From contig JAIRKU010000014.1 in the NCBI GenBank assembly GCA_031259945.1, forward strand, positions 1-64,000: DNA of 64,000 nucleotides, read 5' to 3'. A program made the position numbers and the translations under genes. The stretch is from Mycoplasmataceae bacterium. GTDB lineage: Bacteria; Bacillota_I; Bacilli_A; Mycoplasmatales; Mycoplasmoidaceae. Of this stretch, positions 1-64,000 are shown one piece after another. How positions within the stretch are numbered: position 1 is the stretch's first letter; each line of letters begins with the position of its first letter. The notes below the pieces were generated by a model. That model saw only the letters and a list, made by a program, of their open reading frames with translations, was not told the DNA's origin and ran no database searches.

Positions 1-199
1 CGAACAATTTTTTCATAAGAATTATGAGATTTAGCATATTCTGGTGCATTATCCATTTGAATGGAAACTATTTCAATTCCGTGCTCATTACGATAATACT
101 GTTTAGCATCATTTAGAAAGCATATGTGATCTTTCTCTGTCGACTTGTGTATTTGGAAGCGACGACATAATATTCCATGTTCTACTTCAATAATTACCA
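1..199 (-). pseudogene. DDE transposase/integrase fragment
   Basis: Read on the minus strand, one frame stays open for about 65 codons and ends at the window edge. It contains SIQMDNAPEY, which fits the second catalytic Asp motif (TDNGxEF-like) of rve/DDE transposases of IS3-type elements. The N-terminal half that should lie to the right is missing; there the sequence passes directly into the surface-protein remnant on the opposite strand. This is therefore the stump of an insertion sequence. The IS family cannot be settled from this piece. Confidence 0.65.
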
Positions 200-205
200 T
201 TCAAT

Positions 206-1866
206 ATCCTACTGGGTGATTTACCACAAGGAGTAGAATTTGATGGGAATACTGGTATTTTTACTGGCGTACCACAATCCTCTGGTCAATTTGATTTAAC
301 CGTTCGTGTTTCATCAAAGCAAAAAATGACTAATAGCACAAGAGTTTATTCTAGTGTTGAAGATTATAATTCGTATTCATACGCAGACATTCATGTTAAT
401 TTATATGTTGCAACTAAAGATGAAGCTATTGACGTTGAGGTGGAAAATGTTACTCAAGCAATTGAAAATAACATTAACCAATACAATGCACTTGTAGATT
501 CGTTGAATGATACACTTAATGTAGGCAAAGATATTTACAATAATAACGTTGAAATTGTGAATGATATTAACAACATTATTCACAATACTAAGTCTACTTT
601 CAATACATTGACCAATTTATTGAATAATGCATCTAAACTATTTACATTTGAATGATGACAGAACGCCAACAATATTCTGAACAATATTTTTTACCAATAG
701 CTCAAATAGTTGATGGGGCAGTTGACACTATTGATACATTAAAAAAATCACTGGGGTCTATTTTAAGTTTAGTGGGTGTAGAATTACCTGAAATTAAGGA
801 AACCTATTTGTCTCTTATCAATATGGGCGCAAGAATATTGACTGGGGATAAAGTTTATTTAAATGAATTTACAGGGTTATTAGATTTACTGGAAAGTCAA
901 TTAGCACAAACTCGTAGTGCATTTGATGCAATTATGGCTTATGCCCCTTCTGATGAACAAACACGAGCATGACAAAAAGAAATTGAAGAATTAAAAATAC
1001 AACTGAATCAATATCCAGCTTTTGTGGAAAATGAAGGTAGTATTCCAGATGGTAGTAAAAGCTCGACTACTTTTTTTGTCCCTACAACAGCCGAATGAAG
1101 GAATGTAACTTATAAAATAGAAAACGATCAAGTAATTATTACTGGTGGTGAAGCGCGTCATACTGCTATGACACTTAATAATTGAATTTCTATCGTGGGT
1201 TCCGATTATGTGGTTACTACTTGTGATGCAAACGGACATATCGAAATTAAACTATTTGATTTTGTTACAATCGTATCTTTTTATGCTCCGGCTAATTCAG
1301 AAAGATTTGCAATTCAACGAAAAATAGATGAAATTCAAGCCAAAATTGATGCGACTGCCATCACTAGTGGGTTATTAGATAATGATACCAAACAATAGAT
1401 TGCTTCTATTGGCGATGTACTAGGTACTGTGGTTGATTTAGTAGCGCAAGTTAAAGAAATATTGCCAACCGTATTAGACTATATAGCTCAATTAGGTGTT
1501 GATGGTTTTCAATTACCATGAGCCATTTTAGAAAATAAGAAAGTAAATGAATTAACTTCGTTGACTGATATTGCTAATGCTTTGCATGAAGATTATTTAT
1601 TCAATGTTAAAAGATGAGATGCCTTTGTTAATGATGTAACAAGCATGCATAACGACGCACAAAAAGTTATTAATGACACCCAACAGATTCCAACTGATTT
1701 ACAAAATTTAGTTGCTAAAATTCAAACAACTGTAACTGATGTAACAACAGATTTAACAAATGCTATTAATGTAAATATTGAAGAATTTAATCGATTACTA
1801 GATGCGACTAGAAACACTGTACAATCCATCAAGGATTTATTAGATCTTGTTAATAGTATTAATTAA
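206..1866 (+). pseudogene. Broken surface protein: Ig-like domain plus coiled coil
   Basis: The first frame begins at the IS junction without a start and reads LPQGVEFDGNTGIFTGVP, a pattern typical of putative Ig (He_PIG) domains. It continues into helical, Asn/Thr-rich coiled-coil sequence and stops at 698-700. A second frame open from before 652 carries the same kind of sequence to 1866, with one UAG at 1396-1398. The simplest reading is one large secreted or surface protein, cut at its 5' end by the IS, with one frameshift near 650-700 and one nonsense codon. UGA-Trp codons occur throughout. No function can be assigned beyond a likely cell-surface role. Confidence 0.6.
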
Positions 1867-1939
1867 TGGAATAAAATTAAGGCACTTAGCCATTAGATAC
1901 CTTATTTTTTTGTCGCGTACATAATCTTTGGATGAACGA

Positions 1940-2466
1940 TGATAGCTATATTCTTTATTTTGCCATTTTCTTGCCTTACCCATATTTAGTTGGTGCAAAT
2001 GATATTAATGTTTAATTCATTTCGCTTATGGCAGTTATTGCAGCAACCATAGCTTTTGCTTTTGCTAAGTTGGCAAGACAACATAATTCTAAGAGTAATG
2101 GAGTAGGATATGTTTATGCTCGTACTAATATGGGTAGAATGACGGGATTATTAGTCGGATTTATGCAGTATGTGTATATTCCTTTTTCGTTAACTTATCA
2201 ATTGGTAAGCATGATTAAGAAGATTGCTAACTATAGTGGTTTTGTTAAATGAGGTGCTTTCTTCTTTTATTGTTATTAGCGGTAGTGTTAGCATTCATGA
2301 ATGGTAAAAGTAATGTGGAATATTGAGCAAGTGATTCATCTCTTACTTTTGATAGTTTTATTGGAGCTTTTAACTCCTGTTTGTTAGCATTTGCTGGATT
2401 TGAGGTGTTCTCAACAGCAGGTAAAAATATTGAAAATCCATCGAAAAATATTAGTAAAGGTTATTA
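1940..2466 (+). pseudogene. Amino acid permease remnant (APC family)
   Basis: The intact piece 2028-2252 contains GYVYARTNMGRMTGLLVGF, matching the loop and helix after TM2 of APC-superfamily permeases (YxYxRxxxGRxxGFxxG). A following stretch in another frame reads FAGFEVFSTAGKNIENP, the conserved FxGFE...AxEixNP segment. The pieces are in different frames and stops interrupt them, so the gene is dead. The substrate cannot be inferred. Confidence 0.6.
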
Positions 2467-2664
2467 AAAAATTTTAAAGCATATTTATGACTTAACCTCG
2501 TAAAAATGGCACATATGTCTTACTATATTTACCTTCCCCAATCTTTTTCGTTACTTTATTAAATCTGGAGTCTACAGTTTCCTTCGAATAATTATTCTTA
2601 TCCAAAACTTAAGCGTTTTTCATTCTTGCACATAAATGCGATACAATATTTTTATATATTGGAA

Positions 2665-2783
2665 ATAAAAAATCTCTAAACTCAATCTTGGTTTAGAGAT
2701 TTTCTCTTGTTTTCTGCGACTTTCTCTTAGGTTTACCTAAGCGAAAGGTATGGCAGTTATAGTCGGAGTTGGAACCTGCTAGA
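2665..2783 (-). repeat. Diverged copy of tRNA-Trp 3' end and terminator (possible att remnant)
   Basis: The hairpin at about 2665-2704 and the 30 bases after it resemble the terminator region downstream of tRNA-Trp (21446-21500): both share the arm core ctaaactca and a trailing tttctgc. The stem differs by a paired change (TCTC/GAGA here, TCAC/GTGA there), so folding is kept. At 2752-2780 the order atggcag...gttggaacc mirrors the tRNA acceptor and T-arm (atggcag...cttgaaccc), but the T stem is broken. Both copies have the same orientation and bracket the ICE. This would fit the flanks of an old insertion at the tRNA; similarity is moderate, so it stays tentative. Confidence 0.4.
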
Positions 2784-2836
2784 TAAAATTATTATAGCAA
2801 GTTTTCATAAAATGTAGTTCTTGTATTGCTAAACTA

Positions 2837-2977
2837 CCCTATTAATTACTTATAACTTCTAAATAGGATAGGCTTGCTGACAAAAGTCTCGTTTAGTAGT
2901 CATTAAAATAAATTTGCAAATAGCAAAGAAAAAGCGTGTTTTCCGAAAACACGCATTTATCCCTATTAATTACTTAT
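2837..2977. repeat. 17-bp direct repeat
   Basis: The 17-mer ccctattaattacttat occurs at 2837-2853 and 2961-2977. The following bases (ggatagg and tgatagg) are similar too. It lies in decayed non-coding DNA outside the ICE genes. Function unknown. Confidence 0.6.
2931..2958. terminator. Hairpin, probable terminator
   Basis: GCGTGTTTTC (2934-2943) pairs perfectly with GAAAACACGC (2945-2954), flanked by A-rich and T-rich bases. It may work on either strand; no intact gene reads into it now. Confidence 0.5.
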
Positions 2978-3562
2978 CTTTAATATGATAGGTTATTTTT
3001 AGGAAAATTGCAAACTTTTTTAATTGGGTTATTTAGTATTTATAAATCTTTAGCGATGTAGCCAACGGTTATTGGTAAGCATAATCCTAAACCATTCACA
3101 TAAGATAGAAATCTATAAATGTGTTTACCGTTACTAGTGAGAACGATTAAAACTAGTTACATCACTACAATAAAAAGCGGATCCTAAAATAAATTATGCT
3201 AACGTGCATTGTATTGAGTATTTAAGAAAGAAAAACAATTTTTAGAGGAAAGTCGTAGTAATGCTGTGCAACCAGATCCAAAACTATTGGAACGAGCCAG
3301 AAGTGGTAACCATTTTTTTGTTTTTCCATAATCATATTTAGTTTCCGATCATAAGGAATAGTCTACTGGATATGCAAAGATTGAGGTGTTTAATCACTAT
3401 TTTTTAGTTTACAAGTCTATGTTAAAATCGCTCATTAATTTAAAGAAAGAAGTAAAGAAATATATAAGTAATACCATTTTTATCTAGAAATTATTATCTT
3501 TACAGTACTAGTGCGTCTGGTGAAGAATTTCTATTTAAACTAGGAAATCTATCTCATGCTGC

Positions 3563-4570
3563 TTAATTCTTGTCTAAACGCTTGCAAAACGTTTTAGCGT
3601 GCATATTCATGAAGTACTCCAATTGATTATTTTGATTCTTGACCTGCATTCAATCTTTATTCAAAAACATGTTACCAGTTTTTATTAGTGTACCATTCAT
3701 AGAACAATTGGCTATGTCTGTAGCATCGACATTTCGAATTGACGATATTATGTAATGCGTTAAGACTGTTCTAGGTGTGTTACCTAAAGCTAAGGCTATC
3801 GCACTAATGTTAATATTAAGTTCTGACATCATTGTAGCTAAAGTTCTTCGAAGACTATGAGCAGATCAATAAAAATCAAAATTAGCCCAGCGATTGAACA
3901 TACGGAATCCCTCTTCAATCATTTTAGATTTCATCACAATTTTATGTTCAACAAAAAAACGATAGCATGCTAAAGGTACATAAATTTCACGCTGCTTACA
4001 TGTTTTTTCTGTATTGATAACAATCTCAGCACGAACAGATGAATCAATTTGTGAATTAGAAAAGCGATGTGCCGGACTTTTAGATCAATCGATATTACAA
4101 AATTCACCAATCCTCATTCCTGAACATAATAATGCTTCGAATGCATGATAGATTTTCAACCGACATAATTTAACATGCTCCACTTTATTTTTAATCATGT
4201 TTTTACAGTCTAGATTTATCCACTCATAAAATTTTTGTCTAATTAATGAAATTTGGTAATGATCTATACGTGTAGTAAATTTAGATATTTCACCAGGGCG
4301 AGATTCTATTCATTTATGGTTAAATTTATCATAACCATAAAGTTGATCAAAGGCTCAACGAAACATACCAGCTGCACCATGAGCTGAATTATTATTTTTT
4401 ATATTTCGAGTAACGCCATTAGCTCTTTTAATGTTTTGTCTGAATTTGTTAGTAAAACAATTTTTGTATTTTTTAATTAAGTAGTAATAACTAAGAGTTT
4501 TACGTTTTTTAGATATATCAAGTAGATGCTTAAATGTAATAATCGGTCTTATAAAATCTCCTTTACCCAT
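3563..4570 (-). CDS. int: Tyrosine recombinase (ICE integrase)
   Basis: This 335-aa protein cuts and rejoins DNA through a tyrosine nucleophile and is the likely integrase/excisionase of the element. The N-terminal half (about residues 1-125) looks like a SAM-like core-binding domain. The catalytic domain shows Arg153 in GMRIGEF (box I), His238-Ser-Leu-Arg241 in AHSLRRT (box II) and Tyr273 in THYI near the end. The start is the ATG at 4570, the first in frame, with UGA-Trp codons inside. Length and motifs suggest an active enzyme. It stands at the left edge of the element and reads outward. XerC/D-type housekeeping recombinases share these motifs, but its position beside conjugation genes favours an ICE integrase. 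Confidence 0.88.
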
Positions 4571-4754
4571 ATAATGGGTAAAATAAGATATACACTAAAA
4601 TTTGCCGAGTTTTATAATGTCAAAAATTACTATGTAATCTAAATTATTAGGTTTAAGAAATTATTAATGTGGTAGTGAATGGAGCTAAACTTTTCACATT
4701 ATCTATACTAATTTGAAGAATGAAAGAATACACTCCCGTTACGCAATCGTTAGT

Positions 4755-5075
4755 TCAATTTAACTCATTATTTTTAATAGATAACCATGATGGTAAAGTT
4801 TGATTGTTCGTCATTAAAATTGCGAAATTCGGATTTGGAACTTTCCCACTGTTTTTAGAAACACCATCTATTTCATAAATATATTGATCAGATGTACCGG
4901 CAGTTTTTGATTCGCCGATAACAAAATTAGGGCCGTCCGTTATTAAAATTTTATTAACTGTATAACTTGGTAAACAAGTAGTTAAAATAGCCGTTGTTGC
5001 TCCGCCCAAAATAAAAACACCTGCCATGCCTACAATTATTTTATTCCCTTTAATTCAAGTTCTTATTTTACCCAT
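4755..5075 (-). CDS. Small membrane-anchored protein
   Basis: A 106-aa protein preceded by GAGGTAATTT and the ATG at 5075, so the start is well supported. Residues about 10-35 (IIVGMAGVFILGGATTAILT) form one hydrophobic signal-anchor; the rest (TVNKILITDG...PSWLSIKNNELN) is polar, beta-rich and presumably outside the cell. No catalytic motif or lipobox is visible. It lies between the integrase and the stem-loop array and may be ICE cargo or a surface/exclusion protein, but that is a guess. Family not recognised. Confidence 0.6.
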
Positions 5076-5358
5076 AAATTACCTCAACACTTTAATTTTA
5101 CTATTATATCTTATTCAGATAAAAATCCTTTCTGTTCCTGCAGCTCATTTGATCTAGCTGCGTCTATCTATTTTGCTTGCCTAGAGAAATGTGTGACCGC
5201 AGAATTCGCTCTAGCGTTCTTTTGTATCCTTTTCTTTGTCGGATTTCTTTTAATTTGTATAGTCCACAAAATAATCGCTTTCACACTCCGCAAGTAATTC
5301 TAAGCCTCTCAACAGAACATTTATTACCAGCAGGTTTAAAACAAAATAGTTTTCTTTT
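5076..5358. other. Non-coding stretch before the stem-loop array
   Basis: No believable gene on either strand; the open frames here lack ribosome sites and overlap the palindromes further on. Base composition is somewhat richer in G and C than the flanks. Nothing else recognised. Confidence 0.4.
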
Positions 5359-6089
5359 GGGCGAAAGCCCTGAACGAACGATCACGAGACGAAGCGAGTG
5401 ATAAAATGAGTTGGAGGTGCGTTTGAAAAGAGTTAGACGCAGGCCTCCGAGGCGACTTTCTTTTGCAAAAAGAAACGGGCTGGCAAAAAGCAATTTATAG
5501 AAATTGCGCCGGGCGAAATTTACTTCCAATTGCAACCCTACCATTAAAATTTCGCCTAATGCATAAAAAGGATTTATTAAGCATTAATAAATCTCCCATT
5601 TTAAATCAAAAAGAAGTCGGCAAATTTGCCGTGCACTTCTTTTTTTGTGAACGCAGTGGATTTTTCTTTAAAACCAAAAGAAGCCGACAATATTTGTCGG
5701 GCGCTTCTTTTGTGAGTAAAACGAATTTTCTTATACTCCCACCGCGAAGATTCGACGCGGTCGGCGGTATTACGACACCACTTTATGAAATAAATTAGTG
5801 GAAGTATGTCCCAATTGACTTGGGACACCGCCGAAATCTGATTGCGTCTTATCCGAAGTTAGCAATCAGATTTGGGTTTGAATGACACCACCCTTAATTT
5901 ATTAATGGGTTTTAATTTATTAAAATGGGAGAGAATAGTTTCCGGTGCTTTCGGCAGCGGAAACTATTCTCTCCCATGGTGTCATTGTTAAAACTTAAAA
6001 TTTTCTATGAAAATTTTAACATATTAAAAATTGAATGTCAAGCAGTCGAATTTAATGATGTTAAATACTGCAGTAGTCAACTGCAGTAT
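5359..6089. repeat. Array of about a dozen tandem stem-loops (candidate oriT/origin)
   Basis: Perfect or near-perfect inverted repeats follow one another: 5359-5370; 5443-5453; 5491-5506; 5512-5521 with 5547-5556; 5571-5580 with 5584-5593 (3-nt loop); 5608-5640 around the 14-bp palindrome 5618-5631; 5676-5690 with 5694-5711; 5741-5746 with 5756-5761; 5808-5814 with 5820-5826; 5834-5845 with 5862-5873 (12 bp); 5925-5944 with 5958-5977 (20 bp), enclosed by 5881-5890 with 5977-5986; 5995-6005 with 6009-6019; and 6065-6073 with 6081-6089. No frame inside looks like a gene. It sits directly before the replication-relaxation-like gene. I infer a transfer or replication origin, recombination site, or structured RNA. 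Confidence 0.8.
6065..6089 (+). promoter_or_regulatory. Inverted repeat just before the relaxation-like gene
   Basis: ATACTGCAG, 7 nt, CTGCAGTAT ends 9 bases before the proposed GTG start at 6099. It could be an operator for the gene, a protein-binding site of an origin, or the last hairpin of the array. No clear -35/-10 pair is seen next to it. Confidence 0.45.
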
Positions 6090-6098
6090 AATTCAATA

Positions 6099-6881
6099 GT
6101 GAAAAAGAAAGAAATAGTCAGCAAATTACTCCAAAAACCAACAGTTAAAAAGTTGTTGGTTACATTGATTAAATGAGGTAATTTAACACAAGAACAAATG
6201 GCTAAATTATGTCGTTTAAAATGGAGACAAACCATAACTTTATTGCATCAATTGGACGCAAGGCTATATGAGTCAAATGACAAAGGGTTAAATTTAGTTG
6301 TTTGGAAGAAATATCCTTTCAGCAGCAAAAGATTATATAGTGCCACTGGTTATGCGCAAAGAAGGTTAGGCATTACCAAAGAAAAAACAATTGGCGAGCA
6401 GACAAAGCTAGCCCCTAGGTATGAGACCAGATTTAATTTCTACGAAGTAGAACATACAGACTGATGTATTAAAGCTTTACTAAAAGAATTTGGCGACCGA
6501 CCAATTGATGTGAAAAGCTACTGAACAGCTAGGAATGTTGGTTACATGTGGTTTGATATTTTTAAAGAAATTAAAGACATCTGGTTTAGTGGTGTTGAAG
6601 AACGGAAACCAGATTTACTTGTTTGGGACGAGACAATTAAAGGCTGAATCTGTATCGAAGTGGAAAACACACCTAAATCCGATAAACGAATGCGAATTAT
6701 CCTACGTAGCCTTTTTGCGTTAGGTAATTACGCTAAGCGTTTTAAAAAGGTAAAAATCTACGCTAATGAAAAACTACCAGTTTATAACAAATGAAAAAAT
6801 TTATTGCCATATGTTGAAACTGGTGACATTCCAGAACAAATAGAAATTTTAAAACTAAATGAATCGTTAGAAAAATATTAA
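6099..6881 (+). CDS. Replication-relaxation-like DNA-processing protein
   Basis: A 260-aa basic protein. The N-terminal part (LVTLIKWGNLTQEQMAKLCR) looks like a winged helix. The C-terminal part has PD (D172), then CIEVENTPKS with E187, E189 and K193, a PD-(D/E)xE arrangement found in the nuclease-like fold of Replic_Relax (MobC-like) proteins of conjugative elements. It may nick, relax or mark the neighbouring stem-loop DNA, or serve as an accessory factor. It is the only ICE gene seen on the plus strand, so it is read away from the array. The start is uncertain: GTG 6099 lacks a clear Shine-Dalgarno site. Four UGA-Trp codons hide it from standard-code searches. No HUH relaxase motif is seen. 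Confidence 0.6.
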
Positions 6882-6890
6882 CATTTTTGT

Positions 6891-6905
6891 TAATACTATG
6901 TATTA
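6891..6905. promoter_or_regulatory. Palindromic site TAATAC-N3-GTATTA, copy 1
   Basis: taatactatgtatta, preceded by tttttgt. It lies between the stops of the relaxation-like gene and the convergent RHH gene. The same 15-mer recurs at 7443-7457, which suggests a protein-binding site. Confidence 0.6.
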
Positions 6906-6924
6906 CCGATTAAATCCTGCCATA

Positions 6925-7338
6925 TTACTCATCCTGCAAAATGGTATCGACCAGACGTTTAACAATGGCCCCGACAGTCGAATTATGATCACTCGCAATC
7001 TTTTGTAGCTTATGGTAATCAGATATTTTCAAGCTACAAGCGACCGTTTTATATTCTTCCTGACGCTGTTTCGGTTTTAGACCATTTAATAATTTAGACT
7101 TGTCTAATAAGTTATTATGATTTTTTGCAACAACTTTATTAACATTTTTATTAATACTAGTATTAGATTGGTTATTAATCTTCCACTCCATATCTTTTCA
7201 TGGAACTTTTCTCTTCGTTTCCTTTCCGTTAGATTCTTTTGTTTTACGATAGAATTCGCCATTCTTTTCAATTAATGTTTGGCCAATAATTTTTTCATAG
7301 CTTGTTTTAATTTGTTTTTGTTTTTCAGTTAATGTCAT
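6925..7338 (-). CDS. Putative ribbon-helix-helix DNA-binding protein
   Basis: 137 aa; the start is ATG 7338 behind AGAGGT. The N-terminal 90 residues are charged and Lys-rich; the C-terminus (VACSLKISDYHKLQKIASDH, then STVGAIVKRLVDTILQ) has the strand-helix-helix pattern of RHH (CopG/Arc) proteins. Palindromic TAATAC/GTATTA sites occur before it (7396-7410, 7443-7457), inside it (7152-7165) and after it (6891-6905). Such proteins usually bind such sites to repress their own gene or to control copy number or partition. This suggests a regulator or partition protein for the ICE. No ParA partner is encoded in the element. Confidence 0.55.
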
Positions 7339-7395
7339 AATACCTCTGTAACAATATATTAACATATTTATTAACATTTTATTAACTTTTTTTAT

Positions 7396-7410
7396 TAATA
7401 CAATGTATTA
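7396..7410. promoter_or_regulatory. Palindromic site TAATAC-N3-GTATTA, copy 2
   Basis: taatacaatgtatta, preceded by ttttttat. It lies 58 bp upstream of the RHH gene start, where an autoregulatory operator is expected. Confidence 0.6.
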
Positions 7411-7442
7411 TGATTATTATTAACATTTTATGATGGTTTTGT

Positions 7443-7457
7443 TAATACTATGTATTA
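7443..7457. promoter_or_regulatory. Palindromic site TAATAC-N3-GTATTA, copy 3
   Basis: taatactatgtatta, identical over 15 bases to copy 1 and also preceded by ttttgt. Several ttaacatttt repeats lie between copies 2 and 3 and the gene start. Confidence 0.6.
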
Positions 7458-7629
7458 GCCAAAAACATTCATTTAAACGACAATCGTGTGACGCAAAACG
7501 TTTAAAGCCATTATACGGCCTGATCGAAGTACTTTTGTGCAACTAGGTGTATTGTTACGTCATTAAACGAACGTTAATAGGCCTATTTCAGCGATTTTAA
7601 GACAATTAACCCTTACGGTAACAAAAGAA
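7458..7629. other. Non-coding spacer
   Basis: About 170 bp with no gene between the RHH operator region and the terminator at 7630. It contains short GC-richer patches (gacgcaaaacg, cgacaatcgtgtgacg) but no repeat or hairpin I can defend. Confidence 0.35.
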
Positions 7630-7671
7630 AAATCATGGTGAATAAGCTTATAAGGGCTTAACCCATGATTT
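7630..7671 (-). terminator. Rho-independent terminator of the ssb operon
   Basis: AAATCATGG (7630-7638) pairs with CCATGATTT (7663-7671). Read on the minus strand the stem is followed by TTTTTCTTTT, as expected for termination after the gene ending at 7707. Confidence 0.7.
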
Positions 7672-7706
7672 AATAATTACTAGTTTGTTACGAATTGTGG
7701 CTCAGG

Positions 7707-7997
7707 TTACGGATGAGATTTCATATAGTCTGTTACAACTTTATTAAATTCATCTTGTTTATTGAGACGAGTGTTTATGGCTCGAACATCAGATTTAAGC
7801 GGTTCCAACGCTGCCTGAATGGCTCCAGCAAATCATGCAGGAGGTTTAGGAGACTGACGAAAGTAATCGTCTGTGTCTGGACCAGGGCCATGATCGTGTG
7901 GTTTTTTACGTTTTTTCGATTTTACATCGAGAAGAACGTTGTCGCCAACTTTGACTGGATTGTGATCTGCTTTAAGAATTTTGCCTTCTTTTTTCAT
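7707..7997 (-). CDS. Small conserved protein, paralogue of the 34.2-kb gene
   Basis: 96 aa, basic N-terminus, a Pro/Asp/Gly-rich middle (HDHGPGPDTDDYFRQSPKPP) and a helical C-terminus SDVRAINTRLNKQDEFNK. The C-terminus closely matches EVRTINTRLDKQDEFHQ in the chromosomal gene at 34214. A TATAAT lies 6 nt before the ATG at 7997 and no Shine-Dalgarno site is seen, which suggests a leaderless transcript; alternatively it is cotranslated from the ssb-like gene 19 bp upstream. Function unknown. Sharing this module between the ICE and the chromosome suggests ICE traffic of the family. Confidence 0.6.
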
Positions 7998-8016
7998 ATT
8001 TACATTATACAGGTGT

Positions 8017-8286
8017 TTAGAACACTTGCATCCTTTCTCCAACTAAGCATAGCTTATTTTCGATAGTAGCAATGCGCCCTTTGACACCGACGATAGCACC
8101 GTGATTAATTTGTTTCATTTCTGACGCAAATGTTTCACGATTAATTGATACCGGCACAAGGTCGTATCAATTGTCATCTGGATTATTTGTCATAGTCTTT
8201 TCGACTTTGATATTGATAATAGCATCATTTGATTTTGGTAATTTAGTTACCTGGTCAACGACACCAATAACTGCTACGAAATTCAT
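8017..8286 (-). CDS. ssb: SSB-like single-strand DNA-binding protein
   Basis: 89 aa, one OB-fold. It shows the SSB pattern: MNFVAVIGVVDQV at the start, a middle strand WYDLVPVSINRETF, then GAIVGVKGRIATIENKLCLV (the kGxxVxVxGr loop). It has no acidic C-terminal tail, so it probably cannot recruit partners as chromosomal SSB does. The start ATG 8286 follows GGAGG and overlaps the end of the upstream gene, so the two are likely co-translated. In a conjugative element it would coat transferred or replicating single strands. Confidence 0.65.
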
Positions 8287-8287
8287 A

Positions 8288-8593
8288 CTAACACGCCTCC
8301 AAGTTTGTCTTATATGCATAATCATATGCATTTTCTAAACATACTGAGTTGCCATCAATGACGAATTCGTCTGCCGCCGGATCATAAAAAAGTTTTTCGA
8401 ATCAACCGTATCAGGCGTACTGACCTAAATATGCTTTTTTACGAGCTTTGAATTCAGGTTCACTAACTAACGTGATGTTGCCACGGAAGAAGTGAATTAG
8501 TTTCGGAACTCTTTGCAATCTGCATTCACTTTTCAAAGAACTAGCTGTTGACTTATTTTTTATCGAAGTCTCGATATTGTTTAAAGTATTCAT
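8288..8593 (-). CDS. Unknown ICE protein, 101 aa
   Basis: Starts at ATG 8593 behind GGAGGT and ends two bases before the ssb-like start. The N-terminal half is basic and helical; the C-terminal half is acidic with aromatics (WFEKLFYDPAADEFVIDGNS). No membrane segment and no motif I recognise. Position in front of ssb suggests a role in DNA handling or control, but nothing in the sequence proves it. Confidence 0.6.
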
Positions 8594-8760
8594 TTTGAAT
8601 ACCTCCGTGCTTTGGGCAAGGGCCGGTAGTCTAGTTTTAGCTAAACGTTACCGCTAGCTTTTTCTAGAAACCAAAAAATATCATCATACTTCGTATGACT
8701 AATAATATTTAGGTTTGCCTGCGATTAATTTATACTACAAAATAAAGAAATAACGATAAA
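8594..8760. other. Spacer between TA pair and ssb operon
   Basis: No gene. It holds the leader of the gene starting at 8593 and a small hairpin TCATAC-TTC-GTATGA near 8687-8701. A promoter is expected here but no clear consensus is seen. Confidence 0.35.
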
Positions 8761-9072
8761 CTATGTTTTGCTTGAATACTTAAAAATTTCTTTATGAACA
8801 CCAGTTCTCAATAGTCTCAAATTATGTTTTTCTGGTTTGTAAACTAAAACTCAATTATCATCAATTTCAACAATATGACAATCTCTCAAACCTTTACCTT
8901 TAAGTTCTTTGTATTTATCCAAAGGATGATCTTTATATTTAGGTTGAAGCTTGTGACCTTCTTTCAAAATACTAATCACATGATTCAATTTTTCTAAACC
9001 ATATAAACCAAATATTCTTTTACAAGTCGATAAATCTTCCGGAAATTGAGAACTAAAGATTATTTTTTTCAT
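8761..9072 (-). CDS. RelE/YafQ-type mRNA interferase toxin
   Basis: 103 aa. The C-terminal half, GLRDCHIVEIDDNWVLVYKP then LRLLRTGVHKEIF, matches the YafQ subgroup of RelE toxins (RDCHIxPDWLLIY...LxLxRTGxHSDLF), which cut mRNA on the ribosome. The usual C-terminal catalytic His is present in RTGVH. The start overlaps the end of the antitoxin gene by 20 bp, so translation is coupled. It probably stabilises the ICE in the cell. The gene looks complete. Confidence 0.8.
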
Positions 9073-9229
9073 GTTTGTTTTTGCTAAATAATTTTTTAAC
9101 TGGTACGAGAGAAATGCCGATACTTTCTAATATTTCTTCGAAAGAATCTGCATGCAAACCATTGCCACTTTCCATTTCATGTAAAGCTCGTAATGTTTTT
9201 TCATTTAAAGTTCATTTATTTTTTTTCAT
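9053..9229 (-). CDS. Antitoxin of the RelE-type pair
   Basis: 58 aa, start ATG 9229 behind GGAGAAAG. The sequence ETLRALHEMESG...ADSFEEILESIGI is short, acidic and helical, as in DinJ/RelB antitoxins, and it lies directly before and overlaps the toxin. There is no clear N-terminal RHH strand, so the DNA-binding part may be reduced. It should neutralise the toxin; autoregulation is likely but not shown. Confidence 0.7.
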
Positions 9230-9363
9230 ATTACTTTCTCCTATTATTTTTATTATTTATTTTTTCTATATATTCTATTTTTCTAGTATTTTAAATAGAA
9301 AATACTTTTATTTGAATCATAAGTTCCAACCCCTATTATAACTTTTTGTTTGGTTTAGAATAA

Positions 9364-9409
9364 AAAAGTGCCAATCATAGAGGTAGATAAACTACATATG
9401 ATTAGCGCC
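9364..9409 (-). terminator. Terminator after the traG operon
   Basis: AATCATA (9373-9379) pairs with TATGATT (9397-9403), extended by partly paired GC bases. On the minus strand a run of T follows. A second hairpin (9471-9477 with 9507-9513, inner stem 9489-9495 with 9499-9505) overlaps the traG stop codon. Confidence 0.6.
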
Positions 9410-9500
9410 TAAATATTATTAACAGTCATAAAGCAATCAACAATATGCATCCAATCTTGCAGGCAAGGATGAGTGTCTCGGACAAAGAATTAGCTGTTAG

Positions 9501-11699
9501 CTAATTGACACTCACATTTGTTCATTCTTTATATAGATTTTCAATGCAAGTATTTTTGTCTAGCATAAAATCGTTTGGCATGTTTTCAAAAGTTTTACCT
9601 TCTTTTTGCAATTTATCATTTCATTTATTTTTTCTGAATACTTCGAATTCAGCGTCAGACATATTCTCGATTTTGATAATTAGATTAACATCGAATGGTG
9701 ATTTGGTTGGTTTCTTATCAGGATTATTTTTTAATAGGTTAGCTTTCTTGGTTTCGAATTCAACGATACTATCCATAATATTGTCAACTTGTAGGTTGGC
9801 ATGGATGTCATCCATTTCAATTATTTTGTATTCGGGTCAATTGTTAACTAACTGTTGTGCTAATGTACTAAACATTACTTGCCCTTTAAGTAACTTACGG
9901 ATGTCGTTAGGGTGCCAGATAAATTCTTCATCGACACGTAACGAACCAGCACCAGAGTGTGATATATTGCCGTCAGCATCGACAACTGTTTGGTCAGTAG
10001 GCATTAAGTGTTTGCGTGTGCCGTGGATAGCAGAGATAGCTTCGATTGTTTCTTTGTCCCGCAATCGTGAAATGAAGAATGTGCTGCAATTATTAATAAT
10101 TGTATTTAGCAGACCATGTTTATTATCTTTTTCCACGCCAGCCTTCTCTTGAATACCAAAAGCTAAAGTAATGTTCTTAGAACGGAACTGTTGCGACATT
10201 TCGCTCACATGGTCTTGATCCTGTAATATCGAAGGCGCTTCATCGATAATTAAAACCATTTTTTTCTTATCAATGTTACGCTGCATTTCATTGTAATTAG
10301 CCAATTGTTCTATGTCATAAAGTAAAATTTTTTCAATCATTTTGTTAGTGATGTTTGGTGCGAACTGAAATAATAAAATTTGGCCAGATGGATTTACACG
10401 CATTAAATCTTTAACGGATAACCCGCTAGATGAAATGACATCTTTAGTGTTGGTATATAGTTCTTCGAAGTCGTTATGCAAGATAGTTAATTGACTTTGG
10501 TTTTGTTCAGTCAGTTTATTAAATTTGCGATATAGATCGCCAGCTGGCGTATTTTTATAAATAATTTTCTTTTTTCTTCGAGCTACGACGCCTTCATCAT
10601 CTTTCACCACTTCCCCATCGATAGTTTCACTATCAGCACCAGCCTTAGATAAGCATTTTACAATCGTTTCTTGAACGGTAAATTTAGCTAAATTCTCTAA
10701 TGAGATACCGCCGATTGACGGGAACATTAAGAAAAAGTCGACTAACATAGTTACTCACGCTCTGGTTTCACCAGCATAAATATTGGTAGTGGCTGATCTT
10801 TTTTTCAGAGAGTAATCAAAGATTTCCGAGATCATATCGATTTGTTCGATGCGAGTTTTTTGAGAGAATGGATTGTATTTAGTTTTATGTGTGCCGGTTA
10901 AATTTCAAGCTTTGAACTGCGCATTAAACAAATTAGCGACGCGTTTGAAGAGCTCTTCGAGTTTACCGTCAGCCTTTCCGTCCAAAACGCAGATTGGATA
11001 CTTGTTGTAAGCGGCCGCAAAGCATAGCTTTAATAAGTTGTAAGTCTTGCCAAACCCAGACGCCCCAATAAATAAAAAGTGCATGTCTCAAATATTAATC
11101 GGTACCATAATTTCTTTAGCACGATTAACGATGATGCCTTTTTTTCATGATATTGGGTTTAGTGTTTTTGATATTTTATCAAAACGTTCATCTTCGATTT
11201 TAGCTCAAACTTTGTAGCCAGTGATATTCCCAAAAAAATCTAAAAATGGATGATTGTGAAGTTTAGGAACCTTTTGTTCTGCTAAATCTGCAGCAATTCT
11301 TTTTTGATCAAGAATATTAGATTTATAAATACGTGTATTTAAACGTTCTTGATAAAGAATTACAAATATTCATAAAACAACTACACCAGTAAGAAACCAA
11401 AGAAGAATTCAACGAAGTCACATGTGAATTGTTGTTACTAAAATTATTTCCAAAATAAATATGCCAAAAATTATCAATAGCCATTTAAGCTTGTTTTCTT
11501 TAGCACGTTTTTTATTTTTTTTCTCTTGTAACCATTTCTTTTGCTGTTTTATATAAATATGGTTGCACATAATTACAATCAAAGCTAAAGGGAAAACAAG
11601 ATAAAATAAAACCCTTACAATCACATTGTAATTAAATATAGGTTCCACTCCAGATGTAGCGGTACCTATCGATTGACTTTTTACATTTTTACTAGACAT
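9501..11699 (-). CDS. traG: VirD4/TraG-type coupling protein (T4SS)
   Basis: 732 aa. The N-terminal 120 residues carry hydrophobic helices (VLFYLVFPLALIVIMC, LKWLLIIFGIFILEIILV, WILLWFLTGVVVLWIF) that anchor it in the membrane. The ATPase domain has Walker A GASGFGKT near residue 212 and Walker B VLIIDEAP near 485. Coupling proteins bring the DNA-protein substrate to the conjugation channel and pump DNA. Mollicute ICEs carry a homologue called TraG (CDS5). The start is ATG 11699, just after the 74-aa gene. The reading frame is intact with many UGA-Trp codons. Confidence 0.88.
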
Positions 11700-11713
11700 T
11701 TATTTGCTTTCTA

Positions 11714-11938
11714 TTATTTTTCTTTGTTTTGACTAATGCAAATGTTTTCAATAAGCTTGTCAGCATTAACATTGACAAATTTGTTACCGCTTTTAGACAT
11801 TTGAACGAAAGCTTTAGGAAAATGAAATGCTGCATAAATAATTACGCCATTACCAGATTTGGTTAATTTAAATTCTTTATCGATAAACGTAAAAAATACT
11901 TTGCCGTCTTTTGTCGTGTCTTTTTTTAAAATTGTCAT
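11714..11938 (-). CDS. Small conserved ICE protein, 74 aa
   Basis: Start ATG 11938 sits behind a perfect AGGAGGTG, so the coding call is strong. The protein (MTILKKDTTKDGKVFFTFID...) is basic, soluble and predicted to be beta-rich at the N-terminus, vaguely like a small OB-fold or single-domain nucleic-acid binder. Family not recognised. It lies 14 bp upstream of traG and is surely cotranscribed with it. Confidence 0.6.
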   Translation of the reverse strand: MTILKKDTTKDGKVFFTFIDKEFKLTKSGNGVIIYAAFHFPKAFVQMSKSGNKFVNVNADKLIENICISQNKEK

Positions 11939-11990
11939 TTTAATCACCTCCTTAGTTTTGCGATTTCTTTGAATTTAGCTTCATTTTTGC

Positions 11991-12251
11991 CTAATTCAGC
12001 GGCCCAAAAGGCGATTTTAAGAGGGTATAAGCTAACTTTTGTACATAATTACTCGACTTAAGGCCTTCCTGAAGCTCTTTTAAAGGCATTGTGAGCGTTT
12101 TTTGAGTTACTTTTGAGTAAATCTCCACGTATTGATCAGAAATCGATTGTGGTTGCTTATGATCTTTAGTCAAATATCGAACAGTTATGTCATAACCGAT
12201 TGTAACCTCGTGTTCTCATTGATTTAATTCTTTTCAGTTATTTACTTTCAT
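11991..12251 (-). CDS. Unknown ICE protein, 86 aa, possibly frameshifted at its end
   Basis: Start ATG 12251 behind GAGGAG. The protein is soluble and charged (SISDQYVEIYSKVTQKTLTM). It stops at 11991 with SPFGPLN. In a neighbouring frame, however, a coding-like tail (IAFWAAELGKNEAKFKEIAK) runs on to the ribosome site of the next gene. A one-base shift at the TTAAAAT near 12020 would join them. Either a recent frameshift or a slippery site is possible. Function unknown. Confidence 0.5.
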
Positions 12252-12264
12252 ATTACTCCTCATT

Positions 12265-12450
12265 TTATTTCCTAACGTCCCTAATAATCATTTCATCTGT
12301 AGCAAAACGTCCAGAACCACAGTCTCAGTAAATCTCATTTAGTTTCTTATCTACAAATCAAACACGTGATCGGTTAGGTTCACCAACTATAAGATTCACA
12401 TATACCTTGTGTCATTTATCACCAATTTTCATTTCTTTAAGTTTTTTCAT
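12265..12450 (-). CDS. Small ICE protein, 61 aa
   Basis: Start ATG 12450 behind AGGAGAAC; ends 14 bp before the next gene. MKKLKEMKIGDKWHKVYVNL is followed by an aromatic segment and ends FATDEMIIRDVRK. It contains three UGA-Trp codons. No family recognised; it probably works with its operon neighbours. Confidence 0.55.
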
Positions 12451-12460
12451 ATTTGTTCTC

Positions 12461-13333
12461 CTAGTAACGGCGACTTGGCCCGGTAATTCTAAATTGTTGA
12501 TTTTTCACTAAAGCTCTAATTCTTTCAATAAATCTTTGGGCATTGAATGATCCGTGCATTAAAATAGACAATTTCTTATTCAGATAATCGATGCTGAGAT
12601 TCGAAGTGAAAAAAGTTAATTTGTTGTGATCCATTCGATAATTCAAAACAATCATTAAATAGTTGTTATAAAACCAAATTTTTTCATCTTCTGCTCCGAT
12701 GTCATCGAGGAAGAGAACGTCTGCGTTACGCATTTTTGACACGACTATGTCGTTGGAATGGTTTTCATCACTAAAACCCTGTTTTAACTTGTAACCTATA
12801 TCTGCACAATTAATAAAAGCTACGTCTAATTCACGATTAGCTAATTCGTTTGCAAGAGCAATAGCTGTAAATGTTTTACCAACACCAACGTCACCATAAA
12901 CATATGCCCCATGACTTTTTAGTGGCTCTTTTAAAACGCTCAAATAATGATTCAATATTTTCTTTTTATTACTATCGACTAAGCTACCAATCGATTTTTT
13001 GTCTAGTAAGATGTTTAAATTGCGATCTGGAAAATCACGAAGTGAATAATGAGAACGTATTCGATACAAAAAATTGGTTTCTGGTGTAACAAAAGAAATT
13101 AGCTGCAGCTTATTATTTTGATCTCTGATTAATTTTGTTTGAAATCTTACTTCATTATTTGGATTGTCTGTCAATGCATTCGAATATTGCTGAATCATAT
13201 GCATGATTGCGCCAAAGTGTTGTTTAAATTCTTTGTCGGTTAAATTTAGATCAGCGATCAAAGGATGATTTTTGTATTCGATTGGTAATGTCGTTTTATC
13301 AGTCGACAAAAACTGATTTATAGGTTTAAGCAT
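12461..13333 (-). CDS. dnaC: DnaC/DnaI-like AAA+ helicase loader
   Basis: 290 aa. Walker A GDVGVGKT at residues 147-154 and Walker B VLFLDD at 206-211 in a DnaC/DnaI/IstB-type AAA+ domain, ending in a basic tail with Arg fingers (AQRFIERIRALVKNQQF). Such proteins open the replicative helicase ring and load it on DNA, so the ICE can prime its own replication after excision or transfer. The start is ATG 13333 behind GGAGATAACC, rather than in-frame upstream codons; it overlaps the end of the gene before it by 8 bp. IstB-type transposition helpers have a similar domain, but no IstA is near. Confidence 0.8.
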   Translation of the reverse strand: MLKPINQFLSTDKTTLPIEYKNHPLIADLNLTDKEFKQHFGAIMHMIQQYSNALTDNPNNEVRFQTKLIRDQNNKLQLISFVTPETNFLYRIRSHYSLRDFPDRNLNILLDKKSIGSLVDSNKKKILNHYLSVLKEPLKSHGAYVYGDVGVGKTFTAIALANELANRELDVAFINCADIGYKLKQGFSDENHSNDIVVSKMRNADVLFLDDIGAEDEKIWFYNNYLMIVLNYRMDHNKLTFFTSNLSIDYLNKKLSILMHGSFNAQRFIERIRALVKNQQFRITGPSRRY

Positions 13334-13598
13334 GGTTATCTCCAGTAATTGCTTCACCGACTGTAGGAGAGCGATAAAAATTAATAACTTTCTTCATTGC
13401 TTTGATGAAAAATATTAACGACAGAATTGAAATAATTAAACCGACCACTCATAAAGCGGTGTTGTCGTTATCGTTAATCAACGTTTTTTTGATCCCTAAT
13501 GCCACCATAATGGTTCCACCGACAAAGCCTAAAATAGTAACACATAATATAAGTCATTTAATTTTAGGATTTTGTTGATTGGCAAATTTTGTTTTCAT
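13326..13598 (-). CDS. Two-helix membrane protein of the ICE
   Basis: 90 aa with two membrane helices (LILCVTILGFVGGTIMVAL and WVVGLIISILSLIFFIKAM) separated by a short polar loop. The stop overlaps the loader start by 8 bp. It may belong to the conjugation pore. Family not recognised. The start is ATG 13598; the upstream gene ends 6 bp before it. Confidence 0.6.
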
Positions 13599-13603
13599 AA
13601 CGT

Positions 13604-13792
13604 TTACTTTTTGCCCTCTTCTAATTCCAATAAACATTCTGTAATAAAAGTGTTCATTAAATGATTTATATTGGTTTTATGAATGCGACAATAAATTTTC
13701 AATTTACGGTGACGCTCACGTGTTGTTTTAACACCAACTGATTGTATTAATGATCTTTTTCTAGCTTGTTTAGTGATTTTTTCAATGTTCAT
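13604..13792 (-). CDS. Small basic RHH-like protein
   Basis: 62 aa, very basic. VKTTRERHRKLKIYCRIHKT followed by NINHLMNTFITECLLEL has the strand-helix-helix arrangement of small RHH DNA-binding proteins. It begins three bases after the stop of virB4. It may be an accessory DNA-binding or relaxosome protein, or a regulator of the transfer operon. Confidence 0.55.
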   Translation of the reverse strand: MNIEKITKQARKRSLIQSVGVKTTRERHRKLKIYCRIHKTNINHLMNTFITECLLELEEGKK

Positions 13793-13794
13793 AT

Positions 13795-16572
13795 TTAAAC
13801 CCCTTCGCTTTTTACATCATCAAAAAATTGTCATCAATGACTAACGTCATTACTTAGTCTATAGCGGTCTCATGCGCTCATGACCGTTAAGCATTCACCT
13901 TTTTTAGCTCTAGCAACAAATTTATGTTCGACATCACTTAAAGGTTTACCAGATGCTGCAAGCATTTCTGATAATTTGTTGATGTCATTTTCGGGAGATT
14001 TGAAATAAAAACCATATTGAGCTAATTCGAAAATTTCTTTATATTCAAGCGAAGCCTCGCCTTGCACCACACCTAGACCTTGATCTACTAAAATGGCACC
14101 ACCGTTGTGGCTCCGACAAATACGTACAAACTTGTTAAGTATTTGCATCACGCCAGGGATATGACGCACTGTGTGAAATTCATCGATGTACTGGGCGAAC
14201 TTACAGCCAGATGATTTATTTGTGATCATAATTTCAATTCCTACTTGAATTAAAAACATTAAAAATGCAGCAAAAATATTAAGTGTTGTTCTAGTGATAT
14301 TAGAAATGTCGATTGTAAATCAGCGATTTTCAGTTCAGTCAACATTACTATGAACGTTGAATAAATAACCATAGGTACTATCTTGATTGTATTGTTCTAG
14401 TAAAATGGCCAATTTCGCCATTGCTTTTTTATTTTCATTATTTTCTCGCGACATTTTCAAAGCTATTTCATAAAAGTTCTGCGTCATCGGCATTTTGTTT
14501 TTAGACACGCTCTTAAAATCCGTACTGCTCTTAAATTTACATGGGCCGTTCTTATCTTCATAAACGTATTTTTGAACTTTACGTCATGCAGCCATAATTT
14601 CTTCTTCGTCGGCTTTGCCTTTTAAATTTAATAGCGCAGCAATAATGCCGTCGTTTTTAATATAAGTTTTATCTAATGGCGATAGCGCTACTTCTTCGCC
14701 ACGATCATTAGTATCGTTAGGAACTGTTAATACATCCCAGATGTTTAATGTTTTATTGCCTTTGTCTCTAGAATTCTTTCGGCCCAAAATGATGTTAGCA
14801 CCGCCAAGACGTTGTGTCATTTCATCATAATCAGGTTTTGGATCGATACAAAAAATATAATGTCCGTCAAAATAATCTTGAATCATGTCACGTTTGACTG
14901 TTCAAGTTTTACCAGCACCAGTGAATGCCAATAAAATTCGATTGAATGAATTATATTGATCATTGATTTGTCAATAATTTTCAAATATTGGTTTTTTAGT
15001 GACATGCATACCTGTCTGATCGATCACGTTGCCTTTGTATCAAGAATTATTCCCGCCGATATTTACACTATTGACAAATGGATAACCAAGGCCCAAGCTT
15101 GTGTTTAAAACGTGAATTACATTATCTTTTACAATCTCCATTGGGAGTGACCGTGCATTTACTTTTTTAGTTCGTTTAAATGAATTTTTAAATAATTCTC
15201 AGTAGCTTTTTCGAAATTGTAAAGATGGTAGTTCATAACAGCGCGTGTTTGTGAACGCATCCATCTGATAATAATTTAAATCGTTGACTATGAATCCGCG
15301 ATTGTGATCATAAATTTTTTGATCAAAATCATGCATTTTTTGCATTATGTCTTTACGTGTGTTAGCTTTAAATATTACATATATGCATAACTCTTTTAAA
15401 TCATAAATATGACTCGCTTGAGCAATTTGGTCTGAAATAAATTTAACTTGCTCATCGACTTTTTGGATTTGAGCACGTTGCATATCGCTTGCGCGTCTTT
15501 TGTATCATTTTGATGTAGTCATTCTCGAAACAGAGTTTTGCAATGAATACATAATATTTTGTGTTGTGGAACGATTAAGGTACTTAGTAGATGTGTAAAT
15601 GGTGTAACTAGTGTCGTTAAATAAATCCCGTAAATATTCCCGTCTAGCAATGTTAGGTAACCCATTGATACATTTGAACCCTATTAGTTCAGAAGTTTTG
15701 TCTTCTCGATACAAACGAAGATAGTTCTTATAGGCCTTAATGTGCTTTACACCGACCTTATTTGGCGATTTTACATCGACGGTATCCTTTGGTCATAGTT
15801 CATTTAAAATTTGCGAAATTTCGCTTTTATTCGCTTCTGTTAATTCGATTTTAGATTCTTCGACTAGTGATTGTAATGTTTGAAAGCGTTTTTCATTTTC
15901 CTCAATAGTGTTACCGTTTAAAACTAAAAAATATGCTTGTTGTCTATACGATGTCTTTTTATTCATCTGCTCGATTTTGGCATCGTATTGATTTTGTAAC
16001 CATTTGATATCGTCATTAGTTTTTTTTAGTTTGTATTCTTTCTTAGCGATTTGATAAAGAACACCAGTGCTGATAATATCGAAATCTGATTGATGACCTC
16101 AAAAATTACCGCACTGTTCGAGAATTTGATTTTTAATGGCGTTACTAGAAAGGCTAAGATCATATCCATTAATTCTATAGAATGAAATATATCCATCACG
16201 TTCTTCGTTTTTGTAACGTACATGGTTATTTTTAATCTCTTTAAATCGATAATAAGCCTTGATTTCTTCTTCGCTTCAATTCTTTTTGGCTAAAAATTGC
16301 TTGATAAATCAACGACGGATACGTGTACGTAATTTACCAGTTTCTTTATTTTGAATAAAACAAAGGCCCGCGGATATTAATAAATATGCGCCAAAAATTA
16401 ATCCCATCGCTAAATTTCACCCAACTGTAAAACCGATGATCACCACTGGTGCTACCAAAATAAAGAAAAGATATAAATCTCTTAAATCTAATCCCATTTT
16501 GCGTATTTCACGAATGGATTCTAAATTAATTTCTTCTTTTTGAATTTCGTTATTTCGTTCTACTTCGTACAT
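13795..16572 (-). CDS. virB4: VirB4-type conjugation ATPase
   Basis: 925 aa. The N-terminus has two membrane helices (LYLFFILVAPVVIIGF; WNLAMGLIFGAYLLISAG), then a coiled-coil middle and a C-terminal RecA-like ATPase with Walker A AFTGAGKT near residue 550 and the Walker B region FAQYIDEFH near 795. VirB4 energises assembly of the secretion channel and DNA transfer. It corresponds to the TraE/Mbov_0397 ATPase of mycoplasma ICEs. Intact in code 4 with many UGA-Trp codons. Gap to the upstream membrane protein is 9 bp. Confidence 0.88.
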
Positions 16573-16581
16573 ATTAAATCC

Positions 16582-18279
16582 TTAGATATCTTTGAATAAC
16601 CCAACTATCTTACTCCCCGCCTTGCTTGTTGCTTTACCAACTTTTCCGACGGTTCGAGCAGCAGACATGCCTTTTCCTGCTGCGTTGGAAATTTGTTGAT
16701 CATCTGCATAATAATCAATGGCATCGCTATTGCCGAACAGCATGGCCGTTCGTCGAGATTGGACTGCAGCAATGGCTAGTGTTGCATCCATGAACAAAAG
16801 AGAAGCTCCACCAACAATTCATTTCGCAGCATTAATATCTATAGTGTTGACGCCCTCGATAATAAAAGGTAGCAACGAAACAGCAACTTCCATATAAACA
16901 TAAGTAAAAAATAGCTCTGCTCATACAGTTACCATTTCGCCAGCGTGCTGTTGAAAGTCAACATTTTTGCCTTTAGCGAAAACTACAATCGTTCCACCTC
17001 ATTTGTAAATGATAATTACCCAATTTTTAGCAACACGCAGTGCTACTTTAATCATAATTAAATCGGCAAGTGCTGTACAGAAAAAACCGATGATCATATT
17101 AGGTAAACCAATCGCGCCCCAACCATCGAATAAATTTGATGATCAATTTTTGCCGTTTGGATCGCCAGTGATAAAACTATAAATTTGTTCGACTAGATTC
17201 ATACTTACCATACCCATGCTTTTAAGTTCTAGTGTTTGCAAACCAATTTGTTTATCGTCGCCATAAAGGATACGATCGACTAAACCTTTTTGATCAGCAA
17301 TATATCATCCTAATTGTGTGTTATTGTCTAAATTTGTACTACTAGCCTTTAAACTATCAAACGTTAAAAAGATACTATTAAATTGCGTATCTCATCCAGT
17401 AATGACATTTTTGAATTGTCCTAAACCTTTATAGTCTGAAAGACATGTATTAAATAATCGGTCGATATTGTCAAGATGCTTTGAAATTTCAGCTAGTTGA
17501 CTCGCCATTTGGCCGCTCAGATCTACATTACCAGCTTGCAGTTGGTTAATGATCAATGTTAAGTTATTGATGTCGTCTTGTAGCCCGCCATAATTTAAAT
17601 AATTCAATAAATTATTTACATCATTCAATTGGATCTGCAACTGGTTAGCAATATCGGTACGACCATTAGCATTGGCTTGCGTAATGGCGTTAGACAGTTG
17701 TACTGTCATTTGATTTAAGGCTTGTTCGATACTCATCGACTGACCGACAACATCTATTTTGACAAAATTAATATTCTGTAAATCTTTTAAATCGGCTAGT
17801 AAATATGTTTTTAACCCGAGAACATCAGCATTTGTTAATGTAGCTGGTTGATTTTTATTGAATACGCTAATTAGGATAGTGACTAAAGTAGAAACAATCA
17901 TAATAATGAAGGGTGAAGCTACTAGGAATAACGGATAACCAAATATAAATTTTACATGTTCTTGAACTTCTCCGTCGTTACCAAACCGTCTCATAGCGTT
18001 ACGTCGATTAATTTTTATTAGTAAATAAAACAACCAAGCTACAACACTTACTATGATCAAACAAATAACGATCGTAAAAATTTGACCGCCTCAATTAAAT
18101 TGCCAAATTAAACGGCCATTAATAATTTGCGTATGGAAAATAGCTTGATTAAAACCTGAACCAAGAAATTTAAAAAGATTGTAAAAAATGTTGAGAACCC
18201 AAAGCGGAACATAAATAAAAATAACATAAAAAATTCCACCCAAAGCGCCGACTATTAAATCGAAGATCCAAGCAAACAT
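16582..18279 (-). CDS. VirB6/TrbL-like polytopic ICE protein (Mbov_0396-like)
   Basis: 565 aa. Two to four hydrophobic segments at the N-terminus (IFYVIFIYVPLWVLNIFY, WLFYLLIK, FLVASPFIIMIVSTLV), a coiled-coil/outer loop rich in Asn and Gln (residues about 130-330), then several more helices (ADLIMIKVALRVAKNWV, MEVAVSLLPFIIEG) and a basic tail. This is the layout of the ICE transmembrane protein next to VirB4 in mycoplasmas, thought to build the DNA channel. The stop is two bases before 16580; the gene follows the surface protein by one base. Confidence 0.75.
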
Positions 18280-18280
18280 T

Positions 18281-20806
18281 TTACCCTTTTAGCGCCTCTT
18301 CATCATCTTGGTCGCTTGTTTTAATAATTTGTGTTTCTTTAGAATCGCTTGAGCGTTTTTCTTTTGATTCGTCATTAGATACAAATTCTTTACCAGCTTG
18401 TTTTGCATCTAATTTACGTTTATTTAATTCATCATCAACATTTTCGTCATCGTAGGCCGAGTTATATTTTTTGCCACGCTTAGCAAATTTAATAATAAAA
18501 ATTAATATGCCTACAGACCCCACAATACCAAGCACTGCTCACAGAGCTGTTAAATTAGTACCATGTTTAGGATGCAATGGTGTGAAATCGTTATCAGTAA
18601 TTTCAATAGATTGCAAATCTGGAACTGGCATGCCAGAAGGATTCATGTTATAGACATTTGAATAGATATTAAATATCACATCCAATTTGCCATTGTCATC
18701 ATCTTGAACTTTGAAAACTACACCCTTCAAAGCTTGAGCGAATTCTGTCTTAGACAAATTTGTTTCAAACAAATACGAATCATCGTCTCCAACAGCTATG
18801 CCGTTATAAGCAACTAAATTATCTAAAATGTATTGTTGGTTAATTTGACTAGGTTCAATTTTTACTGGTGTTGAACGATTGTGTTTTTGCAAAATTACAT
18901 TTTTAGCAAATAGCTGCACATTTAAAATTTGTGGTTGGTCACCGCTTGCTTCATCTTTAAAATGAACAGTAAGTTGTAATGTGCCTGTGTTGTCATTTAT
19001 TGCATAATCAATACTATCGATGACTTGATCAATCGTATAAGAAGTTTCAAAAGCATCTTTCACTTTCACAAAACATGTTTTGTCGAAAGGAATATCGCCT
19101 AAACCTTGCGTGTCAGAAGCAGGCACTTCTCCGACGTCAATGTATGATTTAATTTGTGATGGAGTTTTAGCATAAAGTATTTTAGTAAAAGCATCCCAAG
19201 CAGTTGGATTATCATCCAATTCTGTTGGGCCATAAAAAAAGCCAGCGTTTTGATCTAATGGGTTTCCGTCAATTTCATCAAGTGCATTACTAAGTGTAAA
19301 AGCATTAGGATTGTATGATCAATAATTTGAACTATCTCCATTGAGTGATCACACTTTATCATTTGCTATATCGTAGATTCCTAAAGTATCTGAAGTTCCT
19401 ATGTTACCAAATGATCCATCATTAGTTATGCAAGATTGTAATTGAAATCAAATATTGTCGATGGTAGGGTAATTAAAACTTAATGTGATTTCAGCACCTA
19501 AAATATCATTTAAATTGAAGGTTTTAGTTTTGGGTATAGACTGATCGGCCCCATCAGTGTAAAGGAGTGTATAGTTTAAATTTTGTGTTAACAAATTTGT
19601 AACAACATCCAAATAATCATCAAATTGTAACGCTGATGTAATGTCGATATGTTGAGCGATATAGTCAATTTTTCATTTTAGAATTGGTAAATCATTAATG
19701 GCCTGTTCCATTGTTTGTTGATCATCATGAGCGTGATTCATTAAAAAATTACTTAAACTTCACGATTGTTCGGTGTTGTCGTATCATTCTAGTGGCTTGA
19801 TGGAGGTTGTTGGAATTGTTCAATCAAATATTCCCGAATCAACATCACAATCTATTAATCTACCATCAATAATGGCGTTTGACAAATCATTTAAAGCTCA
19901 TTGAGGTAACATTTTCGCAAATTGTGCAATGTCTGGTTGTTGAATTCAATGTGAATTATCGAAATCACCAGTGATGGGGTCCTTTTGACCTGACACTTCA
20001 TTTTTTATTGTGTCTCAGCTCAACAAATCGGCAGCTAAATAATCCTCATTAAGTTTTAAAACTAGATAACTCTGTGTAGCATCATAAAACGACTTATCAT
20101 AATCTGGAATCAATAATTGATCTTCGTTGAATGACGTCTTATTTAAAAAATAAGAGGGTGAATTGTTATATTGAACGCTATATGGTGTTAACGAACCAAA
20201 ATTTAGGTTTTCGTCATAATTATTTGAACTAGTGTCGTCTACTTTGAAATGAAAGCCTAATTGCATATTTCCGTTTAAATTAGCTAGCATCAGATTTGAT
20301 TGCTCGTCGTACGAAAATAAAAAATTATTAGTTGTTGGAATATTCGTTATGTCACTTCTTGTATGATATTCGCAATCTACAGGATAAAGCGAACCAAACG
20401 GTGTATAGCTTCAATTCATTGAAGGTCTGTCTGTCGGAAGTGAAAATGAGGCTTTCTTGTTTCCGTTTTCACCGATGGCTCCACCGTTAATATTTATTAA
20501 ATTGCACGAGACGTTGTTTAGAGACCGATTTGCAAAGTTTGATTGATTGTAATAAGTCCGTGGCGCAATAAAATTAAAAGTTACAGAAGAAATTCATGCA
20601 TCTAAATAATAGTTATTTGTTGAAAGGAGCCGAACTTGTGAATTTTGAGTATTAAATGTTTGAAATCAATTTCATGCGTCTTCTTGGTTTAGATAGCGTT
20701 CAGAAGAGTAATTATTTGTTTTTTCTAAACAAAAATTACACAACGGTAAAGCTAAAAAGGGTGTAATAGATCCTAAGCTTAATATTCCCAATTTATTAAA
20801 TTTCAT
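18281..20806 (-). CDS. Large ICE surface protein with C-terminal anchor
   Basis: 841 aa. An N-terminal signal (MKFNKLGILSLGSITPFLA) with Cys23 in LPLC may be a weak lipobox. About 750 residues of Asn/Asp/Thr-rich outer sequence follow, then one membrane helix near the end (AVLGIVGSVGILIFIIKFAK) and a charged 60-residue inner tail. It is probably exposed and involved in mating contact or entry exclusion. It lies between pilin and VirB6 genes, and resembles in layout the large surface proteins of other mycoplasma ICEs, though I cannot match a named one. The start ATG 20806 follows AGGACA and the upstream stop is one base away. Confidence 0.7.
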
Positions 20807-20807
20807 T

Positions 20808-21155
20808 TTATTGTCCTATAAATTTATTTAAGAAGAAACAAACTGCACTAAAGCCAATACCAGCAATCAAAGCAACAACTACAATAATAATTATTCCAGC
20901 ATGAATATTTTCTTTAGCTTCTTCCCGAATTCTTACATCTTTATGATTTCGATTGCTTCAGTTGTGCATCATACGAACTACTTGCATACCAATTAAAACA
21001 ATCGCTGTACCATAAACTAGAATCATGACAACGTACTGGACTACAGCTGCGTTATCAGATCCTATTAAATTAGAAAGTCAAACTCAAATCCAAGTCGGAG
21101 TACTGCTTGCTCCGTGGATTGCACTATTAAGACTTATCGGAATATTGTGTAACAT
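20808..21155 (-). CDS. Pilin-like conjugation protein (Mbov_0395-like)
   Basis: 115 aa, two membrane helices (VVQYVVMILVYGTAIVLIGM and IIIIVVVALIAGIGFSAVCF) joined by a short charged loop, preceded by an N-terminal amphipathic part. This fits VirB2-type pilins or the pilin-like protein of mycoplasma ICEs. The start ATG 21155 comes two bases after the upstream stop; the stop overlaps the surface-protein ribosome site. In a wall-less cell it may form a channel rather than a long pilus. Confidence 0.7.
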
Positions 21156-21157
21156 AA

Positions 21158-21388
21158 TTATTTTTTAAACTCGACTACTTTCTTAATCCTGGGTTTTCAA
21201 CAAAAAGAATAAATGCTAGCAGCTATTAACAGACCAGTTCCTAAACCTAGTAAGATACTTAGAACAATATGTTCGCCCTCGGGCTCTTTATTAAATCCAG
21301 TCATCATAAGAACAGCCGGCACAACTAAACAAACAAATCCAATAGCTAATAAGACGACAGAAATTTTGAATAATTTTTTATTTTTCAT
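21158..21388 (-). CDS. Small two-helix membrane protein, first gene of the ICE operon
   Basis: 76 aa; start ATG 21388 behind GGAGATC. Two hydrophobic segments (FKISVVLLAIGFVCLVVPAV; IVLSILLGLGTGLLIAASIY) and a basic tail ending WKPRIKKVVEFKK, which is hidden behind a UGA-Trp codon. It is the first gene after the tRNA terminator, so the operon promoter should lie in 21389-21450. Family not recognised. Confidence 0.6.
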
Positions 21389-21445
21389 ATTTTTGTATGA
21401 TCTCCACAATTTTTGTATTACAATAATTGAGTATGAGAACAACAA

Positions 21446-21484
21446 AAAAATCACTAAACTCAGTTATTGATCTAGTGATTTTTT
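21446..21484 (-). terminator. Terminator of tRNA-Trp
   Basis: AAAAAATCACTA and TAGTGATTTTTT form a T-ended hairpin on both strands, downstream of the tRNA on the minus strand. It separates the tRNA from the ICE operon. A diverged copy is at 2665-2704. Confidence 0.75.
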
Positions 21485-21538
21485 CTCGCTTTTCTGCTTA
21501 ACACTTTTGTTTGGAATCATTTCCAATCATGGGTGAAA

Positions 21539-21614
21539 TGGCAGGAGTGGCAGGACTTGAACCCACAACAGGCGGTTTTGAAGACCGCTGTTCTACCAAT
21601 TGAACTACACTCCT
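21539..21614 (-). tRNA. trnW: tRNA-Trp(UCA)
   Basis: 76 nt with encoded CCA: acceptor AGGAGTG/CACTCCT, D arm GTTC/GAAC, anticodon stem GCGGT/ACCGC with loop CTTCAAA giving anticodon UCA, T arm around TTCAAGT. UCA reads UGA as Trp, which explains the many in-frame UGA codons of this window. The discriminator is G. The ICE begins just past its 3' end. Confidence 0.95.
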
Positions 21615-21659
21615 TCTTGGTTGGTTAAATATTATATATAGGATTATTTAGTAGATTAT

Positions 21660-23180
21660 TTAATATCGTTTATGTTTATGATGGAATGATTTATGTGAAA
21701 ATCTTTTATTATGATGTTCAGCACGAAATTGCTTTTTTTTAGGCGTAGCTATTTGAATCTTTACATGGATTCCATTAATTTCCCTTAAACATTGAAATTG
21801 TTCTACTAAATGTTTTTTAAGTTCTACAAAACTATAATGATCCTTAACTCATACATCTAGAATGTCGTCAGAAGAAATGTTCATTATCTTCATGACAGCT
21901 TCTTTTAGGGAACGATTGTCAAATTTATTTTCAGCACCAACATTAAGAAAGAATCTAGTTGATGGACTGTCGGTATTGATGCTAGGACGATGCATTGGTT
22001 GTGAGTGTTGGCGTTGTGATCTGAACGTACTTCGATTTTGAATTATCGGAGCTGGTGTAGTCAAATCTACATTGTCAACTATGTGTTCCATTAATTTATC
22101 TTTGGTCTCTCTTTGTATAGTCCTAAGATGTTTTTGAACATCAGCATCAATGAGTGTATATGCACTACCAGTCATTTGCGCTCTTGCTGTTCTACCAATA
22201 CGATGCACATAATATTTCATATCTTTTGGTACATCGTAATTGATAACTGCATCGACACCTTTTACATCTATACCACGTGCAGCGATATCGGTGGCGACTA
22301 AAATTTGTATTTTCCCTTCTCTAAAAGAGCGCATGACTCTTTCTCTAGCTGATTGTTTTAAATCACTATGCAACGCTTCAGCTTTAAATTTTTGTTCCCG
22401 TAATTGTTTTACCAATCATTTGGCTTTATGACGAGTATTACTAAAAATTAAAACTAAAAAGAAATTTTTATCATGAATCAATTTAGTAATAATTTCTAGT
22501 TTTTTGTGTGCAGGAGTTTTAATGTAATGTTGTGCAATATTAGGAATATCTTTTTCAGCAATAGTAGCTTTAAAATGTTGAGGGTTCTTTTGATATTTCT
22601 TAGAAATATTTAAAATGTTGGCATCGATAGTGGCGGATAATAAAATAGTTTGATGACTATTGTTAGTTTTATGTAAAATTTTATCAATATCGTGGATAAA
22701 ACCCATATCCAACATTTCATCTGCTTCATCTAAAACGACAGTTTTTACTTTAGTCAAATTAATGGTATTACGTTTCAAATGATCTAACACTCTACCTGGT
22801 GTGCCGATAATTATCTGTGGTTGTTCTTTAAGTAATTGGAATTGACGATTAATTTTTTGACCACCATAAATGGATAATATTTTTAAGTTATTAATGAATT
22901 GCCCAATTTTTTTATATTCGGTTGTAATTTGCATTGCTAATTCACGCGTTGGGCATAGAACTATAGTTTGAACAGAATTATCTTGAGGATTAAATTGCTC
23001 TAATGTTGGTATAACAAATGCACAAGTTTTACCAGTGCCTGTGGGGGCTTGTCCAATTACGTCTTTATTCGTGAGAGCAACAGGAATAATTTGCTGTTGG
23101 ATGTCAGTCATCTGTGTGTAATTGGCGTGGTTAATACCATTCAATATGGTAGGTTTAATTTTTAATTCATCAAAATTCAT
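21660..23180 (-). CDS. cshA: DEAD-box RNA helicase
   Basis: 506 aa. Q motif near the start (TQMTDIQQQIIP), motif I APTGTGKT, DEAD box VLDEADEMLDMG, SAT in LLSATID, and the second RecA domain with ATDIAARGID and HRIGRTAR. It unwinds RNA in ribosome assembly and mRNA decay. The C-terminus has a small RNA-binding-like part and a basic His/Lys/Phe-rich tail. It is of the CshA/DeaD type. The reading frame is complete in code 4. Confidence 0.9.
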
Positions 23181-23258
23181 TAATATTCAACTTTCTATTG
23201 CTTAAAAGCAACCTTGATTATCATTTTTAATGTAGTTTGAAAAATAAATGTTTATTGT

Positions 23259-23507
23259 CTAGCCTTGTTTAGTTACTTTTTCAAAAGAGCGAATTAAATC
23301 GCCTAATGTTTTTAGATTAGCTAAATCTTCATCAGGCAAACGTGTGTTTAGAGCTTTTTCTACATTAATGATAATACTCATAGCATTTAATGAGTCAACA
23401 TTTAGTGATTTTAATGTAGAGTCAAAAGTAGAGGGGTCTAAAGATAATTTTATGCCTGATTCATTAGCTGCTTTACGAATGGCTTGAATAATTTTTTGTT
23501 GAGACAT
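23259..23507 (-). CDS. acpP: Acyl carrier protein
   Basis: 82 aa. The DSL motif (NVDSLNAMSIIINVEKAL) carries the Ser that takes the 4'-phosphopantetheine arm. It is acidic and helical as usual. Start ATG 23507 behind GGAGGT. In mollicutes ACP serves lipid or Fe-S/lipoate related acyl transfer. It is transcribed away from katA; both promoters must lie in 23508-23622. Confidence 0.88.
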   Translation of the reverse strand: MSQQKIIQAIRKAANESGIKLSLDPSTFDSTLKSLNVDSLNAMSIIINVEKALNTRLPDEDLANLKTLGDLIRSFEKVTKQG

Positions 23508-23622
23508 ATGATAATTAACCTCCTAGTTAATGCTTTATGGATTATAAGGTTTAAAATGAATACTTAGAGGATATTGTTCTTAACGCCTATAATTATTGGC
23601 ATCTAATTGCTGAGGAGAGATT

Positions 23623-25143
23623 ATGGCAAAGAAGAAGAAAATATTAACTAACACTATGGGGGCGCCTATAGATGAAGACAATACATCATTAACTCTAGGG
23701 AAAAATGGTAAACGTGGCGAGATTACTGCTTTAGGTGATATAAATCTAATTGAGAAATTAGCACATTTTACACGTGAAAGAATTCCTGAGAGAGTTGTGC
23801 ATGCAAAAGGCGCTGGAGCTTACGGAGAATTCACATTAACTAAAGACATGAGTAAATTTACTATGGCAGATTTATTTAATGGTAAAGGTAAAAAGACACC
23901 ATTATTTATTCGTTTTTCTACTGTTGGTGGTGAGAGAGGCTCAGCCGATGCTGCTCGTGATCCTAGAGGATTTGCGATTAAATTTTATACTAAGAGTGGT
24001 AATTATGATTTAGTGGGGAACAATACACCCATATTTTTTATTAGAGATGCAGTTAAATTTCCAGACTTTGTTCATACACAAAAAAGAGATCCACAAACTG
24101 GCATGGCTGATGCCAATATGTTTTGAGATTTTTTATCATTAACTCCAGAATCCATCCATCAAGTAACATTTTTATTCACTGATCGTGGGACACCGCGAGA
24201 TCATCGCCATATGGATGGATTTAGTAGTCACACATACATGTGATACAACAAGCATAAGGATTATGTATGAGTAAAATATCATTTCATTAGCGAACAAGGC
24301 AATGAAACTTTAACTGACGAAGAGGCTACATTAATGAAAGGGAAAGATCCAGATCATGCTACGAGAGATTTATTCCAATCTATTGAAAACAAAAAATATC
24401 CGTCTTGAAAATTTTGTGTTCAAATTATGACTAAACAACAAGCCCTTAATTATAAATTTGATCCATTTGATGTAACAAAAGTATGGTTTCACAAAGATTT
24501 TCCTTTAATTGAAATAGGTAAAATAACTTTAAATAAAAATCCTAAAAATTATTTTGCAGAAGTAGAACAAGCGGCTTTTGCACCAACTAGTTTAATACCA
24601 GGTATTGCTTTTAGTCCAGATAAATTATTACAAGGACGTTTATTTGCTTATCGTGACGCACAAAGATATCGTTTGGGTGTTAACAATACTGAAATTCCAG
24701 TTAATATGCCTAAAGTAAATGTGTACAATTATCAAAAAGATGGCACTCACACTATTACAAATAATTCCAATACTAAAGTGAATTATTTTCCTAATAGTGT
24801 GCCAGGAGAACCTTATCCCATTCCTGAAGTAGCTATGCCAACACTTAACATTGATGGTACATTAGCTAAACGTGTTCAACCATTAGAGGATATAGATTTT
24901 TATCAAACTGGTGAATTTTGAAGACGTGTTTTATCATCAACAGACAAAAAACATCTAGTAAGTAACATTGCAGGTCATTTAGGCAATGCTAAACAAAATA
25001 TCCAATATCGTCAAACCGCATTATTTTATAAAGCAGATAAAGAATATGGTTCTAGTGTAGCTAAAGCATTGAAATTAGATGTTCATAAAGTAGCAAAGTT
25101 AGCTACAATGAAACCAATTGATCGAGTAAAAGCCACATCATAA
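23623..25143 (+). CDS. katA: Haem catalase
   Basis: 506 aa, full length for a small-subunit catalase. It breaks 2 H2O2 into water and O2. Visible: distal His in [13 protein letters not shown], distal Asn in [14 protein letters not shown], and the proximal haem Tyr in [13 protein letters not shown]. Start ATG 23623 behind GGAGAG. Internal UGA-Trp codons show the gene has adapted to code 4. Catalase is rare in Mollicutes (Mycoplasma iowae is a known case), so the gene was probably acquired. Haem supply is not explained by this window. Confidence 0.93.
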
Positions 25144-25207
25144 TCTTACACGTTCAGTAAATTATTAATTAACTAATTATTGGTGCTGCTTATTAATTTA
25201 GTTACGG

Positions 25208-25488
25208 TTAAACTCCAACTTTTTGAGCAATCTTAACTACTAAATCGCTTAATGTATCAAACTTATTATTAACTTCTTGTTTGAAGTTTAGCATTTCTTG
25301 CTCTAATTTATTAAATCTACAATTTACTCGTTGCTCTAGCGCATCAATCCTAGCATTAACATACTCAATTGTGGCATATTTAGGTTTCTTGCCTCCTACT
25401 TTTGCCAATTCAACTTGACTGTTATCTTTATCGTCTCGTTTCACAACACTATATTATACAACACACTTTTTCCCTTAATATTTGCCAT
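25208..25488 (-). pseudogene. Frameshifted copy of the KRDDKDNxQVELAKVG coiled-coil family
   Basis: Nearly identical to the gene at 25682-25909, including its 5' leader. The ATG at 25488 and MANIKGKSVLYN are intact, but one T is missing in the TATAATTATAG stretch, so the N-terminus shifts frame. The rest (from 25444, possibly using a GTG) reads on to AQKVGV and has an extra heptad block (EMLNFKQEVNNKFDTL). The family resembles UPF0134/DUF16-type mycoplasma coiled-coil proteins. It could be translated from GTG 25444 as 78 aa. Confidence 0.6.
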
Positions 25489-25525
25489 AATTTCGTTTTT
25501 TATACTTTCCAAAAAATATATTCAA

Positions 25526-25542
25526 TCTCTACTTATTTAATA
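25526..25542 (-). repeat. Conserved leader core, copy 1
   Basis: TATTAAATAAGTAGAGA on the minus strand, about 40 bp before the ATG of the frameshifted family member. The surrounding 70-80 bp are also shared with copies at 25947, 45046 and 45506. Confidence 0.6.
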
Positions 25543-25681
25543 CACATAAAAATAAAAATATTTTTTTTGTTTTACTTTAACTACCAAGTTTAGTTTTTTA
25601 TCTATCGTTCTAAAATATCAACGTACCCAACTATAAAGCCAAATACTAATTTTGACTTTTATGTTCTCTAATTCAATCGCG

Positions 25682-25909
25682 TTAAACCCCGACCTTTTCA
25701 GCAATCTTAGCTACTAATTCTTCTAATCTATCAAATCTATAATTTACTCGTTGCTCTAGCGTATCAATCTTAGCATCAACATACTCAATTGTGGCATATT
25801 TAGGTTTCTTACCTCCTACTTTTGCCAATTCAACTTGACCGTTATCTTTATCGTCTCGTTTCACAACACTATAATTATACAACACGCTTTTTCCCTTAAT
25901 ATTTGCCAT
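25682..25909 (-). CDS. Coiled-coil repeat-family protein, 75 aa
   Basis: MANIKGKSVLYNYSVVKRDD starts the protein; then VELAKVGGKKPKYATIEYVD and a heptad coiled coil (IDTLEQRVNYRFDRLEELV) ending KIAEKVGV. It resembles UPF0134/DUF16-type proteins, which are multicopy in some mycoplasmas and of unknown function. Family members here share the N-terminus and C-terminus and vary in the number of heptads. The start is ATG 25909; the usual Shine-Dalgarno is absent, so the shared leader may direct expression. Confidence 0.6.
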   Translation of the reverse strand: MANIKGKSVLYNYSVVKRDDKDNGQVELAKVGGKKPKYATIEYVDAKIDTLEQRVNYRFDRLEELVAKIAEKVGV

Positions 25910-25946
25910 AATTTCGTTTTTTATACTTTCCAAAAAATATATTCAA

Positions 25947-25963
25947 TCTCTACTTATTTAATA
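25947..25963 (-). repeat. Conserved leader core, copy 2
   Basis: TATTAAATAAGTAGAGA on the minus strand, 38 bp before ATG 25909. The downstream bases to the ATG match copy 1 almost exactly. Confidence 0.6.
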
Positions 25964-26077
25964 CAAACAAAAATAGAAATTTACTTATTTTCTTTATTTT
26001 TTATTTTACTTTAAACAAGTTTTTGCGAATGTTTTTTACTGTTGCACTTGCAAATGGAATTCAGCCTTTATAAAATA

Positions 26078-26119
26078 TTAGCACTCATACTTGACAAGTG
26101 CTAATACCTATGCTATAAT
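26078..26119 (+). promoter_or_regulatory. CIRCE operator overlapping the dnaK promoter
   Basis: TTAGCACTC (26078-26086), 9 nt, AAGTGCTAA (26096-26104) is a CIRCE element with one arm mismatch, the HrcA binding site. TTGACA at 26091-26096 lies inside it and TATAAT at 26114-26119 follows with a 17-bp spacer, so bound HrcA would cover the -35 box and block the heat-shock gene. hrcA itself is not in the window. Confidence 0.92.
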
Positions 26120-26138
26120 GATTCCACTTTTCAAATAA

Positions 26139-27929
<1,791 letters not shown>

Positions 27930-28015
27930 TTATTGTTAATGATGCTATTACAATAAGGTGTATCTATTTAATAGTACTTTTTTGTATACTCTATTGGTAA
28001 ATTATTAGGGTGTAT

Positions 28016-28615
28016 ATGGAAATACAAAAATATATTCAAGCAATCACTGATGTAGCGATTGCTAATGAAGCTAAATTAAATGCTTTAGATGCCGCTATTG
28101 GTGATGGCGATTTTGGTTCAAATGCAGTGAGGGGATTTAAATCTATCGCAGAACATATTGACGCATTTACTGCAGAGTCTAGTATTGAAGCAGATTTATT
28201 AATGTGTGGTAAACAATTGATGTCACAAATTGGGGGGAGCTCTGGATTATTAATGGGAGCAGCTTTTATAGCAATGGCGACATCATTAAAAGGTAAAACA
28301 TCTTTTAGTAATCAAGATATAGCTAATGCTTTACAAAACGCTTGTAATCGCATTAGCCAATTAGGCAAAGCTAAAGTAGGCGAGAAGACAATGTTAGATG
28401 CATTGACGCCAGTAGTTGCTGCTTTGCAGAATACACAAACTACCAATTTAGACTTTGCTTCTGCTGCTAAAGCTGCAATGACGGGAGCGCAGTCTACTGT
28501 CGATATGCAACCATTTAAAGGCAGAGCTTCATATTTAGGTGAACGTGCTATTGGGCATATGGATGCCGGTGCTTTTTTTGTTGCTTTAATATTTCAACGA
28601 TTGAATGAAATTTAA
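28016..28615 (+). CDS. dhaL: DhaL-domain kinase subunit, standing alone
   Basis: 199 aa. LNALDAAIGDGDFGSN holds the Asp residues that bind ATP-Mg; GGSSGLLMG and KVGEKTMLDALTP follow, and GERAIGHMDAGA ends the fold, as in the ATP-binding subunit of dihydroxyacetone kinase. No dhaK or dhaM is next to it; it may work with a distant DhaK or, like the FakA N-domain, in fatty acid phosphorylation. The start is ATG 28016 (AGGG five bases ahead); GTG 28010 is possible. The stop interlocks with ispF through a shared TTAA. Confidence 0.8.
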   Translation: MEIQKYIQAITDVAIANEAKLNALDAAIGDGDFGSNAVRGFKSIAEHIDAFTAESSIEADLLMCGKQLMSQIGGSSGLLMGAAFIAMATSLKGKTSFSNQDIANALQNACNRISQLGKAKVGEKTMLDALTPVVAALQNTQTTNLDFASAAKAAMTGAQSTVDMQPFKGRASYLGERAIGHMDAGAFFVALIFQRLNEI

Positions 28616-29088
28616 TTTTTTATTGATTTAATCAATACAACAGCATCACATTTAATTAAATTAGATGGATGTTCAAAACGAGTAGCTTTCACATTTATAA
28701 ATTTTGTTTTTAAAATTTTTACTAAAGATTTTTGGATCAATATTTTATTAACACCCAATAAAATATTTTCACATGTGATTGTAAGATCAATATTTACTAA
28801 TTTATATTTAGCTTTTCTTAACCTAGTCAAAACAAAATTTATGATTTTTACTGAATCCATATTTTTACAACGATAGTCAGTATCTTTAAAATATAAACCA
28901 ATATCGCCTAGTTGTAAAGATCCTAAAATAGCATTGGCAATTGAATGTAAAACAATATCACCATCAGAATGAGAAATGATGCGTCAATTAGTTTTGATAG
29001 AATAACTGCCTAACTTAATGACGGCATTTCTCATTTCAGTTAATTCATGTGTATCGTTACCTTGTCCTATTAAATACATATTAAACAT
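28612..29088 (-). CDS. ispF: 2-C-methyl-D-erythritol 2,4-cyclodiphosphate synthase
   Basis: 158 aa, the normal length. It converts CDP-ME 2-phosphate to MEcPP in the MEP pathway. Seen: GQGNDTHEL (metal Asp and His), ISHSDGDIVLHSIANAILG (third metal His and the SDGD loop), GDIGLYFKDTD, and the C-terminal KATRFEHPSNL, where the usual ATT-E-LG sequence is altered. The family match is firm, but the C-terminus is diverged, so activity should not be taken for granted. The start could be ATG 29088 or 29079. IspG in the same window supports a working pathway. Confidence 0.85.
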
Positions 29089-29319
29089 TATTACATAAAC
29101 TTATGAATTATTAATCGGAATCGCAACAACGTTTTGTGAAAAACCACTCATTAACTGCTTTTTATCTACTTAGCAAACTCTATGTAACTATTCACCGGGA
29201 ATAATTTAAACCGTAGGTTCACTTAGATTTCTGTAATTGGCGACACAACTCTATTTAATCTAAACATTCATTTACTATATAATCTTAAGCAATAATTTTC
29301 ATTTCTCTCAAAGGAACAT
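29089..29319. other. Divergent intergenic region with rpoE promoter
   Basis: No gene. A -10-like TATAAT lies at about 29278-29283 upstream of rpoE. Nothing else recognised. Confidence 0.4.
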
Positions 29320-29751
29320 ATGACAAAGCAACAATTTATTGACCAGATTTATCATTTAGTAAAAACTGAATTGAATAATAAACCATTTACATTTAACGAT
29401 GTTTGAAAAAAAATCGTTAAGAATGGTAAGTTATCCAAAGACGAACAAAAGGAAAATGTAGGTGTTGTATACACAGATTTATTACAAGATGCTCGTTTTG
29501 TTTATACTGGTAACAAAAAATGAATGTTACGTGAGTTTGCTACTCAAGAAGAAATTGCTGATTTTCAAAATGCTCTTTATGATTTTAATACTGATGTAGC
29601 AGAAGAAGGATATGTACCACCTATTTCAGATATTGCTGAAGATGAAGAAAAAATTGAAGACGAAAAGAAATTATCTGAAGAAGAGGAAGAAGATATGGAA
29701 GTTAAATCTACCTTAGAAAAAGTTAAAAATGATGATGAAAGTGAAGAATAA
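29320..29751 (+). CDS. rpoE: RNA polymerase delta subunit
   Basis: 143 aa. N-terminal HARE-HTH domain (FTFNDVWKKIVKNGKL, then ARFVYTGNKKWMLRE) followed by a disordered, strongly acidic tail, the two-part build of Firmicute delta. It speeds RNA polymerase recycling and lowers non-specific DNA binding. Start ATG 29320 behind AAAGGAAC. fba follows after 3 bp. Confidence 0.88.
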
Positions 29752-29754
29752 TTT

Positions 29755-30636
29755 ATGAGCCAATCAAGATTAGTAAATATGATAGAGATGTTAAAAAAAG
29801 CTCATGACAATCATTATGCTGTAGCCCAAATTAACATTAATAATTTAGAATGAATTAAAGCTGTGTTAGCAGCAGTGCAAGAAACTAATACACCTATTAT
29901 CTTAGGTGTATCAGAAGGCGCAGCTAAATATATGTGTGGCTTTAAAAATGTCACTGATATGGTTAATAATGTTTTAGACACTATGAATATTACACAACCT
30001 GTAGCCTTACATTTAGATCATGGTACTTTTGAAGGAGCTAAAGCGGCATTGGCTGCAGGTTTTAGTTCCATCATGTATGATGGATCACATTTATCTTTTG
30101 AAGAAAACCTTAAACAGACTCAGGAAATTATTGACTTAGCTAAGAAACAAAATGTTTCGGTAGAAGTAGAAGTTGGTGCTATTGGTGGCGAAGAAGATGG
30201 TAAAAAATCTGGCGGAGAACTAGCAGATGTTGAACAATGCCGCATTATGAGCGGGTTATCAATTTCTTGTTTAGCTGCTGGTATAGGTAACATTCATGGT
30301 ATATATCCATCTGATTGAACTGGACTTAACTTTACTAGGCTTCAAGAAATTCATAATGCAACTAATAATATTCCATTAGTACTGCATGGTGGGACGGGCA
30401 TTCCAGATGTAATGGTACAAAAAGCTATTAGTATGGGGGTGAGCAAAGTTAATGTAAATACAGAATGCCAATTAGTATTTGCAGAAGCTACCCGCAAATA
30501 CATTGAAGCTAATAAAGACCAAGATACTAAAGTTAAAGGTTTTGATCCACGTAAATTATTAAAACCAGGTGTAGAAGCTATCAAAAATAAATGTATTGAA
30601 AAATTTAAAATATTTGGCAGCCTTGGTAAGGCATAA
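29755..30636 (+). CDS. fba: Fructose-bisphosphate aldolase, class II
   Basis: 293 aa. It splits fructose-1,6-bisphosphate in glycolysis using Zn. Metal-binding His are visible in ALHLDHGTF and VLHGGTGIP, the active-site/loop region in YDGSHLSFEEN, and phosphate binding in KVNVNTECQLVF. The start is ATG 29755, three bases after the rpoE stop; there is no strong Shine-Dalgarno, so coupling to rpoE is likely. Complete. Confidence 0.92.
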
Positions 30637-30669
30637 TAAACATTTTATATAAGCGATATATAGCACAAC

Positions 30670-31773
30670 ATGGCATTATCAGCGGGAATAATTGGTTTAC
30701 CTAATGTAGGGAAATCTACATTATTTAACACAATTACCAATTCATCTGTTTTAGCAGCTAATTATCCTTTTGCAACTATTGAACCAAATGTAGGAGTTGT
30801 TAAGGTGCCTGATCAACGTTTATATGATTTAGCTAATTTAATTAATCCTAATAAAACAACACCAGCCATATGCACATTTGTTGATATTGCTGGTTTAGTC
30901 AAAGGCGCTAGTCAAGGTGAAGGATTAGGTAATAAATTCTTATCAAACATTCGTGATGTAGATGCAATTTGCCATGTTGTGCGTTGTTTTGAAGATAAAA
31001 ATATTGTGCATTCTTACGAGAACATTGATCCCATTCGTGATATTGAAATAATTAATTACGAATTAATTTTAGCGGATTGAGAAGTAGTTGAAAAACGCTT
31101 TTCACGCATTGTGGTTAAAGCTAAATCAGGTGATAAACATGCTGCAGTTGAAGAAAAATTATGTCGTAATATTATGCAAGTACTTAAGAACGGACAATTT
31201 GTCAAGACGGTTTCCATGAATGAAGAAGAAAAACAAATGATCAAAAATTATAATTTACTAACAATGAAACCAATTTTATATGTGGCTAATATTAGTGAGC
31301 ATGATGCTGGCAACGCAGAACAAAATATCCATTATCAGAAATTGCAAGAATTTGTATCAAAAAATACACAAGATCAATTAATTGCTATTTCTGCTAATAT
31401 CGAATATGAAATTTCTCGATTACCTAATCAAGATAAACAAATATTTATGCAAGATTTAAATATGAAACAATCAGGGCTGGATCGATTGATTTACACAACA
31501 TATAAATTACTAAATTTATCCACCTACTTTACTTTTGGAATTCAAGAAGTTAAGGCATGAACATTTGTGAACGGCATGACTGCTCCACGGTGCGCTGGAA
31601 TTATTCACTCTGATTTTGAAAAGGGTTTTATTAAAGTAGAGGTAATAGATTATCGCGATTTGTTATCATATAAAAGTGAAGTAGTTGTTAAAGAAAATGG
31701 TAAACTAAGAATTGAAGGGAAGGAATACATAATGCAAGATGGAGATGTTTGTCATTTCCGCTTCAATGTCTAA
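30670..31773 (+). CDS. ychF: Redox-regulated ATPase YchF (Obg family)
   Basis: 367 aa. G1 [10 protein letters not shown]3 [14 protein letters not shown], and the ATP-selecting NxxE in YVANISEHD; coiled-coil insert in the middle and a C-terminal TGS domain ([13 protein letters not shown]). It is a universal ribosome-associated ATPase. Length is normal. The start ATG lies 33 bp after fba. Confidence 0.93.
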
Positions 31774-31779
31774 AATCAG

Positions 31780-32238
31780 ATGGAAATAAAATCTTATATA
31801 ACTATGCCTGAAATCTTGCATAAATTGGAAATCATTGAAATCCAATTAAAATTATTATTTGAATCTTATCGTAGTTTCCTTAATCGTTTTTTAATATGGG
31901 AATTAAGACCATCATTAAAAAAAGACAACGAAACTAAACGATTATTAATCAAAGATTTTAGACAAATTGTTCATTCCCTGTCACAATATTGTAAAGATGT
32001 TAAACTATATATTAGTCACACAAACAAAATTATTAAAAAAGTTGATGCTACTAAATCGCCATCAATGATTAAGTCTATGGAACATAACTTATATAAAGTA
32101 GACGAAGTATTAATAAGATGCAATACTTATATTTACTTAATGGATGAGAGTCAAACACATGTAGTTGACACACTTTGTGATCCTGAACCAAAACATTCTA
32201 AAACCACTCCTGTTAATAGAAAACGTTTTTTAAATTAG
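31780..32238 (+). CDS. Hypothetical helical protein, 152 aa
   Basis: Starts 6 bp after ychF and ends 11 bp before purA, so it is probably in one operon with them. Mostly alpha-helical and basic, with Leu/Ile-rich repeats (LEIIEIQLKLLFESYRSFL) and a polar Pro/Lys tail. No membrane helix, cysteine cluster or known motif. Probably expressed given its tight spacing; function unknown. Confidence 0.65.
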   Translation: MEIKSYITMPEILHKLEIIEIQLKLLFESYRSFLNRFLIWELRPSLKKDNETKRLLIKDFRQIVHSLSQYCKDVKLYISHTNKIIKKVDATKSPSMIKSMEHNLYKVDEVLIRCNTYIYLMDESQTHVVDTLCDPEPKHSKTTPVNRKRFLN

Positions 32239-32249
32239 AAAGAAATATT

Positions 32250-33530
32250 ATGACAAACAAACAATGCATGTTAATCATCGGTTCTCAATATGGAGATGAA
32301 GGTAAAGGAAAATTTACAGACATTTTAGCCGACGAATATGATTACATTGTTCGTTTTCAAGGTGGTGACAATGCTGGGCATTCCATAGTTATTAATGGCA
32401 CTAAATATAAATTACGTTTAATACCATCAGGTATTTTTAAACCATTCAAAAAAACAGTGATTGGTCATGGTGTAGTAGTTAACCCTAAAACATTAATTAA
32501 AGAAATCAAATATTTAAAAGAAAATAAATTTGATGTAAAAAATCGATTATTTATTTCAAATCGAGCACATGTCATTACAGATTATCATATTGCCATAGAT
32601 AAATATTATGAAGATTTAAAGGGTGAGCAAAAAGTAGGGACTACTTTATGTGGTATTGGGCCATGTTACGCCGACAAAATCCAAAGAGTCGGTATTCGTA
32701 CTTCTGATTTATTAGACAAAAACGAATTAAGAAATAAAATTAAACTTTCTTTCCAAACTAAAAGACATTTATTACCACATATTGGTTTTTCTACACAAGA
32801 TGTGGAACGTTTAGTTAATGAATATTATGCATTGGGGCAACAAATAAAACCATATATTAGCAACACTATTGATTTACTGAATGATGCATATCGTAAAGGT
32901 AAAAAGATTTTATTTGAAGGAGCGCAAGGCACATTTCTAGATATTGATATGGGTACTTATCCATATGTAACTTCCTCTTCTACAGTGGCTGGCGTATCAA
33001 GCGGTACTGGTATTAGTATGACTAAAATAAATTCGGTTTTAAGCATTGTGAAAGCTTATACATCTAGAGTTGGTGAGGGCCCTTTTGTTGCAGAGATATT
33101 TGGTGAGACTGCTGATTATATCCGTGATCGTGGCAGCGAATATGGGACTGTAACGAAAAGACCAAGACGAATTGGTTGATTGGATTTAGTAATGTTAAAA
33201 TATGCCATCAATGTTGTCGGCACAACAGAGATAGCCTTAACATTACTAGATGTATTAAGTGGATTAAAAGAAATCAAAATATGCATTGCATATAAATATG
33301 AAAATAAAATAATTAGTGAAATATTGCCTAACAATAATGAATATGCTAAATGCAAACCAATTTATAAAACATTCAAAGGGTGGAAAGAAGATATTACCAA
33401 AATTAATTCATTTAATAAGTTGCCCAAGAATGCACAAACTTATATTAATTTTTTATCTAAATCTCTTGTTACCCCTATCACATATATATCGGTGGGTAAT
33501 GACCGTGTGCGTACAATTAAACGAGGTTAA
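32250..33530 (+). CDS. purA: Adenylosuccinate synthetase
   Basis: 426 aa. IMP + Asp + GTP to adenylosuccinate, first step from IMP to AMP. Motifs: GSQYGDEGKGKFTD with the catalytic Asp, GGDNAGHSI (catalytic His), LFEGAQGTFLDID, and TKRPRRIGWLDL near a UGA-Trp. Complete. Mollicutes usually salvage purines, so an IMP-to-AMP step fits with a base-salvage route. Confidence 0.93.
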
Positions 33531-33532
33531 AT

Positions 33533-34147
33533 ATGTCTAAAGCTAATGCATTTACCACTCCAAAAGGATGAATTGAAGTTATTTGTGGGCCAATGTTTTC
33601 AGGTAAGTCTGAAGAATTATTGCGTCGTCTTAATAGACTTAAATATGCTGATGTAGATTTTGTCTTATTTAAACCCAAAATCGACACCAGAACTTATAAA
33701 ACAGTAAAATCTCGTGATGGCAGAGTAAACCATGCGATTACTGTGAAATCTTCATGTGAAATAATTGAATATCTAAAAATGAATAAAAATGATGTTTCTG
33801 TTATTGGTATTGACGAAGCTCAATTTTTTGATGAAGAACTAGGTAGAGTTTGCGAATTATTAGCTAACAATGGGAAAATTATTTATGTGGCAGGATTAGA
33901 TTTAGATTTTAGAGGCGAACCTTTTAAATCCTTATTAACTGTAATGGCTTATGCTGAAAAAATTACTAAGTTAACTGCTATTTGTACAGAATGTGGAGCT
34001 CCCGGTACGCGCACACAAAGAATAATTGACGGTTCGCCCGCGAGTTATTATTCGCCAGTTATTAAAGTTGGCGATGTAGAAGTATATACTGCAAGATGCC
34101 GCCACCATCACATAGTGAAAGATAAACCAATATTAAAAAAATATTAA
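33533..34147 (+). CDS. tdk: Thymidine kinase
   Basis: 204 aa TK1-type enzyme. P-loop CGPMFSGKSEELLRR, catalytic Glu in IGIDEAQFFD, lasso loop with YYSP, and a zinc site from CTECG and CRHHH. It phosphorylates thymidine or deoxyuridine for dTMP salvage. It starts two bases after the purA stop; AGGTT-type site in the purA end. Confidence 0.93.
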
Positions 34148-34201
34148 TTAAAATAAGCTTCGCTTATATTGTAGAAAAAATATAAATGGTTCAGACGCTT
34201 G

Positions 34202-34207
34202 TATAAT
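34202..34207 (+). promoter_or_regulatory. -10 box six bases from the start codon (leaderless)
   Basis: TATAAT followed by ACTCAC and ATG 34214. Transcription should begin at or next to the A of the ATG. The paralogue at 7997 has the same layout (TATAAT, six bases, ATG). Confidence 0.6.
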
Positions 34208-34213
34208 ACTCAC

Positions 34214-34432
34214 ATGAAAAAAGTAGTTCGTAAAGTGGAATTTGCTAGTTTTAATCTTAAAAAAGATAAGACCGGTTCTTTCCATCAAGTGAAATCTATT
34301 AAGGTTTCAACCGATCACGAATTGTTGTTACAGATTGTGTCTGAAGTTAGAACTATCAACACACGTTTAGATAAACAAGATGAATTCCATCAATATGTCC
34401 GAGATGTATTTAAACGAAATAATCTTAAATAA
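34214..34432 (+). CDS. Small conserved protein, paralogue of the ICE gene at 7.7 kb
   Basis: 72 aa, basic. MKKVVRKVEFASFNLKKDKT, then FHQVKSIKVSTDHELLLQIV and SEVRTINTRLDKQDEFHQ; the last segment is shared with the ICE protein at 7707-7997. A degraded tandem duplicate follows. The ATG 34214 was chosen because the -10 box lies just ahead and the protein matches its paralogue from there. Likely a helical DNA- or protein-binding module; function unknown. Confidence 0.65.
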   Translation: MKKVVRKVEFASFNLKKDKTGSFHQVKSIKVSTDHELLLQIVSEVRTINTRLDKQDEFHQYVRDVFKRNNLK

Positions 34433-34572
34433 GTCAAAAAAAGATAAGACTGGTTATTTCCATCAAGTGAAATCTATTAAGGTTTCAACCCATCATGAAT
34501 TACTATTGTAAATTCTGTCTGCAATTAGAACTATCAATACACGCTTAGATAATCTGGAAAAAAGTTGGTAAG
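34433..34572 (+). pseudogene. Degraded tandem duplicate of the 34.2-kb gene
   Basis: KKDKTGYFHQVKSIKVSTHH repeats the start of the gene just upstream with few changes, but a stop follows LLL and the end (AIRTINTRLDN) is truncated. No start codon. Evidence of a recent local duplication. Confidence 0.7.
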
Positions 34573-34679
34573 CTCGCATCTCGATAATCTATATTAAATC
34601 CTCGATTCTAAATTATGGAGTGGTGTAGCACAAATTAAAATAGTTTTTTATATAATAAGGTTCAGTTAGGCGATTGTAG

Positions 34680-36281
34680 ATGAAGACAAAGGTCATAGTA
34701 GTTTTTGGTGGTGTATATAGTTCTTTAGGGAAAGGTATTGTAGCTTCATCAATTGCTAGAATATTAACTGAATTAGGTAATAAAGTTTCTATGATGAAAT
34801 TTGATCCTTACTTAAATGTTGATCCCGGTACATTAAGTCCATTACAACACGGAGAAGTGTTTGTAACTCAAGATGGTGGTGAAACCGACTTAGACTTGGG
34901 TAGTTATGAAAGATTTTTAGGACGTAAGATAACTAGGCTATCAACGGTTACTAGCGGGCGTATATATAAAGAAATAATTGAAAAAGAACGTGCTGGCGGA
35001 TATAACGGTAAAACTGTCCAAACCATCCCACATGTTACTGATCAAATTAAAAGTAAAATTTACAATATTATAGAAATTGAGACACCCGATTTTTTAATTA
35101 TTGAAGTTGGTGGTACCGTTGGAGATATTGAGTCCATTCCTTTTGTAGAGGCATTAGGTCAGTTCCGTGGTGAATATGGTAGAGATGATGTGTTATTCAT
35201 ATTATGTTCTCCACTTATTAAAGTTATTACAAGTGGTGAATTAAAAACTAAACCAACACAGCATGCTGTAAAAACCATTGGTAATATGGGTGTGGTACCG
35301 GCGATGCTGGTATTACGAAGCGATGTAGTTGTAGATAAAAGTACGGTTGAAAAAATCGCTATGCTTTGCCACGTATCAATTCAAAATATTTTTAAATCAT
35401 TAAATTTACCTTCAGTTTATTTTTTACCAACTGAGCTATACAAACAAGGTATTCATAAATCAATTTATAGTTATTTTGGTTTATCAACAAAATCAAACCA
35501 AAATATTAATAAATGAAATCGTTATGTTAATAAGATTAAAAATATTAAGACAAAAATTAAAATTGCCATGGTAGGTAAATATAATGATTTACATGATTCA
35601 TATTATTCACTTGTTGAATCTTTAAAATTAGCATCTTGAGAATACAATCGCAACATTAAAATAGAATGAATTAATTCAGAGATTTTAGAAAAACCAGGGA
35701 TTAATCTCAAGAGTATTTTTAGGGGATGCCACGCGATTTTAGTGCCCGGCGGTTTTGGCGGGCGTGGGATGGAAGGCAAATTAAAAGCAATTAAATATGC
35801 CCGTGAAAATAATATTCCATATTTAGGTATTTGCTATGGTATGCAAGTAGCGACAATAGAATTTGCGCGCAATGTATTAGATTTAAAAAATGCTAATACT
35901 ACTGAAGTGGATCCTAATACTGAATTTAAAATATTTGATTATATAAATGGACGTATGCGTTTAGGTGAACAACAATGTGTAATTACCGATAAAAATTCGT
36001 TAGCTTACAAAATATATAAAACGGATATGATTGCTGAAAGGCATCGTCATCGTTGAGAATTTAATAATCAATATATTCCTATCTTTGAAAAAGCTGGTTA
36101 TAAATTTACTGCTTTTTCAAATGATAAAGAAAAAACTGTAGAGATAGCTGAAATACCTTCTCATCCCTTCTTTTTTTGTGTGCAGTTCCACCCTGAATTT
36201 AATTCATGACCAGGTAAACCGGACTCTGTGTTTATGGCATTTATTAATGCAGCGATAAAACACGAACATCACAAGTTGTAA
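34680..36281 (+). CDS. pyrG: CTP synthase
   Basis: 533 aa: N-terminal amidoligase domain with P-loop FGGVYSSLGKGIVASS and DPYLNVDPGT, and C-terminal class I glutaminase with the nucleophile Cys in GICYGMQ (usually GICLGMQ) and the His/Glu pair in FHPEFNS. It makes CTP from UTP and glutamine. The start ATG 34680 is supported by alignment with the family start; no strong Shine-Dalgarno. Confidence 0.94.
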
Positions 36282-36286
36282 TTTTT

Positions 36287-37318
36287 TTATTTAATTAATT
36301 TTTTTATTTCTGAAAATCCGTTTCTAATAGGAATAGTTTTAATATGTTTGCCCTTTGCGTAAACAAATAATTTATTTTGGCTACCATATACACCGATATC
36401 AGCGTGTTCACATTCGCCGATACCATTAACAGCACACCCCATAATAGCAATTGTTATTGGTTTATTGATAGTTGCGATGTATTTTTCTACTTGATTTGTT
36501 AATGACAATAAATCTCACTGGAGCCTACCACAAGTAGGGCACGATATGACATTAGGTAGATTAGGATAAAGATTTAAAGCATGTAATATTTTTTTAGTAA
36601 CAACAGGCTCAACTAGTGGATTGCCTGTTATTGAAATACGCATAGTATCCCCTATACCTTTATTTAATAAAGGCGATAAACCTAAGACGCTTTTAATAAT
36701 AGCAGTATCATGTGTACCGGCTTCAGTAACACCAATATGTAAAGGATATTTGATTTTATGAGCCGCTAATTCATATAAACGAGTTACCAATGATGAATCA
36801 GATGATTTCAAACTTACAATAATTTTATAAAAATGTCATTTTTCAAATTGTTTGATTAATTGTATGGCACTATTAACCATGTCATCTGGATTTTTGTAAT
36901 TATTAGATTTAGAACCTTGATTAAAACCAATACGAATGGCAGTATTATATTTTTTAGCACAATCAACTATTTCTTTTAATCTATCGTGACTAATATTACT
37001 CGGATTAATGCGGATTTTAGCTGCTCCACTTTTAATAGCAGCAATAGCAAAATTACTGTTGTAATGAACATCTGCAATTATAGGGCATGGGGCATATTGA
37101 ATAATATGTTTTAGTGCCATCACATCATCTTTATCAAGTAAAGAGACTCTAACTAGTTCTGCACCATTAGTAGTAAGATCATTAATCTGGCGAATTACAA
37201 CTTTTCAATTACTGGTTTTAATATTCGTCATAGATTGTATTACAATCTTATTTTGTTGACCTATTTGAATATTTCCAACTAAAACTTTTATGGTATTTTT
37301 TCTAGTAAACATAAGCAT
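36287..37318 (-). CDS. ispG: 4-hydroxy-3-methylbut-2-enyl-diphosphate synthase
   Basis: 343 aa. It converts MEcPP to HMBPP in the MEP pathway with a [4Fe-4S] cluster. TIM-barrel part with [12 protein letters not shown] and [11 protein letters not shown] (substrate Asp/His region); cluster cysteines in SCPTCGR and GCAVNGIGE, plus the Glu of ECEHADIG. The protein is a normal bacterial length. Convergent with pyrG with a 5-bp gap and no terminator. Start ATG 37318 or 37312. Patchy in Mollicutes, so notable together with ispF. Confidence 0.92.
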
Positions 37319-37394
37319 TTATTTTTTACGAATATAATCCTAATATATTTAATCAAATTAATACACATTTTAGTTAGATGGGTGGTGAGGCATT

Positions 37395-39509
37395 ATGATA
37401 AAAAAATGATTTAAAGAATGAGAAGGTTTTACTTCTGGTTTTTGGTGTGACGAAATTGATGTACGTAATTTTATTCAAACTAATTACTCTCCATATGTAG
37501 GTGATGAATCTTTTTTAGTTCCGCCCACCAAAAATACAAAAACCCTTTGGAATAAAATATTGAAATTAATGGATGAAGAAAGAAAGCGCGGTGGTGTTTT
37601 AGATATGGACCCAAGAGTATCTTTTATTGATGCTTATGGCCCAGGATATATAGATAAAAAATTAGAAAAAATTGTTGGTGTACAAACTGATGTCCCTTTA
37701 AAACGAGCATACATGCCAATTGGTGGCGTTCGAATGGCTCAAGAAGCTGCTAAGGCATTTGGGTTTAAAACTGATCCGCACATCGATGAAATTTACACCA
37801 AATATCGTAAAACACACAACCAAGGCGTATTTGATGCATATACAGAAGAAATGCGTAAAGCACGTCACTTACATATTATTACCGGGTTGCCTGATGCTTA
37901 TTCGCGTGGCAGGATTATTGGTGATTACCGAAGAATTGCCTTATATGGAATTGATTATTTAATTGCTGAGAAAAAAGCTACACGTAATCTTATTCCATAC
38001 GATATGAATGATAGTGTAATCCGTTTACGAGAAGAATCATCAGATCAAATTAGAGCACTGGAAGCCATGAAACGTATGGCTAGTGTTTATGGGCATAATA
38101 TTTCATTACCCGCTAAAAATGCGCAAGAAGCAGTGCAATGGACTTATTATGGATATTTAGCTGCTATAAAAGACCAAAATGGTGCAGCTATGTCTATTGG
38201 TCGTATTTCTACTTTTTTAGATATTTATATTCAACGAGATTTAAAGAAAAAATTAATTACTGAAAGCGGAGCTCAAGAATTAATTGATCATCTTGTAATG
38301 AAGTTAAGAATTGTGCGTTTTATAAGAACGCCTGAGTATAACGATATATTTGCAGGTGATCCGATTTGAGCTACGGAATCCATTGGTGGTATGGGTATAG
38401 ATGGGCGTACATTAGTAACTAAGACATCCTTTCGTATGTTACATACATTAGCAAATATGGGCCCAGCACCAGAACCTAATCTAACTATTTTATGGTCTAG
38501 GAATTTGCCTCGAAAATTTAAAGAATTTTGCGCTAAATATTCAATTCTTTATTCATCTATTCAATATGAATCAGACGACTTAATGCGCGTGACACACGGT
38601 GACGATTATGGTATTGCTTGTTGTGTTTCGCCAATGAAAATCGGTAAGCAAATGCAATTTTTTGGTGCACGAGCTAATTTAGCTAAAGCACTTTTATACG
38701 CCATCAATGGTGGGTATGATGAAATTCATCCAGAATATCAAATTGGTCCGCGCCAAGGGCAATTGGATTTAACTAAGCCATTAGATTTTCAAGAAATTTG
38801 AGATCGTTACTTAGTAGTTTTACGTTGGTTAGCATCTTTATACATAAAGACATTAAATATTATTCACTACATGCATGATAAATATTATTATGAAGCAGGT
38901 CAAATGGCTTTATACGATTTTCATATTCATCGTTTTTTTGCAACAGGGATTGCTGGATTATCAGTGGTAGCTGATTCATTATCTGCTATAAAATATGCGA
39001 AGGTTTATCCTATATGAAAACAAATTCCTAATACAAATCGATATATCGCTATTGATTATCGCGTAGAAGGAAAATATCCTAAATACGGTAATGATGATGA
39101 TCGTGTAGATGGATTAGCTCAAGATACTCTAAGGTTATTTGTGAATATGCTAAGACGCCATGGGACATATCGTTTATCTGAGTTGACTACATCAGTGTTA
39201 ACGATTACTTCCAATGTTATGTATGGTCGTAACACTGGGGCAACGCCGGATGGACGAAAAAGGGGAGAACCATTTGCACCAGGTGCTAATCCGATGCATG
39301 GGCGTGACGAAAAAGGTGCAATTGCTTCATTAGCTTCTGTAGCTAAAATTCCTTTTAAACATGCAGCTGATGGGATATCTAATACTTTTAGTATAGTGCC
39401 TGGAGCATTAGGCAAACCAGATGAATATATCATTACTCATGATGATATTATTGATGTTGATAAAGTACAAAAAATTAAAAAGAGGAAAGTAGGTAATTAT
39501 GGTAAATAA
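37395..39509 (+). CDS. pflB: Pyruvate formate-lyase core, lacking the glycyl-radical domain
   Basis: 704 aa. It matches PFL from the N-terminus through the active-site Cys pair in [14 protein letters not shown] and the late segment [20 protein letters not shown] and [10 protein letters not shown]. The C-terminal glycyl-radical segment with RxSGYAV, present in normal PFL (about 740-760 aa), is missing. It ends in a basic tail ([15 protein letters not shown]) and the following gene supplies the radical domain in another frame. Start ATG 37395 behind GGTGAGG. It makes acetyl-CoA and formate from pyruvate and CoA under low oxygen. Confidence 0.9.
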
Positions 39510-39738
39510 GAAACAACAAGAAAATTTAGTGAATTTATTAGATGGATATTTTGATAAAGGGGCACATCATTTAAATGTTAATATTTTAACACGAGACACA
39601 TTAATAGATGCTCAAAAACATCCGGAAAAATATCCCCAATTAACAGTGCGTATTAGTGGTTATGCTGTAAATTTTATAAAACTATCAAAAGATCAACAAA
39701 ACGATATTATTCAACGCACATTTCATAAACATTTTTAA
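39499..39738 (+). CDS. grcA: Separate glycyl-radical domain of PFL (GrcA-like)
   Basis: 79 aa. [20 protein letters not shown] is followed by [19 protein letters not shown], the glycyl-radical loop with Gly in RISGYAV, and ends QRTFHKHF like the true PFL terminus. It overlaps the core gene by 11 bp in the +1 frame and has its own ATG (39499) with AGG-rich bases ahead; in its frame a UAG stands just upstream at 39490. So translation restarts here, and the two chains should assemble into one enzyme. Unlike YfiD/GrcA it is not a spare part beside an intact PFL. Confidence 0.88.
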
Positions 39739-39803
39739 ATAGTGAATCTAAGATTAATTTAGAGACGATGCAATAGATAAAAAATATTGTATACATATAA
39801 GGC

Positions 39804-40547
39804 ATGAATAATTCGGCCCCATATTTTAAAATTGAAACATTTGGTACATTAGATGGGCCTGGCACTCGTTTAGTTATATTTTTGCAAGGTTGCATATTAC
39901 GTTGTTTGTATTGCCACAACCCTGAATCTTGAACACTTAAGAGTTCTATGAGGATTACGCCAGAAGAAGTGATACAGTTGTATTTGAAAAACCATAAATT
40001 TTATCAAAACGATGGCGGCATAACAATGAGCGGTGGTGAGCCGTTAATTCATCAAGACTTTTGTTTAACCTTAGCGAAATTATGTAAGAAACAAAAAATT
40101 AATTTGGCTTTAGATACTTCAGGAGCCACATTCTCTAAATCTAATTTATCTTTTTATAAAAAACTTATTAAACATAAACCTTTATGAATTGTGGATATTA
40201 AGCAAATGAATTTAAAAAAACACAAACAAATAACCGGTGCTAATAATTTGAATGAATTATCGTTAATTAAATTTTTAGATAAGAATAAGCAAAAATATTG
40301 AGTACGTTATGTATTAGTTCCTAATAATTACACCAATAGTTATGAAGATTTAAATTCTCTAGCCCATTTTTTAAAATCATTAAAATGTATGGATAGATTT
40401 GAATTACTTCCTTATCATCGTTTAGGACTACAAAAATATAAACAATTACATATAAAAAATAACTTAATAGGTGTTAAGGAACCAACTAAAGAAGAAATAA
40501 ATTGAGCTAAAAAAATAATTATTGAACCTTCTAAAATAAGGCAATAA
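39804..40547 (+). CDS. pflA: Pyruvate formate-lyase activating enzyme
   Basis: 247 aa radical-SAM protein. [14 protein letters not shown] contains the Cx3Cx2C cluster motif; [11 protein letters not shown]-like [14 protein letters not shown] binds SAM. It creates the glycyl radical on the separate radical-domain protein encoded just upstream. The start ATG 39804 begins [19 protein letters not shown], matching family starts. Complete, with UGA-Trp codons. Confidence 0.93.
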
Positions 40548-40550
40548 AAA

Positions 40551-40630
40551 AGCCATTACACACACCAGTTGTATCTTAGTGCTGCTCCATTTCTGGCCTG
40601 ACACGGTTCGAAACCGATGTTGTAACGGCT
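40551..40630 (-). ncRNA. ffs: Signal recognition particle RNA (4.5S type)
   Basis: 80-nt hairpin RNA. Read on the minus strand, AGCCGTTACA at the 5' end pairs with TGTAATGGCT at the 3' end, and the loop region has GTGTCAGGCCAGAAATGGAG and AGCAGCACTAA, the conserved SRP domain IV where Ffh binds. A run of T follows as terminator. It guides membrane and secreted proteins to the translocon. Confidence 0.9.
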
Positions 40631-41052
40631 CTTGTATTATTGTAAATTTATTTAAATATGAATAAATTTCTAAAAATCCTATTTGTTTAAACTAAGAGGT
40701 CTAAAACTTAGTTACATATCTTTTTACATAGTAAATGAATAGTTAGTAAAAGGGGAAGGTCAATTGGTAGCGCTTCAAGAAAACTAGGACGATATCATTT
40801 CCAGTACTTGCGCTATTAATTCCAGCATCAACAAGTATTAGAACGGTGCCTATAACATTCAAAAAACCACATGCCTTTGCGTGGCGGATAATATCTTTAT
40901 ATAAATGGAAATGTTGTTATGACTGAAGAATAATGTATGCCGCATATTGCGCACAGCATATTCATAACAATGCCAATAATAGCAATTATAAATCAGTAAT
41001 AATCTATCATGTAATCTCAAGAATCAGAAAGTTTAGTCACATATAGTTATAT
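40631..41052 (-). pseudogene. Region with remnant of a membrane protein gene
   Basis: From GTG 41040 (minus) a frame reads 48 codons (LSDSWDYMIDYYWFIIAIIG, then IVMNMLCAICG) and stops; a later frame keeps hydrophobic coding-like sequence (FLNVIGTVLILVDAGINSAS) to about 40750. It looks like a decayed small transporter, but I cannot name it. The rest (40631-40740) shows only an ACTAAG/CTTAGT hairpin. Confidence 0.35.
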
Positions 41053-43890
41053 CTAATTATGTTTTTTTAAATATTTTTTTAAATACGCAGCGGTGTAAGA
41101 TATATCTGATTTTGAGATTATTTGTTCTGGGGTACCAGTAGCAATTATTTGTCCTCCTAGTTCGCCGCCTTCTGGGCCTAAATCAATAATGTGATCTGCA
41201 CATTTAATTAATTCAAAATTATGTTCAATTACGATAACAGTTGCGCCATGATTGACAATACGGTTTAATACTTTGATTAAATTACCAATATCATGTGTGT
41301 GCAAACCTGTTGTTGGTTCATCTAAAATTAATAAAGTATTATTAGATGCTCGTTTCTGCAAAAATTTAGCTAGTTTAATTCGTTGTGCCTCTCCGCCAGA
41401 TAAATTAGTAGCAGGGGTGCCTAATTTTATATAACCTAAACCGACATCATTCATTAGTTCTAATTTATGACGAATATTAGGAATGTTCTTGAAGAATTCT
41501 AATGCTTGTAAGACGCTCATTTCTAAGACATCATAAATAGACTTACCTTTATATTTGATGGATAAAGTTTCATCGTTATATTTTTTACCATTACATTCGC
41601 TACATGTAATATACACATCTGGTAAAAAATGCATCTCGATACGAATTACACCATCACCCCAACATTTTTCACAACGTCCTCCAGGTACATTAAAAGAAAA
41701 TCTACCTTTAGTATATCCTCTAGCTTTTGCTTCAGGATGTTGAGCAAACAATTCTCGAATATCATCAAATACACCAACGTAAGTTGCCGGGTTACTACGT
41801 GGTGTACGACCGATTGGTTCTTGAGAAACCATAATAAGCTTGTCTAAGTTATTAATACCAACTATTGATTTAATTGTTGGAGCATTAGTGAAAGGACTAA
41901 ATAATATTTTTTGGATATTTTTAGCCAACGTTTCATTAATGAGTGTAGATTTACCACTACCAGAAACGCCTGTAACCACGATTAGTTTGCCGAGAGGGAA
42001 TGTGACTTCTAAATTTTTTAAATTATGTGCATTTGCACCTTTAAGAATAATCTTTTGTCCGTTACCGCTACGTCTGACCTTCGGTATAGGGATACTTAGA
42101 GCGCCATTTAAATATTTACCTGTTAATGAATCAGGGTTTCGCATAACTTCTTTTGGTGTACCTGTAGCTACTATTTTACCGCCAGCCTCACCGGCACCTG
42201 GGCCAATGTCAATTAAATAATCACTACTAAGCATAGTGTCTTCATCATGCTCTACTACAATTAAAGTATTACCTAAATCTCGCATCTTCTTTAAAGTTTT
42301 AATTAATTGTCCATTATCTTTTTGATGTAAACCAATAGATGGTTCGTCAAGAACATATAGTATGCCAGTCAAAGACGAACCGATTTGTGTGGCTAAGCGA
42401 ATACGTTGTGATTCCCCACCTGATAAAGTGGCAGCACTTCGTGATAATGTTAAATAATTTAAACCGACATTATCCAGGAATGATAAACGATCAATAATTT
42501 CTTTCAATGCTAATTTAGCGATTTGTTGTTGCTGTTCTGTCAAATTTAATTCTAATAAAAAATTAATTGCATTTCGAATTGGTAATTTAGTTACTTCAAT
42601 AATATCTTTATTATTAATTTTAACGGCTAGAGCTGCTGCCGATAATTTCTTACCATGACATACTTCACATACTTTTTCAGACATATATTTTGAATAATAT
42701 TGTCTAGCCATTTCTGAAGTTGTTTCAAGATGACGTCGTTTCACAAGTTCTAGCACACCTTCTACATAATCATATTTCTTATAAGAATTACCACTACTAG
42801 AATGTAACTCAATATTGATAGGTTCTTGTGAACCATACATGATTAGATCTAATTCATTTTTAGTAAATTTGCCAAGCTGCTTATTTTTGTCGACTTTATA
42901 ATGAGTTAACATCACATTAAATTTTTGTCAATCAATGGAAGTTGTGTTCACAGTATTTTTAAAATAATCAATTCCTCCATCATTAATGGATAATGATTTA
43001 TCAGGTATCATTTTATTTTCATCAGGCTCATAAGTAAAACCCAAACCTTTACAATGTTCACAAGCGCCTAACGGAGAATTAAAAGAAAATAGGCGTGGTT
43101 CCATTTCAGGAATAGTAAAACCACATACTTTACATGAATGCGATTGGGAATAGAGCGTTTCCTGTTCGCCATTAACTATAACCACTTTACCTTCGCCATA
43201 TTTAATAGCTGTTTCTAAAGCATCGTTAATGCGACTTTTTGTTTCATGATCATTGTGCGCAATAATTCGGTCAACAACAATGTCTAAATTATGAAATTTG
43301 TTTTTTTCTAATGTAATATTTTCATCTAATGAATATTGGTGCCCATCTATTCTAATTCTTAAAAAACCATCAGCTTTCAGTTTTTCTAATTCAGTTTTAA
43401 AAGTACCTTTCTGTCGGTGCATAAAAGGAGAGAGAATTTGCAATTTATCACCATCTTTAAAATTTTCAATAATTTTATTGAGAATTTGTTTGGTAGTTAG
43501 GGTTTCAATTATACCATGTCCATTAGGACAATAAGGTGTTCCGATTCTAGCAAATAACACTCTTAAATAATCATAAATTTCTGTAACTGTACCTACTGTA
43601 GAACGTGGATTATGAGATGTTGATTTTTGATCAATGCTAATGGCAGGTGACAAACCGTCAATTAAATCAACATCTGGTTTTTCATTACCACCTAAAAATT
43701 GTCTTGCATACGAAGACAATGATTCCAAATATCTTCTTTGCCCTTCAGCATAAATGGTGTCAAAAGCTAATGAAGATTTGCCAGAGCCAGATAAACCAGT
43801 AATAACTACAAGTTTGTTTTTAGGAATTTCAAGATTGATATTCTTGAGGTTATTTTCACGCGCCCCTTTTATGATTAATTTATCGTGCAT
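41053..43890 (-). CDS. uvrA: UvrABC excinuclease subunit A
   Basis: 945 aa, the usual length. Two ABC ATPase modules: Walker [15 protein letters not shown] and [14 protein letters not shown], signature [14 protein letters not shown] and [14 protein letters not shown], and zinc sites [15 protein letters not shown] and CEKCWGDG. It scans DNA for bulky damage with UvrB. One in-frame UGA-Trp at 42926 splits it in standard-code searches. Confidence 0.95.
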
Positions 43891-43892
43891 CT

Positions 43893-44237
43893 TTATTTTT
43901 GTTTCTTTTTATTAAGAAGTGTTTTACTAATGCTGTCATTAATACCTTCAATAATTTGACTTGCACCATTAGCTAATTTAGTAACATTTAAATCACGAAT
44001 TTTTTCTTTGAGAAGTTCAATTTCTTGATCAATTTTAATGCGAACAGTTTCATCAGGCATTTCTTTGGGGATAGTCAAATATGTATGAACGCTATCTAAA
44101 GTGTCTAAAATGTTAGATTTATTTTTTTTATATTCGTTAAAAATTGTTTTACGCAAGTGTTCATATTTTTTTTGAGTAAGCAATTGATAGGTTATATAAA
44201 CGACACTAGCAAAGGCAAGTTTTTTCGCGATACCCAT
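43893..44237 (-). CDS. YtxH-like small anchored protein
   Basis: 114 aa. A short hydrophobic N-terminus ([13 protein letters not shown]) and a helical, Lys/Glu-rich body. Together with the preceding DUF948-like gene it recalls the ytxGH pair of Firmicutes, general-stress proteins of unknown role. Six bp after the partner gene; uvrA follows after 2 bp. Assignment rests on layout rather than clear sequence motifs. Confidence 0.5.
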
Positions 44238-44243
44238 AATACT

Positions 44244-44591
44244 CTATTTATCCTTGCCAATGATGTCTTTTAATTTGCCGATAAATTTAGTAGTAGTTTC
44301 TTTATTTTTAGACACATAATGCTTTAAAGCATCTGTATTCTGATTAATTAAAGATTCAAATAAATCAATAAAATTAGCTATTTTAGCAATAGCATCAACT
44401 GTAGGCGTTAGGATTTCTGATTTATAAGTGAGATCTTCGACAAGATAATCTAATTTTTTAGCGACAATACCTATTTTACGATAAGCGATAATCATATAAA
44501 TCAAAGCAAATAATAGAAAAAATAAAGCAACACAACCAACAACAATTAAGATGGTAATACCGGTATCATTTATATTAGTTGATTGAACCAT
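44244..44591 (-). CDS. DUF948/YtxG-like protein
   Basis: 115 aa. One strong membrane helix (ILIVVGCVALFFLLFALIYM) near the N-terminus followed by a coiled-coil region (VAKKLDYLVEDLTYKSEIL), the build of DUF948 proteins. First of the three-gene set that ends with uvrA. Function unknown; possibly membrane stress. Confidence 0.6.
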   Translation of the reverse strand: MVQSTNINDTGITILIVVGCVALFFLLFALIYMIIAYRKIGIVAKKLDYLVEDLTYKSEILTPTVDAIAKIANFIDLFESLINQNTDALKHYVSKNKETTTKFIGKLKDIIGKDK

Positions 44592-44790
44592 GGGAGTATT
44601 ATAAACAAAAACAATTTTTAAATAGTCGTTTCTAAAAGAACAGGGAAAAAGTCCTAAGCAATTTGTAATTGGAAAGTTCGCACCCGTTCTTTACACAAGA
44701 GTAGGCAAAATTAATAAGTTGAGATTGTTTAATTACTTAGATTTGAATAATTATTTTTTAGAGAATTAGCTATTGCTTCAAACCCAGTTG

Positions 44791-44955
44791 GAGCCTAAAT
44801 ATGCTATGGGTGAGCATGTGGATGCTAAAATTAACGAGGTGAAGCAAGAAATGCTAATCTTCAAACAAGATGTTAATAATAAATTTAACGAAGTCAACAA
44901 AAACATTTTTAAATTAAGAAATGCCGTTAATTGAATTCTTAAAAAGTTAGGCTAA
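44791..44955 (+). pseudogene. Truncated member of the coiled-coil family
   Basis: EPKYAMGEHVDAKINEVKQE then MLIFKQDVNNKFNEVNKN repeats the middle of the 45.1-kb gene, but the N-terminal MANxKGKSVLYN part, start codon and leader are missing. It ends at its own UAA. Probably a relic of duplication. Confidence 0.65.
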
Positions 44956-45045
44956 CATGACTGAATTAGCAAAGACTCAAGCTTAAAAACGTTTGTTCAA
45001 ACCGAAACATAAATAAAAAAATAAGTAAATTTTTATTTTTGTCTG

Positions 45046-45062
45046 TATTAAATAAGTAGAGA
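45046..45062 (+). repeat. Conserved leader core, copy 3
   Basis: TATTAAATAAGTAGAGA, 38 bp before ATG 45101, in the same place relative to the gene as in copies 1 and 2. A stretch rich in A and T follows and ends ...GCGAAATTATG. Confidence 0.6.
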
Positions 45063-45100
45063 GTGAATATATATTTTAAAAAAGTAAGCAAGGCGAAATT

Positions 45101-45391
45101 ATGGCGAATGTTAAGGGGAAAAGCGTGTTGTATAATTATAGTGTTGTGAAAAGAGACGATAAAGATAACGGTCAAGTTGAATTGGCAAAAGTAGGCGATA
45201 AGAGACCTAAATATGCTACGGTTGAATATGTAGACGCAAAGATTGAATATGTAGACGCAAAGATTGAGCATGTTAATGCTAAAATTAACGAGGTGAAGCA
45301 AGAAATGCTAATCTTCAAACAAGAAGTTAATAATAAGTTTGATACATTAAGCGATTTAGTAATGAAAATTGCTAAAAAAGTCGGGGTTTAG
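45101..45391 (+). CDS. Coiled-coil repeat-family protein, 96 aa
   Basis: Starts MANVKGKSVLYNYSVVKRDD and ends VMKIAKKVGV like the 25.7-kb gene; the middle has three near-repeats of seven residues (EYVDAKI, EYVDAKI, EHVNAKI), then VKQEMLIFKQEVNNKFDTLS. Repeat number differs among family members. It resembles UPF0134/DUF16-type proteins of mycoplasmas. Possibly cytosolic; function unknown. The longest intact copy in the window. Confidence 0.65.
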   Translation: MANVKGKSVLYNYSVVKRDDKDNGQVELAKVGDKRPKYATVEYVDAKIEYVDAKIEHVNAKINEVKQEMLIFKQEVNNKFDTLSDLVMKIAKKVGV

Positions 45392-45505
45392 CTGTAGATT
45401 AATTAATTTTATAAATTCCAATTACAATTGCAACATTAAATAAAACATTCATTAACGAATCGTTTAAATTAAAAAGAAAAATAAGCAAATTTCTATTTTT
45501 ATGTA

Positions 45506-45522
45506 TATTAAATAAGTAGAGA
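45506..45522 (+). repeat. Conserved leader core, copy 4, without a gene
   Basis: TATTAAATAAGTAGAGA with the following 45 bp (...AAAAACGAAATTA) conserved, but the ATG and coding part are gone and rmuC follows after 60 bp. Suggests a deletion of the gene or a function of the leader itself. Confidence 0.55.
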
Positions 45523-45624
45523 GAGTAAATATATATTTTTAAAAGTAAGAAAAACGAAATTAGAATTAGATTAAGCCTTTTTACTTGTGTTTATCAAAGT
45601 GATTTATGTTAAGATTAACTATTT

Positions 45625-46809
45625 ATGAGTAGCGCTTTAGATATTGTATTGATAGTAATTGTTATAGTGTTGTTATTGGCAGTAACTAGTCTTTTAATTT
45701 TATTTTTCGTCAAACCATCATCAAAACGACAGGCTAATAATGATGCTGAAGCCAAAACTAAATTAGAAAATATTATGGCTCAAAATCAACGTTTAGAAGC
45801 GCAATTGGAATTAATGCAAAAAACATATAACACTTTGAATGAAACGATTAATAAATCTGGGCTAGACTCAGCAACTAAGATGACTCTTTTATCTGAAAAA
45901 ATTGAAACCTTAGATAAATATCAAAAAGATTTAAATAAATACAATAACGAAATTAAAGTGAATTTGGAAAATATACATAAAACTACACAGAATATTCCTA
46001 CTATTTCTAATGAGATAAAAGGCATTAGTGATATTTATAAACATAATAAAAATCGTGGTAATATCGGTGAGATTCAGCTAAAAGTTATTCTGGATGATAT
46101 TTTTGGCAAGAACACCGATTTTGTTCAGTCTCAACACGCATTTAAAGATGGAACAATAGTGGATTACTTGATTAAAATAGGTGATCACTTTGTCCCGATT
46201 GACTCTAAATTTCCGTTGGATAACTATCGGAAAATTTATGAGTCTAAAGTAGAAGTTGAAGTGAACCAAGCTAAACTCTTATTCAAGCGAGATATTATTA
46301 ATAAGTTTAAAGAAGTTGCTAAATATCTTAACCCTTCTGAACATATCGATAATGTACTCGTTTTCATTCCTTCTGAAGGCATGTTTGCCGACATTGTGGC
46401 TTGATACAGCGACGATATTTTAATAAGCGCAAACGAGTATCATGTATTTCTATGTTCGCCTACTACAATTATTACAATGCTTAAATTATTTTTAGTCAAT
46501 GAACGAGATAAAACATTATCTAAAAATATTGAAAAGATTAAAGAGCAAATCAGTAAAGTATTTTTAGATTTCCATAAAGTCCATAAGCATTGATTAGAGT
46601 ACATTAAAACTTTAGGTACATTGACCAACAAAGCTAAACAACTAACCCACACAAATACACAAATTTTAAAAAAAATACAATACATTGAAACTGATAATCC
46701 TGCATTTTTGGAAGAAGTTGACAAAACAATTGAAGAGTCCAAAAATGCTAAAAATGAATTAGAACACGAAGGTGCTACTTTACGCGACAATTTATTAGAA
46801 AAAGAGTAA
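45625..46809 (+). CDS. rmuC: RmuC-family protein
   Basis: 394 aa. N-terminal membrane helix (IVLIVIVIVLLLAVTSLLIL), coiled coil to about residue 135, then the RmuC nuclease-like domain (NRGNIGEIQLKVILDDIFG, VDYLIKIGDHFVPIDSKFPL, VLVFIPSEGMFADIV). It is thought to limit recombination or act on stalled DNA. The Asp-Ser-Lys (DSKFPL) is the conserved core. Complete with UGA-Trp. Confidence 0.85.
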
Positions 46810-46818
46810 TATTTTCAT

Positions 46819-46846
46819 TTGACAAACATAGACCTATTGTTATAAT
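46819..46846 (+). promoter_or_regulatory. Promoter of rplK-rplA
   Basis: TTGACA (46819-46824), 16 bp, TATAAT (46841-46846). Close to consensus. A leader of about 90 bases follows before rplK. Confidence 0.75.
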
Positions 46847-46865
46847 TAATGTCCTTTAAAAAATA

Positions 46866-46920
46866 AGGCACTGTCAGCATGTGGAAGGATGCATAACCCG
46901 TTAGACCACGTAGAGATACA
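46866..46920 (+). promoter_or_regulatory. Leader hairpin, possible L1 autoregulatory site
   Basis: GTGG (46881-46884) pairs with CCAC (46906-46909) and encloses AAGGATGC and ACCCG. L1 represses the L11-L1 operon in other bacteria by binding a leader hairpin. The fold is visible; the L1 link is inferred. Confidence 0.4.
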
Positions 46921-46943
46921 ACAAAACATTAGGAGGTATACTT

Positions 46944-47405
46944 GTGGCTGCAAAAAAAGAAATAGTTAGAATTGCAAAAATTCAATTAATTGGTGGTCAA
47001 GCTAAACCAGGACCTGCATTAGCATCTATTGGCATTAATATGGGCGAGTTCACTAAGCAATTTAATGATAAAACAAAGACTCGCAATGGTGAAGTTGTAC
47101 CATGCGTCATCACAGCTTTTAGTGATAAATCGTTCACGTTTATCACTAAAACATCGCCAACTAGTGTAATGATTAAAAAGGCTGCTAAATTAGAAACAGC
47201 TGGTAAAAACCAAATAACTGATCATGTGGCTACAATTTCTAAAGAACAAGCTTTAGAAATTGCTAAATATAAATTAGTAGATTTAAATGCTTATGATGAA
47301 GAGGCAGCATTACGCATGGTAGCAGGCACCGCCAAACAAATGGGTGTAAAAATTGAAGGTGTTGATCTTTCTCCGCGCAAAACTGCAAAAGAGGGGAGCA
47401 AATAA
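46944..47405 (+). CDS. rplK: Ribosomal protein L11
   Basis: 153 aa. Starts with GTG 46944 behind [27 protein letters not shown] is the conserved N-domain and [13 protein letters not shown] the linker; the C-domain binds 23S rRNA at the GTPase centre. Usual length is about 141; the longer basic end ([12 protein letters not shown]) is a small extension. rplA follows after 1 bp. Confidence 0.96.
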
Positions 47406-47406
47406 T

Positions 47407-48108
47407 ATGGCCAAAAACAAAAAATATAATGCTGCCCGTGCTTTAGTTAATAGTAATACCTTTTACTCACTAGATGAAGCAGTATCTTTAGCTAAGAAAA
47501 CATCTACTACTAAGTTTGACTCTTCCATTGATATTGCCATTAAATTAAATTTAGATACAACTAGAGCCGAACAACAATTAAGGGGCACAATTGCTTTACC
47601 ATATTATTTTGGTAAGCAGATTCGTATTCTCGTAATTAGTGATGAAATTACTGCAGCACAAGCAAAGGAAACAAGAATTGATTTTTTTGGTGGTAAAGAT
47701 AAAATTGATGAAATTAAAAGCGGTTGATTAGATTTTGATGTTATCATCACCACCAATAAATTCATGCCTGAATTATCTAAACTAGGTAAGATATTAGGCC
47801 CCAAAGGTTTAATGCCTAATCCAAAGCTTGGAACAGTGACATCTGATGTAATAAAAACAGTTAAAGAATTTAAAAAAGGTAAAATGAGCTATCGCACTGA
47901 TACCTATGGCAACATCCATATGGTTATAGGCAAAGTATCTGCTAGCGCTGAAAAAATCACCGCGAATATTAGAGCACTTGTCGAATTCATTCAATCTAAA
48001 CGACCTTCAACAGTTAAAGGTGAATATATTCAAAAAATATGTATTTCTTCAACCATGGGCCCATCTATTAAGATTGATGTTCATAAGATTCATCATGAAT
48101 CTAAATAA
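47407..48108 (+). CDS. rplA: Ribosomal protein L1
   Basis: 233 aa, normal length. PELSKLGKILGPKGLMPNPK and GTVTSDV are the signature; it forms the L1 stalk of the large subunit and often represses its own operon. Start ATG 47407 (MAKNKKYNAARALV). One UGA-Trp inside. Confidence 0.97.
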
Positions 48109-48535
48109 AAAACAATTAAGAGTACAATATTTTTTAAATTTACAAAAATTAAAGAAAAAATATAGTGTTTTTTTATCCAAAAAAGATAGCAAACAAACTT
48201 TACCGATATCTAAAAAAGAGCGTCAAGTAAAAGCTGATAAATTGTATAAAGAATACATTAAAAAATTAAGCATTCTTAAAAAAATGTATATACAAAAACT
48301 TAAAAAAATAAAAAAACAACTAGCATTTCTTAAAACAACAGATGATACTTCAGAGATTATTAAAACAAAGTTTAAGTTAAGATTATTAAGGCAAAAATAT
48401 AAAGAGAACTTAAAAACGTTGAGATTTAGATTTTACTTAAAAACACTAGACCCCATTAGAGTAAAATATATTTGTGAACGAAATTTATTAATTAAACGAT
48501 ATAAAAGTAAGCAAAAATATGTGCAAGTAATTTAG
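48095..48535 (+). CDS. Lys-rich helical protein coupled to rplA
   Basis: 146 aa, very basic (repeated KK and LKK), almost all helix: MNLNKKQLRVQYFLNLQKLK ... IYKRYKSKQKYVQ-type end. It overlaps the end of rplA by 14 bp, so it is translated with L1. No membrane helix. It may bind RNA or DNA. I do not recognise the family. Confidence 0.65.
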   Translation: MNLNKKQLRVQYFLNLQKLKKKYSVFLSKKDSKQTLPISKKERQVKADKLYKEYIKKLSILKKMYIQKLKKIKKQLAFLKTTDDTSEIIKTKFKLRLLRQKYKENLKTLRFRFYLKTLDPIRVKYICERNLLIKRYKSKQKYVQVI

Positions 48536-48593
48536 AAACTAATATTTAATAAATGTGTTATATTACTCACTATATCTTTATTAGAGGAAATTC

Positions 48594-48857
48594 ATGAAAA
48601 CAATTCAAGTAAAAATTATTGATCCCATCGGATTACACGCTCGACCAGCAAGTAAAATCACAGGCGAAGCAACTAAATTTAAATCCGATATTAAAATTAT
48701 TTTAGATGGCAGAGAGGCTAACGCTAAATCGTTGATTAATTTAATGGCATTAGGAGTTAAATCCAATAGTAAAATTGAAGTAATGGCTAAAGGTTTAGAC
48801 GAAGCTGAAGCGATTGTTGCAATTGAAAAAGTAATGCGTGACAATAAATTAATATAA
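48594..48857 (+). CDS. ptsH: Phosphocarrier protein HPr
   Basis: 87 aa. GLHARPAS carries His15 phosphorylated by enzyme I, and KSLINLMALGV the Ser46 region where HPr kinase acts. It passes phosphate to sugar permeases. Start ATG 48594 behind AGAGGAAA. Complete. Confidence 0.96.
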   Translation: MKTIQVKIIDPIGLHARPASKITGEATKFKSDIKIILDGREANAKSLINLMALGVKSNSKIEVMAKGLDEAEAIVAIEKVMRDNKLI

Positions 48858-48867
48858 ATATTAATTA

Positions 48868-49161
48868 GTGAAGCCAGTGTTAGAACAAGCCGGGTGGAAT
48901 GGGAGCACACAATCTATTATTTTTTTAATTGTTGCTTGCTTTTTCACAATTTTTAGTGGGTTGTGCATATGGTGATTAATTTATTGCTTGAAGAATAAGG
49001 TGGATCCTAATTTAGCTCAAGGCAAAAATTGATTATTTAAATGGTTATATAAAAATCGTTTAGTATGATCAATGATGGTGACAGTAGTTATTGTGTTATG
49101 TACGATTGTTTTCTTTTTATATGCATTTAATATTCAAATGTCTTTCGCGCCGGTAAGTTAA
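48868..49161 (+). CDS. Two-helix membrane protein, 97 aa
   Basis: Seen only in code 4 (three in-frame UGA). GTG 48868 then helix FLIVACFFTIFSGLCIWW, a basic loop (KNKVDPNLAQGKN) and helix MVTVVIVLCTIVFFLYAF, ending SFAPVS. No Shine-Dalgarno site before the GTG, so the start is uncertain. It lies 10 bp after ptsH. Size and two helices recall SecG, but no signature is seen; function unknown. Confidence 0.55.
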
Positions 49162-49171
49162 AATTAAAATA

Positions 49172-49876
49172 TTATTTTTTTAATAATTGTTCCACGACTT
49201 TAGAAAGAGAAATAGTATAGTTATTTCACTTGTTGTATTTAATAAATTTAACAGATTGTTCATTTATTTCTCAAAATTCATTTTGTAAAGGTAATGTAAT
49301 AAGAGAGTATGTGCTATTAGTTAATTTAGAAACACTCATTAATGATTCTAAATGTAAATGTTGATTGTAATTATTTAAAATGATTGTAGTTAATTTTATA
49401 TTGTTATTAGATATTTGAATTTTTCTAATATTAGTTAATATTTTTTGCAAATCATTGGATGTGAATGTATTACTATTAAAAACAGCAAATACTTCTCTGG
49501 AAATGTTTAAGCACGCTGTCACTAAAGTGTTTCCAACATGGTCAACGTTAAAAATAATATAGTCATACTTTTTTTCTAAAATAGAAAATTGCTTAGATAT
49601 TATTTTTTCTCAATCATGTTTTTTTAAATTAATTTCATTATCCAAAAACATTAATGATAAATTTTTGTTGTATTGGAATAAAACTAATGGTTTGATAATG
49701 TTTTTATTGTTAGATGGTAAAACATTTGTTAGTAATTTAGAAAAAGGAGTTTTCGTTTTCAAATTAAACAACAATATTTTTTTATTACTACTTGCCAACA
49801 ATATGGCTATATTCAAAGCTATGGTTGTTTTACCACTTTTAGAACTATTACTCACTAAAGATATTGGATAAGCCAT
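49172..49876 (-). CDS. parA: ParA/Soj-like ATPase
   Basis: 234 aa. N-terminal deviant Walker A in SNSSKSGKTTIALNIAILLA (KSGKTT), then a Ras-like fold (YDYIIFNVDHVG). It resembles chromosome-partition ATPases but the Walker B is modified (VDHV instead of DxxP), so it may be a distant member. It starts at ATG 49876, overlapping the rsmG stop as TAATG, so the set mnmG-rsmG-parA is co-translated. parB is not in the window. Confidence 0.72.
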
Positions 49877-50577
49877 TATCAAAAACCTTTAATAATTTGT
49901 TGTCAATTTCTTGGATATTTTTTATTGGTTTTATATATTTTTTTAATGATAAATAAAAAATGTTTTTTTTCATTAATAGAAGTAAATTGATTCGTAGATT
50001 CAAGTCGACAGCCCAGGGCAGAAATTATTTTATTAATATCTTTCGATTCTTTTTCTGCGCTTAAAGATTTTGGTTCAACACATATACCGTCTATTTTTAG
50101 ATATGGCAGAGATATTTCTAAAATGATTGGTAGCATCGCAACGGCTCTTGATGTCACCAAATCATAATATTCCCTTTGGTTTTCCTTAATATCTTCGGCA
50201 CGTTGATTCAAAATTTTAATTTGAATTTTCAATATTTTACTTAGTGCTTTTAAGAATATACATTTTTTATTATTGGATTCAATAATGGTTAATTGAAGAT
50301 GAGGATATAGAAGTTTTAGAACGACACCCGGTATTCCAGAACCACTTCCAATATCCAAAAAGGATACAATATTATCAAAATTAATTTGCTTATAAGGAAT
50401 AATAGATTCATAAAAATAATCAGCATAAATCTTATCGTTACTATCTAATCTAGTTAAATTAATATTTTGATTATATTTTTGCAAAAATTCTTTATAAATT
50501 TCAATCTGGGTAAAAAAACTTTTATTGATATTATGAAAGTCTTGAGTTACATATTTTTGAAATTCTTTTTTATTCAT
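49876..50577 (-). CDS. rsmG: 16S rRNA (guanine527-N7)-methyltransferase
   Basis: 233 aa. SAM-binding FLDIGSGSGIPGVVLKL and later LVTSRAVAMLPIIL are GidB signatures. Start ATG 50577 overlaps the mnmG stop by 8 bp. The last codons, including two UGA-Trp (RNWQQIIKGFW), are hidden in standard code. It modifies the small-subunit rRNA near the decoding site. Confidence 0.9.
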
Positions 50578-52399
50578 GGTGTTCTAAATAATATTTGATT
50601 GTTACTAAATCTGTTAATGTGATACCGCTAATTCTTTTGGCCTGATCCAAAGTTAATGGTTTGATTTTATTTAATTTATCTTTCGCTTCCAATGATAGGT
50701 TTTTAAGTAAATGATAATCTGTAATTTTTTTTAATGATAGATTACCTGATTCATTAAATTTTTGAATAAATTTTTGTTGATGTTTTATATATCCATCAAA
50801 TTTAACCAAAATTTCTAATTTATTTATAGATGATGGAGTTAATTTATGATTCTTAATTAATTCTTTTAATCTTATTGTAGGCCTTTTTAATAAGTCATAA
50901 AGAGAATGAGCTGAATTGCCGTATTTTTTCAATAAAGTCGGTTTACTTCTTAGTGAGTGAGTTTTCAAAAATTTAATTGTTTTATGAATTAATTTATATT
51001 GCTGCAAATATATTTCATAATTTTTTTTTGAAATTAATCCAATTTTATAGCCGTATCTTAATAAACGGTCATCCGCATTATCGTTTCTTAATAATAGTCT
51101 ATATTCTGCTCTACTAGTTAATAGCCGATAAGGATCGGTGATGCCTTTTGTAACTAAATCATCAATTAGAACGCCAATATATGCTTCATTTCGTTTTAAT
51201 ATTATTGGTGATTTATGTTTTATGGAAAGCGATGCATTAACCCCAGCCATTAACCCTTGACAAGCCGCTTCCTCATATCCGCTTGTTCCGTTTACTTGCC
51301 CAGCAAAATATAAATTTTTATATGCTTTTGATTCTAAAGATGGTCAAAGTTGAATTGGATTAATAGTATCATACTCTATAGCATATCCATATTTAATAAA
51401 TTTAGCTTTTTCTAATCCTACAATAGAGTGTACAAACTTTTTTTGCACTTGAGCAGGTAAAGATGTAGAAAGTCCTTGTAAATACATTGTATTGAGCGTT
51501 TTAGATTCAGGCTCTACAAAAACTTGGTGGCGTAGTTTATCGGCAAATCTAACTACTTTATCTTCAATGCTTGGACAATATCTTGGCCCAATGCCTTGAA
51601 TATTGCCGGAATACATAGCTGATGAATGAATATTTGCTTGAATGATGTCGTGTGTTTTTGGGTTTGTATATGTTAAATAACAAGGGACTTGTTTATTAAG
51701 TGGTAAATATGTTTGATTAAAATATTGAAAACATAATTTTTCTTTATTTCCCAACTCTTTTTGAAGTTTATAGAAATCTATAGAATCTGTTGCGATTCTT
51801 GGTGGTGTTCCTGTTTTTAAACGGATTAATTCAAAACCCATAGATTTTAAACAAGATGAAAGAGTTTCACTTCTCTTCAATGATTGTGGTCCTTCATTAT
51901 GAGATATATTACCAATATGAGTAATGGAATTCATATAGGTACCACTAGTAATAATTATTTTTTTAGCATGAATCATTTTATTTTTCTCGCAAAAAACACC
52001 TAATACTTTTTTTTGATTAAAAATTAATGATTTAACTTCATCCGCAATAAGATCAATATTTTTATCTTTAATAATCTGATCATTAAATCATTTTTGATAT
52101 TGTATTTTATCTATCTGTGCGCGTAGTGCTCAGACTCCAGCACCCTTAGAGGTGTTTAGTAATTTCATTTGTAATTGACAAGCATCAGCTGCTTTAGCTT
52201 GCATACCGCCCAACGCATCTATTTCACGAGTCACAATACCTTTAGCCGGGCCGCCAATCGATGGGTTGCATGGGACTAAAGCAATTGATTCTTTACTTAA
52301 TGTAATTAAAGCTACTCTATGTTTAAGATGACTACATGCAAAAGCAGATTCCAATCCAGCATGACCCGCTCCTATAACAATTACATCGTAAGTTTTCAT
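50570..52399 (-). CDS. mnmG: tRNA uridine 5-carboxymethylaminomethyl modification enzyme
   Basis: 609 aa. FAD site [16 protein letters not shown] and [19 protein letters not shown]-type region and the C-terminal helical tRNA-binding part ([15 protein letters not shown]). With MnmE it modifies U34 of some tRNAs. The start is ATG 52399 ([13 protein letters not shown]), more natural than the ATG 24 bp upstream. Overlaps rsmG. Confidence 0.93.
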
Positions 52400-52458
52400 G
52401 TACGGAATATTATATCTTGTCATCGTTAGTATTTAATGTTAGCAGACATATAACGTAA

Positions 52459-52482
52459 AAAAGTAGGATTGCTCCTACTTTT
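52459..52482. terminator. Terminator-like hairpin
   Basis: AAAAGTAGGA (52459-52468), loop TTGC, TCCTACTTTT (52473-52482). Looks like a terminator on both strands, yet both neighbours are transcribed away from it, so what it terminates is unclear. Confidence 0.6.
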
Positions 52483-52547
52483 ATTTGTATCTTTCTATTT
52501 TACTCAAACGCATTTAATAGTATAACCAAAAGGGAGTTGATTAAAAA

Positions 52548-52670
52548 ATGCTCGTAAAGGTCGAAAATAACACTAACTACTTACGAGGAAACGAGAGAGA
52601 GTTGTTTCCTACTAAAAATTTTAGTGTGGGAGAGGTAAATGTGTTTCAAATGAATTTAAAAAAAATATAA
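52548..52670 (+). CDS. Possible small protein, 40 aa
   Basis: ATG 52548 behind AGGGAG reads MLVKVENNTNYLRGNEREL and ends at UAA 52670; no similarity recognised. The ribosome site is convincing, the rest is not. It may be a leader or a chance ORF. Confidence 0.3.
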   Translation: MLVKVENNTNYLRGNERELFPTKNFSVGEVNVFQMNLKKI

Positions 52671-52756
52671 ATGTAATACATTGTAAATTTTTCACAATAA
52701 AGTAACATTATTCTATTTATATTTTTTACTAAAATTATTAGGTGAGGTATTTAAAC

Positions 52757-53158
52757 ATGAAAGAAGTAAAAATATATAAATGTAACGTTTGTGGTAATAT
52801 CGTTTTAAAATTAGAAAATGAAAGTGAAAATTTAGTTTGTTGTAATCTACCAATGATTTTATTAAAGGCTAATTCAACCGATGCATCAGTTGAAAAACAT
52901 GTTCCTTTTCTAAAAGAAAAAGTTAAAGATTGTCAGATTGCTCATGCACCTATTTATAAAGTTCAAATAGGTAGTACAGAACATCCGATGCTGCCAGAAC
53001 ATTTTATAAATTGAATTGGTGCATTTTCAAATAATGATTGAGTTATTAAATGATTAACTCCTGGTGATAAACCAGAACATAATCTAAAAGTTGGCACCGA
53101 TGCTACAATTTATGAATATTGTAACGTTCATGGACTATGAAAGAAAACAAATGAATAA
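52757..53158 (+). CDS. dfx: Desulfoferrodoxin-type superoxide reductase
   Basis: 133 aa. N-terminal desulforedoxin-like iron site (CNVCG and VCCNLPM), then the SOR domain with EKHVPF, HPMLPEHF and CNVHGLW, whose His and Cys ligate the reactive iron. It reduces superoxide to H2O2, which catalase then removes. The start is ATG 52757 behind GTGAGGT. Overlaps the next gene by 8 bp. Three UGA-Trp hide the end. Confidence 0.9.
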
Positions 53159-53615
53159 ATTTTTAAAAGAAGCATATCGTTTAGGTCAAATTGGTATGCG
53201 TAAAAATGCTGGTGGTCCTTTTGGGGCTGTGATTGTCTACAAAAATAAGATAATTGGTAGAGGATACAATCGTGTTTTAGAAACAAATGATCCTACCAAA
53301 CATGCTGAAATGATGGCGATAAGTGATGCCGCCAAGCATCTAAAAAGATTTGATTTAAGTGATTGTGAGTTATACGCTACTGGTGAGCCGTGCCCGATGT
53401 GCTTAGCAGCAATTGCGTGAGCTAGAATTCCTACCGTTTATTTTGGTAATGATTATAAAGCTACAAGCGAAATTGGATTTGATGATAAACCCATCTATCA
53501 ATTTATGATGAAAAAACCATCAAAAATAAAAGTTAAAATGATTCATATTAATTCTAGAGAATCTGCAGAACTTTATAAAGAATGAGCTAATAAAACCGAT
53601 AAAAGAATGTATTAA
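53151..53615 (+). CDS. guaD: Guanine-deaminase-like nucleoside/base deaminase
   Basis: 154 aa. Zinc motifs KHAEMMAI and EPCPMCLAAI, with GGPFGAVIV and GRGYNRVLETNDPT typical of GuaD (guanine to xanthine). tRNA adenosine deaminase TadA shares the zinc motifs but has another context, so guanine deaminase is preferred. Start ATG 53151 overlaps the upstream stop; it is therefore in the same operon as the superoxide reductase. Confidence 0.82.
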
Positions 53616-53664
53616 ATATATAATATTGGGAATTTTACTAATACTTTATATTTCAATACGAATT

Positions 53665-53738
53665 GCAGATGTAGTTCAATGGTAGAACGCAACCTTGCCA
53701 AGGTCGAGACGCGAGTTCGATTCTCGTCATCTGCTCCA
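53665..53738 (+). tRNA. trnG: tRNA-Gly(GCC)
   Basis: 74 nt with encoded CCA. Acceptor GCAGATG/CATCTGC, D arm GTTC/GAAC, anticodon loop TTGCCAA (anticodon GCC), T arm around TTCGATT. Discriminator U. Confidence 0.95.
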
Positions 53739-53779
53739 AATAAAATAGCATTTTCAAAACCGAAAATGCTATTTTATTT
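53738..53779 (+). terminator. Perfect 18-bp terminator hairpin after tRNA-Gly
   Basis: AAATAAAATAGCATTTTC (53738-53755) pairs fully with GAAAATGCTATTTTATTT (53762-53779). It may work in both directions and overlaps the region before the next gene. Confidence 0.8.
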
Positions 53780-53784
53780 GTTTA

Positions 53785-53790
53785 TATAAT
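53785..53790 (+). promoter_or_regulatory. -10 box seven bases from ATG 53798 (leaderless)
   Basis: TATAAT, 7 nt (GTGTTTT), ATG. No Shine-Dalgarno site precedes the ATG. Same layout as at 34202 and 7997. Confidence 0.5.
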
Positions 53791-53797
53791 GTGTTTT

Positions 53798-55396
53798 ATG
53801 CTAAATTTATTATTAAGTATTTTTTTGGTACCTTTAATTATCTTATTTAATAGCTTTTTGCTCGGTAAAATAATCAAACGATATTATGTAAATGTTAATG
53901 TTTACATGTCAACTGTTATAGGGTTTCTATGTTTTATTAGCATATTGTTTGTATTTTTTTCTTTACTATATACATCTAATGCTATCATCATGGTATATTT
54001 GATTTTCTTTGTATGTTTACAACTGTTATTAATAATAATTTATTCATGAAATTATCGTTATGTAATTACAAGTTTTAGCTTTCAGAAAAAAACAACATTT
54101 TTTTTTCTAATTTTATTAAGTTTAGTAATGGCTTTTGTCGTTATAACAATTACTATCGCATACGATTTTAAACCAATGTCAACAGAATTTAAAAGCGTAT
54201 GTCTATTATTTGATCAAGGTTCTTTTACTAAATATACAGATACAGTAAAATTTTATGAATTAGATAATTTCGATTTTAAAGATTTTTCGATGTTTACTAT
54301 TTTTGCCGCAATTTTTAAACCGTTATTTAACATTCAGAATAATTTTATTTCTCAATATTTATTTTGACAACAGGTAATTACTTTTAGTGTAATTTTTTGT
54401 TGCGCCATAGTTGGATTTTTTTATAAGAAAATTAACAATAGCAAAGTTGGGTTGTTTTCGATTATTTTAGCGATAGCAATTTTCATATTATTATTTTCGT
54501 TCTTATTTTATGAAACACCTACAAACGGAAGTTGTTGATTATCAATACCAATATTACTATATTGCTATCAGATGTTTGAGCAAAAAAACCGTAATGATAA
54601 TTTAACTAACAATATTTTATTAATTCTTGTTTTATCAATATCGGCTTTAGACATGGATTTAACGCTTATAACTGTTTTATTATTAATATTTAATGTTTGC
54701 TATACATCATTAAAAAAATGAAATCCACTTGGGCAACTTTTATATTATCTATTCCCTTTTGGATATGTTTTCTTTGCATGAATGCCGTTGTTTTCAACGG
54801 TGCCCTATGTTGTATTATTAGTGTTTTGTTTAATATGTTCAATAGCCATGATTTTACTTATTTCGCTTAATTTTTTTAAAGTTGCTATAACAAGAATCAG
54901 TAAGGTATTGAACCAACATCCATTTTTTATTGTTATCATTTTATCTATCGGTATGTATATTCTGTCGTTCTTTTTAACAGTTACTTTATTTAACTACCAC
55001 TTTAGTTGAAAATTATGACCAGATTCCTATGATTATTTTTGAGGCATATCTTTGTCTCAACATCCTAATTTTAATTCTTACTTTAACATAACTTCATGAA
55101 TAGTATTACTTGCTTTATTTATTTTTTCTATTGTTATTTTTATTATTAAAAAGAATAGTTTCCTCACTCAACCATATTTGTTATTAATATTCTTAATGAT
55201 TTTTTTATTTATTAATCCTTTATCTTTAAATGTTTTTTTAAAAATAAGTGATCAAGGAAGTTACATACCATTTGACCTAGGGGTAGTCAATTTTCTAATA
55301 ATTGTACCGTTGCTTCTTTTAATAGGAAATAATATTAGTTCACATCAAATATTTAGTATAAAGAATATGGAAATCATCAATGTTAGATATTCTTAA
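53798..55396 (+). CDS. Polytopic membrane protein, about 14 helices
   Basis: 532 aa, very hydrophobic with Phe/Ile/Leu-rich helices spread along the chain (SIFLVPLIILFNSFLLG, IGFLCFISILFVFFSLLY, FFFLILLSLVMAFVVITITI and others) and an outer loop with charged residues near 135-170. No known transporter motif. DUF6077/O-antigen-ligase-like layout is possible, but I cannot name it. Start ATG 53798 by the -10 box; ATG 53789 is an alternative. It overlaps ligA by 17 bp. Confidence 0.65.
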
Positions 55397-57386
55397 AAGA
55401 ATTATTCGTTTAAAAAAGCAACTGGACCAGTGGGCACGCGAATATTACGATTTGGATAAGCCTACTATATCAGACGCTGAATACGATTTAGTTTTAAAAG
55501 AGTTAATAAAATTAGAAAATGAACATCCAGAATATGCGACTGACGATTCCCCTAGTAAAAGAGTGGGGGGGCATGTAGCGACTCACTTTCCCAAAGTAAA
55601 ACACGATTTGCCAATGCTCTCATTGTCCAATCAATTTAATGAAGAAGATTTACGTAAATTTGACAATGATATTAAAAAAATTACTCGAGAAATAGATATC
55701 AATTATAACGTTGAACCAAAAATTGATGGATTAAGTATTTCATTAATTTACATTGATGGAGTCTTAAGACAAGCTCTTACTAGAGGGGATGGTGAATTTG
55801 GTGAAAACGTAACTAATAATGTTCGAACGATTAAATCTGTTCCATTGAAAATTAACACGCAAATTCATAAATTAGAAGTCCGCGGAGAAATCTTTCTTTC
55901 TTTTAATGAATTCAGCAAAATTAATAGTAGTATAGAAGATGATGAACAAAAATTTGCTAATCCACGCAATGCTGCCGCTGGTTCCTTAAGAAATTTGGAT
56001 TCTTCAATTACAGCACAACGTAATTTAGACATGATTGCTTACTATATTCCCGATGAATCCGTTTTAAAACAATTAAAAATTCATAAACAGTCAGAAGTTA
56101 TTGCTGAATTAAAACGACTCGGTTTTAAAATTGCTAACGAAGTAAGATTGTGTCGCAACATTGAAGAAGTGATAAGTTATATTAAAACAATCAGTAGTAA
56201 AAGAGATTTATTGGAGTATCCAGTAGATGGAATAGTAATTAAAGAAGATGAGATTAAGTTATATGACATTCTAGGCAGAACTGCTAAATTTCCAAGATGA
56301 GCTACTGCATTTAAATTTCCGCCAGAAATAGCAGAGACAAAATTACTTTCAATTATTCCAACAGTAGGAAGAACTGGTCGTATCACTTATGTTGCTAATT
56401 TACAACCTGTCCAATTAGGCGGGTCTATTATCTCTTCAGCAACCTTACATAATTCTGATTACATTCATGACAACGATATACGCATAAATGATGTGGTGAA
56501 TATCTTTAAAGCCGCAGAAATCATACCCAAAGTTATTGGGCCAGTATTATCCAAAAGATCAAATGGTGTCATTTCTTTTACACCAATACTTAATTGCCCT
56601 ATTTGTGGTTCTCTTCTAGAAAAGCAAATAGGAGAAGTAGACCAATATTGTACTAACACTTCATGCCCAGCTAGAATTGTACAATCGCTGATTCATTTTA
56701 CTAGCAAAAAAGCAATGAACATTGAAGACTTATCTGAAAAAAATATACAAAAATTGTATGATGCAAAAATAATTAACAGTATTCAGGATATTTATCGCTT
56801 GGAAAACAAAAAAGCATTAATTTTAAATGGGAATTTTAAAATAAAAGAAAAGATGTTTAATAATTTTATTAATAACATTAATTTGTCCAAGAAAAATTCA
56901 CTTGAAAAATTAATTTTTGCTATTGGTATTAGGCATATTGGTGAAACTACAGCTAAAGTTTTAGCGAAGACTTTTCGTAATATAGATAATTTAGCAACAA
57001 CATCATTAGAACAATTAATTAAAATCAACGATATTGGTGAAGTGGTTGCAGTTAGTATTGTTGATTTTTTTCAAAACGCTGCTAATATTCAATTAATCAA
57101 AGATTTAAAAGAATTGGGCGTAAACATGGAGTATATTTCAAATACTGACGAATTAAAAATAGACACTAATAGCGAATATTATCGAAAGTCATTTGTAATT
57201 ACAGGTAGTTTCGATATTCCTCGCTATGAAATCAAAAAGAAAATAGAACAAAAATTTGACGCTAATGTTTCTGATACTATTTCTAGAGCTACCAATTATT
57301 TAATAGTTGGTGAAGCTGCTGGTAGCAAAATAGAAAAAGCAAACAAGTTGGGCATTAAAATTATTAGAGAAAAAATTTGAGAATAA
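55380..57386 (+). CDS. ligA: NAD-dependent DNA ligase
   Basis: 668 aa, normal length. Adenylation Lys in EPKIDGLSISLI (KIDG), NAD domain, OB-fold (GRTGRITYVANLQPVQLGG), zinc site CPICG with CTNTSC, HhH repeats and a C-terminal BRCT domain (FVITGSFDIPRYEIKKKIEQ). Seals nicks in replication and repair. The last two codons follow a UGA-Trp. Confidence 0.95.
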
Positions 57387-60266
57387 TTAATTATTGTCAA
57401 AATCTACAATATCTCTAATTAATTCTGGGCTCTTATTATTTTTAATAATTTTTTCAAACGGATATATTAGATTTACTTTATTTTTAACATTAGGCATTTC
57501 AACTCGAGGAATCGTTTTCCAATTAGTTTTTCATTTTTTATGTTTTGATAAATAGCAATATTTTCCATAACCTAATTGTTTTAAAACGATTGCCAAATGT
57601 TTAGAATTACATGTACCATAATATAATTCGCGCTCTCGGAATCTTGACATAAAGCAACCTAGACAATAGAACACAACTACATAAATTAACAAAATACCAA
57701 TATTTTGCAAAATATACAATGAATTAGCTAGTACATGTGTATGTGTAGCAATCCCAAAAATAATCGCCCCTTGTCCGTGAATCATATAAGTGAAAGGTAA
57801 TATATATGAAATGTAATGAAAGAATGGGAACTGCATAAATGATGGGAAAGTTCCTCAGCCTGCCGCTAAATTTAAAACCATGAATATTACTACTACAAAA
57901 AAGGCTAATGAACGATCTCTAAAACAGAATCATATAGCTTGAATGATACTGACAAAAATTAATCCACAAAACATCATAAATAACCATTGTAGTACAAATG
58001 CATCACCTAGTTTAAATCATCCTAAGCAACCAATTGCTAACGCTAAAATGGTAGACTGTAATAACGATGTTGATATCATTAATAAAGATTTGGACGTATA
58101 TCATTTAGCCGCTCTAATACGTCTTACTCGTTTTTTCTTATCATAAACCATAATTTGTGTTAAAGTTCCTACACAAAGACCAATGCAAACAAAATATTCG
58201 CCTAATCCCATTCCATACAGATCATATTCATGTCCAATAGTTGTATAGCTCACATAACTATTTACATTAAAAGGAGAAAAAATTTTTATTAATTTACTTT
58301 CAATCGCTTGTGCATTATTGAGTAAATTTTGGGATAAGCTATATCCGTCTGGTGAATCGTTGGATACTATATCAGCTGTATTTATGGCATAGTCATAATT
58401 AGAATTAAATAACGGTGTTAAAGGTCCTAATATATCATCCATGATCTCCCCCTTATGGTAAGATGTATCACTCGTTTGGAAATCTGAACTATTGACTGAA
58501 TATAGGCTACGTAAATTAGCGTCTTGGAATGCATTAGAGTAACTACTATTACCGGGATTTCCAGTGTGTGCCATTATGGCGATAATTCTGCCGAAGTTGA
58601 TGCTACCACCAATTGGAATAGGTAGATCTGCAACGACTGGAATACTTGGGGCATTAATATCTGGAATCATATAACGCGAGTCTTGTAAAAGCATTGAACT
58701 CAAATATTGATCGTTATCAAATAATGTTTGCACATTACTAGCATTAACGTCTATTGATAATATTTTGTCTCCCAAGCCAGAAAAAATTTTATCCAAATTC
58801 ATGTTACCGTAAAAATTAATAACATCTGCAATAAGATTACTAATTGCAGGTATTTCAGCAAATGTACTAGCGATATTACGAATGCGGTGCAAGAGTGATT
58901 TTTGTCCGTTTACATTTTCAGATGGGTTTCATCCACTATCATTTACTGTAATTCCTTCAATAGAAGGAATTACATATGAACTGTCTGTTCTTGTTGCCTT
59001 CAGCTGATCTTTAACACTATTTGGCACACTAGTTTCATTTAAAAGCGCTTGACGATATTCTTCATTAGGAAGCGTGTAATATTTATCATTATCTAAATCA
59101 ACCGTACAAGATTCCGAAACGGTCTCTCTGCCTCCGTCACTAGCAGCATATGAATGATCGTTTCATGATAAATTAAGATTAGTTATCGATGTATTTGGCG
59201 TTCAACTATAACCACCATTTCATGCTTCTGAACCCGTGTCGTTAACGGGCGTAGAGATATTATTTGCTAAATTATTAATAATTGAATTAACTAACGACAT
59301 ACCAGCCATTGGCAATGATCCGCTAATTAAGGAGGTTAATGTTTGGATGGATTCGTCTATTAATTTAGATGCTAAATATGTTTTTTCATATGTAACATAT
59401 AAATTGATAGGCATATTTTCAAGGTCAGATATTCAAATATCAGGATCTGTTCCAGCAATATTCGCATCTAATACATTCACTAAATCAGTAGTTAATCTTT
59501 CTGGAATAGTAATTTGTGCATAATCGCTTGTATTTTTAATATTTCACTGTTTTTTATTGATGTCTCATTGAGCTAAATCGTTTGCATTTTTATCTCAATT
59601 CGATAGACTGTCGGAATTATTAACATTGTGATACTTAATATTTGTGATGGGATACGCCAGCTCTCCAGTAATAGAAAAATTATTATTGGATGTAGAATAG
59701 CCAAAACCACCATCAACCATTTTACCATTTTGCCAGCTTTTCATAACTTCATCCATTAATGAAAGCATACGAGCAGAACCATTAGCGTTATATTGTTCAT
59801 TTATTTTAGTTGTATGATCATAATTTAAAATAGAACCACTAATCGTTTTAATAAATGTTACTGCTGGACTAGAAGAAGGCAAAAAACTATTAAGATTATC
59901 TCAATTTGATTCGCTAGTTAATGCTGCTGTTGGTATTGTTGATCAATCAGTAGCATCATTAATTGTAGCGTCAGTAGTATAAAACTTAGGAATGCCAATT
60001 GCTATTGGTTTATCAGCATTAATATTAGTAGTGTCCAAATCTTCTGTAATTAATTGCTCTTTGTCTAAACTGCAGAGAGCAATAGGGACACTGCCGACCT
60101 TCTCTAATGGATTTCAAAAAGCGGCGATACATGTAAAACCATAAACAAATGGAATAAATAAAACACCGATTGTTTTAATTATTCTCTTTTTGGATGAAAA
60201 TCAACGATCCTTAATTTCTGTTAAGTAGGCTTTAAATACACCAATAGGTGTGTCTTTATTTTTCAT
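57387..60266 (-). CDS. YhgE/Pip-like large membrane protein
   Basis: 959 aa. One N-terminal helix (IKTIGVLFIPFVYGFTCIA), a large outer domain of about 640 residues rich in Asn/Ser/Thr, then five or six helices near the end (YFVCIGLCVGTLTQIMVY, LFMMFCGLIFVSIIQAIWF, FFVVVIFMVLNLAAGWG). This is the layout of YhgE/Pip (phage-infection protein, ESX/T7-like) and ABC-2-type proteins. Function unknown; often tied to surface export. Start ATG 60266; the cysS promoter (TATAAT at 60277) sits in the 32-bp gap. Confidence 0.7.
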
Positions 60267-60298
60267 TTCGTTGATTATAATCTTAGAAATAGTAACTT

Positions 60299-61618
60299 AT
60301 GAAAATCTACGATTCACTTACTAATAAGCATTTTGAACTAGTTTCAAAGAATGTTTCTATTTACAATTGTGGTCCAACAGTATACAACGACATTCATATA
60401 GGTAATGCAAGACCGTTAATTACTTTTGATGTTTTGGTGCGTTTTCTTAAAACGACTAAATTTAGTGTTTTATATGTTCATAATATTACAGATATAGACG
60501 ATAAGATTATCAATCAGGCTAAAACATTAAAAAAAAGTGAGTCAGAAATTGCTAATACATATTACTTACATTATTTAGATGTTAACAAGGCTTTAAATAT
60601 TTTACCGATGCAAATGCCCAAAGTTTCTGAAAATATTCCTGGGATTATTGAATACATTGAAAAATTAATTGCGAATAAAGCCGCTTATACTACTAACGAT
60701 GGAGATGTATATTTTGATGTAAAAAGTATACCGATTTATGGAATACTTTCACATCAAAATCTTGACCAACTATATGAAGGTGTTCGTAAAGAAACAGCAA
60801 CTGATAAAAAATCACCACTTGATTTTGTCTTATGGAAAAAAACTGAATCTGGTATGAATTGGAAATCTCCATGATCAGTTGGTAGGCCAGGTTGACACAC
60901 AGAATGTGCATTATTTGTTAATAAATATGTTGGTGATCATGTTACTATTCATGGTGGGGGGATAGATTTAAAATTCCCTCATCATGAGAACGAAAATGTT
61001 CAAAATTATGCATTGTTCAAAAGGAACATTGCCGATATTTGAATGCACGTAGGACATATAAATGTAAATAATGAAAAAATGGCTAAATCATTAAATAATT
61101 TTATATTGGTGAAGAATTTATTGACTGAATATTCTGGGAATGACATTCGTTGATTTATGTATCAATCTAAATATGAGAATCCTTTAGAATTTACCCATGA
61201 TTTGTTTCAACAATCTACGAATGAACTACTTAAAATATTTCAACAAATTAATTATGGTTATATTCAAATGTATTTACAAAAAGTAAAAATGATTAGAACA
61301 ATTGCCACAATGGATAAAGAATTTTTAAATGCATTAAATAATGATTTAGATTTGCCTAACGCCAAAGCTGTGTTATCACAACAAGTTAAAAAAATGGCTA
61401 GTATCATTCGTAGTAAAAAATTTGATAAGTTTCAAAAAATCATGGGAACAATTAATGCTGAATTTAATGTTTTAGGAATTATTTATACAAATCCTTTGGA
61501 TAATCCTGAAATAAAATCTTTAGTAGATGAATGACAAAAAGCGCTAAGTGAAAAAAATTATATTCTCTCTGATAAATATCGTCAGCAACTAATTGAAAAA
61601 AGGGTTTTAAATGCTTAG
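60299..61618 (+). CDS. cysS: Cysteinyl-tRNA synthetase
   Basis: 439 aa. [16 protein letters not shown] with HIGN as the HIGH motif and KMAKSLNNF as KMSKS; zinc ligands Cys in NCGP and WHTECALF-type region (GWHTECALF), plus HHENE. Class I enzyme, shorter than E. coli's, as usual in mycoplasmas. rlmB overlaps by 8 bp. Confidence 0.94.
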
Positions 61619-62327
61619 ACAATTATTTGGTAAAAAGGTTTTATTAGATAATCTCGACAATCCCAATATTGTTAGTGTTAATTTATCTATACAGAATCAA
61701 TATTTAATCACTGAATTAAAAAAACATAATATTGCTTACAAAATTAGAAATGTTGCCTTCTTTGATCATTTCCCATCTAACCTTAATCACCAAGGAATTG
61801 TAATTAATATTAAAGATGAAGCTAAATTTAAAACTCTTGATACATTTATTGAATTTATTGATAATAAATCTATAGCTACGGTATTAATTATTGATAGCAT
61901 TCAAGATCCGCAAAATTTTGGTTCTATTTTAAGAACATGCGATGGAATGAATGTTAGTGCTGTTATATATAAAAAGAATAATCAAGTACAAATAAATGAT
62001 TTTGTCTCTAAAGTTAGTATGGGGGCTATTCAATATCTTAATTTGATTAAGGTTCCTAATTTGATACAAGCTATTGAAAAATTAAAAAAAGCTGGGTTTT
62101 GGACTTATGCTTCATTATTAACAACAACTGCAGTCACATACACTCAAATTAAATTTGCGTCAAAGTCTATCATTATTGTGGGTAGCGAAGAAAAGGGAAT
62201 TTCTCCTTTGCTAGCTAAACAAGCAGACTTTCAAATTAAAATTCCAATGTATGGTAAAGTACAATCTTTAAATGTAGCAGTTGCAACAGGTATCATTTTG
62301 TCCGAAATTAATCGCCAAAACAATTAA
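61611..62327 (+). CDS. rlmB: 23S/tRNA 2'-O-ribose methyltransferase (SPOUT, TrmH family)
   Basis: 238 aa. SPOUT motifs: DSIQDPQNFGSILRTCDG, IVGSEEKGISPLL and KIPMYGKVQSLNVAVATGI, the knot that binds SAM. The N-terminus is a small RNA-binding domain (IRNVAFFDHF). Its position after cysS is typical of Firmicutes (YacO-type). The target nucleotide cannot be fixed by sequence. Confidence 0.85.
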   Translation: MLRQLFGKKVLLDNLDNPNIVSVNLSIQNQYLITELKKHNIAYKIRNVAFFDHFPSNLNHQGIVINIKDEAKFKTLDTFIEFIDNKSIATVLIIDSIQDPQNFGSILRTCDGMNVSAVIYKKNNQVQINDFVSKVSMGAIQYLNLIKVPNLIQAIEKLKKAGFWTYASLLTTTAVTYTQIKFASKSIIIVGSEEKGISPLLAKQADFQIKIPMYGKVQSLNVAVATGIILSEINRQNN

Positions 62328-63550
62328 TTATCATGAAGTATCTTAAATTTAACTTTATAGTGGGCTAATTTCTCAAAATAAAGTTTAGCTTTCTTTGCGC
62401 TAGGAGCAAACAATGTTATAACAGACCAGCCCTGTTGTAATTTATTATTTAATTTGAGTGCCTGGTCAGTGTTTAATATGTACAATCGCCCACTAATACT
62501 CTGTAGTTCCTTGATAAGATGCGTATAACTAGATGGCGTATATCAATATTTGAAAACCATTTGACGTTTTTCACGTTTTAACGAATTCATTAAAGTAAAA
62601 ACAAAACGGTCTATATCAATATTGCCACCAGAAATTATGAGAGCTACATTTTTACCTTCGATATTTATTTTTTTAGAAAGAATAGCCGCTAATCCGGTTG
62701 CGCCTGCGCCCTCTGCTACAATTTTATTTTTTTCAGCCAATCATAAAATAGCATTTTCAATTTCTTCATTGCTAACAGTAACAATATCTTCCACATATTT
62801 TTTCATAATATCTACTGCCAATAATGAAGGCATTTTCACTTGAATACCATCAGCAATAGAAGGGACATAAAGATTTTTAGTTTTAAGTTTATTACCTTTA
62901 AACAAATCTCGAGCAGCAGGGAAATTTTCTACTTGGACACCATAGATTTTACATTGTGGTTTTACAGCTTTAACAGCAGTAGCAATACCGGCAATTAATC
63001 CTCCACCGCCAATCTGCACAATAAAGGTATCAATATCTGAATTTTGTTTCAAGATCTCTAATCCAATAGTGCCTTGCCCGGCGATAACATCTGGATGATC
63101 ATATGGGGGAATTAATGTATAGCCTTCTTTTTTGGCTAATTCTTGTGACAATTTATTTGCATCATCAAACAATCCTGTTGGCCCAAATAAAACACTAGCT
63201 CCAAAATCAGTGGTAGATTTTATTTTTGCTAATGGGGCAGTGTTGGGCATGACGATTATAGATTTAACGCCTAAGTGTGTTGCTGAATAAGCAACGCCTT
63301 GTGCGTGGTTGCCAGCACTTGAGGCAATTACACCTACTTTAGCTTGGGCTGGGGTTATTTTTTTGATCCGATTTAAAGCGCCACGTATTTTAAATGATTT
63401 AACGATTTGTGTGTTTTCTAATTTTAAATAAACATTAGCTTTAAATTTTTTACTGGTAGAGTAGTCGTAAATTAAGTCGCTATTTTTAACAAGACCTTTA
63501 ATATTTTCTTGTGCATTTTTAATATCTTTTAGCGTTACTATGGTTTTCAT
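62324..63550 (-). CDS. ilvA: Threonine dehydratase with C-terminal ACT-like domain
   Basis: 408 aa. PLP-Lys in VKSFKIRGALNRI (Ser-Phe-Lys), SSAGNHAQGVAYSA, GGGGLIAGIATAV for phosphate binding, and a C-terminal 80 residues that look like an ACT-type domain. It converts threonine to 2-oxobutyrate, which PFL can also split, giving formate and propionyl-CoA. TdcB is an alternative name. Interlocked with rlmB by a shared TTAA. Confidence 0.85.
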
Positions 63551-63589
63551 ATTACCTATATTATCTTTATTAATGAATAAATAGCATTT

Positions 63590-64000
63590 TTATTTTATTG
63601 AATGTTTTGCTCGTAATTGGCCACAAGCAGCGTTGATCTTAATACCACGTTCTAAACGTTTTGTAACTGTAAGTCCATATGTTCTTAAAATTTCCATAAA
63701 CGATGCATACTTGTCAGACGGTTTATATTTTTTTTCATTCACATTATTGTAAACAATGATATTAATGTAGCATAGCATGCCTTTTAGTAGTTTGCCTAAT
63801 CTATGAGCGCAATCTACAGAATCATTAATATCTTTCAACAAAATATATTCAAAGCTGACACGGCGATTAGTTATTTTTATATATTGATTGACGGTATCAA
63901 TTAACATTTTTATATTGTATTTTTTATTGATGGGCATTAATTGATTACGCAACGTATCGTCGGGTGCATGTAACGATATGGCTAAATTAATTTGGGGGAA
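63590..64000 (-). CDS. rlmN: 23S rRNA (adenine2503-C2)-methyltransferase, 3' part
   Basis: The C-terminal 136 residues are present; the gene runs off the window end. LAISLHAPDD, EYILLKDIND and KINAACGQLRAK are typical; the Cys in NAACGQL is the second methyl-transfer cysteine. Radical-SAM enzyme. The radical CxxxCxxC is outside the window. Confidence 0.9.
   Translation of the reverse strand, partial: FPQINLAISLHAPDDTLRNQLMPINKKYNIKMLIDTVNQYIKITNRRVSFEYILLKDINDSVDCAHRLGKLLKGMLCYINIIVYNNVNEKKYKPSDKYASFMEILRTYGLTVTKRLERGIKINAACGQLRAKHSIK

Follow-up and report, generated by a model that had tools for sequence, protein, structure and literature searches.

A multi-branched array of hairpins at positions 5359–6089 of the DNA analysed here (the window, a 64,000-nucleotide stretch from a Mycoplasmataceae bacterium) lies inside a conjugative-type element and, judged by comparison with its relatives, forms a conserved cis-acting module that is maintained by shape. 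The most likely role of this region is in DNA processing for transfer or replication. The genome from which the window comes is an 848-kb draft of a gut mycoplasma relative; homologous regions were found by DNA, pattern and protein searches in three further genomes of the genus (G027:C28, G033:C3 and G006:C21), and the family so far comprises these four metagenome-assembled genomes, all draft assemblies. For this family of ICEs, a covarying fold of 0.4–0.7 kb together with one candidate nuclease gives a concrete candidate for the site and for the enzyme.

Folding strength and hairpin density

The cluster of stem-loops that had been predicted for this region was confirmed by an inverted-repeat search of 5000–6200, which returned 33 pairs. 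Among these are 24-nt arms at 5925–5948/5954–5977 (96% complementary), perfect 10-bp arms at 6065–6074/6080–6089, and twin AAGAAG hairpins at 5608–5644 and 5675–5712. They exceed chance: in the best 400 nt of the region 26% of the sequence lies in perfect stems of at least 9 bp, against 12.5% in the runner-up 400 nt of the 64 kb, and 5359–6089 is the hairpin-densest stretch of the whole window. Folding against shuffled controls had been set beforehand as the test, and the shuffles were clearly worse. With RNA energies the minimum free energy is −256 kcal/mol, against a mean of −171 for dinucleotide-preserving shuffles (z −13.2 on the plus strand, −12.9 on the minus strand); with single-stranded DNA energies z is larger still (−15.2 and −15.6), and 0 of 20 shuffles folded as well. 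Within the region, 5901–6050 has the lowest z among 639 tiled 150-nt stretches of the window. Stem-loops that fold as single strands, as sought in an sso, are thus present by DNA-energy folding, as is the non-coding inverted-repeat region inside a conjugative-type element that is sought in an oriT.

Two mechanical open reading frames cross the region (5406–5798, plus strand; 5164–5544, minus strand), and nothing supports either as a gene. The original prediction of a gene-free stretch between the integrase and the next gene holds for the region itself, although a small Ig-like-domain gene intervenes on the integrase side. The parts of the region are listed below, with the strand where one applies and the basis of each assignment in brackets.

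5350..5600: 5' part, less conserved (folds; partial alignment with G027)
5359-5370: hairpin GGGC-GAAA-GCCC, in the 5' part (fold)
5411-5450: hairpin, in the 5' part (fold)
5457-5475: hairpin TTTCTTTT/AAAAGAAA, in the 5' part (fold)
5511-5557 and 5570-5594: two hairpins, in the 5' part (folds)
5608..5644: H-A copy 1, an AAGAAG stem whose 3' arm carries a 3-nt bulge (inverted repeat; alignment A4)
5675..5712: H-A copy 2, shared with G027 and G006, resembling a terminator on either strand (alignment A4)
5714..5735, plus strand: unpaired conserved linker GAGTNNAACGANTTTT(N)CTTATA, exact in the window, G027 and G006; overlapped by a weak promoter-like TTGTGA-16-TATACT (5710-5737)
5741..5761: hairpin H-B, ACCGCG/CGCGGT; ACCGTG/CACGGT in G006 (fold, comparison)
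5762..5833: helix H-C, CGGCGGT/ACCGCCG around TGTCCCAA/TTGGGACA, closing helix identical in G027 (fold)
5834..5873: hairpin H-D, 12 bp, found with other sequences in G027, G033 and G006 (fold)
5881..5986: closing helix P1 (5881-5890/5977-5986), enclosing H1 (5890-5910), a linker and H2 (fold)
5908..5925, plus strand: H1-H2 linker GGTTTTAATTTATTAAAA, identical in the window, G027 and G033 (sequence comparison)
5925..5977: long hairpin H2, 24 bp in the window; the G033 and G006 stems have 22-23 bp and a different sequence (inverted repeat, fold)
5995..6019: AT-rich hairpin TTAAAATTTTC/GAAAATTTTAA, kept in G027 (inverted repeat)
6013..6041, minus strand: promoter TTGACA-17-TAAAAT, its second hexamer preceded by TG, directed into the fold, same in G027 (promoter scan)
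6065..6089: palindrome ATACTGCAGT-AGTCA-ACTGCAGTAT before gene 6099-6881 (inverted repeat)

Conservation of the fold in related elements

All four elements follow a common plan, in which a bulged AAGAAG-type hairpin is followed by a linker, by small hairpins and by a closing helix around a hairpin of 22–24 bp. The stems are often wholly different in sequence from one element to another, with pairing retained, and the length enclosed by P1 is 84–92 nt in all four. A AAAGCGAC hairpin occupies the place of H-A in G033, some of H-B to H-D are not recognisable in every element, and G006 lacks both the linker GGTTTTAATTTATTAAAA and H1. Stem density in the best 400 nt is 0.26, 0.30, 0.165 and 0.34 across the four loci, and the region is the densest place in each.

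Retention of the stems through changes on both arms, the second test set beforehand, is seen in the related elements. In alignment A6 (three sequences), 98.2% of cells pair, a percentage inflated by the derivation of the structure from these same sequences. Both sides have changed in 16 of the 38 pairs, a count of sequences rather than of independent events that comes mostly from G033, and one-sided change is seen in one pair only. Shuffled alignments average 5.6 double changes (0 of 500 reach 16), and slid structures give 0–2. The signal is weaker in the H-A alignment A4 (four sequences), with three double-change pairs and 44 of 500 shuffles as high. Compensatory changes in a conserved structure are what a structured RNA would be recognised by, and folded DNA predicts the same. 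H-A occurs as a tandem pair in the window (67 nt apart) but only once each in G027 and G006; compensating changes distinguish the two window copies.

The fold lies just upstream of the same gene in the window, G027 and G033, the three closest elements, even as the order of the remaining genes differs between the window and G033. In G006 it has the integrase on one side and a similar-looking protein on the other, and the fold points the other way with respect to the closest regulator-like gene. The palindrome at 6065–6089 may be the operator of gene 6099–6881; its place is taken by a different palindrome in G033, and none is evident in G027.

The neighbouring protein and the element

The genes around the region are those of a conjugative-type element.

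3563..4570, minus strand: tyrosine integrase of the element (PF00589)
4653-5075: small Ig-like-domain gene, between the integrase and the region
6099..6881, plus strand: relaxase-like candidate of ~260 aa (genetic code 4), with HTH and a PD-(D/E)XK-like core, PD171...E186xE188
6925..7377, minus strand: small protein with a weak RHH/CopG-like match (PF16777, E 0.0017), a possible relaxosome accessory
8017..8331, minus strand: protein with a weak single-strand-binding-like match (PF00436, E 0.03)
8761-9072: YafQ-family toxin gene (PF15738, E 1.6e-17)
9501..11699, minus strand: TraG/VirD4-like coupling ATPase (PF12696)
13795..16572, minus strand: VirB4-like ATPase of mycoplasma-ICE type (NF045975)

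The match of the VirB4 to the NCBI model for ATPases of mycoplasma ICEs falls short of the equivalog cut-off, and a helicase-loader-like ATPase is also encoded in the element, to the right of the region. At G006:C21:1000-2778, two overlapping frames, with no Pfam match, jointly resemble a coupling-type ATPase whose motifs (Walker-like GKTNTL, NGKGD) are split between them.

UGA encodes tryptophan in this genome, and the gene at 6099–6881 is read accordingly. Four family members of its product align, with 47–73% identity to the window protein, and D171, E186 and E188 of the PD...ExE motif are invariant among the aligned members. HTH matches at the N-terminus are weak, and the G033 member has a weak match (E 6e-4) to PF18743, a family of restriction endonucleases, that does not reach the curated cut-off. 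A model of the C-terminal core (pLDDT 61) gave mostly restriction and repair nucleases as structural matches, the best with a Z of 7.0 that alone is not significant; a full-length AlphaFold model was discarded (pLDDT 47).

The description of this neighbour as replication-relaxation-like found no backing, as it has no significant profile match to Pfam Replic_Relax (PF13814) in either direction. A comparison by hhalign with one PF13814 protein gave 0.1%, and sequence searches with the window protein reach no relaxase family. MOBC relaxases, the Replic_Relax proteins, are described as restriction-endonuclease-type (PMC11104534), and a possible likeness lies in the HTH with a putative restriction-nuclease-like core and in a MAFFT alignment in which the G006 neighbour has its D, E and E in register with those of one true PF13814 protein, although profile comparison gives this no support. 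The window protein may possibly work like MOBC without being a MOBC relaxase. Homology of the G006 neighbour with the window protein was likewise unsupported by profile comparison.

The genome has a second, 73%-identical copy of the gene, which adjoins a cluster of tRNA genes (G000:C22:2753-3496). This copy looks like an element remnant.

A probable DNA-processing site, or possibly a structured RNA

The explanation we place first, at roughly even chances, is that the region is a cis-acting DNA-processing site in which a transfer origin is joined by hairpins acting as single strand. After excision, the HTH/nuclease-like neighbour would bind and nick the region, and the nicked strand would be exported by the VirB4/TraG secretion system; once free, it could form the P1/H1/H2 junction and the AAGAAG hairpins with their bulges, and the folded hairpins may serve in recognition, strand re-joining and second-strand priming. 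In this scheme we infer the nicking, the relaxase identity of the neighbour and the role of every single hairpin.

Support for an origin comes from the conservation of the fold next to the gene of a nuclease-like, DNA-binding protein within a conjugative element. An origin is also favoured by the extreme folding on both strands, with the larger z for DNA energies; by the covariation in A6, well above that in shuffles; by the place of the fold directly before the same gene in three elements despite the different gene order of the window and G033; by the HTH and PD...ExE of the neighbour and the nuclease matches of its core model; by the TraG and mycoplasma-ICE-type VirB4 of the element; and by the C22 paralogue, which has no structured region beside it in a genome with a single VirB4. 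The failure of the neighbour to reach any relaxase family by sequence weakens the case, as do the lack of detectable homology of the G006 neighbour, the size of the minimal SGI1 oriT, only 125 bp (PMC6414798), and the presence of a good promoter reading through the fold, which an origin does not need. The transfer or replication origin put forward in the original prediction is partly supported, through the conserved fold and its setting, and a structured RNA is still a serious rival.

Such a non-coding RNA, of ~335–400 nt, would run leftward from the promoter at 6041–6013 and end at the AAGAAG hairpins of H-A; we hold it possible, at clearly less than even chances. The promoter matches at 11 of 12 positions in addition to its TG, is conserved in G027, and is one of only five sites of at least 11/12 on both strands of the 64 kb; it is not clear in G033 and G006, where matches are only at chance level. 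The AAGAAG hairpins are terminator-like in both directions, including that of the minus strand, for which they stand at the far end of the putative transcript. An RNA of this kind may be a counter-transcript that controls the neighbouring gene, aid mobilization or act otherwise; in SGI1, the sgm-sRNA encoded beside oriT is required for transfer (PMC9299015) and provides a model for the putative transcript here. At the gathering score, no Rfam family was found for the region, the matches all being sub-threshold.

Pairing type speaks rather for DNA. In the core of the region, G-U pairs make up 0.9–9.6% (plus strand) and 0.9–4.5% (minus strand), and z lies between about −11 and −14.5 whichever strand is folded, whereas the RNase P RNAs and tmRNAs of these genomes (six sequences) have 8–13% G-U and sense-strand z of −1 to −5.6; the top value of 9.6% is that of G033 on the plus strand, and the contrast is a trend and not a clean separation. 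Scarce G-U pairs and similar z on both strands would be expected if pairing is kept at the DNA level, and on this account favour an origin. Near-perfect, strand-symmetric pairing fits DNA, with RNA the less probable reading, and template-switch mutation or selection for very stable RNA hairpins could also lead to low G-U. Base composition at unpaired positions was tried as a strand test and did not discriminate, since the control RNAs are equally unbiased.

The hairpins are unlikely to be a single-strand (sso-type) or rolling-circle origin by which the excised circle is replicated and maintained while transfer begins at another place. In pBAA1 the stem-loops of an sso have been shown to matter for its function at least as much as the sequence, and the same was found in ICEBs1 (PMC4595007); the helicase-loader-like ATPase and the weakly SSB-like protein of the element would suit such an origin. 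Against it, no Rep gene was recognised in the element, and the fixed neighbour of the fold is a nuclease-like protein. Hairpins that resemble terminators both ways, upstream of a gene in three elements, could also form a leader, attenuator or terminator cluster that separates or regulates adjacent operons, which we regard as very improbable given the reversed orientation of the G006 fold and a 24-bp hairpin inside a closing helix, more than a terminator needs. Least credible of all is the integrase attachment platform that had also been suggested, as the integrase gene lies within ~0.8 kb of the region in the window, G027 and G006 but in G033 is separated from it by ~2.7 kb that hold other genes, and no direct repeats marking the element ends were found.

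Comparison with known systems

Like the region described here, the oriT of SGI1 (MpsA/MpsB; PMC6414798) is a non-coding inverted-repeat array of an integrated element that adjoins mobilization genes, putative ones in the present case, and it is served by an atypical relaxase, for which there is here a candidate only. The SGI1 relaxase candidate is tyrosine-recombinase-like, in contrast to the restriction-nuclease-like protein here, and its minimal oriT of 125 bp holds three long repeats (PMC6414798), compared with ~700 bp and about a dozen helices. The sso1 of ICEBs1 shares with the region ICE stem-loops whose function rests largely on structure, but has three of them (PMC4595007). Closest in host is ICEA of M. 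agalactiae, a mollicute ICE with VirB4/TraG-type machinery, for which the parts of the report consulted suspect an oriT in non-coding regions that cannot be disrupted without loss of transfer (PMC6030558). One hairpin motif is noted there, single, short and in a Mutator-like element, and those parts describe no comparable array (PMC6030558).

We tentatively suggest a new transfer module in mollicute elements, made of a long multi-branched fold conserved in shape and a previously unclassified relaxase of restriction-nuclease type, possibly with an RNA of ~350 nt from the same stretch. If true, this would be an origin conserved by shape, with its stem sequences replaced.

Searches outside the four elements

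Plasmids and phages, searched by protein and DNA, gave no convincing relatives outside the genus (phage DNA matches were short, with E of 0.02–0.06), and viral contigs, searched by protein, by profile and with two DNA patterns, gave nothing convincing. Matches to model R2 outside the window, G027 and G006 reach at most 32 bits, compared with 74–92; the three that were inspected are isolated hairpins or terminators that do not lie in hairpin-dense DNA. Occurrences of GGTTTTAATTTATTAAAA elsewhere in the order stand in surrounding sequence without such a fold. VirB4 relatives at 32–35% identity were inspected at two loci (G012:C2 and G002:C37, both at about 33%), lie there among housekeeping genes, and were dropped as ICE comparisons; the two loci give the impression of a T4SS-like ATPase that has settled permanently in the chromosome of two other members of the genus.
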